The notes beneath the pieces were generated by a model. That model saw nothing but the letters and a program-made list of their open reading frames with translations, did not search any database and was not told the origin of the DNA. 43,199 nucleotides of DNA from Silanimonas sp. Its GTDB lineage: Bacteria > Pseudomonadota > Gammaproteobacteria > Xanthomonadales > Xanthomonadaceae. This document shows positions 1-43,199 of the stretch, one piece after another. The stretch spans positions 1 through 43,199 of the forward strand of contig BPKK01000019.1 in assembly GCA_026005095.1 (NCBI GenBank), in the 5' to 3' direction. The stretch's first letter is position 1. The number at the start of each line of letters is the position of its first letter. Position numbers and translations under genes: made by a program.

Positions 1-98
1 GGGGTGGCCGGCACGGGAGAGGCCTCGGACGGGGCCGGCCACCCGGCGAACAGCACCAGGCCGGCGAGCAGCGGAAGGGCGGGCGACGGACGCGACAT
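1..98 (-). CDS. N-terminus of a secreted protein (partial, runs off the window)
   Basis: The minus strand opens with ATG at 98 and stays open to the window edge, 32 complete codons. The translation starts MSRPSPALPLLAGLVLFAGW and continues PAPSEASPVPATP: a hydrophobic core followed by a small-residue stretch (SEA/SP) that fits a Sec signal peptide cleavage site. GAGGTG sits 5 nt upstream of the ATG as a ribosome binding site, and TACCAT at 137-142 (minus strand) could be the -10. It is divergent from the peptide transporter. The mature protein lies outside the window, so its function cannot be named; an exported peptidase would fit the neighbour but that is a guess. Confidence 0.6.
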   Translation of the reverse strand, partial: MSRPSPALPLLAGLVLFAGWPAPSEASPVPAT

Positions 99-187
99 CA
101 AGCACCTCGGCGGGACGGCGGAACACCAGGCCCGGCATGGTAGCAGCCCGGCCGTGAGGGCCGCTGCCGCCGGGGCCTGCCGCCCCG

Positions 188-193
188 TACACT
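188..193 (+). promoter_or_regulatory. Candidate -10 element for the peptide transporter
   Basis: TACACT lies about 32 nt before the TTG start at 226, in a very GC-rich region where A/T hexamers are rare. No clear -35 is seen. A transcript from here would include the GGAG at 216-219, giving a short leader with a ribosome binding site. Confidence 0.35.
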
Positions 194-225
194 CGCCGCT
201 CCGCCACCGCCTGCCGGAGCCCCCG

Positions 226-1785
226 TTGAGCACCGCCGCCCCCTCCGCCGAGTTCCTCGGCCACCCCAAGGGCCTGTTCGTCTGCTTCCTCACCGAGATG
301 TGGGAACGCTTCGCCTTCTACGGCATGAAGGCCCTGCTGCTGCTGTATCTGGTCAAGCACCACGGCTTCAACGATGGCGACGGCTATCTGCTGCTCGGCA
401 CCTATGCCGGCCTTGCCTATGCCCTGCCCCTGCTCGGCGGCCTGCTCGCCGACCGCTACCTCGGCATGCGCAAGGCCGTGCTGTTCGGCGGCGCGCTGCT
501 GGTGGCCGGCCAGTTCGGCATGGCCTATACCGGCAGCCCGGCCGGAGAGGGCGGCCGTGATGCCCTGGCAGTGCAGGTGATGTATGCCTCGCTGGCCCTG
601 ATCGCGATGGGCGTGGGCTTTCTCAAGCCCAACATCTCCACCATCGTCGGGCGGCTCTACGCCGAGAACGATGCCCGCCGCGACTCGGCCTTCTCGATCT
701 TCTACATGGGCATCAATGTCGGCGCCTTCCTCGCCTCGGTCATCGTCGGCTATGTCGGCGAGCGCCTGGGCTGGGGCTACGGTTTCGCCCTCGGCGGCGT
801 GATGATGGCCGCCGGCCTGGTGCAGTTCGTGCTCGGCCAGAAACACCTGATGGGGCAGGCCGAACCGGCCGATCCGGCGCGCCTGCGCGCCCCGTTGCTG
901 GCCGGCCTGAGCCGGGAATGGCTGATCTACCTCGGCGCCCTGCTCGGCGTGGTGGTGGTCTGGCAGGTACTGCAGACGCGGATCGATTTCGAGCCGCTCA
1001 ACCGCCTGGTGGGCGGCCACCAGGTAACGCTGACCGAACTGGTGGCGGTGGTGCTGGGCACGGCGCTCTACGCCTGGTTCGCCGTGCTGATGTTTTCCGG
1101 CATCGACCGGGTGGCGCGCGGCAAGATGCTGCTGCTGCTCGTGCTCACCACCGTGAGCGCCCTGTTCTGGGGCCTGTACGAGCAGACCTATGGCCCCTGG
1201 GTGGCGCTGGCCGAGCGGGCCATGGACCGCAGCACCTTCGGGCTGGAGTGGACGGCGGGCCAGACCACGGCCATCGGCGCCCTGTGCGTGATCGCCATGA
1301 GTCCGCTGTTCGCCTGGCTGTGGCCGCGCCTCGACCGCGCCGGCCTGAACCCCGGCTACGCCGCCAAGTTCGCTGCCGCCCTGATGCTCTGCGGCCTTGC
1401 CTTCGGCGTACTGGCCTTCGCCTGCGCCCATCCCGGCGCCGACGGCCTGGTGAGCCTGTGGTGGATGATCCTCGCCTACGTGGTGCTGGTGGCCGGGGAA
1501 ATGGTGCTGAGCCCGATCGGCCTCGCGGCGGTGACCGCGCTCTCGCTGCCGCGGGTGGTGGGCACCATGATGGGTGCCTGGTTCCTGTTCTCGGCCTTCG
1601 GCGAGATGATCGCCGGCCGCCTCGCCACCTATGCCGCGATCCCGCCCGGGGCCGAGGGCACGGTGTCGGCGGCGCAGGCGCTGGCCGTCTACGGCCCCTT
1701 CTTCACCCAGATGATGTGGATCGGCCTGGGCGCGGGCCTGGCCCTGCTGCTGGCCACCCCGCTGCTCAACCGCCTCACCCGCTGA
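226..1785 (+). CDS. POT/PTR family proton-coupled oligopeptide transporter
   Basis: This 519-residue inner-membrane protein belongs to the POT (PTR2/SLC15) family, which imports di- and tripeptides with protons. The N-terminal signature is clear: HPKGLF, then TEMWERFAFYGM, which carries the ExxERF motif on helix 1. Hydrophobic segments follow along the whole length, and the size is typical. The TTG at 226 is preferred because GGAG lies 6 nt upstream and family homology begins just after it; the open frame upstream is low-complexity, and the first internal ATG at 298 would remove helix 1. The stop overlaps the convergent BtuF-like gene by 11 bp. Exact substrate range cannot be read from sequence. 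Confidence 0.9.
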   Translation: MSTAAPSAEFLGHPKGLFVCFLTEMWERFAFYGMKALLLLYLVKHHGFNDGDGYLLLGTYAGLAYALPLLGGLLADRYLGMRKAVLFGGALLVAGQFGMAYTGSPAGEGGRDALAVQVMYASLALIAMGVGFLKPNISTIVGRLYAENDARRDSAFSIFYMGINVGAFLASVIVGYVGERLGWGYGFALGGVMMAAGLVQFVLGQKHLMGQAEPADPARLRAPLLAGLSREWLIYLGALLGVVVVWQVLQTRIDFEPLNRLVGGHQVTLTELVAVVLGTALYAWFAVLMFSGIDRVARGKMLLLLVLTTVSALFWGLYEQTYGPWVALAERAMDRSTFGLEWTAGQTTAIGALCVIAMSPLFAWLWPRLDRAGLNPGYAAKFAAALMLCGLAFGVLAFACAHPGADGLVSLWWMILAYVVLVAGEMVLSPIGLAAVTALSLPRVVGTMMGAWFLFSAFGEMIAGRLATYAAIPPGAEGTVSAAQALAVYGPFFTQMMWIGLGAGLALLLATPLLNRLTR

Positions 1786-2581
1786 AACCGCGCGCCCGCA
1801 CCCAACGGGCGATGTGGCGGTGCAGGGCCGCAAGGCCGTCGGTCAGCGCCGCCGGCCCGGGCTGCAGGATGAGGGGCGACTTGATCTCGAAGAGCTGGCC
1901 TTCGCGCACCGCGCTGGTCCCCGCCCAGCCCGGCCGGGCCGCCACCTGCTCCGGGCGGAAGCGCTTGCCGCACCAGGAGCCGAACACGATCTGCGGGTCG
2001 CGGCGCAGGAGCTCGGTATCGTCGGCGAGGATGCGCGCCCTGGCCAGCGGCTCTGCGGCCAGTTCGGGGAAGAGATCGTCGCCGCCGGCGATGCGCACCA
2101 GCTCCGCTACCCACTGGATGCCGCTGATCCGCGGCTCGTCCCACTCCTCGAAATACACCCGCGGCCGCACGGGAAAGCGCGAGGCGGCCTCGGCCACCGC
2201 CGCCACCCCGCGCTCCAGCGCGTCGGCATAGGCCTCGGCCCTGGCCGCCGCGCCCACCAGCGCGCCCAGCCGGCGCACGTAGTCGAGGATGCCGGCCACC
2301 GAGCGGTGGTTGCTGATCCACACTTCCACCCCGGCCCGCACCAGCTGCGCGGCGATGTCGGCCTGCAGGTCGGAAAAGCCGATGGCGAGGTCGGGCCTGA
2401 GTTCGAGGATGCGCTCGATCTTCGCGCTGGTGAAGGCGCTGACCTTGGGCTTCTCGCGCCGCGCCTGCGGCGGCCGCACGGTAAAGCCACTGATGCCGAC
2501 GATGCGGTCCTGCTCGCCCAAGGCATAGAGCACCTCGGTGGGCTCCTCCACGAGGCAGACGATGCGGCGCGGGCCGCGCAT
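1775..2581 (-). CDS. BtuF/TroA-like binding protein without signal peptide (cobalamin-binding-like)
   Basis: This 268-residue protein has the fold of cobalamin/iron-siderophore substrate-binding proteins: RIVCLVEEPTEVLYALG near the start, then KIERILELRPDLAIGFSDLQADIA, a linker helix, and a second lobe with RVYFEEWDEPRISGIQWVAELVRIAGGDDLF. Such proteins normally act in the periplasm, but here there is no signal peptide or lipobox and the first beta strand begins at residue 5. The start at 2581 lies 4 nt after the stop of the MFS gene, so the two are probably cotranscribed. Close relatives are often labelled cobalamin-binding protein; a cytoplasmic ligand-binding or sensing role is inference. 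No BtuCD-type genes are nearby. Confidence 0.75.
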   Translation of the reverse strand: MRGPRRIVCLVEEPTEVLYALGEQDRIVGISGFTVRPPQARREKPKVSAFTSAKIERILELRPDLAIGFSDLQADIAAQLVRAGVEVWISNHRSVAGILDYVRRLGALVGAAARAEAYADALERGVAAVAEAASRFPVRPRVYFEEWDEPRISGIQWVAELVRIAGGDDLFPELAAEPLARARILADDTELLRRDPQIVFGSWCGKRFRPEQVAARPGWAGTSAVREGQLFEIKSPLILQPGPAALTDGLAALHRHIARWVRARGFSG

Positions 2582-2585
2582 GCCT

Positions 2586-4052
2586 TCAGTGCCCTCCCGC
2601 CGCCGGCACCCCGGCACCGCCCTGCGCCTGCGCGCGCCAGCGCGGCACCAGGGCCAGCCAGGACAGGGCCGAGAGCGCCATCGCCGCGGCACCGATCAGG
2701 AACACGCTGCCCTTGTCCGGCAGGGCCTGCACCACGAGGCCGATGCCAAGGCTCACCGCCAGCTGCGGCAGCACCACGCTGAGGTTGAACACGCCCATGT
2801 AGAGGCCGATGCGCGCCGGCGAGACGCACTGCGAGAACATGGCGAAGGGCAGGCTGACGATGGCGCCCCAGCCGATGCCGGCCAGCGCCATGCCGAGGTA
2901 GATCACCCACGGCGCATACCCGGCGACGTAGGCGAGCAGGAAGCCCGCCACCATCAGGCCGAGGCCGGCCGCATGCACGCGCACCTCGTCGAAGCGGCGC
3001 GCCAGCGGGTTCAACAGCAGGGCCGGAGCCAGCGCGCCCACGGCATTGAGGGCGAGGAAGCTGTTGGCCATCACCCGGCCGATGGCATCGTCGTCCGCCT
3101 CGGGGAAGCGCTGCTTCACCGTGGCGATGAGGTAGACGAACAGGGTCTGCATGCCGATCCAGCTCAGGGAATGCGCGGCCAGCACCTTGCGGAAGCCGGG
3201 CAGGTCCTCGCCCGGCGTTCCCGGCGCCGGCTGGCGCTCCAGCAGGGCCCAGACGATGAACAGCAGGGCGGCCAGCCCGAAGCCCGCTTCCAGCCACAGC
3301 GGATGCGTGGCCTGCCCGGCCAGCTTGAGGCCCATGGCCACCGCGGCATAGGCGGCGAAGGGCCAGAGCGGGCGCATCAGGCGAAGCACGGCGAGAAGCC
3401 CGAGGCGCTGCCCGTCCCTGCCCGGCTCCACCGCGGGCAGCGTCCGCGGCTCCTCCACCAAGAGTGGCGGGAGCAGCGAGAAGAGCAGCACCAGGCCGGC
3501 GCCGAAATAGATCAGCGCAAGATTTCCGAAACCCGCGCCAATGGCATAGGCCAGCACGCCGAAGCTGCCCGACACGGTCTGCATCCAAGTGTAGGCCGTG
3601 GTGCGCATCGGCCCTTCCGGCGTCACGTCGGCGATCAGGGCCCGCGTGGGGTTGAAGCTGACGTTGATGGCGAGATCGAGCGCCAGGGCCACGGTGATGG
3701 CCACGCCGAGGATGGCATCCAGCCCCAGCGTCTCGTTGATGAGGCCGATGGCCGGCAGGGCCAGCAGGGCGAGCGCGGTGAGCACGCCGCCGACGAGGAT
3801 GTAGGGCCGCCGCCGCCCGCCCCAGGCCCAGGTCTGGTCGCTGAGCAGGCCGATCAGCATCTGGCCGAGGATGCCGGCCAGCGGGCCCGCCGCCCAGACG
3901 AGGCCGATCTCGTGGATGTCGAGCCCGTACCTGGTGCTGAGCAGCCAGCTCAGGGCCGAGATCTGCACCGCGAGGGCGAAGCCCATGGCGGTGGACGGCA
4001 GGCTCAGCAGCACGAGGAACGGCGGCGAGAGCCGGTGTTGCATCTGCAGCAT
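2586..4052 (-). CDS. MFS transporter, SUT/SLC45-like (sugar/proton symporter family)
   Basis: A 488-residue membrane protein with about 12 hydrophobic segments. The N-terminal half contains WLLSTRYGLDIHEIGLVWAA, then PLAGILGQMLIGLLSDQ and GGRRRPYILVGG; this loop pattern (P-x-G...G-x-L-SD...RRRP) is that of the glycoside-pentoside-hexuronide/SUT/SLC45 group, which imports sucrose, maltose or related disaccharides with protons. It sits in the middle of a minus-strand row GFA-MFS-BtuF-like, 51 bp after the GFA gene and 4 bp before the BtuF-like gene. Alternative starts occur at 4043 (M4). The substrate is unproven and no glycosidase gene is adjacent. Confidence 0.8.
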   Translation of the reverse strand: MLQMQHRLSPPFLVLLSLPSTAMGFALAVQISALSWLLSTRYGLDIHEIGLVWAAGPLAGILGQMLIGLLSDQTWAWGGRRRPYILVGGVLTALALLALPAIGLINETLGLDAILGVAITVALALDLAINVSFNPTRALIADVTPEGPMRTTAYTWMQTVSGSFGVLAYAIGAGFGNLALIYFGAGLVLLFSLLPPLLVEEPRTLPAVEPGRDGQRLGLLAVLRLMRPLWPFAAYAAVAMGLKLAGQATHPLWLEAGFGLAALLFIVWALLERQPAPGTPGEDLPGFRKVLAAHSLSWIGMQTLFVYLIATVKQRFPEADDDAIGRVMANSFLALNAVGALAPALLLNPLARRFDEVRVHAAGLGLMVAGFLLAYVAGYAPWVIYLGMALAGIGWGAIVSLPFAMFSQCVSPARIGLYMGVFNLSVVLPQLAVSLGIGLVVQALPDKGSVFLIGAAAMALSALSWLALVPRWRAQAQGGAGVPAAGGH

Positions 4053-4103
4053 GGTGGATTCAGCCCCTCCCGGACGGTCGGGCGAGCCTACCCCGGCAGC
4101 GCC

Positions 4104-4508
4104 TCAGCGCGACAGGTGGGCGAGCGCGGCGGCGTTCGCCTCCCAGTTGCGGCCATCGAAAGCTTCGACCACCAGCGCCTGCACGCTGCCCTCGTCGAGG
4201 CAGCGGGCGTTCACGTCGATGCCGTCGGGATTGCTGCGCGGCACGTAGAAGCTCTTGATGCCGCACACGCCGCAGAAGCGGTGCCGGGCCACGCCCGTGT
4301 TCCAGCGGTAGTCCACCAGCGCCGCCTCGCCCGAGAGCAGGCGGAAGCGCGAGGCCGGTACGATCAGGTGCAGGAAGCCGGCCTTGCGGCAGATCGAGCA
4401 GTTGCAGTCCTGCACCACCAGGGTGGCGGGAGCATCGACCTCGAAGCGCACGGCGCCGCAATGGCAGCCGCCGCGGTGGACGACGAGGGGCGAGTCGTGG
4501 GAATGCAT
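4104..4508 (-). CDS. GFA family zinc-binding protein (CENP-V/GFA)
   Basis: A 134-residue protein of the GFA family (glutathione-dependent formaldehyde-activating enzyme-like). All cysteine clusters are present: C15-H-C17-G, C35-N-C37-S-I-C40 and C79-G-V-C82-G, which bind structural and catalytic zinc. The family name comes from a formaldehyde-glutathione adduct activity that has not held up for most members, so the reaction is unknown. It is the first gene of the minus-strand row leading to the MFS permease. The start at 4508 has no ribosome binding site; instead TAGGAT lies exactly 6 nt upstream, predicting a leaderless transcript. Confidence 0.85.
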   Translation of the reverse strand: MHSHDSPLVVHRGGCHCGAVRFEVDAPATLVVQDCNCSICRKAGFLHLIVPASRFRLLSGEAALVDYRWNTGVARHRFCGVCGIKSFYVPRSNPDGIDVNARCLDEGSVQALVVEAFDGRNWEANAAALAHLSR

Positions 4509-4514
4509 GCCGCG

Positions 4515-4520
4515 ATCCTA
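4515..4520 (-). promoter_or_regulatory. Leaderless-type -10 element for the GFA gene
   Basis: The minus strand reads TAGGATCGCGGCATG, a TANNNT hexamer, six nucleotides, then the start codon. With a start site about 7 nt after the -10, transcription would begin on the A of ATG. The right arm of the hairpin at 4533-4565 occupies the area where a -35 would lie. Confidence 0.5.
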
Positions 4521-4532
4521 CGCTCCGGCCCA

Positions 4533-4565
4533 CCGGTTCAGCGAGATCATGGCTCGCTGAACCGG
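4533..4565. repeat. Perfect 13-bp inverted repeat between divergent genes
   Basis: CCGGTTCAGCGAG at 4533-4545 and CTCGCTGAACCGG at 4553-4565 are exact reverse complements with a 7-nt loop. The element lies between the start of the GFA gene (minus) and the start of the HPF-like gene (plus), so it is not positioned as a terminator. It could be a protein-binding palindrome at the GFA promoter, or an RNA hairpin in the 5' leader of the HPF-like transcript. No poly-T follows. Confidence 0.6.
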
Positions 4566-4638
4566 CACGCGCGTCGCGGGAACCCTACCCGGCCTCCGCA
4601 ACTCCATCGCACTGAACCCACCGATGGAGGCACCCCCC

Positions 4639-4989
4639 ATGCGCATCGCCCTGCTCACCCGCCGCGACGTCGACAGCGAAGGCATCCTCGAGGCCCTCGA
4701 GCGCCGCGCCCACCGGCTTCTCGGCCGCGTGTCCGACCGCATCGCCGACCTGGCCGTGGGGCTCGCCGACCTCAATGGCCCGAAGGGCGGCGTGGACCGC
4801 GAATGCCAGCTGCAGGCCCGCCTGCACGATGGCCGCACGCTGATCGTCCGCGCCCGCAGCACCGATTTCGGCCGGGCCATCGACGGGGCCATGCACAAGC
4901 TGCTCTCGCGGGTGCTGAAGCTGCGCAAGAAGACCGCCGGCCTGCGCCGCCAGGCGGTACCGCTCGGGCGGCTCGCCGCCAGTGCCTGA
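4639..4989 (+). CDS. HPF/RaiA-domain protein (divergent ribosome-hibernation-like paralogue)
   Basis: A 116-residue protein with the pattern of the HPF/RaiA (sigma-54 modulation protein) fold: an N-terminal strand (MRIALLTRRDV), helix, then ECQLQARLHDGRTLIVRARSTDFGRAIDGAMHKLLSRVLKLRKK, matching the strand-strand-helix that ends in a basic patch binding 16S rRNA. It differs strongly from the canonical hpf at 21423 in the same window. The start at 4639 is preferred over 4624 because the GGAGG ribosome binding site lies inside the longer reading. It is monocistronic, and its stop is 5 bp from the convergent lipoprotein stop. Ribosome binding is inferred from the domain only. Confidence 0.65.
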   Translation: MRIALLTRRDVDSEGILEALERRAHRLLGRVSDRIADLAVGLADLNGPKGGVDRECQLQARLHDGRTLIVRARSTDFGRAIDGAMHKLLSRVLKLRKKTAGLRRQAVPLGRLAASA

Positions 4990-4994
4990 CAGGC

Positions 4995-5831
4995 CTACCC
5001 CGCAGGCTCGGGCTCGACCCGTTCCGACTCCCTGACGGGTCCGGGCCTGCGGGGCGGGGCGCCGGCATCGATGGCCTCCGGTGCCAGCGGCAGCAGGATC
5101 GAGGCCCCGCGGCCCGCCACGCTGGCGCGGCCGAACCATTCCAGGCATCGCGACTCGTTGGCCTGCTCCACCGCCGTCGTGATGCCGCGTTCCGTCGAGG
5201 CGGTGGAGCCGGTGGCCTCGACGAGGGCCCGGGCGAAGTCGCGGCCGAAATCGCCGGCGAGCTGGTAGGCATCGCCGATGCTCGAGACCCGCGCCGATTC
5301 GCTGATCGCTCCCGCCCCCTCGGCCCAGCGCAGCACCAGGGCCTTGCGGCCCTCCACCCGCGCCACGCCTTCGGCAGCAAAGCCGCCCAGGCCCGCGGGC
5401 AGACGGAACGGCCCCGGCACGAAGACATCGAACAGCGCCGAGACGCCGGCCGCCCCGGCCGAGGTCGGACGGATCGCGCTCACCCGCAGTTCGATCTCCA
5501 GCTCCGGTGCCTCCGCATCGATCAGGAAATGCCGGGCAAGGCGGTTGCAGGCCTCGCGCGCCGCCCGGTTGCCCACCAGCGCCGCCTGCGCCTCGCTCAC
5601 CCCGGCACCGGCGGCATCCTCCAGCACCACCACCCGCGGCGGGGCCACCCGGCGCACCGGCGCGACGAGCGCGGCATCCACGTAACGCTCCACCCGGGCG
5701 TGGGTCTCGTCGCGCAGCGTCTCGAAGGGCAGGGCCTCGAGGGCGGCATCGCGCCGGGTCTCGGGCGCCGAGGCGCAGGCCTGGAGCAGCAGCAGGGGAA
5801 AGGCAAGACCGAGGGCGCGGAAGGGTCGCAT
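4995..5831 (-). CDS. Predicted outer-membrane lipoprotein of unknown function
   Basis: A 278-residue protein beginning MRPFRALGLAFPLLLLQACAS: a short signal peptide with lipobox LQAC, so it is lipidated at about C20. The mature part starts with charged residues, then LPFETLRDETHARVERYVDAAL, then alternating strand segments (RVVVLEDAAG, LEIELRVSAIRP). The C-terminus is proline/arginine-rich. It resembles DUF3313-type periplasmic lipoproteins in its layout, but I am not sure of that family. The start at 5831 is chosen because the signal peptide begins there; upstream sequence in frame is low complexity. It is divergent from lexA across 206 bp. Confidence 0.7.
   Translation of the reverse strand: MRPFRALGLAFPLLLLQACASAPETRRDAALEALPFETLRDETHARVERYVDAALVAPVRRVAPPRVVVLEDAAGAGVSEAQAALVGNRAAREACNRLARHFLIDAEAPELEIELRVSAIRPTSAGAAGVSALFDVFVPGPFRLPAGLGGFAAEGVARVEGRKALVLRWAEGAGAISESARVSSIGDAYQLAGDFGRDFARALVEATGSTASTERGITTAVEQANESRCLEWFGRASVAGRGASILLPLAPEAIDAGAPPRRPGPVRESERVEPEPAG
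4998..5054. terminator. Nested hairpin at the convergent HPF-like/lipoprotein ends
   Basis: CCCCGCAGGC (4998-5007) pairs with GCCTGCGGGG (5045-5054), and inside it GACCCGT (5016-5022) pairs with ACGGGTC (5035-5041). The structure begins 9 bp after the HPF-like stop and overlaps the 3' end of the lipoprotein gene. It could terminate plus-strand transcription; there is no T tract, and coding constraint could also explain part of it. Confidence 0.4.
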
Positions 5832-5890
5832 GCGGAAACTTGGGGCAGCGGCAGACAGGCACGCAGGCTGGCAGAGCGCCGATGCAGGCC

Positions 5891-5943
5891 GCGTCCGCGG
5901 TGCGTGCGCCCGGCGTGAACCGGAACACGGCCACCGCGGACGC
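5891..5943. repeat. 12-bp inverted repeat in the lipoprotein/lexA intergenic region
   Basis: GCGTCCGCGGTG (5891-5902) and CACCGCGGACGC (5932-5943) are exact reverse complements separated by 29 bp. They lie 60 to 112 bp upstream of the lipoprotein start and upstream of the lexA promoter. The function is unknown; a leader hairpin of the lipoprotein transcript or a looped regulator site are both possible. Confidence 0.45.
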
Positions 5944-6002
5944 CGTTGGCCTCTGTCGCAGGCGGTGAGAAACGCGGCGGGTGGAATGCCCCTGCCGGCC
6001 GC

Positions 6003-6036
6003 TTGACGGCTCTGTCGATACCACACATATTTGTGG
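6003..6036 (+). promoter_or_regulatory. lexA promoter with overlapping palindromic operator
   Basis: TTGACG (6003-6008) as -35, a 17-bp spacer and CATATT (6026-6031) as -10 form the best sigma-70-type promoter in the window. The -10 is the exact centre of the palindrome CCACA-N6-TGTGG (6021-6036), a likely autoregulatory LexA site, so bound repressor would cover the -10. The predicted start site, about 7 nt after the -10, coincides with the ATG at 6038, so the mRNA would be leaderless. The palindrome is not the E. coli CTGT-N8-ACAG box. Confidence 0.6.
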
Positions 6037-6037
6037 C

Positions 6038-6697
6038 ATGACCCTCACCGACCGCCAGCTCGCCATCCTCGACTTCCTCCGCGCCTACCTCGCGGCGGAA
6101 GGCCGGCCGCCCACGCTGGCCGAGATCGCGTCGGCCTTCGGCTTCCGCCAGGCCCGCAGCGCCCAGGACCACCTGCAGGCGCTGGCCGCCAAGGGCGCCA
6201 TCGAGCTGGTGCCGGGCGCGCGCGGCATCCGCCTGCGCGACGAAACCGCCCCATCGGCGCCATCGGCGGCCGCCTCCCCGGCCGGCCGCCCGGGCCGGGA
6301 CGCCATGGCCGACAGCCTGCTCACCCTGCCCCTGCTGGGCCAGGTGGCGGCGGGCCGGCCGATCGACCCGCAGGCCGACTACGAGGGGGAACTGCTGCTC
6401 GACCGCGCCCTGTTCTTCCCCACCCCGGACTACCTGCTGCGGGTGAAGGGCGACTCGATGCGCGACGACGGCATCTTCGATGGCGACCTGATCGCCGTGC
6501 GCCGCTGCCCCACCGCCGAGAACCACCAGATCGTCGTCGCGAGGATCGACGGCGAGATCACCGTGAAGCGGCTGAAGCGCGGCAAGGACCGCGTGCTGCT
6601 GATGCCGCGCAACCCCGCCCATGCGCCCATCGAGGTGCCTGCCGAGGCCGATTTCGCCATCGAAGGCCTCTACTGCGGCCTCGTGCGGCGCGGCTGA
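6038..6697 (+). CDS. lexA: LexA repressor (SOS regulator, S24 autoprotease)
   Basis: LexA represses DNA-damage genes and cleaves itself when RecA filaments form. The 219-residue protein has an N-terminal winged HTH (residues 1-67, with TLAEIASAFGF and ARGIRL), an Ala/Pro-rich linker (about 68-90) and a C-terminal protease domain. The cleavage site is A105-G106, and the catalytic pair is S140 (GDSM) and K177 (EITVKRL); spacings of 35 and 37 residues match those of E. coli LexA. The ATG at 6038 has no ribosome binding site and appears leaderless. A small membrane-protein gene follows after 17 bp. No imuA-imuB-dnaE2 cassette is present. Confidence 0.93.
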   Translation: MTLTDRQLAILDFLRAYLAAEGRPPTLAEIASAFGFRQARSAQDHLQALAAKGAIELVPGARGIRLRDETAPSAPSAAASPAGRPGRDAMADSLLTLPLLGQVAAGRPIDPQADYEGELLLDRALFFPTPDYLLRVKGDSMRDDGIFDGDLIAVRRCPTAENHQIVVARIDGEITVKRLKRGKDRVLLMPRNPAHAPIEVPAEADFAIEGLYCGLVRRG

Positions 6698-6714
6698 TCC
6701 CGAGGAGCCCCGCC

Positions 6715-6939
6715 ATGACCACCCGCCCCGGTCCCGCCGCCAACGACCTTGCCCTGCTGCTGTTCGCCCTCGCCCTGTGCGCGGCCTTCGGCGCCCTGTT
6801 CGCCTGGGCGCTGGCCGTGCCCTTCTGGCTCGGCTTCGCCATGGTCGGCTCGGCCCTGCTCGTGGTCGGGCTGCGTGGCCACGGCGAGAACGCCCCGCGC
6901 CGGCGGGCGGCGGCCCGCCGCCTGCAGCCCCGGCACTGA
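6715..6939 (+). CDS. Small two-helix membrane protein downstream of lexA
   Basis: A 74-residue reading frame starting at ATG 6715 with GAGGAG 6 nt upstream. Two hydrophobic segments (about residues 11-32 and 36-54) are followed by a basic Arg-rich tail ending RRAAARRLQPRH, which by the positive-inside rule would be cytoplasmic. It lies 17 bp after the lexA stop in the same direction, so it is probably cotranscribed and thus LexA-controlled. I do not recognise a family. SOS-induced small membrane proteins such as SidA or TisB exist elsewhere, but similarity to them is only in size and context. Confidence 0.55.
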   Translation: MTTRPGPAANDLALLLFALALCAAFGALFAWALAVPFWLGFAMVGSALLVVGLRGHGENAPRRRAAARRLQPRH

Positions 6940-6961
6940 AGACCCGCCACCGGTTTGCGAA

Positions 6962-7010
6962 CCGGCAGCGGCGCGCCTCCGGCCTCGTCCCCGGAGGCGC
7001 GCCCTGCCGG
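6962..7010. terminator. Strong bidirectional hairpin between convergent transcripts
   Basis: CCGGCAG (6962-6968) pairs with CTGCCGG (7004-7010), and after a single bulged C the stem continues with GGCGCGCCTCCGG (6970-6982) against CCGGAGGCGCGCC (6991-7003): a 20-bp stem with an 8-nt loop. It sits between the lexA-operon end and the metalloprotease-like gene end. A smaller hairpin, CCGGTT-TGCG-AACCGG (6950-6965), shares four bases with it, so the two are mutually exclusive. There is no T tract. Confidence 0.65.
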
Positions 7011-7041
7011 GGCTCGCACACCGAGGAAGGAAGTGTCGGCG

Positions 7042-7902
7042 TCAGGGCTCGGAGGCGGACGCGGGTTCGTCGAGAAACACCGCCCGAGTCCGACGTTCGA
7101 TCTCCTGCCGGCAGCGCTGCAGTCCCGCACTCCGGTCGCCACTCACGAGCGGCTGCAGCCAAGCGGCGGCATCACGCGCTGCCCGGGCCGAAGGCAGCAG
7201 CAACGCGGGAAGACCCGCCGATTCAGGATCACCGTAAACCGACATTCGCGGCGATCCGGTGACCTCCCACCGGACGCAGGCTCCCACCAGGCTGGCGACG
7301 AACTCCTCCTGATACTCACGCTCACCAGGACTCATCTCCCGCTTTGGGTCTCGCCGGGCCAGCCAAGCCAAATGCGTCAGTTCGTGAGCCAGGACATCGA
7401 CGGCCCCAGCCGCCGTTTCCTCTAGCGTGGGCCGCGCCCGGACCGCGAACTCGACCTCGAGTTCCCGCGGCGACACGCGCTTCTCGATCAAGCGCGTGAA
7501 CCGCTGGCCTTCGGGAACGAGAATCAGCGTGGCCTTGGAAACGCGCACCCAAGGCAACCACCCTTCGATAATCGGCAGAGCCTGTACTGACATCTGCGCG
7601 ACTTCACCTGCAGCGATGCCCTGCGAACACGATTCGACTCGAATCCGGTCGACCTCCGATATGTCGGGCGAAGCACACCCCGAGTCTTGCCCGCCCGCGA
7701 GATGAGAAAGGAGTCGATAGCGAACGACGCCTCTCGACACCGCAATCGGAGGCGACATCACCGCATGCAGGTCGACCTCCTGTTGCGCGATGATCCTCGG
7801 GACCGGCTTTGTCGCGCAGCCCGCCAGAATAAAAACGGCCGGCGCAAGCAGCAGCGCCGGCCTAAACGTTCCCCAGCGTGATGCGATCAGTACTCTTGGC
7901 AT
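7042..7902 (-). CDS. Lipoprotein with HELTH zinc-metalloprotease motif
   Basis: A 286-residue predicted lipoprotein: the N-terminus reads MPRVLIASRWGTFRPALLL, then a lipobox LAGC with the acylated Cys near residue 29. In the second half, AHELTHLAWLARRD carries HExxH, and EEFVASLVGAC follows with a Glu 23 residues after the second His, a spacing that fits the third ligand of gluzincin peptidases. Family is not recognised beyond this. ATG 7902 gives the cleanest signal peptide; ATG 7917 directly after GGAGG is an alternative. It overlaps the end of the upstream lipoprotein gene by 16 bp, so translation is probably coupled. Base composition is less GC-rich than neighbours. Confidence 0.65.
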   Translation of the reverse strand: MPRVLIASRWGTFRPALLLAPAVFILAGCATKPVPRIIAQQEVDLHAVMSPPIAVSRGVVRYRLLSHLAGGQDSGCASPDISEVDRIRVESCSQGIAAGEVAQMSVQALPIIEGWLPWVRVSKATLILVPEGQRFTRLIEKRVSPRELEVEFAVRARPTLEETAAGAVDVLAHELTHLAWLARRDPKREMSPGEREYQEEFVASLVGACVRWEVTGSPRMSVYGDPESAGLPALLLPSARAARDAAAWLQPLVSGDRSAGLQRCRQEIERRTRAVFLDEPASASEP

Positions 7903-8477
7903 GAGTGCGTCACACATCCTCCGCTTGAGTACCAACCAGCAGAGGAACTCGCCACCTGGATCCCGCCGTACCGAAAAGATGCCTGCAGCAAGTTCATTCC
8001 CTGCCCCCCAAAGGTCTGAAACGGATGCAGCGATGCCGTCACTGCATCAGCAGAACCGCCAACACTTGCAAGCCACTGGTTAACAGCGACGGGATTGGAC
8101 AAACGTATCGATGACCCGGTGCGATGCCATTGGAACGTATTGGCAGCGATCACGACGCCCGCACTGGCATCCTTGAGCTCCAAGGTTACGAGCCCAGACA
8201 TTGGAATGCCGACAGACGAGCCTTGGACATCAATCTCGAACGAGGCCGTATCGATCAGATCCGACTGGGTCTGAGCAGCAATGTCATCCTGCTGGGGGGA
8301 TGCGCCCCGCTTCTCCTGTGGCTTTGGCTTTCCTTCGACCTCGCCAACAATCTTGCACTCGCCTCGATTGTTGCATTCCACACGCCCTCTGAATGACCAG
8401 TCCATGCTCGCACACCCGGACAAAAGGGTGCTGGCCAACGCGAGAAGACCCATTCCAATCCTGATTGTCATAGTCAC
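7887..8477 (-). CDS. Lipoprotein of unknown function, first gene of the two-lipoprotein island
   Basis: A 196-residue protein with signal peptide and lipobox (LLALASTLLSGC, lipid Cys at about 22). The mature part has RVECNNRGECKIVGEVEGKP with two Cys six residues apart, a charged linker, then a beta-rich region (SFEIDVQGSSVGIPMSGLVTLELKD) and a Gly/Ser-rich end with two more Cys (GGCVTHSCQEY), suggesting disulfides. I do not recognise a family. The start is GTG 8477 or ATG 8471; GGAG lies just upstream. GC is visibly lower than in flanking genes. It precedes and overlaps the metalloprotease-like gene and is driven by the poly-G promoter. Confidence 0.6.
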   Translation of the reverse strand: MTMTIRIGMGLLALASTLLSGCASMDWSFRGRVECNNRGECKIVGEVEGKPKPQEKRGASPQQDDIAAQTQSDLIDTASFEIDVQGSSVGIPMSGLVTLELKDASAGVVIAANTFQWHRTGSSIRLSNPVAVNQWLASVGGSADAVTASLHPFQTFGGQGMNLLQASFRYGGIQVASSSAGWYSSGGCVTHSCQEY

Positions 8478-8492
8478 ATCGCTCCGTACCGT

Positions 8493-8509
8493 GATCTTCG
8501 CCGAAGATC
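8493..8509. promoter_or_regulatory. Palindrome in the leader of the lipoprotein pair
   Basis: GATCTTCG (8493-8500) and CGAAGATC (8502-8509) are perfect reverse complements around one base. On the minus strand this falls between the predicted transcription start (about 8512) and the start codon at 8477, so it could be a repressor operator or a 5' leader hairpin close to the ribosome binding site. Confidence 0.45.
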
Positions 8510-8518
8510 GGCGCGACG

Positions 8519-8547
8519 AAACTACCCCCCCCCTAAAATCGCGTCAA
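8519..8547 (-). promoter_or_regulatory. Promoter with a G9 tract in its spacer (candidate phase-variable)
   Basis: On the minus strand TTGACG (8547-8542, five of six matches to the -35 consensus) is followed by a 17-nt spacer (8541-8525) and TAGTTT (8524-8519), which fits the TANNNT -10 form common in this window. The last nine bases of the spacer are all G. It is the longest homopolymer I see in the window. Gain or loss of a G would change the spacer from its optimal 17 bp. It starts 30 bp after the hda stop and drives the two lipoprotein genes. Confidence 0.5.
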
Positions 8548-8576
8548 GCCCGAGTTCATGACAAACAGCGAACGGG

Positions 8577-9299
8577 TCAGGTGCCCGCAAACCGACGCCC
8601 TGATTTGCCCGACCCCACCTCCAGCACCTTCCGCACGAAGGGCACGGTGAGCCGGCGCTGCGCCGCCAGCGCGGCGCGGTCGAGGCGGTCGAGCAGGGCG
8701 GTGAGCGAGCGCAGGTCGCGCTCGACGCGACGGAACAGGTAGTCCAGCACGGCATCGTCCAGCTCCAGTCCGCGCCGGGCGGCACGCCGCCGCAGGGCCT
8801 CGCGGCGGCCGGCCTCGTCGAGCGGATCGAGCGAGACGCGCAGGGCCTGGCCGAGGCGCGAGCGCAGGTCGGGCAGGGGCCAGGCGGCATCGCCCGCCGG
8901 CAGGCGCGAGCCGTAGAGCAGGCTGCGGCCGGCATCGCGCAGGCGGTTGTGCAGGTGGAACATGGCCTCGGCATCGGCCGGGAAGGCGGTAAGCGCCTCG
9001 AGCCCGTCCACCGCCAGCAGGTCCACGGCCTCGAGGCCCGGCGCGAGTTCGCCCAGGGCGCCGGCGAAGGCCGGCAGCGGCAGGTAGCGGGCGCGGCGGC
9101 CCCGGGCCTCGGCCTCGCGGCAGGCCGCGAGCAGCAGATGGCTCTTGCCGCTGCCCTCGCCACCTTCGACGAAAAGCAGGGGCTCGCCCTCGCCGGCGGC
9201 AGCGGCGGCCACCGCCTGCACCGCCCAGTCATGGCCCACGAAGAGATCGAAGCGCTGGTCCGGCCCGATCGGCAGGGCGAGCGGGAGCTGCGCCTTCAT
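8577..9299 (-). CDS. hda: Hda, DnaA-related regulator of replication initiation
   Basis: Hda binds the DNA sliding clamp and stimulates ATP hydrolysis by DnaA, preventing re-initiation. The 240-residue protein starts MKAQLPLALP, which contains the clamp-binding QL-x-L-type motif at residues 4-9. The AAA+ domain has Walker A GGEGSGKS (46-53) and Walker B-like LLAVDGLEAL, and the C-terminal lid helices include RRVERDLRSLTALLDRLDRAAL. The length is typical of Hda and it lacks the DnaA DNA-binding domain IV. The start overlaps the perM stop (ATGA), so translation is coupled. The gene order DUF2066-perM-hda facing purM is common in gammaproteobacteria. Confidence 0.92.
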   Translation of the reverse strand: MKAQLPLALPIGPDQRFDLFVGHDWAVQAVAAAAAGEGEPLLFVEGGEGSGKSHLLLAACREAEARGRRARYLPLPAFAGALGELAPGLEAVDLLAVDGLEALTAFPADAEAMFHLHNRLRDAGRSLLYGSRLPAGDAAWPLPDLRSRLGQALRVSLDPLDEAGRREALRRRAARRGLELDDAVLDYLFRRVERDLRSLTALLDRLDRAALAAQRRLTVPFVRKVLEVGSGKSGRRFAGT

Positions 9300-10453
9300 G
9301 CCACGGGCGGTGCGGCATCGCCGCCGGGCGGCGCCGGCCGGGGGCCTGCCCCGCCCTGCTCCGGCGCGGGCGGCATGGCATCCACCGTCTCCTGGTAGAG
9401 CAGGCTTTCGCGGTAGCGATCGTGGGCGTAGCGGGCGAGCACCCGGATCACCGCGGCCACCGGCAGGGCCAGCAGGATGCCGAGGAAGCCGAAGAGCTGC
9501 CCCCCCGCCATCACCGCGAAGATCACCGCCACCGGCGAGAGGCCGATGCGGTCGCCCACCAGCCAGGGGGTGAGCACGAAGCTCTCCACCAGCTGCCCGA
9601 TACCGAAGACGCTGGCCACCAGCACGAGGTGGAAGAGGTCGCCGTGTTCGACCAGGGTGGCGATGAGCGCCATGCCGAGGCCGACCGCGGTGCCGAGGTA
9701 GGGCACGAAGCTCAGCAGCCCGGCCAGCATGCCGATCAGGAATCCGAGGTCGAGGCCGGCAAGGCTCAGGCCCAGGCCATAGATCACCCCGAGCGAGAGC
9801 ATCACGCTGAGCTGGCCGCGCAGGAAGCCGGAGAGCACGGCGTCGGATTCCTTCGCCAGCCGCACCACGGTGGGTTCCAGCGGGCGCGGCAGCAGGTCGT
9901 GCACGAAGCCGAGCATGTCGCGCCAGTCGCGCATGAAGTAGAAGGTGACGAGCGGCACGAGCAGCAGGTTGGCGAGGAAGGCCATCAGCGCCATGCCCGA
10001 CTTCGAGAGCCCGCCGATCACGTTCGCCGCCACGCCGCCGGCCTGGCTCCAGTGTTCCTTGAGCAGGCGGCCGAGCTCGGAAGGGTCGATGTAAGCCGAG
10101 AGCGGCAGGTCGAGGCGGGTCTCGAGCCAGGGCACCGCGGTATCGGTGATCCAGCCGCCCAGCTTCGGCCCCCACTCCAGGGCGCGCAGCGCCTGGCGCT
10201 GCAGGGTGGGCACCAGCAGCAGCAGCACCAGCACCACCGCCAGGCTCATCAGCAGGAACACCAGGAAGACCGCCGCGGTGCGCGAGCGCCCGCGGCGCTC
10301 GATGGCCGAGACCAGCGGGTCGGCGAGCCAGGCTAGCAGCGCCGCCACGGCGAAGGGCGTGAGCACCGGGCCGAGGGCCCAGAGCAGGCCGCCCAGCAGC
10401 ACGAAGCCCGCCAGCCAGAGCCAGGGGCGCAGCCAGAGCAGGGAGGGGGTCAT
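9296..10453 (-). CDS. AI-2E family transporter (PerM-like)
   Basis: A 385-residue inner-membrane protein of the AI-2E/PerM family. It opens with two hydrophobic segments (WLRPWLWLAGFVLLGGLLWALG, then FAVAALLAWLADPLVSAIERRG), has a long amphipathic stretch, and ends with the family core FLIGMLAGLLSFVPYLGTAVGLGMAL and FVLTPWLVGDRIGLSPVAVIFAVMAGGQLFGFLGILLALP. Substrates differ among members and are unknown here. The C-terminal tail after residue 350 is Pro/Gly/Ala-rich. The ATG at 10453 fits the first helix. It is between DUF2066 (20 bp upstream) and hda (4-bp overlap). Confidence 0.88.
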   Translation of the reverse strand: MTPSLLWLRPWLWLAGFVLLGGLLWALGPVLTPFAVAALLAWLADPLVSAIERRGRSRTAAVFLVFLLMSLAVVLVLLLLVPTLQRQALRALEWGPKLGGWITDTAVPWLETRLDLPLSAYIDPSELGRLLKEHWSQAGGVAANVIGGLSKSGMALMAFLANLLLVPLVTFYFMRDWRDMLGFVHDLLPRPLEPTVVRLAKESDAVLSGFLRGQLSVMLSLGVIYGLGLSLAGLDLGFLIGMLAGLLSFVPYLGTAVGLGMALIATLVEHGDLFHLVLVASVFGIGQLVESFVLTPWLVGDRIGLSPVAVIFAVMAGGQLFGFLGILLALPVAAVIRVLARYAHDRYRESLLYQETVDAMPPAPEQGGAGPRPAPPGGDAAPPVA

Positions 10454-10472
10454 CACGCGTGTCCTGCCGGGC

Positions 10473-11603
10473 TCAGCGTGGCACGCGGTAGCGGGCGAGG
10501 GGCCGGCCTTCGGCATCCTCGCCCGGCGCCGCCACCTCGAGCCGCCGCCCGGCGGCCAGCAAGGCCTCGAAGCGGGCGCGGTCCACCGCAAGATCGAGGC
10601 GCAGGCGCAGGCGGTCGCCCTCGGCCTCCCGCACCTCGAAGCCCCGCAGCACCGGCAGGGTCTGCAGATAGCCCGCCACGCCCAGCCAGTCCTCGGCCGA
10701 ACGCAGGCCCAGCAGTTCGGCCTCCAGCACCTCGGGTTGGCCGGCCGGGATGCGGATGGCCTGGCGGGCCGCCAGCACGTCGGCGGCCGGATCGGCGCCG
10801 GAGGCGATGGCCCGCTGCGGCTGCGGATCGACGAGGTTCCAGCGGCGCAGTTCCCTGCCCTCCTCGGCCAGCAGCCACTCGGCGGCCCAGCCGCCCTCCG
10901 GCGCACGCGCGATCTTGCCGAGGAGCTGCACGCGGGCGCCGTAGCGGCCGCCGAGCACCGCGAGCGCGGCGGCATCGAGCTTCCAGAGACTGGACACCGC
11001 GGCCTGCTCCACCGCCGTGCCGGCCGGCAGCGAGAGGCGCAGGCCACGCTCGAGGCCGCGCTGGGCCAGGGGGCGCACCACGTTCAGCTGCTGGGCCGAG
11101 ACGAGCCGCGGGCCGGCCCCGCTGCCATCGTCGATGGCCAGCCACAGCAGGGGCTTCGGGCGCTCGCCCGTCCACAGCGGCAGGCCGGCGGCCACGGCCA
11201 GGGCATCGACGGCATCGGGCTCGAAGCTGGCCGCCAGCAGCAGGCGCCGCACCGGCACGCCACCGGCCAGTTCCTCGGTCTCGCGGTACTCGCTGGCCAG
11301 CAGCAGGCTCTCGGCGCTGCGCAGGGCGCGGGCCACCACCGGATGGCTTCCCGCCTCGGGCTGGCCGGTCACCCGTACCATCACCTGGGCGAGTGCGCGA
11401 CCGAGGGCGGCGCTGCGCTCGCGCGCCTCCTGCGAGGTGACCGGCACCTCGGCGGTGTACCAGGCCTCCTCGCGGGCCGAGGCCGGCGCCGCCGCGGCCC
11501 CGGTCTCGCCCGCGGCGCCCTGGGCCGGCACGGCGGCGGGAAGCAGGAGGCCGGCGACTCCGAGAAGGAGCGCGGCAAGGCAGGACATCGGGGACGGAGC
11601 CAT
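10473..11603 (-). CDS. DUF2066 periplasmic protein
   Basis: A 376-residue exported protein. MAPSPMSCLAALLLGVAGLL followed by LPAAVPAQGAAG is a signal peptide; ATG 11588 (M6) is an alternative start. The mature part begins with AWYTAEVPVTSQEARERSAALGRALAQVMVRVTG, the hallmark start of DUF2066 proteins, then RLLLAASFEPDAVDALAVAAGLPLW and a middle PKPLLWLAIDDG strand. The function of DUF2066 is unknown. The gene is conserved beside perM-hda and divergent to purM. The last third resembles a second alpha/beta repeat (GGRYGARVQLLGKIARAPEGGWAAEW). Confidence 0.8.
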   Translation of the reverse strand: MAPSPMSCLAALLLGVAGLLLPAAVPAQGAAGETGAAAAPASAREEAWYTAEVPVTSQEARERSAALGRALAQVMVRVTGQPEAGSHPVVARALRSAESLLLASEYRETEELAGGVPVRRLLLAASFEPDAVDALAVAAGLPLWTGERPKPLLWLAIDDGSGAGPRLVSAQQLNVVRPLAQRGLERGLRLSLPAGTAVEQAAVSSLWKLDAAALAVLGGRYGARVQLLGKIARAPEGGWAAEWLLAEEGRELRRWNLVDPQPQRAIASGADPAADVLAARQAIRIPAGQPEVLEAELLGLRSAEDWLGVAGYLQTLPVLRGFEVREAEGDRLRLRLDLAVDRARFEALLAAGRRLEVAAPGEDAEGRPLARYRVPR

Positions 11604-11729
11604 GCGGGAAGCGGCAAAGGCGGGGCGGGCCGTCCATGGTGCCGCAGCCCGGGCGCGAGCGTCCAACGCCGGCGAAGGCGGACGGACCGAGGTTCGGGCC
11701 GCGAAGGCCGGCCGGCATGCCGCGGCTGC

Positions 11730-11735
11730 TAGACT
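11730..11735 (+). promoter_or_regulatory. Candidate -10 for purM
   Basis: TAGACT lies 36 nt before the GTG start of purM. The same hexamer is used in front of the last gene of the window and lies upstream of kdsD. No -35 stands out, and no PurR-like operator is obvious. Confidence 0.35.
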
Positions 11736-11771
11736 GTGCGCTTCGCCTGACGCCCCGAAGGCCGCCCGCCC

Positions 11772-12845
11772 GTGAGCACGCCCACGCCCCTGACCTACCG
11801 CGACGCCGGGGTCGACATCGACGCCGGCAATGCCCTCGTCGAACGCATCAAGCCCCTCGTCAAGCGCAGCTTCCGCCCCGAGGTGATGGGCGGCCTCGGC
11901 GGCTTTGGCGCCCTGTTCGACCTTTCGGGCAAGTACAAGGAGCCGGTGCTGGTCTCCGGCACCGACGGCGTGGGCACCAAGCTGAAGCTGGCCCAGCAGC
12001 TCGGCCGCCACGACAGCATCGGCATCGACCTCGTGGCCATGTGCGTGAACGACGTGCTGGTGCAGGGCGCCGAGCCGCTGTTCTTCCTCGACTACTTCGC
12101 CACCGGCAGGCTGGACGTGGACACCGCGGCCGCGGTGATCGGCGGCATCGCCAGAGGCTGCGAGGAATCCGGCTGCGCCCTGATCGGCGGCGAGACCGCC
12201 GAGATGCCCGACATGTACGCCCCGGGCGAGTACGACCTCGCCGGCTTCTGCGTGGCGGCGGTGGAGAAGAGCGAGCTGCGCGACGGCAGCCGGGTGCGCG
12301 AGGGCGATGTGCTGCTCGGCCTGCCCTCTTCCGGCCCGCACAGCAACGGCTACTCGCTGATCCGCAAGGTACTGGCCCGTGCCGGCTTCGACGCCGCCAG
12401 GGGCGGCTTCGACGTGCAGGTGGGCGGCGTGCTGCTGCTCGATGCGCTGATGGCGCCCACCCGGCTCTACGTGAAGCCCATCCTCTCGCTGCTGCGGGCC
12501 TTCCCGGGGGCCGGCTCGCCCATCCACGGCATGGCCCACATCACCGGCGGCGGCCTCACCGAAAACATCATCCGCGTGGTGCCGGAGGGGCTCGGCCTCG
12601 AGATCGAGGCCAGCGCGATCCCTCTTCCGCCGGTCTTCGACTGGCTGCAGCGCGAAGGCGCCATCGCCGATGCCGAGATGTGGCGCACCTTCAACTGTGG
12701 CATCGGCTTCGTGCTGCTGGTGCCGGAGGAGGGCGTGGCCGCCCTTGCGCCGACACTCACCAGCGCCGGCCTCGCCCCGCGCCCGATCGGCCGCGTGGTG
12801 AAGAATGCCGGCGCCTCGGTGCACGAGCGCGTGCGCATCGGCTGA
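11772..12845 (+). CDS. purM: Phosphoribosylformylglycinamidine cyclo-ligase (AIR synthetase)
   Basis: PurM closes the imidazole ring of purines, turning FGAM and ATP into AIR. The 357-residue protein shows all hallmarks: [80 protein letters not shown] and [18 protein letters not shown], then [14 protein letters not shown] and FNCGIGF. The start is GTG at 11772; the protein begins MSTPTPL and family homology starts at about residue 8. purN follows after 19 bp. It is divergent from the DUF2066-perM-hda operon. Confidence 0.97.
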
Positions 12846-12864
12846 AGCTCTGGCAGGCCACCCC

Positions 12865-13530
12865 ATGGGCAGGCGGATCGCGGTGCTGGCCTCGGGCCGT
12901 GGCAGCAATCTCGGCGCCCTGCTCGACGCCTGTGGCGATGGCCGCATCGATGGGCGCGTGGTCGGGCTGTTTTCTGACAAGCCCGCCAGCGGCGCCGTCG
13001 AGCGAGCCCGCGAGGCGGGCGTTCACGCCTGGGCGATGAAGCCGAACGGCTTCGCAACGCGCGAGGCCTTCGATGCGGCGATGTTCGATGCCATCGCCCC
13101 GGTTCAGCCCGACCTCATCGTCTGTGCGGGATACATGCGCATCATCGGCCAGGCGGCCATCGCCCGATTCCCGAACCGCATGCTCAACATCCACCCCTCG
13201 CTGCTGCCGCGCCACCCGGGCCTGCACACGCATGCGCGGGCGCTGGCCGCGGGTGATGCGGAACACGGCGCCAGCGTGCACGTGGTGATCCCCGAGCTGG
13301 ATGCCGGCCCGGTGCTGGCGCAGGCGCGCGTGCCCGTTCTCGCGGGCGACACGCCGGAGACGCTCGCTGCCCGCGTGCTGGCCCGCGAACATCCGCTGCT
13401 GGTGGCAACCGTGGCCGCCTGGTGCGGCGGCGAGCTCGGCTGCGAGGGCGGCATCCCGCGCTGGCACGGCGCAGCGCTGGCCGCGCCCCTGCAGCTGGAT
13501 GGCGAAGGCCGACTGCGGCCCGCCGCCTGA
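12865..13530 (+). CDS. purN: Phosphoribosylglycinamide formyltransferase
   Basis: PurN transfers the formyl group of 10-formyltetrahydrofolate to GAR, an earlier step of purine synthesis than PurM. The 221-residue protein has RIAVLASGRGSNLGALL at the start, and the catalytic residues N108 and H110 (MLNIHPSLLP) and D146 (ELDAGPVLAQ) are present, with AGYMRII before them. The start at 12865 is chosen because the family begins with the first beta strand there; the frame upstream overlaps purM. It lies between purM and the DUF3108 gene, as in related genomes. Confidence 0.96.
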   Translation: MGRRIAVLASGRGSNLGALLDACGDGRIDGRVVGLFSDKPASGAVERAREAGVHAWAMKPNGFATREAFDAAMFDAIAPVQPDLIVCAGYMRIIGQAAIARFPNRMLNIHPSLLPRHPGLHTHARALAAGDAEHGASVHVVIPELDAGPVLAQARVPVLAGDTPETLAARVLAREHPLLVATVAAWCGGELGCEGGIPRWHGAALAAPLQLDGEGRLRPAA

Positions 13531-13552
13531 ATCCGACGACGAAGAAGCCCGC

Positions 13553-14263
13553 ATGCCTCCCGTGCTCCGTACCGCCACCCTGCTCGTCCTGGCCGCGCTG
13601 CCCACGCTCGCCGGGGCGGCCGCGCTGAATCCCTTCACCGGCACCTATGAGGTGCGCCGCAATGGCGAGCTCGTGGGCGAGGCCACCCTGCGCCTGGTGC
13701 CCGAGGGCAGCCTCTGGCGCTTCAGCAGCGAGACCCGAGGCACCCAGGGCATGGCCCGCACGCTCGGCCTGCGGGTGGACGAAAGCAGCCTGTTCCGCCT
13801 GCACGAGGGCAGGCCGGAAACCCGGGAATACCGCTACCGCCAGCGCACCAGCCTCAACAGCCGGGAACGCGCCGCCAGCGTGGACCCCGGCGCCGGGCGC
13901 ATCGTCTTCGACAACCGCGGCACCCGCCAGGAACAGGCCTACGTGCCGGGCGTGCTCGACCGCCAGCTCGTCACCCTTGCCCTGATGCAGGCGGTGGCCG
14001 CCGGCCGCCGCGGCGAGCAGGTGTTCCAGGTGGCCGGCCGCAATGCGGTCGAGGCCCAGACCTGGCGGATCGGCGGGGTGGAGCGGGTGCCGCTCGGCAC
14101 GGCGGCCGAGGAAGGCATCCGCGTGGAGCGCCTGCGCGAGCCGGGGGATGGCAAGAAGACCTTGCTCTGGCTCGACCGCGACCAGGGCCATCTGCCGCTA
14201 CGCATCGAGCAGACCGACGAGGACGGCGAGCGGGTGGAGATGCGCCTGCTGCGCCGCGGCTGA
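13553..14263 (+). CDS. DUF3108 periplasmic protein
   Basis: A 236-residue exported protein: MPPVLRTATLLVLAALPTLA with AGAAA is a signal peptide cleaved near residue 22. The mature part is beta-rich and repetitive (FTGTYEVRRNGELVGEATLRLVPEGSLWRF onward), matching DUF3108, whose members are thought to form a lipocalin/LolA-like barrel or half barrel. Its role is unknown; conserved placement after purMN suggests only lineage synteny. A 22-bp gap follows purN, and the end is convergent with exoD. A weak hairpin (about 14281-14300, one mismatch) may terminate both. Confidence 0.75.
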   Translation: MPPVLRTATLLVLAALPTLAGAAALNPFTGTYEVRRNGELVGEATLRLVPEGSLWRFSSETRGTQGMARTLGLRVDESSLFRLHEGRPETREYRYRQRTSLNSRERAASVDPGAGRIVFDNRGTRQEQAYVPGVLDRQLVTLALMQAVAAGRRGEQVFQVAGRNAVEAQTWRIGGVERVPLGTAAEEGIRVERLREPGDGKKTLLWLDRDQGHLPLRIEQTDEDGERVEMRLLRRG

Positions 14264-14306
14264 AGGCCGCGCTGCCCGTGGCCGCGCCTTCCGGCGTGGC
14301 GGGGCC

Positions 14307-14981
14307 TCAGCCGGCGAGGCCGCGCCAGCCCAGCTCGACCAGCCACGAGAGCTGCGGCCAGGCCTCGAAGAGCAGCCAGGCCTTCTTCACCATCGCGAAG
14401 AAGACCTCGTAGAGCGCGATGAAGTAGCCCAGCGTCACCAGCAGCCAGAACACGGCCAGCAAGAACATCAGGCCATCGTCGGCCATCAGCGCCAGCGCCG
14501 CGCAGACGATGGCCAGGGCCGGCAGCAGGTTGTTGAGCGGGATGCCGCCGAGCGGGATGGCGAGCAGCAGGGCGGCGGCGATGACGAGGCTGCCGGCGAT
14601 GCGGTGGCCGCGCCGGCCTTCGGTCCAGTGGCCGAGCCGCGGGCGCACCACCCTGCCCGCCCAGCCCAGCACCCTGCGCGCCGCCGCCGCCACCTGCGCC
14701 CACTGCCGGGCCTCGAGCCGGGCCTCGCCGACCGACTTCGGCAGCCAGGGGCGGGCATCCCCCCGGGCGAGCTGCCAGCCGATGCCCGCCATGGCAAGAC
14801 CGCCGATGGTGCCGAGCGGCCCCAGCGAGATCGGCTGCAGGAAGGGCAGGCTGAGCACCAGCAGGGTGAAGGCGAAGGCCGAGGTGCCGCCCCCGTCCAG
14901 CACCTCGCCGATGCGCGGCGGCTCCGGGGCGGCGGCGGCGGCATCGAGGGCCGCGAGGATGTCCTCGCCGATGCGCTGCAT
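14307..14981 (-). CDS. ExoD family membrane protein (exopolysaccharide-related)
   Basis: A 224-residue membrane protein of the ExoD family, named for a Rhizobium gene affecting exopolysaccharide and alkali sensitivity. Features: an N-terminal amphipathic helix ([12 protein letters not shown]), then [40 protein letters not shown], the family signature, [13 protein letters not shown], and three C-terminal hydrophobic segments. The start at 14981 gives the usual length. It follows murA after only 4 bp and is therefore probably cotranscribed with ibaG-murA, which links it to envelope synthesis. The biochemical activity is not known. Confidence 0.8.
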
Positions 14982-14985
14982 GCGC

Positions 14986-16483
<1,498 letters not shown>

Positions 16484-16555
16484 GTGGGAGGCAAGGAGGG
16501 CCGCGGGCCCTGCCGTAGACTTAACAAGGCTTTCCATTCTACCCCGAGGGGTTCC
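16484..16555. promoter_or_regulatory. Divergent promoter region ibaG-murA / kdsD
   Basis: These 72 bp carry TAGACT at 16516-16521 on the plus strand and TAGAAT (16541-16536) on the minus strand, both good -10 hexamers about 35 and 52 nt from their genes. GAGG about 10 nt before the kdsD ATG serves as ribosome binding site. No -35 is convincing. Confidence 0.4.
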
Positions 16556-17554
16556 ATGAGCGCCCGAACGGCCGCCAACACCGCCACGCCTCCCAATGCC
16601 GTTGCCGCCGGGCAGCGGGTGGTGCGCCAGGAGGCCGAGGCCCTGCTGGCCCTCGCCGACCGCCTCGGCACCGCCTTCGACGAGGCCTGTACGCGGATCC
16701 TCGCCTGCCGCGGCCGGGTGGTGTGCACCGGCATGGGCAAGAGCGGGCACATCGCCCGCAAGATCGCCGCCACCCTCGCCTCCACCGGCACCCCGGCCTT
16801 CTTCATGCACCCCGGCGAGGCCAGCCACGGCGATCTTGGCATGGTGACCGGGCAGGACGTGGTGCTGGCGCTGTCGTATTCCGGCGAGAGCGACGAGCTG
16901 CTGATGATCGCCCCGGCGCTCAAGCGCCTCGGCGTGCCGCTGCTCGCCATGACCGGCCGGCCCGGCTCTTCGCTCGCCCGGCTGGCCGACGTACACCTCG
17001 ATGTCTCGGTGCCGGCCGAGGCCTGCCCGCACAATCTCGCCCCCACCACCAGCACCACGGCCTCGCTGGCGCTCGGCGATGCGCTGGCGGTGGCAGTGCT
17101 GGAAGCGCGCGGCTTCACCGCCGAGGACTTCGCCCGCTCGCATCCGGCCGGGGCGCTGGGCCGCCGCCTGCTGCTCACCATCCGCGACGTGATGCATGCC
17201 GGCGAGGCGGTTCCGCGGGTGCGCCCCGACGCCCCCATCGCCCAGGCCCTGGTGGTGATGAGCCGGGGCAAGCTCGGCATGACCGCCGTGGTGGAGGAAG
17301 GCGACCGCCTGGTCGGCGTGTTCACCGACGGCGACCTGCGCCGCGCCCTCGACGATCCCGGCCTCGACGTGCGCCGCGACCCGGTCTCGAAGGTGATGGG
17401 GCGCTCGCCCAAGACCATCGCCCCCGGCGAACTCGCCAGCGCCGCCGTGCACGCCATGGAGGCACACAAGATCAATGCCCTGGTGGTGGTGGAGGACGGC
17501 CGGGTGGTCGGGGCGCTCAACTTCATCGACCTGCTTCGCGCCCGGGTGGTCTGA
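16556..17554 (+). CDS. kdsD: D-arabinose 5-phosphate isomerase
   Basis: KdsD converts ribulose 5-phosphate to arabinose 5-phosphate, the first step to KDO for lipopolysaccharide. The 332-residue protein has an SIS domain (about 40-180) with VVCTGMGKSGHIARKIAATLASTGTPAFFMHPGEASHGDLGM, LSYSGESDELL and HNLAPTTSTTASLALGDALAV, then two CBS domains (about 208-332, with VFTDGDLRRAL and HKINALVVVEDGRVVGALNFIDLL). This is the canonical architecture. It starts the plus-strand operon kdsD-kdsC-lptCAB-rpoN. Confidence 0.95.
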   Translation: MSARTAANTATPPNAVAAGQRVVRQEAEALLALADRLGTAFDEACTRILACRGRVVCTGMGKSGHIARKIAATLASTGTPAFFMHPGEASHGDLGMVTGQDVVLALSYSGESDELLMIAPALKRLGVPLLAMTGRPGSSLARLADVHLDVSVPAEACPHNLAPTTSTTASLALGDALAVAVLEARGFTAEDFARSHPAGALGRRLLLTIRDVMHAGEAVPRVRPDAPIAQALVVMSRGKLGMTAVVEEGDRLVGVFTDGDLRRALDDPGLDVRRDPVSKVMGRSPKTIAPGELASAAVHAMEAHKINALVVVEDGRVVGALNFIDLLRARVV

Positions 17555-17559
17555 AGGTC

Positions 17560-18111
17560 ATGGCCCACGTCCCGCTCCCCGACTTTCCCGCCGACCTCCG
17601 CGAACGCGCCGCGCGGATCCGGCTCGCCTGCTTCGACGTCGATGGCACGCTCACCGATGGCCGGCTGTGGCTGGATGCCGAGGGCCGCGAGCTGAAGGCC
17701 TTCCACATCCAGGACGGCATGGGCCTGCGCCTGCTCGAGGAGCATGGCGTGCGGGTAGCCCTGGTCACTGCCCGGCAGAGCGCCGTGGCCGCGGCCCGCG
17801 GCCGCGAGCTGCGGCTCTCCGAGGTGCACGTGGGCATCAAGGACAAGCGCGCCCTGCTCGAACGGCTCTGCTCGAAGCACGGGCACACCCCGGCCGAGGC
17901 GGCGATGATGGGCGACGACCTCGTCGACCTCGGGGCGCTCTCCATCGCCGGCCTTGCCGTAGCCCCGGCCAATGCCCACCCCTGGGTGAAGGCCCGCGTG
18001 CACTGGCATACCCGGACCGCGGGAGGCGAAGGCGCCGCCCGCGAGCTCTGCGATCTCATCCTCGCCGCCCAGGGCAAGGCCGGGGCGGTGCTGGCGGGCT
18101 TCCTGCAATGA
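17560..18111 (+). CDS. kdsC: KDO 8-phosphate phosphatase
   Basis: KdsC removes phosphate from KDO-8-P. The 183-residue HAD-superfamily protein has the nucleophile motif CFDVDGTLTDG (D26 and D28), a middle segment FHIQDGMGLRLLEEHGVRVALVTARQS, K95/K97 in VGIKDKRALLE and the metal-binding MMGDDLVDL (D119, D120). There is no cap domain, as expected. The ATG at 17560 lies 5 bp after the kdsD stop, and the stop overlaps lptC by 4 bp. A CTG/GTG start is not needed. Confidence 0.95.
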   Translation: MAHVPLPDFPADLRERAARIRLACFDVDGTLTDGRLWLDAEGRELKAFHIQDGMGLRLLEEHGVRVALVTARQSAVAAARGRELRLSEVHVGIKDKRALLERLCSKHGHTPAEAAMMGDDLVDLGALSIAGLAVAPANAHPWVKARVHWHTRTAGGEGAARELCDLILAAQGKAGAVLAGFLQ

Positions 18112-18698
18112 ACCGCACCGGCCTTGGCCTGTTCCTGTTCGCCGGCGCCCTCGGCACCGGCCTGATGCTGTGGTGGCTGCGCGAGCCGCCCCCGCCGCCG
18201 GCGGAGGATGCCCGCGCCGACTACCGGCTGGAGAACTACGAGATGACCGCGCTGCGCGAGGACGGCAGCGAGGGCTTCACCGTCACCGGGCCGCTGCTCG
18301 AGCGCGACACCGAGGCCGAGGTCACCACGCTCACCGAGCCGCGCTTCAGCTTCCCCTCGAAGACCCCGGGCGAGCGCTGGAACGCCCGCTCCGGCCGCGC
18401 CTGGGTGGGGCCGAAGAACGAGGAAGTGCACCTGCTCGGCGGCGTGGAGATGCTGGGGCCGGCCAATGGCGGCCAGCCGCTGCGCTTCAGCACCGAAGAA
18501 CTCACCGTCTACCCGGAGGCCGAGAAGGCCCGCACCGCCGCCGCGGTGACCGTCACCCAGGGCCGCTCTATACTGCGGGCGACCGGCCTCGAAGTGGACA
18601 TGCAGGCCCAACGCTACGAGCTCCTCGCCGATGTCGATGCGATCTTCCATCCTGATCCTGCTCGCAACCGCCGCGCTGGCGCTGCCGCACGCCCTTGA
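18108..18698 (+). CDS. lptC: LPS export ABC transporter periplasmic protein LptC
   Basis: LptC is the single-pass membrane partner of LptBFG and hands LPS to LptA. The 196-residue protein has one N-terminal transmembrane helix (GLGLFLFAGALGTGLMLWWL) and then the beta-jellyroll sequence with DYRLENYEMTALREDGSEGFTVTGPLLERD and LLGGVEML. The start overlaps the kdsC stop (ATGA). The last about 22 codons overlap the start of lptA in another frame, so the basic tail [12 protein letters not shown] may be shaped by the LptA signal peptide code rather than by LptC function. Confidence 0.9.
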   Translation: MNRTGLGLFLFAGALGTGLMLWWLREPPPPPAEDARADYRLENYEMTALREDGSEGFTVTGPLLERDTEAEVTTLTEPRFSFPSKTPGERWNARSGRAWVGPKNEEVHLLGGVEMLGPANGGQPLRFSTEELTVYPEAEKARTAAAVTVTQGRSILRATGLEVDMQAQRYELLADVDAIFHPDPARNRRAGAAARP

Positions 18699-19137
18699 GG
18701 CGCGCAAGAGCGACCGCGAGCAGCCGATGGCGGTGCGCTCCGACCGCCAGGTGGGCGGCATGGGCGACGATGACAGCATCGTGCTCTCGGGCAATGTCGT
18801 GATCGAGCAGGGCTCGCTCAAGGTGGATGCCGCCCGCGCCACGGTGGAACGCCGTGACGGCGCGGTGGTGCGCGTGCTGCTGGAAGGCGCCCCGGTGCGG
18901 ATCCGCCAGCTCGACGAACGCGGCGAGCCGATCGATGCCTCGGCGAGCCGCGTGAGCTATGCCCCGGACGACGAGATCATGGTGCTCTCCGGCAGCGCCC
19001 GGGTGGTCCAGAAGCGCGGCGAACTCACCGCCGAGACCATCCGCTACAACCTCGATACTGGGCAGGTCGACAGCGGCGGCGACGGCAACCGGGTGCAGAT
19101 GATCATCCAGCCGAAAGCCCGCGCGGCTGCGAACTGA
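18631..19137 (+). CDS. lptA: LPS transport protein LptA (periplasmic bridge)
   Basis: LptA polymerises into the periplasmic bridge for LPS. The 168-residue precursor starts [20 protein letters not shown], a signal peptide cleaved after about ALEA. The mature protein has the Lpt jellyroll pattern: [82 protein letters not shown]. Either ATG 18631 or ATG 18637 may be used. The reading begins inside lptC, overlapping by 68 bp, and its stop shares one base with the lptB ATG. Confidence 0.92.
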
Positions 19138-19856
19138 TGCTGGCCGCTCGAGGACTTAGCAAGCGCTACCGGAAGCGCGAGGTCGTCAAGGACTTCGGCT
19201 TCGAGCTGGCGCCCGGCGAGGTCGTCGGCCTGCTGGGCCCCAATGGCGCCGGCAAGACCACCTGCTTCTACATGGTGGTGGGCCTGGTGCCGAGCGATGG
19301 CGGGCGCATCCTGCTCGACGGCGAGGACATCGCCGCCCTGCCCATGCACCTGAGAGCCCGCCGCGGCATCGGCTACCTGCCACAAGAGGCCAGTGTGTTC
19401 CGCAGCCTCTCCGCCGCCGACAACGTGCGTGCCGCGCTCGAGCTGCGCCCCGACCTCTCGCCGGAGCAGCGCGAGGCCGAGCTCGGCAAGCTCCTCGACG
19501 AACTGCACATCAGCCACGTGGCCGAGCAGCCGGGCGAGAGCCTCTCCGGCGGCGAGCGGCGGCGCATCGAGATCGCCCGCGCGCTGGCCGCCAACCCCCG
19601 TTTCATGCTGCTCGACGAGCCCTTCGCCGGCGTCGATCCGATCTCGGTGGGCGAGATCCAGGGCATCATCCGCCACCTCAAGCAGCGCGGCATCGGCGTG
19701 CTCATCACCGACCACAACGTGCGCGAGACGCTCGGCATCTGCGACCGCGCTTACATCCTCAATGCCGGCACCGTGCTGGCGCAAGGATCGCCCAACGATG
19801 TGCTGATGAACGCCGAGGTCCGCCGGGTCTACCTCGGCTCCAGCTTCAGCCTCTGA
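19137..19856 (+). CDS. lptB: LPS export ABC transporter ATPase LptB
   Basis: LptB powers LPS extraction from the inner membrane together with LptFG and LptC. The 239-residue ATPase has Walker [10 protein letters not shown] (34-42), Q-loop [10 protein letters not shown], signature LSGGE (136-140), Walker B FMLLDE (156-161) and the H-loop [12 protein letters not shown]. Length and sequence are typical. It overlaps lptA by one base (TGATG) and is followed by rpoN after 7 bp. LptF and LptG are not in the window. Confidence 0.96.
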
Positions 19857-19863
19857 GGCGGCG

Positions 19864-21339
19864 ATGAAACCCGCGCTGCAGGCCAAGCTCGGCACGGCGC
19901 TGGCCCTGACCCCGCAGCTGCGGCAGGCCATCCGCCTGCTGCAGCTCTCGCAGGTGGAACTGGAGGCCGAACTGCAGGCCGCGGTGGAAAAGAACCCGCT
20001 GCTGGAGCGGGTGGAATCCGGCGGGGAGGGGGGTGGCGCGGAACCGCTCGACGACGGCGGAGCGGACGAGCAGGGCGCGGAGGCGGCGGATCTGGCCTCC
20101 GATGGCGAAGCGGATGTGGCGATGGAGGGTGATGGCGAGTCCGATCCGCTGGAGGCCCTGGACGAGAACTGGTCGCTGAGCAGCGAAGACCTCGGCCCAC
20201 GGATGCCGGAGGCGGAAGACGGGCGTGAGCCTGCCGGCAGCGAGCCCGGCCTGCGGGCACACCTGCTCTGGCAGCTGCGCATGGTCCTGCATTCGCCACG
20301 CGACCTCGCCATCGGTGAGGCCATCATCGACGCCCTCGACGAGGACGGCTATCTGCGCGAGCCGCTGGAGGCCCTGGCCGCGGCCATCGGCCTTTCGCCG
20401 CCGCCCGAGGCCGGGGAGCTGCGCGCCGTGCTGCATCACGTCCAGCAGCTCGATCCTCCCGGCTGCGGCGCCCGCCACCTCGGCGAGTGCCTGCGCCTGC
20501 AGCTCGCCCTGCTCGATCCGGCCACGCCGGGCCTGGCGCTCGCCCGGCGGCTGGCCGAAGCCCATCTCGAGGCGCTTGCCCGCCTGCCCCTAGAACGCCT
20601 GGCCGAACGGCTCGGCGAACCCGTCGAGGCCGTGGCCAGCGCCAGCGCCCTGCTGCGCCGCCTCGACCCCCGACCCGGCGCCCGCCATGCCGGGGCCATG
20701 CCGGAATACGTGCAGCCCGATGCCATGGTGCTTCGCCAGCACGGGGTCTGGCGGGTGCGGATGCTGCACGGCCCCGGCCTGCGCATCGCCCGCCACTATG
20801 AGCGGCTGATCGGCCGCTGCCGGCAGGAGGACGATGCCTGGCTGCGCGGCCAGCTGCAGGAGGCACGCTGGCTGATCCGCGCCCTCGAGAACCGCAGCGA
20901 CACCCTGCGGCGGGTGGCCGAGGCCATCGTGCGCGCCCAGAACGGCTTTCTCGACCACGGCCCCGAGGCCATGCGCCCGCTCACCCTGCGCGACATCGCC
21001 GAGGAGCTCGGCCTGCACGAATCGACCATCTCCCGCGCCACCACCCGCAAGTACCTGCGCACCCCCCGCGGCACCTTCGAATTCAAGCACTTCTTCGGCG
21101 CCGGGCTGGCCACCGAGCATGGCGGCGCGGCTTCGGCGCTGGCCGTACAGGCCCTGATCCGCCGCCTGATCGCCGCCGAGCCCCCCGGAAAACCCTTTTC
21201 CGATCAAGCACTTGCCGAGCAACTCCAGGCCCAGGGCATCCAGGTGGCGCGGCGCACGGTGGCGAAATACCGGGAGGCGCTCGGCATCCCCCCCTCCTCG
21301 GAGCGGAGCGGGCGTGAAGGCCGGCCTGCGGAAATTTGA
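19864..21339 (+). CDS. rpoN: RNA polymerase sigma-54 factor
   Basis: RpoN directs transcription from -24/-12 promoters with AAA+ activators. The 491-residue protein shows region I (LGTALALTPQLRQAIRLLQLSQVELEAEL, with NPLLE), an acidic, low-complexity region II (about residues 56-105), the core-binding region and the C-terminal DNA-binding part with LRDIAEELGLHESTISRATTRKYLRTPRGTFEFKHFF and the RpoN box ARRTVAKYREALGIP. It is the fifth and last gene after kdsC-lptCAB in a tight run, followed by hpf, ptsN, hprK and rapZ as in Xanthomonas-type loci. Confidence 0.96.
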   Translation: MKPALQAKLGTALALTPQLRQAIRLLQLSQVELEAELQAAVEKNPLLERVESGGEGGGAEPLDDGGADEQGAEAADLASDGEADVAMEGDGESDPLEALDENWSLSSEDLGPRMPEAEDGREPAGSEPGLRAHLLWQLRMVLHSPRDLAIGEAIIDALDEDGYLREPLEALAAAIGLSPPPEAGELRAVLHHVQQLDPPGCGARHLGECLRLQLALLDPATPGLALARRLAEAHLEALARLPLERLAERLGEPVEAVASASALLRRLDPRPGARHAGAMPEYVQPDAMVLRQHGVWRVRMLHGPGLRIARHYERLIGRCRQEDDAWLRGQLQEARWLIRALENRSDTLRRVAEAIVRAQNGFLDHGPEAMRPLTLRDIAEELGLHESTISRATTRKYLRTPRGTFEFKHFFGAGLATEHGGAASALAVQALIRRLIAAEPPGKPFSDQALAEQLQAQGIQVARRTVAKYREALGIPPSSERSGREGRPAEI

Positions 21340-21352
21340 CCGGAATCCCCTT

Positions 21353-21373
21353 CGCCCCCTCCCCCGAGGGGCG
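21353..21373 (+). promoter_or_regulatory. Hairpin and -10-like hexamer between rpoN and hpf
   Basis: The 83 bp between rpoN and hpf hold a GC-rich hairpin (CGCCCCCTC at 21353-21361 against GAGGGGCG at 21366-21373, one bulged C) followed directly by TATGCT at 21374-21379. AAGGAG lies 9 nt before the hpf ATG. The hairpin may attenuate read-through, with a secondary promoter for hpf-ptsN behind it. Confidence 0.35.
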
Positions 21374-21422
21374 TATGCTGGCGGCCGCGACGCTTTCGTC
21401 CCGCAGCAAGGAGTACGCGCCC

Positions 21423-21749
21423 ATGCGCCTTGAAGTGAGCGGCCACCAGATCGAGGTGACCCCGGCCCTGAAGGACTTCGTCACCAGCAAGCTGGAGCGC
21501 ATCGCCCGCCATTTCGACCACCACCTCGACGTCCGCGTGCTGCTCAGCGTGGACAAGCTGCAGCATCGGGCCGAGGCCACCCTCGCCCCGCGCGGCAAGG
21601 CCTTCCACACCGAGGCCGAGGCCGCCGACATGTACGCAGCCATCGATCTTCTGGTGGACAAGCTGGACCGCATCGTGCTCAAGGAAAAGGAGCGCATGAC
21701 CGACCATCACCGCGGCGAATCCGCCGCCCGCAACGGCAGCTTCGGCTGA
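21423..21749 (+). CDS. hpf: Ribosome hibernation-promoting factor (short HPF)
   Basis: HPF binds the 30S decoding centre in stationary phase and helps form 100S ribosome dimers. The 108-residue protein has the standard start [20 protein letters not shown] and the segment [55 protein letters not shown], with a His-rich end (TDHHRGE). It is the short form without the C-terminal dimerisation domain. The ATG at 21423 is preceded by AAGGAG. It is the canonical partner of rpoN; a divergent paralogue lies at 4639. Confidence 0.93.
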
Positions 21750-21770
21750 TTTCCGGCCCCTCGCGACCCC

Positions 21771-22241
21771 ATGCACCTCCTCGACCTCCTGGCGCCCGCG
21801 CGCATCGCCGCGGGTGCCAGGCTTTCCAGCAAGAAACGCCTCCTGGAACACCTGGCGCACCTGCTCGCCGAAGGCGATGCCGGGCGCGAGGCCGCGCTCT
21901 ACGACAGCCTCTGCCAGCGCGAGCGCCTCGGCAGTACCGGGCTCGGCCATGGCGTGGCCATCCCGCATGGCCGTAGCCCCGCGCTCAGCGTGGCCACCGG
22001 CGCCTTCGTGCGGTTGGCCGAGCCGGTGGAGTTCGGCGCCAGCGATGGCGAACCGGTGGACCTGGTGTTCGCGCTGGCGGTGCCCGAGCACTTCACCCAG
22101 CAGCACTTGGTGCTGCTGGCCCAGCTCGCCGAGATGTTCGCCGACGAGGCCTTCCGCGCCCGCCTGCGCGCCGGGGCCGATGCCGAGGCCCTGTACCGCC
22201 TGGTGGCCGACTGGCGCCCGGGCCACTCCGCCGCTGCCTGA
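21771..22241 (+). CDS. ptsN: PTS EIIA(Ntr) regulatory protein
   Basis: EIIA(Ntr) receives phosphate from the PTS relay and regulates potassium and nitrogen/carbon responses rather than sugar import. The 156-residue protein carries the phosphorylation site H66 in [12 protein letters not shown], and the conserved [26 protein letters not shown] segment (here [22 protein letters not shown]). It lies 21 bp after hpf and 10 bp before hprK. In this cluster it is probably fed by the HPr and EI encoded 2.5 kb downstream, since no separate NPr is seen. Confidence 0.94.
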
Positions 22242-22251
22242 GCTGCGCGCC

Positions 22252-23202
22252 GTGCTGCCGCGCCGCATCACCGCCCGCGAGCTCTTCGAGCAGCAGCGCG
22301 ACCGCCTCGGCCTGCGCTGGCTCTCCGGGCAGGAGGGCGGCGAGCGGGCCATCGAGGCCGACGAGCACCGCACCCGCCGCCCCACGCTCGCCGGCTACCT
22401 CAACGTCATCCACCCCAACAAGGTGCAGATCCTCGGCCGCGAGGAACTGCAGTGGCTCGACTCGCTGGATGCCCGCCAGCGCTGGGAGACCCTGCAGAAG
22501 ATCGTCGACTTCCGGCCGATCGCCCTCGTCATCACCCGCGACCAGGGCTGCCCTGCCGACCTGCGCGAGGTGGCGCAGGAGTCGGCCACGCCGCTGTGGG
22601 TGAGCGCCCAGCCCGGTCACGAGCTGCTCTCGCAGCTGCAATACGTGCTAGCGCGCTCGCTGGCGCCGCGTATCACCCTGCACGGCGTGTTCATGGAGAT
22701 CTATTCCATCGGCGTGCTGATCACCGGCGAATCCGGCCTCGGCAAGAGCGAACTGGCGCTGGAGCTGATCAGCCGCGGCCACCGCCTGGTCGCCGACGAT
22801 GCCCCGGAGTTCACCCAGATCGCGCCGGACGTGCTCGACGGCACCTGCCCGGAACTGCTGCAGGACCTGCTGGAGGTGCGCGGCCTCGGCATCATGAACA
22901 TCCGCCAGATGTTCGGCGACACGGCGGTGAAGCGGAACAAATATCTGCGGCTGATCGTGCACCTGGTGCGCGCCGGCGACACCGACCTCGAGGGCATGGC
23001 GAGACTCACCGGCGAGACCGCCGCCCGGCCGGTGCTGGGCCTCGACGTGCCGGTGTTCAACCTGCCGGTGGCGGCCGGCCGCAACCTCGCCGTGCTCACC
23101 GAGGCCGCCGCCCGCCTGCACATCCTGCGCGCCAAGGGCGACGACCCGGCCGCCGCCTTCCTCGCCCGCCATTCCGCCCTGCTCGACAAGTCCGCGCCAT
23201 GA
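22252..23202 (+). CDS. hprK: HPr kinase/phosphorylase
   Basis: HprK phosphorylates HPr on Ser46 with ATP and removes that phosphate. The 316-residue protein starts [19 protein letters not shown], has H144 in [15 protein letters not shown], the P-loop GESGLGKS (159-166), [13 protein letters not shown], and the HprK signature [16 protein letters not shown]. The GTG at 22252 is the only start that gives the family N-terminus; there is no nearby ATG. The stop overlaps rapZ by 4 bp. HPr in this window retains Ser46, so the pair is coherent. Confidence 0.95.
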
Positions 23203-24056
23203 GCCGTTCCCTCACCGTGGTCTCGGGGCTCTCCGGCTCCGGCAAGACCGTCGCCCTCCGGACCCTCGAGGACCTCGGCTACTACTGCGTCGACAACCTG
23301 CCCGTCGACCTGCTGCCGGCCTTCGTCGACAGCGTGGGCGGCGAGGCGCACCAGAAGCTGGCGGTGGGCATCGACGTGCGCAACCACCATGCCGACCTCG
23401 GCAACATCGGCGAATGGCTGGCGGCGGTGGGCGCGCGCGGCTACCAGCACCGGCTTCTGTTCTTCGACACTGCCGATGAAACCCTGATCAAGCGCTACTC
23501 CGACACCCGGCGCCGGCATCCGCTCTCGCAGCTCGGCCTCGCCCTGCCGGATGCCATCGCGCTCGAGCGCCAGGTGCTGCGCCCGGTGAAGGCCCTGGCC
23601 GATCACGTGCTCGACACCACCACCCTCAACGTGCACCAGCTGCGCAAGCGGGTGCTCACCGAACTGGAGGCGGTGAACCGGCCCGGCCTCACCCTGCTGT
23701 TCGAGAGCTTCGCCTACAAACGCGGTCTGCCGGTGGATGCCGACTTCGTTTTCGACACCCGCTGCCTGCCCAATCCGCACTGGGACCCGGCCCTGCGCCC
23801 GCTCACCGGCCGCGACGCCGCGATCCAGCAGTACTTCGCCGGGCAGGCCGAAGCCCAGACCTACCTCGAACAAGTGCGGGCCTTCGTCGCCGCCTGGCTG
23901 CCGCGCTTCGAATCGGAATCACGCAGCTACCTGTCGATCGCCTTCGGCTGCACCGGGGGACGGCACCGCTCGGTCTACCTCGCCGAGAGCCTGGCCGCCT
24001 GGTTCCGCGAGCATGGGCGCGAGGACGCGCTCACTTACCACCGCGAACTGGAATAG
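23199..24056 (+). CDS. rapZ: RNase adapter protein RapZ / nucleotide-binding YvcJ family
   Basis: In E. coli RapZ senses glucosamine-6-phosphate and steers decay of the sRNA GlmZ. The 285-residue protein has the N-terminal P-loop GLSGSGKT (10-17), [13 protein letters not shown], and [22 protein letters not shown]. The C-terminal RNA-binding domain holds [13 protein letters not shown] and [18 protein letters not shown]. The start overlaps hprK (ATGA). In this lineage the GlmZ target is not known to exist, so the client RNA is open. It is the last gene before the EIIA(Man) gene, which appears to have its own promoter. Confidence 0.94.
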
Positions 24057-24064
24057 ACCTTTGC

Positions 24065-24070
24065 TAAGGT
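24065..24070 (+). promoter_or_regulatory. Leaderless-type -10 element for the EIIA(Man) gene
   Basis: TAAGGTTCCGGCATG: TANNNT, exactly six nucleotides, then ATG 24077. It starts 8 bp after the rapZ stop, suggesting an internal promoter that lets EIIA-HPr-EI be expressed apart from the upstream genes. Confidence 0.5.
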
Positions 24071-24076
24071 TCCGGC

Positions 24077-24469
24077 ATGGCCGTCGGAATCCTCCTCATC
24101 ACCCATCCCGGTGTCGGCAGTGCCCTGCTCGAGACCGCCACCCGCCTGCTCGGCCGGTTGCCGCTGGAAGCACGGGCCTTCGAGGTCGAGTTCGATGCCG
24201 ACCTCGCCACCCTACTGCCGCGGGCCAGCGCCGCCCTGAAGACCGTGATGGGCGAGGATGGCGCCCTGCTGCTCACCGACGTGTATGGCGCCTCGCCGGC
24301 GCGGCTGGCGCACCAGTTGGTGCGCATCGCCGAGCCCTGCCGGCGGGTGGCCGGGGTTTCGCTGCCGATGCTGCTCCGGGTGATGAACTACGGCGAGCAG
24401 CCGCTCGACGAACTCGCGCGTACCGCGGCCAATGGTGGCCGCAATGGCGTGGTGGTGGACGATGCTTGA
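24077..24469 (+). CDS. Mannose-type PTS EIIA domain protein
   Basis: A 130-residue stand-alone EIIA of the mannose family (ManX N-domain-like). The phosphorylated histidine is H10 in ILLITHPGVGSALLE, and DGALLLTDVYGASPARLA matches the family loop. No EIIB, EIIC or EIID genes follow, so it is probably a regulatory phosphoacceptor and not part of a mannose importer. The gene overlaps HPr by 8 bp. It has no ribosome binding site, and a TANNNT-N6-ATG element precedes it. Confidence 0.9.
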   Translation: MAVGILLITHPGVGSALLETATRLLGRLPLEARAFEVEFDADLATLLPRASAALKTVMGEDGALLLTDVYGASPARLAHQLVRIAEPCRRVAGVSLPMLLRVMNYGEQPLDELARTAANGGRNGVVVDDA

Positions 24470-24731
24470 GCGCGAGATCCCGGTCGTGAACCGCCTCGGC
24501 CTGCATGCCCGCGCCGCGGCCAGGCTGGTGCAGCTGCTGGCGGGCTTCCAGTCGCGGGCCACGCTGATCGGCGGCGGCCGCGAGGTGAATGCGAAATCGA
24601 TCATGGGCGTGCTGCTGCTGGCGGCCGGCAAGGGCAGCACCGTGCGGCTGCGCACCGAAGGGCCCGACGAGGCCGAAGCCATGGCCGCGGCCGAAGCCCT
24701 GTTCGCCCGCCGCTTCGACGAGGCGGACTAG
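24462..24731 (+). CDS. Phosphocarrier protein HPr
   Basis: HPr carries phosphate from EI to EIIA proteins. The 89-residue protein has the active site H15 (NRLGLHARAA) and the regulatory S46 (NAKSIMGVLLLAAGKG), the target of HprK encoded upstream. The ATG at 24462 lies inside the end of the EIIA(Man) gene, so translation is coupled. Both the catalytic and regulatory residues being intact means that the HprK branch is probably functional here. Confidence 0.95.
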   Translation: MLEREIPVVNRLGLHARAAARLVQLLAGFQSRATLIGGGREVNAKSIMGVLLLAAGKGSTVRLRTEGPDEAEAMAAAEALFARRFDEAD

Positions 24732-24735
24732 CGCC

Positions 24736-26457
24736 ATGCGGCGGCAGCTCGCCGGTATCGGTGCCTCACGCGGCCTGGCCCTGGGCCGGGCGCGGGTGCG
24801 TCACCCGCACGTGCTGAGCCTGAGCGAGGAGACCATCGCCGCCGAACAGGTGCCGGCCGAGCTGGAACGCCTGGATGCCGCCATGGCGGCGGCACGCGCC
24901 GAGCTTTCCGGCCTGCGCGAGCGCCTGCAGGGCACGCTGGCCCGCGAGGTCGGGGAATTCCTCGACCTACACGTACTGATCCTCGACGATCCCGAACTGC
25001 GCGCCGGCCTGCGCGATCTGGTGCAGACCGGCCGCTACTCCGCCGACTATGCCCTGAAGCTGCAGCGCGACCGCCTCGCCGCCGTGTTCCAGTCGATGGA
25101 GGACGATTACTTCCGTACCCGCCTCGATGATCTCGATCACGTGATCGGCCGGGTGCACGCCGCCCTGCACCGCCGTCACGACGATGCCCTGCTGGGCTTC
25201 GCCGGCGAGGTGCTGGTGGCCGACGACATCGCCCCGGCCGAACTGGTGGAACTGGCGCGGCGCCAGGTGGCGGCAGTGGTCACCCGGACCGGCAGCCCGC
25301 TCTCGCACAGCGCCATCGTCGCCCGCGGCCTGCATCTGCCGATGGTGGTGGGCTGCGCCGATGCGCTTTCGCACGTGAACGACGGCGATGCCCTGCTGGT
25401 GGATGGCCGCGACGGCCTGCTGGTGGTGGAGCCGGACGCCGACGACCTCTCCCGCTACCAAGTGCTACGGGCCAAGATCGAGAAGAAGCGGGTCGAGCTC
25501 GAACGCCTGCGCCGCGCCCCCACCCGCACCCGCGATGGGGTGGACATCGGCCTGTTCGCCAATGCCGAACGACCGGAGGAAATCGAGGAGGCCCTGGCCT
25601 GCGGCGCCGACGGTATCGGTCTTTACCGCACCGAGTTCCTGTTCCTGGGCCGCGAGGACGTGCCGGACGAGGAGGAGCAGTTCGCCACCTACCGCGAGGT
25701 GGTGCGGGCCATGGGCGGACGTCCGGTCACCTTGCGCACCCTCGACCTCGGCGCCGACAAGGCCGACAGGGCGGGACTTTCGCTGCGTGGCGAACCCAAT
25801 CCGGCGCTCGGCCTGCGCGGCGTGCGGCTTTCGCTGCACCGCCCCACCCTGCTCGACACCCAGCTGCGCGCTATTTTGCGTGCCTCGGCCTTCGGCCCGG
25901 TCCGGGTGCTGGTGCCGATGGTGACGGCACGCGAGGAAGTGGAAGCAGTGAAGGCACGGCTCGGCCTGCTGGCCGAACGCCTGCGCGATGAGGGCCATGC
26001 CCTCGGCGAGCGGGTGGCCTTCGGGGTGATGGTGGAGGTGCCGGCCGCCGCGCTCACCCTGCCCGACTACGCCGACCTCGTCGATTTCGCCGCCGTGGGC
26101 ACCAACGACCTGGTGCAGTACCTGCTTGCTGCCGACCGCACTCACGAGGCACTGGACGGCCTGTTCAGCGAACGCCATCCGGCCGTGCTGCGCCTGCTGC
26201 AGCGATTGTTCGAGGAGGCCCGCGCCGCCGCCCTGCCGATCCATGTCTGTGGCGAACTCGCCGCCAGCGCGCCCGACGTGCCCCTGCTGCTGGCGCTGGG
26301 ACTGCGCGACTTCAGCGTGCACCCCGGGGCCCTACTGGAGATCCGCGAGGCGATCCGCGGCTGCGAGCTCTCCACGCTCAGGCGCCGCGCCCCGGCCCTG
26401 CTGCGCAGCCGCGAGCGGGCCGAGGTGGAACGCTGGCTGGCGCGCGGCCAGACCTGA
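24736..26457 (+). CDS. ptsI: PTS enzyme I (phosphoenolpyruvate-protein phosphotransferase)
   Basis: Enzyme I takes phosphate from PEP and passes it to HPr. The 573-residue protein has the canonical order: IGASRGLALGRA at the start, the HPr-binding helical domain, the phosphohistidine domain with H191 in TGSPLSHSAIVARG, and the PEP-binding barrel with GADGIGLYRTEFLFLGRE, LDLGADKA, VMVEVPAAAL, GTNDLVQYLLAADR and the Cys of HVCGELA. It lacks a GAF domain, so it is the ordinary EI and not the nitrogen-type PtsP. The ATG at 24736 lies 4 bp after HPr. Confidence 0.96.
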   Translation: MRRQLAGIGASRGLALGRARVRHPHVLSLSEETIAAEQVPAELERLDAAMAAARAELSGLRERLQGTLAREVGEFLDLHVLILDDPELRAGLRDLVQTGRYSADYALKLQRDRLAAVFQSMEDDYFRTRLDDLDHVIGRVHAALHRRHDDALLGFAGEVLVADDIAPAELVELARRQVAAVVTRTGSPLSHSAIVARGLHLPMVVGCADALSHVNDGDALLVDGRDGLLVVEPDADDLSRYQVLRAKIEKKRVELERLRRAPTRTRDGVDIGLFANAERPEEIEEALACGADGIGLYRTEFLFLGREDVPDEEEQFATYREVVRAMGGRPVTLRTLDLGADKADRAGLSLRGEPNPALGLRGVRLSLHRPTLLDTQLRAILRASAFGPVRVLVPMVTAREEVEAVKARLGLLAERLRDEGHALGERVAFGVMVEVPAAALTLPDYADLVDFAAVGTNDLVQYLLAADRTHEALDGLFSERHPAVLRLLQRLFEEARAAALPIHVCGELAASAPDVPLLLALGLRDFSVHPGALLEIREAIRGCELSTLRRRAPALLRSRERAEVERWLARGQT

Positions 26458-26462
26458 GGACG

Positions 26463-26484
26463 CCGGGGCACGCAAGGCCCCCGG
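26463..26484. terminator. Short hairpin between ptsI and the convergent lipoprotein gene
   Basis: CCGGGG (26463-26468) can pair with CCCCGG (26479-26484) across a 10-nt loop, in the 35-bp gap between two convergent stops. The stem is short and no T tract follows. Confidence 0.3.
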
Positions 26485-26492
26485 TCAGGCGT

Positions 26493-26873
26493 TCAGCCTG
26501 CCGGGCATTCCAGCGGCGGCACGGCCTGCGCCGCCATCACCACCCCGGTGTTGCGATCCACCATCACAAACCACTTGCCCGGCACCGCCCAGGGGTCGGA
26601 GACCTGCTGCCCCGAGGCCTCGTTGGCGCGTGCCCAGAGCTGGCCCCGGCTGCTGTCGAGGCGGAAATCGAATTTCGGATCGGGCCAGTCTTGCACCGCC
26701 CAGGACACCCGCACGGCGAAGGGCCGGGCCGGATCGCAGGCCTCCTGCGGCAGGGGGCGGATCTCCAGGCTCACGCCATCCAGGGCCATCGGCGCCTTGG
26801 GCACGAACTCGGCCGGGCTGCAGGCAGCCAGTAGCAGGGCGGCGGCAGGCAGGCAGAGCGATGCGATGCGCAT
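26493..26873 (-). CDS. Small lipoprotein of unknown function
   Basis: A 126-residue predicted lipoprotein. MRIASLCLPAAALLLAACSP is a signal peptide with lipobox LAAC. The mature protein has GVSLEIRPLPQEACDPARPFAVRVSWAVQDW and a C-terminal half around WFVMVDRNTGVVMAAQAVPPLECP; two Cys could form a disulfide. GAGGAG lies 8 nt before the ATG at 26873. It is monocistronic, convergent with ptsI and divergent from mgtE. The family is not recognised. Confidence 0.6.
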   Translation of the reverse strand: MRIASLCLPAAALLLAACSPAEFVPKAPMALDGVSLEIRPLPQEACDPARPFAVRVSWAVQDWPDPKFDFRLDSSRGQLWARANEASGQQVSDPWAVPGKWFVMVDRNTGVVMAAQAVPPLECPAG

Positions 26874-26971
26874 GGGGGAACTCCTCGTCCAGATCCGTTG
26901 GCAGGCCCCCGAGCGTGCCCGAGTCTGCATGAACGCCACAAGCACGGGTGGGCGGCGCTGGCGGCAGGGGC

Positions 26972-26977
26972 CATAAT
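26972..26977 (+). promoter_or_regulatory. Candidate -10 for mgtE
   Basis: CATAAT, five of six matches to the consensus, lies 27 nt before the mgtE ATG. The leader is too short to hold an M-box magnesium riboswitch, and no such structure is seen. Confidence 0.4.
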
Positions 26978-27004
26978 GCGCGCGCCCCGCACCCAGGCCC
27001 GCCG

Positions 27005-28366
27005 ATGGTCGACGCCACCCGCCACGAACGTACCGCGCAGCAGCTGCGCATGCTCTCGCAGTCGCTGGACAGCGGGCGGCTCGGCCCCGTGCGCCGGCTG
27101 GTCAACAGTCTGAGCGCGGCCGAGATCGGCAACCTGCTGGAATCCCTGCCGCCGGCCAAGCGCGACGTGGTCTGGGGCCTCGTCGATCCCGAGGACGACG
27201 GCGAGGTGCTGCTGCACGTCGACGACGAGGTGCGCGAGGGCCTGATCGCCGCCATGGACCCGGACGAGCTGGTCGCCGCCGTCGAAGACCTCGACATCGA
27301 CGATCTGGCCGAGCTGATGGAGGACCTGCCGGACACGGTCATCGACGAAGTGCTGAAGTCGATGGACCGCGAGAATCGCGAGCGGCTGGAACAGGTGCTC
27401 TCCTACCCGGAGGACAGCGCCGGCCGCCTGATGAATCCGGACGTGGTGACGGTACGCGCCGATGTCACCGTGGACGTGGTGCTGCGCTACCTGCGCCTGC
27501 GCGGCGAGCTTCCCGAGAACACCGACCATCTCTACGTCGTCAGCCGCCGCCACCAGTATCTCGGGCGCATCGCCCTGGCGCAGCTGGTGACGCAGGAGCC
27601 CTCCACGCCCATCAACACCCTGATGGACGATAGCCAGCCGGCGATCCCGGTGGATACGCCCTCTGACGAGGTGGCGCGGCAGTTCTCCGACCATGACTGG
27701 ATCTCGGCGCCGGTGGTGGACGAGAACAACGTACTGCTCGGCCGCATCACCATCGACGACGTGGTCGACATCATCCGCGAGCAGGCCGACTACCAGGTGC
27801 TCTCGGCCGCCGGCGTGAGCGAGGACGAGAGCCTGTTCAGTCCGGTGCTGCGCGCCTTCAAGGGCCGCTTCACCTGGCTCAGCATCAACCTGTGCACCGC
27901 CTTCCTCGCTGCCAGCGTGGTCGGCCGCTTCGAGGCCACGCTGGCCGAGATCGTGGCGCTGGCGGTACTGATGCCGATCGTGGCCGGAATGGGCGGCAAT
28001 GCCGGCACCCAGGTGCTAGCGCTGATGGTGCGCGGCATCGCGCTCGGCCAGGTCTCCAGCGCCAACCTGCGTACCCTGATCTGGAAGGAGATCCGTATCG
28101 CCATCATGAACGGCGTGCTGCTCGGCACTGTGGTGGCCATCGTCACCTACCTGTGGTTCGGCAAGCCCGGCATCTCGCTGGTCATCTTCTCGGCCATGGT
28201 GATCAACCTGAGCTGCGCGGCCACCGCCGGCGTGCTGGTACCGATGGCCCTGCGCCGCTTCAACATCGATCCTGCCGTCGGCGGGGCGGTGATCCTCACC
28301 ACCGTCACCGACGTGATGGGCTTCTTCGCCTTCCTCGGCCTTGCCACCCTGTTCCTGATGCAGTGA
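27005..28366 (+). CDS. mgtE: Magnesium transporter MgtE
   Basis: MgtE is a magnesium-gated channel for Mg2+ uptake. The 453-residue protein has the N domain (about 1-135, with LLESLPPAKRDVVWGLVDPED and DLDIDDLAELMEDLPD), two CBS domains (about 136-260, ending LLGRITIDDVVDIIREQADYQ), a linker helix and five C-terminal membrane segments, the pore region containing LMPIVAGMGGNAGTQVL. The ATG at 27005 gives the family N-terminus. mgtE after ptsI is a conserved order in Xanthomonas-like genomes, hinting at a link between the PTS relay and Mg2+, but the link is inference. Confidence 0.95.
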   Translation: MVDATRHERTAQQLRMLSQSLDSGRLGPVRRLVNSLSAAEIGNLLESLPPAKRDVVWGLVDPEDDGEVLLHVDDEVREGLIAAMDPDELVAAVEDLDIDDLAELMEDLPDTVIDEVLKSMDRENRERLEQVLSYPEDSAGRLMNPDVVTVRADVTVDVVLRYLRLRGELPENTDHLYVVSRRHQYLGRIALAQLVTQEPSTPINTLMDDSQPAIPVDTPSDEVARQFSDHDWISAPVVDENNVLLGRITIDDVVDIIREQADYQVLSAAGVSEDESLFSPVLRAFKGRFTWLSINLCTAFLAASVVGRFEATLAEIVALAVLMPIVAGMGGNAGTQVLALMVRGIALGQVSSANLRTLIWKEIRIAIMNGVLLGTVVAIVTYLWFGKPGISLVIFSAMVINLSCAATAGVLVPMALRRFNIDPAVGGAVILTTVTDVMGFFAFLGLATLFLMQ

Positions 28367-28394
28367 GGCCGGGATTCCGCCGGCGCTGCGCGGC

Positions 28395-29327
28395 TCAGGC
28401 GCCAAGCAGGTGCTTCAGCACCGCCATGCGCACCGCCACGCCATTGGCCACCTGCTCGAGGATGACCGAGCGCGGCCCGTCGGCCACCTCGGCGGCGATC
28501 TCCACGCCGCGGTTCATCGGCCCGGGGTGCATGACGATGGCGTCGGGCTTGGCGCGGGCAAGGCGACAGGCATCCAGCCCGTAATCGGCGAAATAGGCCT
28601 CGAGCGAGGGCACCAGACCCTCCTCCATGCGCTCGCGCTGCAGGCGCAGCATCATCAGCACGTCCACGCCCTCGAGCATGGCATCGAGCGCATGGCCCAC
28701 CGTGCAGCCCTCCAGCACCTCGGGCCCCGGCAGGAGGCTCGCCGGCCCGCAGACCCGCAAATCGCGGCAGCCGAGCTGGCGCAGGGCCTGCAGGTCGGAG
28801 CGGGCCACCCGCGAATGCTTCACGTCGCCCACCACCAGCACCGAGAGACGGCTGAAATCGCGACCCTTGTGGCGGCGCAGGGTGAGCATGTCGAGCAGGC
28901 CCTGCGTGGGGTGGTTGCTGCTGCCGTCGCCGGCATTGAGCAGGGCCGTGCCGGGGCCGGCGGCCTCGGCCAGCGCGGCCACGGCGCCATCCTCGGCATG
29001 GCGCAGCACGAAGGCCTCCACGCCCATGGCCTCGAGGGTGCGGAAGGTATCGAGCGTGGTCTCGCCCTTCTTCACCGAGGACGCACTGACATCGAAATTC
29101 AGCACGTCGGCGCCGAGGCGCTGGGCGGCGAGCTGGAAACTGCTGCGGGTGCGGGTGGAGTTCTCGAAGAACAGGTTGCACACGGTGCGCCCGGCCAGCA
29201 CATGGCGCAGGGCGGTACCGCCCCGGGCGTGGGGGAGCATCGCCTCGGCCTCGTCGAGCAGGGCATGCAGCCGGGCCTCGCCAAGGCCGTCGAGGGTGAG
29301 TAAGTGGCGGAGTCGGGGCGGGGTCAT
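28395..29327 (-). CDS. pyrB: Aspartate carbamoyltransferase catalytic subunit
   Basis: PyrB makes carbamoyl aspartate in pyrimidine synthesis. The 310-residue protein has the carbamoyl-phosphate loop FFENSTRTRSSFQ (S57-T-R-T-R61), SVKKGETTLDTFRTL, NAGDGSSNHPTQGLLDMLTL and VMHPGPMNRGVEI. This is the class with an inactive PyrC' partner in other gammaproteobacteria, but no dihydroorotase-like gene follows and no pyrI is seen. It is the last gene of yqgE-ruvX-pyrB, 12 bp after ruvX. Confidence 0.96.
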   Translation of the reverse strand: MTPPRLRHLLTLDGLGEARLHALLDEAEAMLPHARGGTALRHVLAGRTVCNLFFENSTRTRSSFQLAAQRLGADVLNFDVSASSVKKGETTLDTFRTLEAMGVEAFVLRHAEDGAVAALAEAAGPGTALLNAGDGSSNHPTQGLLDMLTLRRHKGRDFSRLSVLVVGDVKHSRVARSDLQALRQLGCRDLRVCGPASLLPGPEVLEGCTVGHALDAMLEGVDVLMMLRLQRERMEEGLVPSLEAYFADYGLDACRLARAKPDAIVMHPGPMNRGVEIAAEVADGPRSVILEQVANGVAVRMAVLKHLLGA

Positions 29328-29339
29328 GGAATCGGTAGA

Positions 29340-29792
29340 TCAGGGGAAACGGAAGGATTCGGGGGCATCGCCGGCCAGCCAGCGCTCGACGATCACCACG
29401 GCGGCCAGGGCATCGATGGCCTCACCGTGACGACGGCGCGCCACGCCGGCGCGACGCTGCCCGGCGAAACGGGCGGCAGCCTCGCGGGAGCTATGGCGCT
29501 CGTCCACCATCACCACCGGAAGACCGCTGCGCTTCGCCGCGGCGCGGGCGAAGCCGCGCGCCCACTGGCGGGCCGGCGGGTCCTCGCCAGGATCGTCGCT
29601 GCGCGGATCGCCCACCACCAGCCGGCAGGGCCGCCATTCGCCGAGCAGGCGATCGAAGCGCTCCCAGTCCGGAAGGCCCTCGCGCACCTCGATCAGCCCG
29701 AGCGCGCTGGCGGTACCAGTAATGCCATTGCCGACCGCCACGCCGATGCGCCGGCTGCCGACGTCGAAGCCAAGGACGGCGCCGTCGTCCAT
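29340..29792 (-). CDS. ruvX: RuvX/YqgF family Holliday junction resolvase homologue
   Basis: YqgF-family nucleases act in pre-16S rRNA 5' maturation and possibly on Holliday junctions. The 150-residue protein has the RNase H-like fold: the first catalytic Asp in VLGFDVGSRRIGVAVG, CRLVVGDPRSDDP, VMVDERHSSREAAAR with the acidic DER, and the last Asp in EAIDALAAVVIVERWL. The DERHSS segment differs from the more usual DERLTT form. It lies 4 bp after yqgE and 12 bp before pyrB. Confidence 0.9.
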   Translation of the reverse strand: MDDGAVLGFDVGSRRIGVAVGNGITGTASALGLIEVREGLPDWERFDRLLGEWRPCRLVVGDPRSDDPGEDPPARQWARGFARAAAKRSGLPVVMVDERHSSREAAARFAGQRRAGVARRRHGEAIDALAAVVIVERWLAGDAPESFRFP

Positions 29793-29796
29793 GCCC

Positions 29797-30357
29797 TCAC
29801 GCGTGGCCGCTGTAGTCGGCGAGATGCGCGACATCGACGCCGATCTGGCCCGCGGCGGCCTGCCAGACGAGGTCGCGGTCGGCCTCGAACACCAGGGCCT
29901 CCGGGGCCGGCACGGTGAGCCAGGCATTCTGGGCGAGTTCGCCCTCGAGCTGCTCGCGGCCCCAGCCGGCATGGCCGATCAGCACCTGGAAACGCTCCGG
30001 GCCCTCGCCACGGGCCATGGCGTGCAGGATCTCGCGCGAGGTGGTGAGACCATAGGCGCCGAAACGCAGGGTGGACGGCCAGGGCCGGGGATCGTCGTGC
30101 AGCACGAAGCCGCGGTCGATCTGCACCGGGCCGCCCCAGAGCACCTGCCGGGCCTTGAGCTCGCGGCTGCCCCCCTCGATGCCGAGCTGGTCCATCAGCT
30201 CGCCGAGCAGCACGTCGGTGCGGCGGTTGATCACCACCCCCATCGCCCCGTCGCCGTCGTGCTGGCACATCAGCACGGCAGATCGGGCGAAATGCGGATC
30301 GTCCATGCCGGGCATGGCGAGCAGCAGCTGGGAGGCGAGCGAGCGTTCGAGCGGCAT
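29797..30357 (-). CDS. YqgE/AlgH family protein (UPF0301)
   Basis: A 186-residue protein of the YqgE/AlgH family, with LLAMPGMDDPHFARSAVLMCQHDGDGAMGVVINRR at the start, QVLWGGPVQIDRGFVLHDD and VLIGHAGWGREQLEGELAQNAWL, all typical. Function is unsettled; in Pseudomonas AlgH affects alginate and other traits. The ATG at 30357 has no ribosome binding site and is preceded by TACAAT-N6, a leaderless layout. It leads the operon yqgE-ruvX-pyrB. Confidence 0.92.
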   Translation of the reverse strand: MPLERSLASQLLLAMPGMDDPHFARSAVLMCQHDGDGAMGVVINRRTDVLLGELMDQLGIEGGSRELKARQVLWGGPVQIDRGFVLHDDPRPWPSTLRFGAYGLTTSREILHAMARGEGPERFQVLIGHAGWGREQLEGELAQNAWLTVPAPEALVFEADRDLVWQAAAGQIGVDVAHLADYSGHA

Positions 30358-30363
30358 GCCGCC

Positions 30364-30369
30364 ATTGTA
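30364..30369 (-). promoter_or_regulatory. Leaderless-type -10 element for yqgE-ruvX-pyrB
   Basis: The minus strand reads TACAATGGCGGCATG: TACAAT matches the -10 consensus at five of six positions, followed by exactly six nucleotides and the yqgE ATG. Confidence 0.55.
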
Positions 30370-30433
30370 GGCCGTGGGCATCGGGGCGGGGGCTGGCTAA
30401 GCTGAGTGCCCCCGAAACGCCGACGACGCCCCG

Positions 30434-31165
30434 ATGATCCGCCACCCGACTTCCATTGCCGGCCTCCTGGCCCTCGCTCTCACGGCCTGCGGCCCCTCGG
30501 AAGAACAGCGCCAGGCCGCGGCCGAGGCCGCGGCGCGTGCCCGCGAGGCCAAGCTGGCCCCGACGCTGGCGGTCTACCGGGAGGCGAAGGCGCGGCAGGA
30601 TTGGGCCCTGGCACTGGCGAGCGCCGAGGTGCTGCTGGCCGACGGCCCCGGCTCGGCCGCCGCGGCCGAAGCCTCGGAGGGGTTGGAGGCGCTCCGCGAA
30701 GCCGCCGCGGTCCAGCGGGAGACGCAGCGCCTCCGTGCGCTGTGGGCCTACACCTCGACCCCGGTCGAGGGCAAGCCGGCCCCCCAGAAGGCTGCCTCGA
30801 TCCGCAACCAGCGCCCGGAAGACGACGCTGCGAGCTTCGCCGTGCCGCCCACCGTGCAGCTGGTGCTGCGCAACGACCCGCGCTGGGGGCAGAGCGTCTA
30901 TCTCGTCATCGAGGAGGGCCTGTTCGACTGCGGCCGGCCCTGCGCCTTCCGCATCGGCTTCGACGGGGCCACGCCGCGGCGCTTCGCCGGCGAGGCCTCC
31001 AGCACCGGCACCCGCCCGGCCCTGTTCATCAAGGACGATGCCGGCTTCATCCGCGCCCTCGAGGGCGCTGCCCGCGTCTCCATCCAGGCCGCCGATGGCC
31101 GCGGCCCGGTGCTCGAGTTCGAGACCGGGGGCTACGACCCGGTGCGCTACCGCACGGGCGGCTGA
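30434..31165 (+). CDS. Lipoprotein with N-terminal Ala-rich helix, function unknown
   Basis: A 243-residue predicted lipoprotein: MIRHPTSIAGLLALALTACG with lipobox LTAC (Cys19). Residues about 22-110 are Ala/Glu/Arg-rich and helical, likely a coiled coil. The second half is beta-rich: FAVPPTVQLVLRNDPRWGQSVYLVIEEGLFDCGRPCAFRIGFDG with a CGRPC pair, then RFAGEASSTGTRPALFIKDDAGFIRAL. I do not recognise the family. It is monocistronic, divergent from yqgE and convergent with pilU (21-bp gap). TAAGCT at about 30397 may be its -10. Confidence 0.65.
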   Translation: MIRHPTSIAGLLALALTACGPSEEQRQAAAEAAARAREAKLAPTLAVYREAKARQDWALALASAEVLLADGPGSAAAAEASEGLEALREAAAVQRETQRLRALWAYTSTPVEGKPAPQKAASIRNQRPEDDAASFAVPPTVQLVLRNDPRWGQSVYLVIEEGLFDCGRPCAFRIGFDGATPRRFAGEASSTGTRPALFIKDDAGFIRALEGAARVSIQAADGRGPVLEFETGGYDPVRYRTGG

Positions 31166-31186
31166 GCGTCGCCCGCGCCAGGGCCC

Positions 31187-32317
31187 TCAGTCGGCCTTCG
31201 CCACTTCCACCCCGTCGAGGCCGGCGGAGAGCGAGCGAGCGTCGCCGCCCTGGGCCAGCTTGATCTTGAGGCGCACCTCGTTGGCGGAATCGGCGTAGCG
31301 CAGCGCATCCTCGTAGGTGATCTCGCCGGCCTGGTACAGCTCGAATAGCGCCTGGTCGAAGGTCTTCATCCCGAGCTGGGTGGATTCCTTCATCACGTCC
31401 TTGAGCTTGTGGATCTCGCCATCGCGGATGTAGTCCTGCACCAGCGGCGTGCCGAGCAGGATCTCCATGGCGCAGCGCCGGCCCTTGCCGTCCGGCGTGG
31501 GAATCAGCTGCTGGGCGACGATGCCCTTGAGATTGAGCGAGAGGTCCATCAGCAGCTGGCTCCTGCGCTCCTCGGGGAAGAAGTTGATGATGCGATCCAT
31601 CGCCTGGTTGGCGTTGTTCGCATGCAGGGTGCAGAGCACCAGGTGGCCGGTCTCGGCGAAGGCGATGGCGTGGTCCATGCCCTCGCGAGTGCGCACCTCG
31701 CCGATCATGATGACGTCGGGCGCCTGGCGCAGGGTGTTCTTCAGCGCCGCCTCCCAGCTCTCGGTGTCGATGCCGACCTCGCGCTGGGTGATGATGCAGC
31801 CCTCGTGCTTGTGCACGAACTCGATCGGATCCTCGATGGTGATGATGTGGCCCGAGGAGTTCATGTTGCGGTAGCCGATCATCGCTGCCAGCGAGGTCGA
31901 CTTACCGGTGCCGGTGGCGCCCACGAAGATGATGATGCCGCGCTTGGTCATCGCCAGCGTCTTGATGATCGGCGGCAGGTTCAGCTCGTCGATGGTGGGA
32001 ATCTTGGTCTCGATCCGGCGCAGCACCATGCCCACCTGGTTGCGCTGGTAGAAGCAGGAGACGCGGAAGCGACCGACGCCGGCAAGACCGATGGCGAAGT
32101 TGCACTCGTGGGTCTTCTCGAACTCCTCGCGCTGCGAGGGGTTCATCACGTTGAGCACGAGGTCGCGGCTCTGCTGCGGAGTAAGCGGCTCCTGGGTGAT
32201 CGGCACCAGCTTGCCGTGCAGCTTCATCGACGGCGGCACACCGGCGGTGATGAAGAGATCCGACGCCTTCTTGTGCGCCATCAGCTTGAGGAAGGAGGTG
32301 AAGTCGATGCTGCTCAT
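31187..32317 (-). CDS. pilU: Type IV pilus retraction ATPase PilU
   Basis: PilU is the accessory retraction motor working with PilT. The 376-residue protein starts MSSIDFTSFLKLMAHKKASDLFITAGVPPS, has Walker A GATGTGKST (133-141), the Asp box region HIITIEDPIEFVHKHEGCIITQREVG, Walker B VIMIGEVRTREGMDHAIAFAETGHLVLCTLHANNA with its His box, and a C-terminal part with LLMDLSLNLKGIVAQQL. A C-terminal extension beyond PilT length fits PilU. CAGGAG-type sequence lies upstream in the 46-bp gap to pilT, so it is downstream in the pilT-pilU operon. Confidence 0.95.
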   Translation of the reverse strand: MSSIDFTSFLKLMAHKKASDLFITAGVPPSMKLHGKLVPITQEPLTPQQSRDLVLNVMNPSQREEFEKTHECNFAIGLAGVGRFRVSCFYQRNQVGMVLRRIETKIPTIDELNLPPIIKTLAMTKRGIIIFVGATGTGKSTSLAAMIGYRNMNSSGHIITIEDPIEFVHKHEGCIITQREVGIDTESWEAALKNTLRQAPDVIMIGEVRTREGMDHAIAFAETGHLVLCTLHANNANQAMDRIINFFPEERRSQLLMDLSLNLKGIVAQQLIPTPDGKGRRCAMEILLGTPLVQDYIRDGEIHKLKDVMKESTQLGMKTFDQALFELYQAGEITYEDALRYADSANEVRLKIKLAQGGDARSLSAGLDGVEVAKAD

Positions 32318-32363
32318 GGGGGGCTCCGGCCGTTTCTCCTGGGGGGCTGGGTGAGGTGCCAGC

Positions 32364-33401
32364 TCACTCGAACAGGCGCTTGTCCTTGGCGTAGGTGGCG
32401 GCCTGAGCCCGGGTGATGATGCCGCGCTTGAGCAGGTCCTGCAGACACTGGTCGAGCGTCTGCATGCCGTACTGCTGGCCGGTCTGGATGGCGCTGTACA
32501 TCTGCGCGACCTTGTCCTCGCGGATCAGGTTGCGGATAGCGGGGATGCCCACCATGATCTCGTGCGCCGCCACGCGGCCACCCCCCACCTTCTTCAGCAG
32601 GGACTGCGAGATCACCGCGCGCAGGCTCTCGGAGAGCATCGAGCGCACCATCGGCTTCTCGCCGGCCGGGAACACGTCGATGATACGGTCGATGGTCTTG
32701 GCGGCCGAGCTGGTGTGCAGGGTGCCGAACACCAGGTGGCCGGTCTCGGCGGCAGTGAGCGCGAGGCGGATGGTCTCGAGGTCACGCAGCTCGCCGACCA
32801 GGATGTAGTCGGGGTCCTCGCGCAGCGCCGAGCGCAGGGCCTCGTTGAAGCCATGGGTGTCGCGGTGCACCTCGCGCTGGTTGACCAGGCACTTCTGCGA
32901 GGTGTGAACGAACTCGATCGGGTCCTCGATGGTGAGGATGTGCGAGTACTCGTTCTTGTTGATGTGGTCGATCATCGCCGCCAGCGTGGTCGACTTGCCC
33001 GAGCCGGTGGGGCCGGTGACGAGGATCAGGCCCTGCGGCTGGTCGATGAGCTCCTTGAACACCCGCGGCGCGGCGAGATCCTCGAGGGTGAGGATCTCGG
33101 AGGGAATGGTGCGGAATACCGCGCCGGCGCCGCGGTTCTGGTTGAAGGCATTGACGCGGAAGCGGGCCAGGCCGGGGATCTCGAAGCTGAAGTCGGTCTC
33201 GAGGAACTCCTCGTAGTCGCGGCGCTGCTTGTCCGACATGATGTCGTAGATCAGCGCGTGCACCGTCTTGTGGTCCAGTGCCGGGATGTTGATGCGGCGA
33301 ACATCGCCGTCCACCCGGATCATCGGCGGCAGGCCGGCCGAGAGATGGAGGTCGGAGGCCTTGTTCTTGACCGAGAAGGCCAACAGTTCCGCGATATCCA
33401 T
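32364..33401 (-). CDS. pilT: Type IV pilus retraction ATPase PilT
   Basis: PilT depolymerises type IV pili, giving twitching motility. The 345-residue hexameric ATPase has MDIAELLAFSVKNKASDLHLSAGLPPMIRVDGD, Walker A GPTGSGKST (130-138), the Asp box SHILTIEDPIEFVHTSQKCLVNQREVHRDT, Walker B PDYILVGELRDLETIRLALTAAETGHLVFGTLHTSSA and the C-terminal AIRNLIRE motif typical for PilT. The order pilT-pilU divergent to yggS-proC matches Pseudomonas aeruginosa. GGGGAG precedes the ATG at 33401. Confidence 0.96.
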   Translation of the reverse strand: MDIAELLAFSVKNKASDLHLSAGLPPMIRVDGDVRRINIPALDHKTVHALIYDIMSDKQRRDYEEFLETDFSFEIPGLARFRVNAFNQNRGAGAVFRTIPSEILTLEDLAAPRVFKELIDQPQGLILVTGPTGSGKSTTLAAMIDHINKNEYSHILTIEDPIEFVHTSQKCLVNQREVHRDTHGFNEALRSALREDPDYILVGELRDLETIRLALTAAETGHLVFGTLHTSSAAKTIDRIIDVFPAGEKPMVRSMLSESLRAVISQSLLKKVGGGRVAAHEIMVGIPAIRNLIREDKVAQMYSAIQTGQQYGMQTLDQCLQDLLKRGIITRAQAATYAKDKRLFE

Positions 33402-33472
33402 GCGTGTTCTCCCCTGGGCGCAACGTGAGTCAGTGCGGTCTCGCGCGCTCGTGCGACGCGCGGCATTCCGGC

Positions 33473-33480
33473 AGTATAGC
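33473..33480. promoter_or_regulatory. Overlapping -10 elements for pilT and yggS
   Basis: On the minus strand TATACT (33478-33473, five of six matches) points to pilT with a leader of about 65 nt. On the plus strand TATAGC (33475-33480) points to yggS, whose ATG is 8 nt away, so its transcript would be leaderless or nearly so. The two hexamers overlap by four bases, so polymerase can occupy only one at a time. Confidence 0.4.
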
Positions 33481-33488
33481 CCCAGCCC

Positions 33489-34166
33489 ATGGACGCTCTG
33501 GAAGCCCGCTACCGCCACCTGCTGGAAGCCCTGGCCGAGGCCGCCCCCGGGCGCGCCCCGGTGCTGCTCGCGGTGAGCAAGACCCAGCCCGCCGAGGCGG
33601 TGCGGGCACTTGCCGCGCTGGGGCAGCGCGCCTTCGGCGAGAACTACGTGCAGGAAGCGCTGGCCAAGCAGCGGGCGCTGGCCGACCTGGGGCTGGAATG
33701 GCACCTGATCGGCCCGCTGCAGAGCAATAAGTGCCGCGAGGCCGCCCGCCATTTCGACTGGGTGCAGAGCGTGGACCGCCCCAAGCTGCCGCCCCTGCTG
33801 GACCGCGAGCGCCCCGCCGGGCGGCCGCCGCTCAACGTGCTACTGCAGGTGAACATCGACGGCGAGGCCAGCAAGTCGGGCTGCGCGCCGGAGGCGGTGA
33901 TGGCACTCGCCGACCAGGTGGCCGCCCTGCCCCGGCTGCGGCTGCGCGGCCTGATGGCCATCCCGGCCCCGCACCCCGAGCCGGAGCGGCGGCGCGCCGC
34001 CTTCGCCCGCATGCGCCGGCTGTTCGAGACCCTGCGTGCCGCCCATCCCGGCTGCGACACCCTGTCGATGGGCATGAGCGAGGATTACCCGCTGGCCCTG
34101 GCCGAAGGCGCCACCCTGGTGCGCGTGGGTAGTGCCCTGTTCGGACCGCGCCCGCCCAAGCCCTGA
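33489..34166 (+). CDS. YggS/PLPBP family pyridoxal-phosphate homeostasis protein
   Basis: YggS binds PLP and buffers vitamin B6 and amino-acid pools; it has no known enzymatic activity. The 225-residue protein has the lysine that holds PLP, K31 in LLAVSKTQP, then FGENYVQEAL, WHLIGPLQSNKC, LLQVNIDGEASKSGC, LRGLMAIP and LSMGMSEDYPLALAEGATLVRVGSALFG, all canonical. The ATG at 33489 is 8 nt after a TATAGC element. It heads yggS-proC-DUF4426; yggT, which often follows, is missing. Confidence 0.95.
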   Translation: MDALEARYRHLLEALAEAAPGRAPVLLAVSKTQPAEAVRALAALGQRAFGENYVQEALAKQRALADLGLEWHLIGPLQSNKCREAARHFDWVQSVDRPKLPPLLDRERPAGRPPLNVLLQVNIDGEASKSGCAPEAVMALADQVAALPRLRLRGLMAIPAPHPEPERRRAAFARMRRLFETLRAAHPGCDTLSMGMSEDYPLALAEGATLVRVGSALFGPRPPKP

Positions 34167-34205
34167 GCCCCGCCCCGGGGTTCCGCCCGCGCGGCGAGGC
34201 AGGCC

Positions 34206-35078
34206 ATGATGCAGGCCCACCCTCACCCCAGCACCGCGCCGATGTCCAGCTCGCCCCACGCCTTCCCCACGGTCGCCTTCATCGGCGGCGGCAACATGGC
34301 CCGCGCTCTCATCGGCGGTCTCCGGCGCGGCGGCATGGCCGCCGGACGCTTGATCGTCAGCGAACCTTCGGCCGCGAGCCGCGAGGCACTGGCCGCCGAG
34401 TTCGGCGTGATGACCACCGCGGACAATGCCGAGGCCGCGGCCGCCGGCGAGGTCTGGGTGCTGGCCACCAAGCCGCAGGTACTGCGCGGGGTCTGCGAGG
34501 CCTTGGCGCCGCTGGCGCAGGCCCGCCGCCCCCTCGTGGTCTCGATCGCCGCCGGCATCACCAGCACCCAGCTCGACCGCTGGCTGGGCGGCGGCCAGGC
34601 GGTGGTGCGCAGCATGCCCAATACCCCGGCCCTGCTCGGCGCCGGGGTGACCGGCCTCTACGCCACCGCCGCCGTCGACGCGGCGCAGCGCGCCCTGGCC
34701 GAAACCCTGCTGCGACCCGCTGGCGAGACCGTGTGGATCGCCGACGAGGCCCTGATGGACGCGGTGACCGCCACCTCGGGCAGCGGCCCTGCGTATGTGT
34801 TCCTGCTCGCGGAAGCGATGCAGGCCGCGGCCGAGGCCGAGGGCCTGCCTGCCGAGGCGGCGCGCACCCTGGTGGTGGAGACCATCGCCGGCGCCGCGCG
34901 CATGCTGAAGGAGAGCGGCGAGCCCGCGGCCACGCTGCGCCAGCGCGTGACCTCACCGAACGGCACCACCCAGGCCGCGCTGGAGGCCTTCGCCGCCGGC
35001 GGCTTCACGCCCCTGGTGGCAGCGGCCGTTCACGCGGCGCGAATCCGCGGCGCGGAACTCTCGGCCCTCAACGACTGA
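34206..35078 (+). CDS. proC: Pyrroline-5-carboxylate reductase
   Basis: ProC makes L-proline from pyrroline-5-carboxylate with NAD(P)H. The 290-residue protein has the Rossmann start VAFIGGGNMARALIGGLRRGG, WVLATKPQVL, VVSIAAGITSTQL, VVRSMPNTPALLGAGVTGLY and the C-terminal DAVTATSGSGPAYVFLLAEAMQAAAE and VTSPNGTTQAALEAF. GAGG at 34196-34199 lies 6 nt before ATG 34206, which supports this start; ATG 34242 would also include the whole domain. It lies 39 bp after yggS and before the DUF4426 gene. Confidence 0.95.
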   Translation: MMQAHPHPSTAPMSSSPHAFPTVAFIGGGNMARALIGGLRRGGMAAGRLIVSEPSAASREALAAEFGVMTTADNAEAAAAGEVWVLATKPQVLRGVCEALAPLAQARRPLVVSIAAGITSTQLDRWLGGGQAVVRSMPNTPALLGAGVTGLYATAAVDAAQRALAETLLRPAGETVWIADEALMDAVTATSGSGPAYVFLLAEAMQAAAEAEGLPAEAARTLVVETIAGAARMLKESGEPAATLRQRVTSPNGTTQAALEAFAAGGFTPLVAAAVHAARIRGAELSALND

Positions 35079-35092
35079 GCCGGAGCCACGCC

Positions 35093-35653
35093 ATGGCCAC
35101 CTTTCTCCCCGCTCTGAACATGCGGCAAGCCCGCCTCGCCGCCCTCCTCGGCCTCGTCCTCGCCCTGCCGCTGCCCGCCCCGGCCTCGCCCCCGGCGGCG
35201 CCCTCGGCCTCTGCGGCGGCCAGCACACCCGCAGCGCCGGCCCGGCCCTCGCTCACCCTCGGCTCGGGCCGCAACAGCACGCAGTCCGGCGAGTTCACCG
35301 TGCACTACAACGCCATGCCCACCCTGCAGCTCACGCCGGAGATCGCCCGCCGCCACGGCATCACCCGCTCGGCCAACCGGGCGCTGCTGAACGTGTCGGT
35401 ACGCCGCGGCAAGGCCGCCGAGAGCAGCCCCGTCAGCGCTCGCATCAGCGCGGCTGCCACCAATCCCGCCGGCCAGCGGCAGTCGCTCAACCTGCGCGAA
35501 GTGCGCGACGGCCAGGCGCTCTACTACCTCGGCGAGGCACGCATCGAGCCACGCGACGAGCTCGATTTCGAACTCGAGGTGCAGCCGGAAGGCAGCGCAC
35601 CGATCCGGGTGCGCTTCCGCCAGGAGTTCTGGCCGGCGCAGGCGACGCGCTGA
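35093..35653 (+). CDS. DUF4426-like periplasmic protein
   Basis: A 186-residue exported protein. The N-terminus (MATFLPALNMRQARLAALLG, then LVLALPLPAPAS) is a signal peptide followed by an Ala/Pro/Ser-rich spacer. The conserved region starts at about residue 60: GEFTVHYNAMPTLQLTPEIARRHGITRSANRALLNVSVR, then LREVRDGQALYYLGEARIEPRDELDFELEV, which fits DUF4426, a family typically encoded with yggS-proC-yggT. Function is unknown. It lies 14 bp after proC and 2 bp before the histidine phosphatase gene, so both blocks may be one transcript. Confidence 0.75.
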   Translation: MATFLPALNMRQARLAALLGLVLALPLPAPASPPAAPSASAAASTPAAPARPSLTLGSGRNSTQSGEFTVHYNAMPTLQLTPEIARRHGITRSANRALLNVSVRRGKAAESSPVSARISAAATNPAGQRQSLNLREVRDGQALYYLGEARIEPRDELDFELEVQPEGSAPIRVRFRQEFWPAQATR

Positions 35654-35655
35654 GC

Positions 35656-36339
35656 ATGGCCTTGCTCTTCGTCCGCCATGCGCAGGCCAGCTACGGCAGC
35701 GAGGACTACGACCGGCTCTCCCCGCTGGGCTGGACTCAGGCCCAGCACCTCGGCGCCTGGCTGGCCCGCGAGCCGCACGGCTTCGCCCGGGTGCGGGTGG
35801 GACGCATGCGCCGCCACCGCGAAACCCTCGAAGCCATCCGCTGCGCCTTCGCCGAAGCCGGGCATCCGCTGCCGGAGCCGGAGGAAGACGCCGATCTCGA
35901 CGAGTTCGACCATGGCGCGGTGATCCGTGCCTTCCTCCTCGAGCGGGCCGATGCCGGCATGCGCGCCCGCGCCAGCTCGCAAGACCCGACCATCCTCGCC
36001 CCGATGCTGCATGCAGCGATCCTCGCCTGGGCGAACGATGAACTCGAGGCCGTGCCCGAGCGCTGGGAGACCTTCGGTGAGCGCGTGGCCCGGGCCGGAG
36101 CCGCCGCTGCCAAGGCCGCACGCGAAGGCGCCACCCTCGTAGTCAGTTCGGGCGGGGTGATCGCCCGGCTCGCGCAGCAGGCCCTCGAGGTGCCGGCGCG
36201 CCGCGCCGTGGACCTCAACCTCGCCATCCGCAACGCCTCGATCAACGAGTTCAGTGCCGGGCCCGACCGGCTGCGCTTCGGCAGCTTCAACACCCTGCCG
36301 CACCTTGCCCACGACCGCCGGCTGTGGACGCATTTCTGA
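35656..36339 (+). CDS. Histidine-phosphatase-fold protein lacking the second catalytic His
   Basis: A 227-residue protein with the phosphoglycerate-mutase/histidine phosphatase fold. The first motif is RHA (R7-H8 in [12 protein letters not shown]), the phosphate-binding Arg region is [13 protein letters not shown], and the acidic motif is LDEFDHG (E83). The usual C-terminal SHGG motif reads [14 protein letters not shown], with Ser at 165 in place of the second catalytic His. The protein may have weak or different activity. It starts 2 bp after the DUF4426 gene and is followed after 10 bp by an acyl-CoA dehydrogenase and then a phosphotransferase, so a role in handling phosphorylated acyl intermediates is possible but inferred. 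Confidence 0.85.
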
Positions 36340-36349
36340 AGGCCCACCG

Positions 36350-37561
36350 ATGAGCCCGCTGTTTCCCTTCTCCGACCACGCCCGCGCGCTCGACGCACGG
36401 CTCGCCGCCTTCATGGCCGAACGCGTACTGCCGGCCGAGGCCGAGGTGCATGCCTGGCAGCAGGACCCGGCCACGCGCTGGACGGTTTGCCCGCGCATCG
36501 AGGCGCTGAAGGCAGAGGCCCGGGCGGCCGGCCTGTGGAACCTGTTCCTGCCCGATGCCATGCACGGCGCCGGCCTCTCCAACCTCGACTACGCCCCGCT
36601 TGCCGAGCGCATGGGCCGTGTGCCCTGGGCCAGCGAGGTGTTCAACTGCAATGCGCCCGACACCGGCAACATGGAGCTGCTGGCGCACTTCGGCACCCCG
36701 GAACAGAAGGCGCGCTGGCTCGCGCCGCTGCTGCGCGGCGAGATCCGCTCGGCCTTCGCCATGACCGAGCCGGAGGTGGCCTCGTCCGATGCCACCAATA
36801 TCGCGCTGCCCATCCGCCGCGAGGGCGGACAGTATGTGCTCGAGGGCCGCAAGTGGTGGATCACCGGCGCCGGCGACCCGCGCTGCAAGGTCCTCATCGT
36901 CATGGGTGTTACCACGCCGGAGGCCGCGCCACACGCGCGCCACACCATGGTACTGGTACCGATGGACACACCGGGCCTGCGCGTGGTGCGGCCGCTGCAG
37001 GCCTTCGGCTTCGACGACGCACCGGGCGGCCATGTCGAGCTCGAGTTCCGCGACGTGCGCGTGCCAGAGGAAAACCGGGTCGGCGGCGAGGGCCAAGGCT
37101 TTGCGCTGGCGCAGGCCCGCCTCGGCCCCGGCCGCATCCACCACTGCATGCGCCTGATCGGCATGGCGCAGCGGGCGCTGGAGATGATGGTGGCGCGGGC
37201 GCAACACCGCATCGCCTTCGGAAAACCGCTGGGCGCGCAGGGCATGGTGCAGGAAGCGATCGCGCTCTCGCGCTGCGAGATCGAGCAGGCCCGCCTGCTC
37301 ACGCTCGACGCCGCTGCCCAGCTCGACGCCAAGGGCAACAAGGGCGCGAAGGACGCCATCGGCATGATCAAAATCGTGGCCCCGCGCATGGCCTGCGCCG
37401 TCATCGACCGCGCCATCCAGGTGCATGGCGCCGCCGGCCTCGCCGACCCCTTCCTCTCGGCGGCCTACACCGGCGCGCGCTGCCTGCGCCTCGCCGACGG
37501 CCCAGACGAGGTGCATCTCGTCGCGCTGGCCAAGGGCATGCTGAAGGGCCCGGGCGCATGA
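36350..37561 (+). CDS. Acyl-CoA dehydrogenase of the ACAD10/ACAD11 type
   Basis: A 403-residue FAD enzyme of the acyl-CoA dehydrogenase family. Landmarks are [82 protein letters not shown] (FAD and substrate binding), [33 protein letters not shown] and the C-terminal [18 protein letters not shown]. The long linker and the [16 protein letters not shown] motif are typical of the ACAD10/11 branch. The stop overlaps the kinase-like gene (ATGA). Together they mirror the two domains fused in human ACAD11, which act on 4-hydroxyacyl-CoAs; the substrate here is inferred. Confidence 0.9.
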
Positions 37562-38577
37562 GCGGCGAGCGTTTCGCGCTGGACGAGGCCGCTCTCGCCG
37601 CGGCGCTGGAGGCCCACCTGCCCGGCTTTCGCGGTCCACTCAGGGCCACGAAGTTCGAGGGCGGCCAGAGCAACCCCACCTACCGCCTCGATGCCGCCTC
37701 CGGCACCTATGTGCTGCGCCGCAAGCCGCCGGGCGCCCTGCTCGCCTCGGCCCATGCCGTGGACCGCGAGTTCCGCGTGCTCACGGCCCTGCAGGGCCGG
37801 GTGCCGGTGGCGCGGCCGCTCTGGCTGTGCACCGACGAAGCGGTGATCGGCTCGATGTTCTACGTGATGGCCTTCGTCGACGGCCGCGTCGAGTGGGACC
37901 CATCGCTGCCCCGGCACGCTCACGAACAGCGCAGCGCGCATTACCACGCGCTCATCGACACACTCGCCGCCATCCACGGCATCGACGTGGCCGCTGCCGG
38001 ACTCGCCGATTTCGGCAAGCCCGGCAACTACTTTGCCCGCCAGATCGCCCGCTGGAGCGAGCAGTACGCGCAGAGCCGTACCCGCGCTATCGCCGCCATG
38101 GACGCGCTGATCGCCGAACTGCCGCGCCGCTGCCCCCCCGACGATGGCCGCGTGGCCCTGGTGCACGGCGACTTCCGCCTCGACAACCTGATGTGGGCGA
38201 AAGACGGCCCAGAGGTGCTGGCGGTGATGGACTGGGAACTCGCCACCCTCGGCCACCCGCTGGCCGACCTCGGCTATCTCGCCATGGCCCTGCGCCTGCC
38301 GCGCAATCCCGCCCTGCCGGGCCTGGCCGGCCTCGACCGCACTGCGCTCGGCCTCCCCTCGGAGGCCGAACTGCTGGAGCGCTATGCCGCACGCACCGGG
38401 CAGGCGCTTCCGCAGGACTGGGGCTTCGTGCTCGCCTTCAGCTATTTTCGCCTCGCCGCCATCGCGCAAGGGGTGGCCCGGCGCGCCGAACAGGGCAATG
38501 CCAGCAACGCCCGTGCCGCGGAGGCCGGGCGGATGGTGGACCTGCTGGCCAGCGCGGGGCGGGCGGCACTGGGCTGA
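37558..38577 (+). CDS. Phosphotransferase (APH fold), ACAD10/11 kinase-like
   Basis: A 339-residue protein of the aminoglycoside-phosphotransferase/choline-kinase fold. Residues 27-60 hold the nucleotide loop and lysine ([28 protein letters not shown]), residue about 97-105 [11 protein letters not shown] is the hinge, the catalytic loop is [13 protein letters not shown], and [24 protein letters not shown] holds the metal Asp. The same domain forms the N-terminal half of ACAD10/ACAD11 and resembles LvaA of the levulinate pathway of Pseudomonas putida, where it phosphorylates 4-hydroxyacyl-CoA. It overlaps the dehydrogenase gene by 4 bp. Its partner LvaB is not encoded here. Confidence 0.88.
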
Positions 38578-38606
38578 AGGCCCGGCGCGGGGCGCGGCCG
38601 ACGGGT

Positions 38607-39416
38607 TCAGCCGAGCACGCGCCGCCCGGCGTCGAGCGCGATGGTCTCGTCGGCGATGCCGGGCAGGGTGGCCAGGGCCTGCCGCGAGACCCGCTCGAAG
38701 AACTGCACGAAGCGCTCCACCTCGCTGCGGCTCATGGCACGGCGTCCCGGATTGGCGGCGGCCAGGGTCTGCTCCTGCTGCCAGCGCCAGCCCGGCACCA
38801 CCTCGAAACCCGGCCCGCGCAGGAAGAGCAGATGATCGAGCCGCGCCCACAGCGGCGCATAGGCCGGGAGGGCGGCATTGCACCAGCGCCGCCAGGTGCC
38901 CTCGGGGTCCTCCTCGCGCTCCAGCGCATTGAGCGGCCGGGCGAGCTCGGCCTCGGTCTGCGGCGGCACCTTGTGGAACCAGCCCTCGAACAGCACCAGG
39001 TCGGGCACGCCCTCTACCCGATCCCAGGCCGACTCCGGCAGGCGGCGGTCGGCGAGCTTGTCGAAGGCCGGCAGCCGCGCCCGGCCCTCGCGCAGGGCAT
39101 CGAGGGTGGCAAGGCCCAGCGCGATGTCGTGCGAGCCGGGCGCCCCGCGGGTGGCGAGCAGGGGATGCACCTCGCGGCCGAGGCGCTGGCGCTGCGGCTG
39201 ATCGAGGTAGACATCGTCGATCGACAGCACCACCGCGCGCAGGCCGCGCTCACTGGCCAGGGCCGCCACTTGGGCGGCAAGCGTGGACTTGCCCGTACCC
39301 TGCAATCCAGTGAGGCCGAACACCCGGCACGGTCCCGGCAGGGCGAGGGCGCGCCCCAGCACCGCCGCCACGAACCCGGCGGGATAGCCAGTTCCCCGAG
39401 GTTTTAGCACGGCCAT
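38607..39416 (-). CDS. Glycerate kinase-like P-loop kinase (GLYK/YggC/Tda10 family)
   Basis: A 269-residue P-loop kinase related to plant D-glycerate 3-kinase, E. coli YggC and yeast Tda10. Walker A is [12 protein letters not shown] (34-45), followed by [47 protein letters not shown], the substrate loop, and [10 protein letters not shown] with the second acidic motif. The C-terminal [33 protein letters not shown] segment is typical. D-glycerate phosphorylation is likely but other small substrates are possible. The ATG at 39416 has no clear ribosome binding site. It is convergent with the phosphotransferase gene and divergent from pdxH. Confidence 0.85.
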
Positions 39417-39500
39417 CGGACGGTCTTGAGCGGGATCATGCGCCCGGGGCGCGGGGGCGGCGAGAATAGCGTGTCCCGCCCCAAGCCCGAGTGCCCCGAC

Positions 39501-40124
39501 GTGAGCGAACACCCCACCGACACCGCTGCCCCCGACCCGCTGCTGGCCGAGGCCATCGCCACCTTCCGCACCCTGCTGGCCGAGGCCACGGCCGCCGGCG
39601 ACCCGGAGCCCACGGCCATGACCGTGGCCACCGCCGATGCCCGCGGCCGCCCCTCCGCCCGCACGGTGCTGCTGAAGCACGTGGACGAGCAGGGCTTCGT
39701 GTTCTACACCAACTTCGACTCACGCAAGGGCCGGCAGCTCGCCGCCAATCCGCAGGCCGCGCTGCTGTTCCTGTGGAAGACCCTGCGCGAGCAGGTGCAG
39801 GTGAAGGTGGAAGGCACGGTGGAGCCGGTGACGGCCGCCGAGGCCGATGCCTATTTCGCCAGCCGCCCGCGCGAGAGCCAGATCGGCGCCTGGGCCTCGC
39901 TGCAGTCGCAGACGCTCGATTCGCGCGCGACCCTCGAGCGGCGCATCGCCGAGTTCAGCGCGAAGTTCGAGGGCCAGCCGGTGCCGCGGCCGCCGCACTG
40001 GTCGGGTTTCCGCGTGGTGCCGGAGATGATCGAGTTCTGGTATGGCGCGAAGTTCCGCCTGCACGAGCGCCAGCGCTACGCCCGCATCGAGGGGCGCTGG
40101 ACGAAGCGGATGCTCTACCCCTGA
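39501..40124 (+). CDS. pdxH: Pyridoxamine 5'-phosphate oxidase
   Basis: PdxH makes PLP from PNP or PMP with FMN and oxygen. The 207-residue protein has [79 protein letters not shown] and the C-terminal [30 protein letters not shown], all canonical. The GTG at 39501 is preferred: AGAATA/TAGCGT (39464-39472) looks like the -10, so the transcript would begin after the upstream candidates GTG 39471 and ATG 39438. There are no PLP-synthesis genes beside it. Confidence 0.93.
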
Positions 40125-40132
40125 GCGCCTTC

Positions 40133-40159
40133 GCCGGGGCCGCGCCTCGCGGCCCCGGC
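40133..40159. terminator. Strong hairpin between pdxH and a convergent gene
   Basis: GCCGGGGCCGCG (40133-40144) and CGCGGCCCCGGC (40148-40159) form a perfect 12-bp stem with a 3-nt loop. It lies 8 bp after the pdxH stop and 7 bp after (for the minus strand) the membrane-protein stop, so it can serve both directions. Confidence 0.65.
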
Positions 40160-40166
40160 AGGTGCC

Positions 40167-40460
40167 TCATTGCACTTCGATCTCGATGCCGCCGACGATG
40201 CCGGCCACGAGGTTGTAGAGAAAGGCGCTGATGACCCCGCCAATGAAGCCGAGCACGCCGTAGAACAGCGGGAAGGCGATGACGGCGCCGACGCCGAAGA
40301 GCATGCCGGCAAACCCGCCGCCACGGTCGCCGCCGAGGGCGGCCGCCACGCCGAGCAGAGCGAACAGCGAGAAGAACAGGCCGATGATGAGGCCGAGGCC
40401 GGCATAGAGCGCGCCCAGCACCTTGCCGGCAGACAGCACGCCGATGCGACGAATGATCAT
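40167..40460 (-). CDS. Small membrane protein of unknown function
   Basis: A 97-residue membrane protein: MIIRRIGVLSAGKVLGALYA followed by GLGLIIGLFFSLFALLGVAAAL, a Gly-rich loop (GGDRGGGFAG), and two further hydrophobic segments ending AFLYNLVAGIVGGIEIEVQ. The start pattern RRIGVLSAGKVLG with a cytoplasmic basic N-terminus is widespread in related short membrane proteins, but I cannot name a function. No good ribosome binding site precedes ATG 40460. It is downstream of the SDR gene on the same strand, with a 99-bp gap containing a small hairpin (40483-40500). Confidence 0.7.
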   Translation of the reverse strand: MIIRRIGVLSAGKVLGALYAGLGLIIGLFFSLFALLGVAAALGGDRGGGFAGMLFGVGAVIAFPLFYGVLGFIGGVISAFLYNLVAGIVGGIEIEVQ

Positions 40461-40559
40461 GCTTGGAGGTCCCCTTGGAAACGCCCGCGGTCCTGCGGGC
40501 CGGCCGACGATACCCACCAACGGGTAGCAGGCGTCAATACCGGGCGGTGCGGCGCACGC

Positions 40560-41375
40560 TCAGTCTGGCAGCCTGGCATAGCCCTCGCGCCAGCTGGGGA
40601 AGCGGGGCACCCAGCCGGTGGCGCGCAGCCGGGCGTTGGAGACGCGCTTGCCGCTCTCCGGGCCGGGCGCCGCGCCGAGCGTGGGCAGGCCGAGCCGCGC
40701 GCGCAGGCCGTCGATCACTTCATGCTCCAGCGCGGGCGCGTCGTCGCTGCCGCAGTAGACGCGGGCGATGCGCGGTGCGCCCAGCAGGTGCAGGAGGGCG
40801 CCGGCGACATCCTCGACATGGATGCGGTTGGTCCAGCGCCGTTCGCCCGGGGTCTCGCGGCGCGCGCGCTGCCACATCCGCTCGCGGCCCGGCCCGTAGA
40901 TGCCGGAGGCGCGGAAGGCCGCGGCCTCGGGATGCGCCTCGAGCTCATGCTCGGCCTCGCGCAGCACGCGGGCGTTGAAGGCGGTGGCGTCCGCCGGCGT
41001 GCCCTCGTCCACCCAGCCGCCGGCATCCTCGGCGTAGACCGCCGTGCTGCTGACGAACAGCACGCGGCCGACCTCGGCGCGGTCGAGCAGGCGACGCAGG
41101 CCGTCGCGGTAGAGGGCGCGGTAGGCGGCCTCGCTGCGCTCGTCGGGCGCGGCACAGAACACCAGGGCCGCGAGGCGCTTCGGCACCGCGGTAAGCCCCT
41201 CGCCGGTGACGAGGTCGGCGCGCAGGGCGCGGATGCCGGGCCCGAGGTCCAGTGCGCGGCGACGCAGGGCCAGCACCTCCCAGCCGGCCCGCGAGGCCGC
41301 GGCGGCGAGGCGCGAGCCGGTGTCGCCGGCGCCGGCGACCAGGAGCGTCGGGCGGGAATCGTTCAAGGCAGGCAT
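40560..41375 (-). CDS. NAD-dependent epimerase/SDR family protein (YeeZ-like)
   Basis: A 271-residue atypical SDR. The dinucleotide motif is LLVAGAGDTGSRLA (residues about 11-24), followed by VLALRRR, a short middle sheet (LAALVFCAAPD), VGRVLFVSSTAVYAEDAGGWVDEGTP with the active-site-like Ser and Tyr of TAVY, and FRASGIYGPGRERMWQRAR and NRIHVEDVAGALLHLL. It resembles E. coli YeeZ and other short nucleotide-sugar epimerase relatives. The substrate is unknown. The ATG at 41375 is preceded by TAGCAT-N6, a leaderless layout interlocked with the aroK promoter. Confidence 0.85.
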   Translation of the reverse strand: MPALNDSRPTLLVAGAGDTGSRLAAAASRAGWEVLALRRRALDLGPGIRALRADLVTGEGLTAVPKRLAALVFCAAPDERSEAAYRALYRDGLRRLLDRAEVGRVLFVSSTAVYAEDAGGWVDEGTPADATAFNARVLREAEHELEAHPEAAAFRASGIYGPGRERMWQRARRETPGERRWTNRIHVEDVAGALLHLLGAPRIARVYCGSDDAPALEHEVIDGLRARLGLPTLGAAPGPESGKRVSNARLRATGWVPRFPSWREGYARLPD

Positions 41376-41381
41376 GCGGCG

Positions 41382-41391
41382 ATGCTACCGT
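41382..41391. promoter_or_regulatory. Interlocked divergent leaderless-type -10 elements (SDR and aroK)
   Basis: Only 22 bp separate the two divergent ATGs (41375 and 41398). The minus strand reads TAGCATCGCCGCATG and the plus strand TACCGTTCGCGCATG; each is TANNNT-N6-ATG. The hexamers (41387-41382 and 41386-41391) share the base pairs at 41386-41387. Polymerase bound to one must block the other. Confidence 0.5.
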
Positions 41392-41397
41392 TCGCGC

Positions 41398-41938
41398 ATG
41401 AATCCTGCGGTGAACCTCGTGCTCGTCGGCCCCATGGGGGCCGGAAAGACCTCCATCGGCCGGCGGCTGGCGGAGCGCTTCGGCCTTGCCTTCGTCGACC
41501 TCGACCAGGCCATCGAGGCGGCCGCCGGCGCGCGGGTGGCGGAGCTCTTCGAGCGCGAGGGTGAAGCTGGCTTCCGCGAGCGCGAGGCGCGGCAGCTGGC
41601 GCAGGAACTCGCGGGCGAGGACCGGCTCATCGCCACCGGCGGCGGCGCGGTGCTGGCCGAGCCCAACCGCCGGCGGATGCGCGAACGCGCCTTCGTGCTG
41701 CACCTCGCGGTCTCGGTGGAAGAACAGCTGAAGCGCCTCGCCAACGACCGCGCCCGGCCCCTGCTGCGGCACCCCGACCGCGAGGCGGTGCTGCGGCGCC
41801 TGGCGGAGGAGCGCGCCCCGCTCTACGCCGAGGTGGCCGATCTGCGCTTCGACACCAGCGGCCTTGCTCCCGGCCCAGGCCTGCGAGCGGCTGGTGCCGC
41901 TGCTGCGCGAGGGCTGGCGGCACGCGAGGGCGGCATGA
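41398..41938 (+). CDS. aroK: Shikimate kinase, 3' end frameshifted
   Basis: AroK phosphorylates shikimate. The protein begins [20 protein letters not shown] (P-loop 11-19), then [29 protein letters not shown], the GGGAV motif, and [42 protein letters not shown], all canonical. After [10 protein letters not shown] the frame changes: one extra base within 41868-41872 (run TCCCGG) moves the natural ending [20 protein letters not shown] to the next frame, which stops at 41938 and overlaps the aroB start by 4 bp. Without a correction the frame reads on to 42075. This could be a sequencing error or a real mutation. Confidence 0.85.
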
Positions 41939-43058
41939 GCGCGCCTGCCGCCTCCCGCCCTGCGCCGGCTCGAGGTCGAACTGGGCCCGCGCCGCTATCC
42001 GATCCACATCGGCCCCGGCCTGCTCGAGCGACCCGGCGCTGCTCGCCGCCCAGGCGCCCGGCCGCCATGTGCTGATCGTCAGCGATGCCAATGTGGCCCC
42101 GCATTACCTCGCCCGGGTCGAGGCGACCTTCGCCGGAGCCGGCCGACAGGTGGCCAGCGTAGTACTGCCGCCCGGCGAGCAGGAGAAGACCCTCGCCCGC
42201 TTCGGCGAGCTCCTGTCCGCCCTGGCGAAGCTCGGCGCCTCGCGCGATGCCGCCCTGGTGGCGCTCGGCGGCGGGGTGGTAGGCGACCTTGCCGGTTTCG
42301 CCGCCGCCTGCTGGATGCGCGGCGTGCGCTTCGTGCAGCTGCCCACCACCCTGCTGGCGATGGTGGACTCCTCGGTGGGCGGCAAGACCGCCGTCGACCT
42401 GCCCGAGGGAAAGAACCTCGTCGGCGCCTTCCACCAGCCCTCGGCGGTGATCGCCGACACCGATACCCTGGCCACCCTGCCGGCACGCGAGCTCTGCGCC
42501 GGGCTGGCGGAGGTGCTGAAGTACGGCGCGCTGGGCGATGCCGCCTTCTTCGCCTGGGTGGAAGCAAAGGCCGCCACCCTGCGGGCCCGCGAACCCGCCG
42601 CCCTCGCCGAGGCGATCGCCCGGAGTTGCGCACACAAGGCCGCCATCGTGGCCCGCGACGAGACGGAGACCGGCGAACGCATGCTGCTCAATCTCGGCCA
42701 TACCTTCGGCCATGCCATCGAGGCCGAGCAGGGCTTCGGCGGCCTGGTGCACGGCGAGGCGGTGGCCGTGGGCATGGTGCTGGCGGCCCGGCTCTCGGCC
42801 CGGTTGGGCCACGCTCCCCAGGCCGATGCCGAGCGGCTCGCCGCAGTGCTGCAGGCCCTCGGCCTGCCCACTGCCCTGCCCCCGGGCCTCGCCCCGGAGG
42901 CCCTGCTCGCCCGCATGCGGCTCGACAAAAAGAATCTCTCCGGGCGCCTGCGGCTGATCCTCTGGCGCGGCATCGGCCGAGCCTTCGTGGCCGAGAACGT
43001 GGAGGAAGCCGCGGTGCTCCAGATGCTGTCCGAGCCCGGGCCGCTTGCCGGCGCCTGA
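41935..43058 (+). CDS. aroB: 3-Dehydroquinate synthase with two frameshifts near the start
   Basis: AroB makes 3-dehydroquinate from DAHP using NAD and a divalent metal. From ATG 41935 the start reads MSAPAASR; the family sequence [20 protein letters not shown] lies one frame later (extra base at about 41958-41960), and [24 protein letters not shown] a further frame later (extra base at about 42026-42031). From 42033 the reading is clean: [84 protein letters not shown], and the metal-ligand [14 protein letters not shown] and [11 protein letters not shown]. The bare frame from ATG 42069 would lack the N-terminal part. Confidence 0.85.
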
Positions 43059-43061
43059 AGC

Positions 43062-43089
43062 CGGCCGGCGGAAACGGTGTCGCCGGCCG
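43062..43089. terminator. Hairpin after aroB
   Basis: CGGCCGGCG (43062-43070) and CGCCGGCCG (43081-43089) form a perfect 9-bp stem with a 10-nt loop, 3 bp after the aroB stop and directly before the -10 of the next gene. No T tract follows. Confidence 0.45.
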
Positions 43090-43095
43090 TAGACT
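43090..43095 (+). promoter_or_regulatory. Leaderless-type -10 element for the last gene
   Basis: TAGACTGGCGGCATG: TANNNT, six nucleotides and ATG 43102. It directly abuts the hairpin behind aroB. Confidence 0.5.
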
Positions 43096-43101
43096 GGCGG
43101 C

Positions 43102-43199
43102 ATGGACTGGCTCGATGCCCTGCCCGAGACCCGCGTGCTGCGGGCCCCGGACATCCCCGGGGAATACACCCGCGACGAATCGCATGTGCGCGGCTCGCT
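43102..43199 (+). CDS. N-terminus of an unidentified protein (partial)
   Basis: An open frame from ATG 43102 to the window end, 32 complete codons, starting MDWLDALPETRVLRAPDIPG and continuing EYTRDESHVRGS. The pattern LP-x-x-RVL...Y-x-x-D-E-S resembles the region just before the FAD-binding domain of FAD-linked (GlcD-type) oxidases, but 32 residues are too few to decide. There is no signal peptide. It follows aroB after 43 bp with its own leaderless-type promoter. Confidence 0.45.
   Translation, partial: MDWLDALPETRVLRAPDIPGEYTRDESHVRGS

What the first reader, a model, noticed from the sequence alone, without database searches (positions are those of the whole stretch)
8478..8548. Nine-G tract inside the promoter spacer of a lipoprotein pair: candidate phase-variable switch
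On the minus strand the sequence reads TTGACG, a 17-nt spacer whose last nine bases are G, then TAGTTT. Spacer-length changes by slippage in poly-G/C tracts are the established mechanism for phase-variable promoters such as Neisseria porA and Bordetella fim. Here it is the longest homopolymer I see in the window, and it lies exactly between the predicted -35 and -10. The transcript would encode two surface-type lipoproteins, typical clients of phase variation. A perfect palindrome (8493-8509) sits in the leader. The -10 is weak (three of six matches), so the promoter is a prediction.
Basis: partly seen in the sequence, partly recalled or inferred. Interest (0 to 1): 0.7.

Follow-up and report, generated by a model that had tools for sequence, protein, structure and literature searches.

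The report
Slippery-spacer promoters of surface-protein cassettes
A run of nine Gs sits between the two predicted promoter boxes of a two-lipoprotein cassette in a Silanimonas bacterium; some relatives keep G or C runs, of differing length, at the same place before related genes, so the run likely works as a random switch of surface-protein expression.

Summary
On the minus strand TTGACG (8547-8542), a 17-nt spacer ending in G9 and TAGTTT (8524-8519) lie 29 nt after hda and before two overlapping lipoprotein genes. A consensus scan scores no promoter there and a G9 run alone is not rare in this genome; comparison makes the case. Five of the genome's 69 runs of 8 or more G have a TTGA-type hexamer 8-9 nt upstream, 0.07 expected. 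In 395 Lysobacteraceae genomes the pattern occurs 23 times against 5 in the reversed control. The sixth base of the -10, not searched for, is T in 14 of 20 sites against 17% nearby. Downstream genes have signal peptides in 19 of 21 cases against 17%. Homologues of the window's own cassette in two other genera also have run spacers: poly-G in one, poly-C in the other. Both tracts shared with Silanimonas lenta changed length; 0 of 50 other G/C runs did. Best reading: phase-variable promoters of the porA kind, repeated over accessory surface-protein cassettes. Switching itself is untested, and the window's own tract has no close orthologue to compare.

The parts
8542..8547 (-). predicted -35 hexamer TTGACG
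   Evidence: TTGACA or TTGACG in most sister sites
8525..8541 (-). 17-nt promoter spacer, CGATTTTA followed by G9
8525..8533 (-). nine-G run, the proposed slippery tract
   Evidence: sister tracts change length between relatives
8519..8524 (-). predicted -10 hexamer TAGTTT (3 of 6 matches to TATAAT)
   Evidence: T at base 6 in 14 of 20 sister sites, P 2.5e-7; not called by consensus scan
8493..8509 (-). perfect palindrome in the leader, possible hairpin at the 5' end of the predicted transcript
   Evidence: folding not beyond shuffles (fraction 0.17)
7887..8477 (-). LP1, lipoprotein of 194-196 aa (ATG at 8471 or GTG at 8477), lipobox LSGC
   Evidence: homologues with run spacers in G078, G089, G115
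7042..7902 (-). LP2, lipoprotein of 286 aa, lipobox LAGC, HELTH motif; predicted zinc peptidase-like
   Evidence: overlaps LP1 by 16 nt
7018..8612 (.). accessory block (promoter, LP1, LP2) with no match in Silanimonas lenta DSM 16282
   Evidence: flanks 99% identical on both sides; no LP1 match in G001
8577..9299 (-). hda (DnaA regulatory inactivator), upstream neighbour on the same strand; its last codons belong to the variable block
   Evidence: TIGR03420 above cut-off; 99% identical to S. lenta over residues 1-229
5981..6697 (+). lexA, conserved gene on the far side of the block, convergent with it
   Evidence: TIGR00498 above cut-off

Best explanation
The nine-G run fills the second half of the 17-nt spacer between a TTGACG and a TAGTTT hexamer and is likely a phase-variable promoter spacer: replication slippage would add or remove Gs, change the distance between the predicted -35 and -10 boxes, and so raise or lower transcription of the two lipoprotein genes behind it. 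Shown directly: the layout; four similar sites elsewhere in the genome (one of them, on C8, without a TA after the run); G- or C-run spacers before homologous cassettes in two other genera; different lengths in all four orthologous tract pairs compared; signal peptides, by a crude rule, on 19 of 21 downstream genes. Inferred: that the hexamers are used by the main sigma factor, that the tract mutates within a population, that 17 nt is the high-expression state here (listed sister sites range from 15 to 21 nt), and that mixed surface states are the selected benefit. The window's promoter is one copy of a recurrent arrangement: small cassettes, often a small secreted protein plus a larger lipoprotein or anchored protein, beside housekeeping genes (hda, gspE/gspF type, P-II type), each carrying its own homopolymer-spacer promoter; three of the five in this genome are missing at the same place in S. 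lenta.
For: (1) Five of 69 runs of 8 or more G have TTGA[AC][AG] 8-9 nt upstream, 0.07 expected, controls none. (2) Pattern in 395 family genomes: 23 sites in 14 genomes, reversed control 5 in 4 genomes; outside the family 7 against 6 in 226 genomes, i.e. chance. (3) T at base 6 of the -10, not in the pattern: 14 of 20 sites against 17.1% at neighbouring positions, P 2.5e-7 (of the 23 rows, G133 and the G001 C13 row were dropped as orthologues of kept sites and G089 as a poor contig end). (4) Signal peptide by a crude rule: 19 of 21 downstream genes against 34 of 198. (5) Homologues of LP1: poly-G spacers at both G078 copies, poly-C spacers in G089 and G115; the poly-C pattern occurs twice in 395 genomes, at exactly those two genes, control 0 (pattern written after seeing them). 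LP2-like genes with HExxH follow in all four. (6) C13 gene family: 7 of 16 homologues have G or C runs of 7 or more close upstream, in 6 genera, 4 poly-G and 3 poly-C. (7) Length: C13 G10 against G11 and C16a G11 against C+G7 in S. lenta; G133 G9 against G328 G8 with identical bases for 60 nt before and over 60 nt after; G000 C16b G11 against G005 G10, flanks diverged. In 32,161 aligned columns against S. lenta both promoter tracts changed and 0 of 50 other G/C runs of 5 or more did.
Against: No expression, read or population data. The promoter is below a consensus threshold and its -10 matches 3 of 6. The window's own tract has no close orthologue, so its own variability is unseen. Tract lengths come from assemblies; the host is an 83%-complete assembly. 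The contrast is confounded with length: the two tracts are also the two longest runs (10 and 11; the rest 5-8). Tracts are not universal: LP1 homologues G083, G021 and G110, and G066 with an unclear gene start, show none; 9 of 16 C13-family homologues have none, including all 7 of genus g55; 26 of the 30 loci inspected of the C16b family have no promoter-type tract (4 of these 26 have G7 or G8 runs elsewhere upstream). With a looser pattern (7 or more G) in the eight Silanimonas-genus genomes G000-G007 the hits are 9 against 3 control hits. Spacers of 19-21 nt in 12 of 23 listed sites would be poor promoters if read strictly. The C8 site has no TA after its tract. Two of the 20 tested sites (G072, G104) read by eye like chance hits before housekeeping-type genes.
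Confidence: 0.82

Rival explanations
1. The run is a neutral homopolymer of a 71% GC genome that happens to lie near promoter-like words, with no role in expression.
For: 69 runs of 8 or more G exist in the genome, many of them inside long open frames; the promoter is not called by a consensus scan; many homologous genes lack a run.
Against: Fixed distance to a -35 word at five sites (0.07 expected, controls none), T at base 6 of the -10 in 14 of 20, homologous cassettes with runs at the same place in three genera, with C in place of G in one of them.
Confidence: 0.07
2. The run is a fixed structural or protein-binding element of the promoter (stiff spacer, G-rich structure or activator site) that is kept for its shape and not for its mutability.
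For: A C run is a G run on the other strand, so a strand-blind structural role would also fit the poly-C cassettes.
Against: Length differs in all four orthologous pairs compared, listed spacers range from 15 to 21 nt, and the run's position in the spacer shifts between genera.
Confidence: 0.06
3. The true transcription start lies upstream, so the run is in the 5' leader and slippage would act on mRNA or translation instead of on the promoter.
For: Weak -10; hda is on the same strand 29 nt upstream, so read-through is possible.
Against: The -35 word at fixed distance upstream and T at base 6 of the -10 downstream of the runs are promoter signatures.
Confidence: 0.05

Closest known systems
Neisseria meningitidis porA promoter (PMC3639595; abstract and found passages seen)
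   Same: Poly-G run between the -35 and -10 boxes (11 G in the strain studied, 9G and 10G variants recovered); length changes alter the level of an outer-membrane protein.
   Different: Here switching is not observed; the layout recurs on several unrelated cassettes of one genome, and homologous cassettes in another genus use poly-C in place of poly-G.
Multi-locus repeat-tract phase variation of N. meningitidis (PMC5084427; found passages seen)
   Same: Many homopolymer tracts, some in promoters, tied to surface genes; tracts of 8 or more mostly variable there.
   Different: There length variation was checked by deep sequencing of colonies; here only relatives are compared. The class here is confined to promoter spacers.
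Bordetella fim promoters (recalled, no call)
   Same: C run that controls a surface structure by length.
   Different: From recall, the run lies outside the -35/-10 spacer and acts on activator spacing; here it is inside the spacer.

Membership tests
Phase-variable promoter spacer, porA type | mononucleotide run inside the -35/-10 spacer | tested here: met
   8547-8519, 17 nt with G9; the hexamers are predictions, supported by T at base 6 in 14 of 20 sites
Phase-variable promoter spacer, porA type | tract length differs between close relatives | tested here: inconclusive
   Met for four sister tract pairs; the window's own tract has no orthologue
Phase-variable promoter spacer, porA type | downstream gene encodes an exposed or exported product | tested here: met
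   Lipoboxes in LP1 and LP2; 19 of 21 genes of the class with signal peptides by a crude rule; surface exposure itself not tested
Phase-variable promoter spacer, porA type | reversible length change within a population | not testable with these tools
   needs reads of one culture
Phase-variable promoter spacer, porA type | expression level depends on tract length | not testable with these tools
   needs reporters or RNA data
Bordetella fim type | C run outside the -35/-10 spacer next to an activator site (recalled) | tested here: not met
   the run is inside the spacer

The most novel reading that the evidence does not exclude
Lysobacteraceae carry an undescribed contingency system: exchangeable, often two-gene cassettes of secreted proteins and lipoproteins, set beside housekeeping genes, each under its own slippery G- or C-run promoter that flips independently, so that one genome yields many surface combinations; selection keeps the slipperiness even when the tract's base and position are replaced.
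Probability: 0.6. Interest if true: 0.85.

Novelty: new variant of a known kind. Interest (0 to 1): 0.76.

Why it matters
Phase-variable promoters are known mainly from host-adapted pathogens (general knowledge, recalled). A set of them in Silanimonas and other Lysobacteraceae would mean that random surface switching also serves outside that setting. The use of G runs in some genera and C runs in another at homologous cassettes gives natural replicates in which the slippery property is kept while its letters change, which makes selection for mutability itself testable. The cassette proteins tested matched no family above its cut-off; a switch acting on them hints at an interaction partner such as a phage, predator or competitor (speculation).

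Tried and rejected
Leader hairpin as a common part: 45-nt leaders of 9 sites folded against 500 shuffles each; only the two C16a orthologues fell below 0.05, the window's is at 0.17; dropped. Protein identity: LP1 and LP2 match no Pfam, NCBIfam or PADLOC model; ten other cassette proteins have only sub-threshold Pfam matches or none. LP1's model (mean pLDDT 73) has no PDB match at E 1e-3 or better, with weak resemblance to Ig-like, adhesin and pilin folds; LP2's model (mean pLDDT 71) is nearest to M1/M61 gluzincin peptidases, also above 1e-3. A protein search found only the query itself and one relative of 61% identity without context. Longer runs of G000 (G22 at C2:176506, G15 at C3:219020, G11 at C12:26271) have no TTGA[AC][AG] 4-14 nt upstream, and G11 at C3:174734 has it at 14 nt. 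The looser G002 hit was not examined. Literature: nine searches were answered; by their listings none names homopolymer promoters in this family; 'Silanimonas' or 'Xanthomonadaceae' with phase-variation terms gave 0 papers, 'Lysobacter' 11 whose titles and abstract openings do not concern it. Only openly licensed papers are held, so absence from print is not established. Names of most G genomes could not be obtained.

Full report
Setting. The window is contig C19 of an 83%-complete, 2.45-Mb assembly, G000. Its hda region is 99% identical to that of Silanimonas lenta DSM 16282, and 2-kb stretches elsewhere are 93-95% identical, so it is a close Silanimonas relative. The type strain is held as G001 (locus L091 lies in G119, which gives the same contigs and positions as G001).

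Observation. Minus strand 8547-8519 reads TTGACG-CGATTTTA-G9-TAGTTT. G9 is the longest homopolymer in the window. The -35 starts 29 nt after the hda stop. LP1 (7887-8477) and LP2 (7042-7902) overlap by 16 nt and carry lipoboxes LSGC and LAGC. The consensus scan finds no promoter, so the claim rests on comparison.

Same genome. A search for 8 or more G found 69 runs, 27 of them 9 or longer; the surroundings of all 69 were read and scanned. Five have TTGA[AC][AG] 8-9 nt upstream: the window; C16a at C16:29456 (G11, TAGCGT); C16b at C16:49784 (G11, TACGAT); C13:24726 (TTGAAA, G10, TAATGT); C8 (TTGACA, G11, no TA after). A sixth (C3:174734) has the word 14 nt upstream. Control scans over offsets 4-14 (reversed hexamer upstream; hexamer downstream) give none. 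Expected over offsets 7-10: 0.07. All five precede genes with signal peptides by a crude rule.

Cassettes. The window's block 7018-8612 has no match in S. lenta, whose flanks match at 99% on both sides; there hda is followed by other sequence and, by eye, a transposase gene at the contig end. The C8 block lies between a gspE gene and a gspF-type gene (gspF scores just below its cut-offs) that are 4 nt apart in S. lenta. The C16b block is missing there too, and no relative of its first gene was found in G001. C16a, 4 nt after a P-II type gene, and C13 are shared. By eye, C16a, C16b and C8 also have a second, larger gene with a lipobox or an N-terminal anchor.

Family. In 40 relatives a stricter pattern gave 7 sites in 5 genomes, control 0. 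In 395 Lysobacteraceae genomes TTGAMR-N7-9-G8-N0-4-TA gives 23 sites in 14 genomes against 5 control sites in 4 genomes. In a class-wide draw of 229 genomes, hits outside the family were 7 against 6 control hits in 226 genomes, so the excess belongs to this family. A looser pattern (7 or more G) in G000-G007 gave 9 sites against 3 control sites. For tests I dropped three of the 23 rows: G133 and the G001 C13 site as orthologues of kept sites, and G089 C46 as a poor contig end. T at base 6 of the -10, not in the pattern, is found in 14 of 20 against 17.1% nearby (P 2.5e-7); without the doubtful G072 and G104, 13 of 18. Signal peptides by a crude rule: 19 of 21 downstream genes against 34 of 198 background genes (starts of the 21 chosen by me, background starts by script; G072 counts as positive although it reads like a membrane protein). 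Spacers of 23 listed sites run from 15 to 21 nt.

Homologous genes. LP1: 9 matches in 8 of 99 family genomes including itself. Both G078 copies have G12 spacers (TTGACA; TAATGA and TAATAC); G089 and G115 have poly-C between TTGACG and TATAAA; G066 (gene start unclear), G083, G021 and G110 show none. The poly-C pattern, written after seeing these two, occurs twice in 395 genomes, only there, with no control hit. LP2-like genes with HExxH follow in all four run-bearing relatives. So operon and run spacer go together over three genera while the base of the run differs. C13 gene: 16 matches in 395 genomes; runs of 7 or more G or C close upstream in 7 (G000 G10, G001 G11, G105 G10, G042 G7, G115 C12, G246 C9, G157 C8), none in the other 9. 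In G246 and G157 the C run begins inside a TTGCCC word, and in G042 the G run begins inside TTGACG, so these three are weaker cases. C16b gene: matches in 69 of 395 genomes; of 30 loci inspected, 4 have a promoter-type G run (G000, G005, G136, G156) and 26 do not, 4 of them with G7-G8 runs elsewhere upstream.

Length. Four orthologous pairs can be compared and all differ: C13 10/11, C16a 11/C+7, G133-G328 9/8, C16b 11/10 (the last with diverged flanks). In G133 the promoter and leader match G328 but the sequence then diverges near the start of the gene, close to a contig end. Against S. lenta, in 32,161 aligned columns, both promoter tracts changed and 0 of 50 other G/C runs of 5 or more did. 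Caution: those two are also the longest.

Mechanism. Most likely slippage resets the -35/-10 distance and so the level of transcription, as for porA (PMC3639595, found passages). At 17 nt the window's copy would be near the optimum, hence predicted on. Shown: anatomy, recurrence, co-occurrence with homologous cassettes, length differences between relatives. Inferred: promoter use, switching within a population, benefit.

Function of the proteins is open. LP1 is predicted beta-rich; LP2 carries HExxH plus a distal EE and weakly resembles gluzincin peptidases. The mechanism is known in kind; the cassette set, its spread in this family and the G/C replacement appear in none of the paper listings I saw.

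Noticed in passing
G000:C2:176506 (L019) and G000:C3:219020 (L032): Runs of 22 and 15 G, the longest in the genome, apparently between genes; the 15-G run lies about 100 nt before a gene that reads like one with a signal peptide, but without a clear -35.
   Followed up: partly
G000:C4:78219 (L035) and G000:C20:14195 (L070): Two 3-kb stretches of one assembly that are 99.97% identical and differ by G8 against G9 in a long open frame: a duplicated gene or redundant contigs, with a slipped tract or an assembly error.
   Followed up: partly
L156 4835-6450 (G000:C8): A two-gene accessory cassette sits between type II secretion genes of gspE and gspF type, which are 4 nt apart in S. lenta.
   Followed up: yes
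window 7837-7862 (minus strand): A terminator-like stem with a T-rich tail inside the LP2 signal-peptide codons; not above the shuffle expectation (1 found, mean 1.6).
   Followed up: no
window 6951-7023: Self-complementary stretch at the lexA-side border of the cassette, with a similar match in S. lenta: a terminator or small repeat element.
   Followed up: no
L182 (G078:C73): A G14 promoter-type site lies before an open frame starting MRELTNEEMEQVGGG, a double-glycine leader of the bacteriocin kind (recognised by eye).
   Followed up: no
L178 (G328), L179 (G220): By eye homologous secreted proteins behind G-run promoters in genus g64; the G328 protein has a sub-threshold match to phospholipase A2 families.
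   Followed up: partly
L157 (G005), L074 (C16b), L180 (G108:C6): Second genes of some cassettes read like thioredoxin-fold proteins (CGFS, CPPC motifs, by eye) next to small first genes with several Cys.
   Followed up: no
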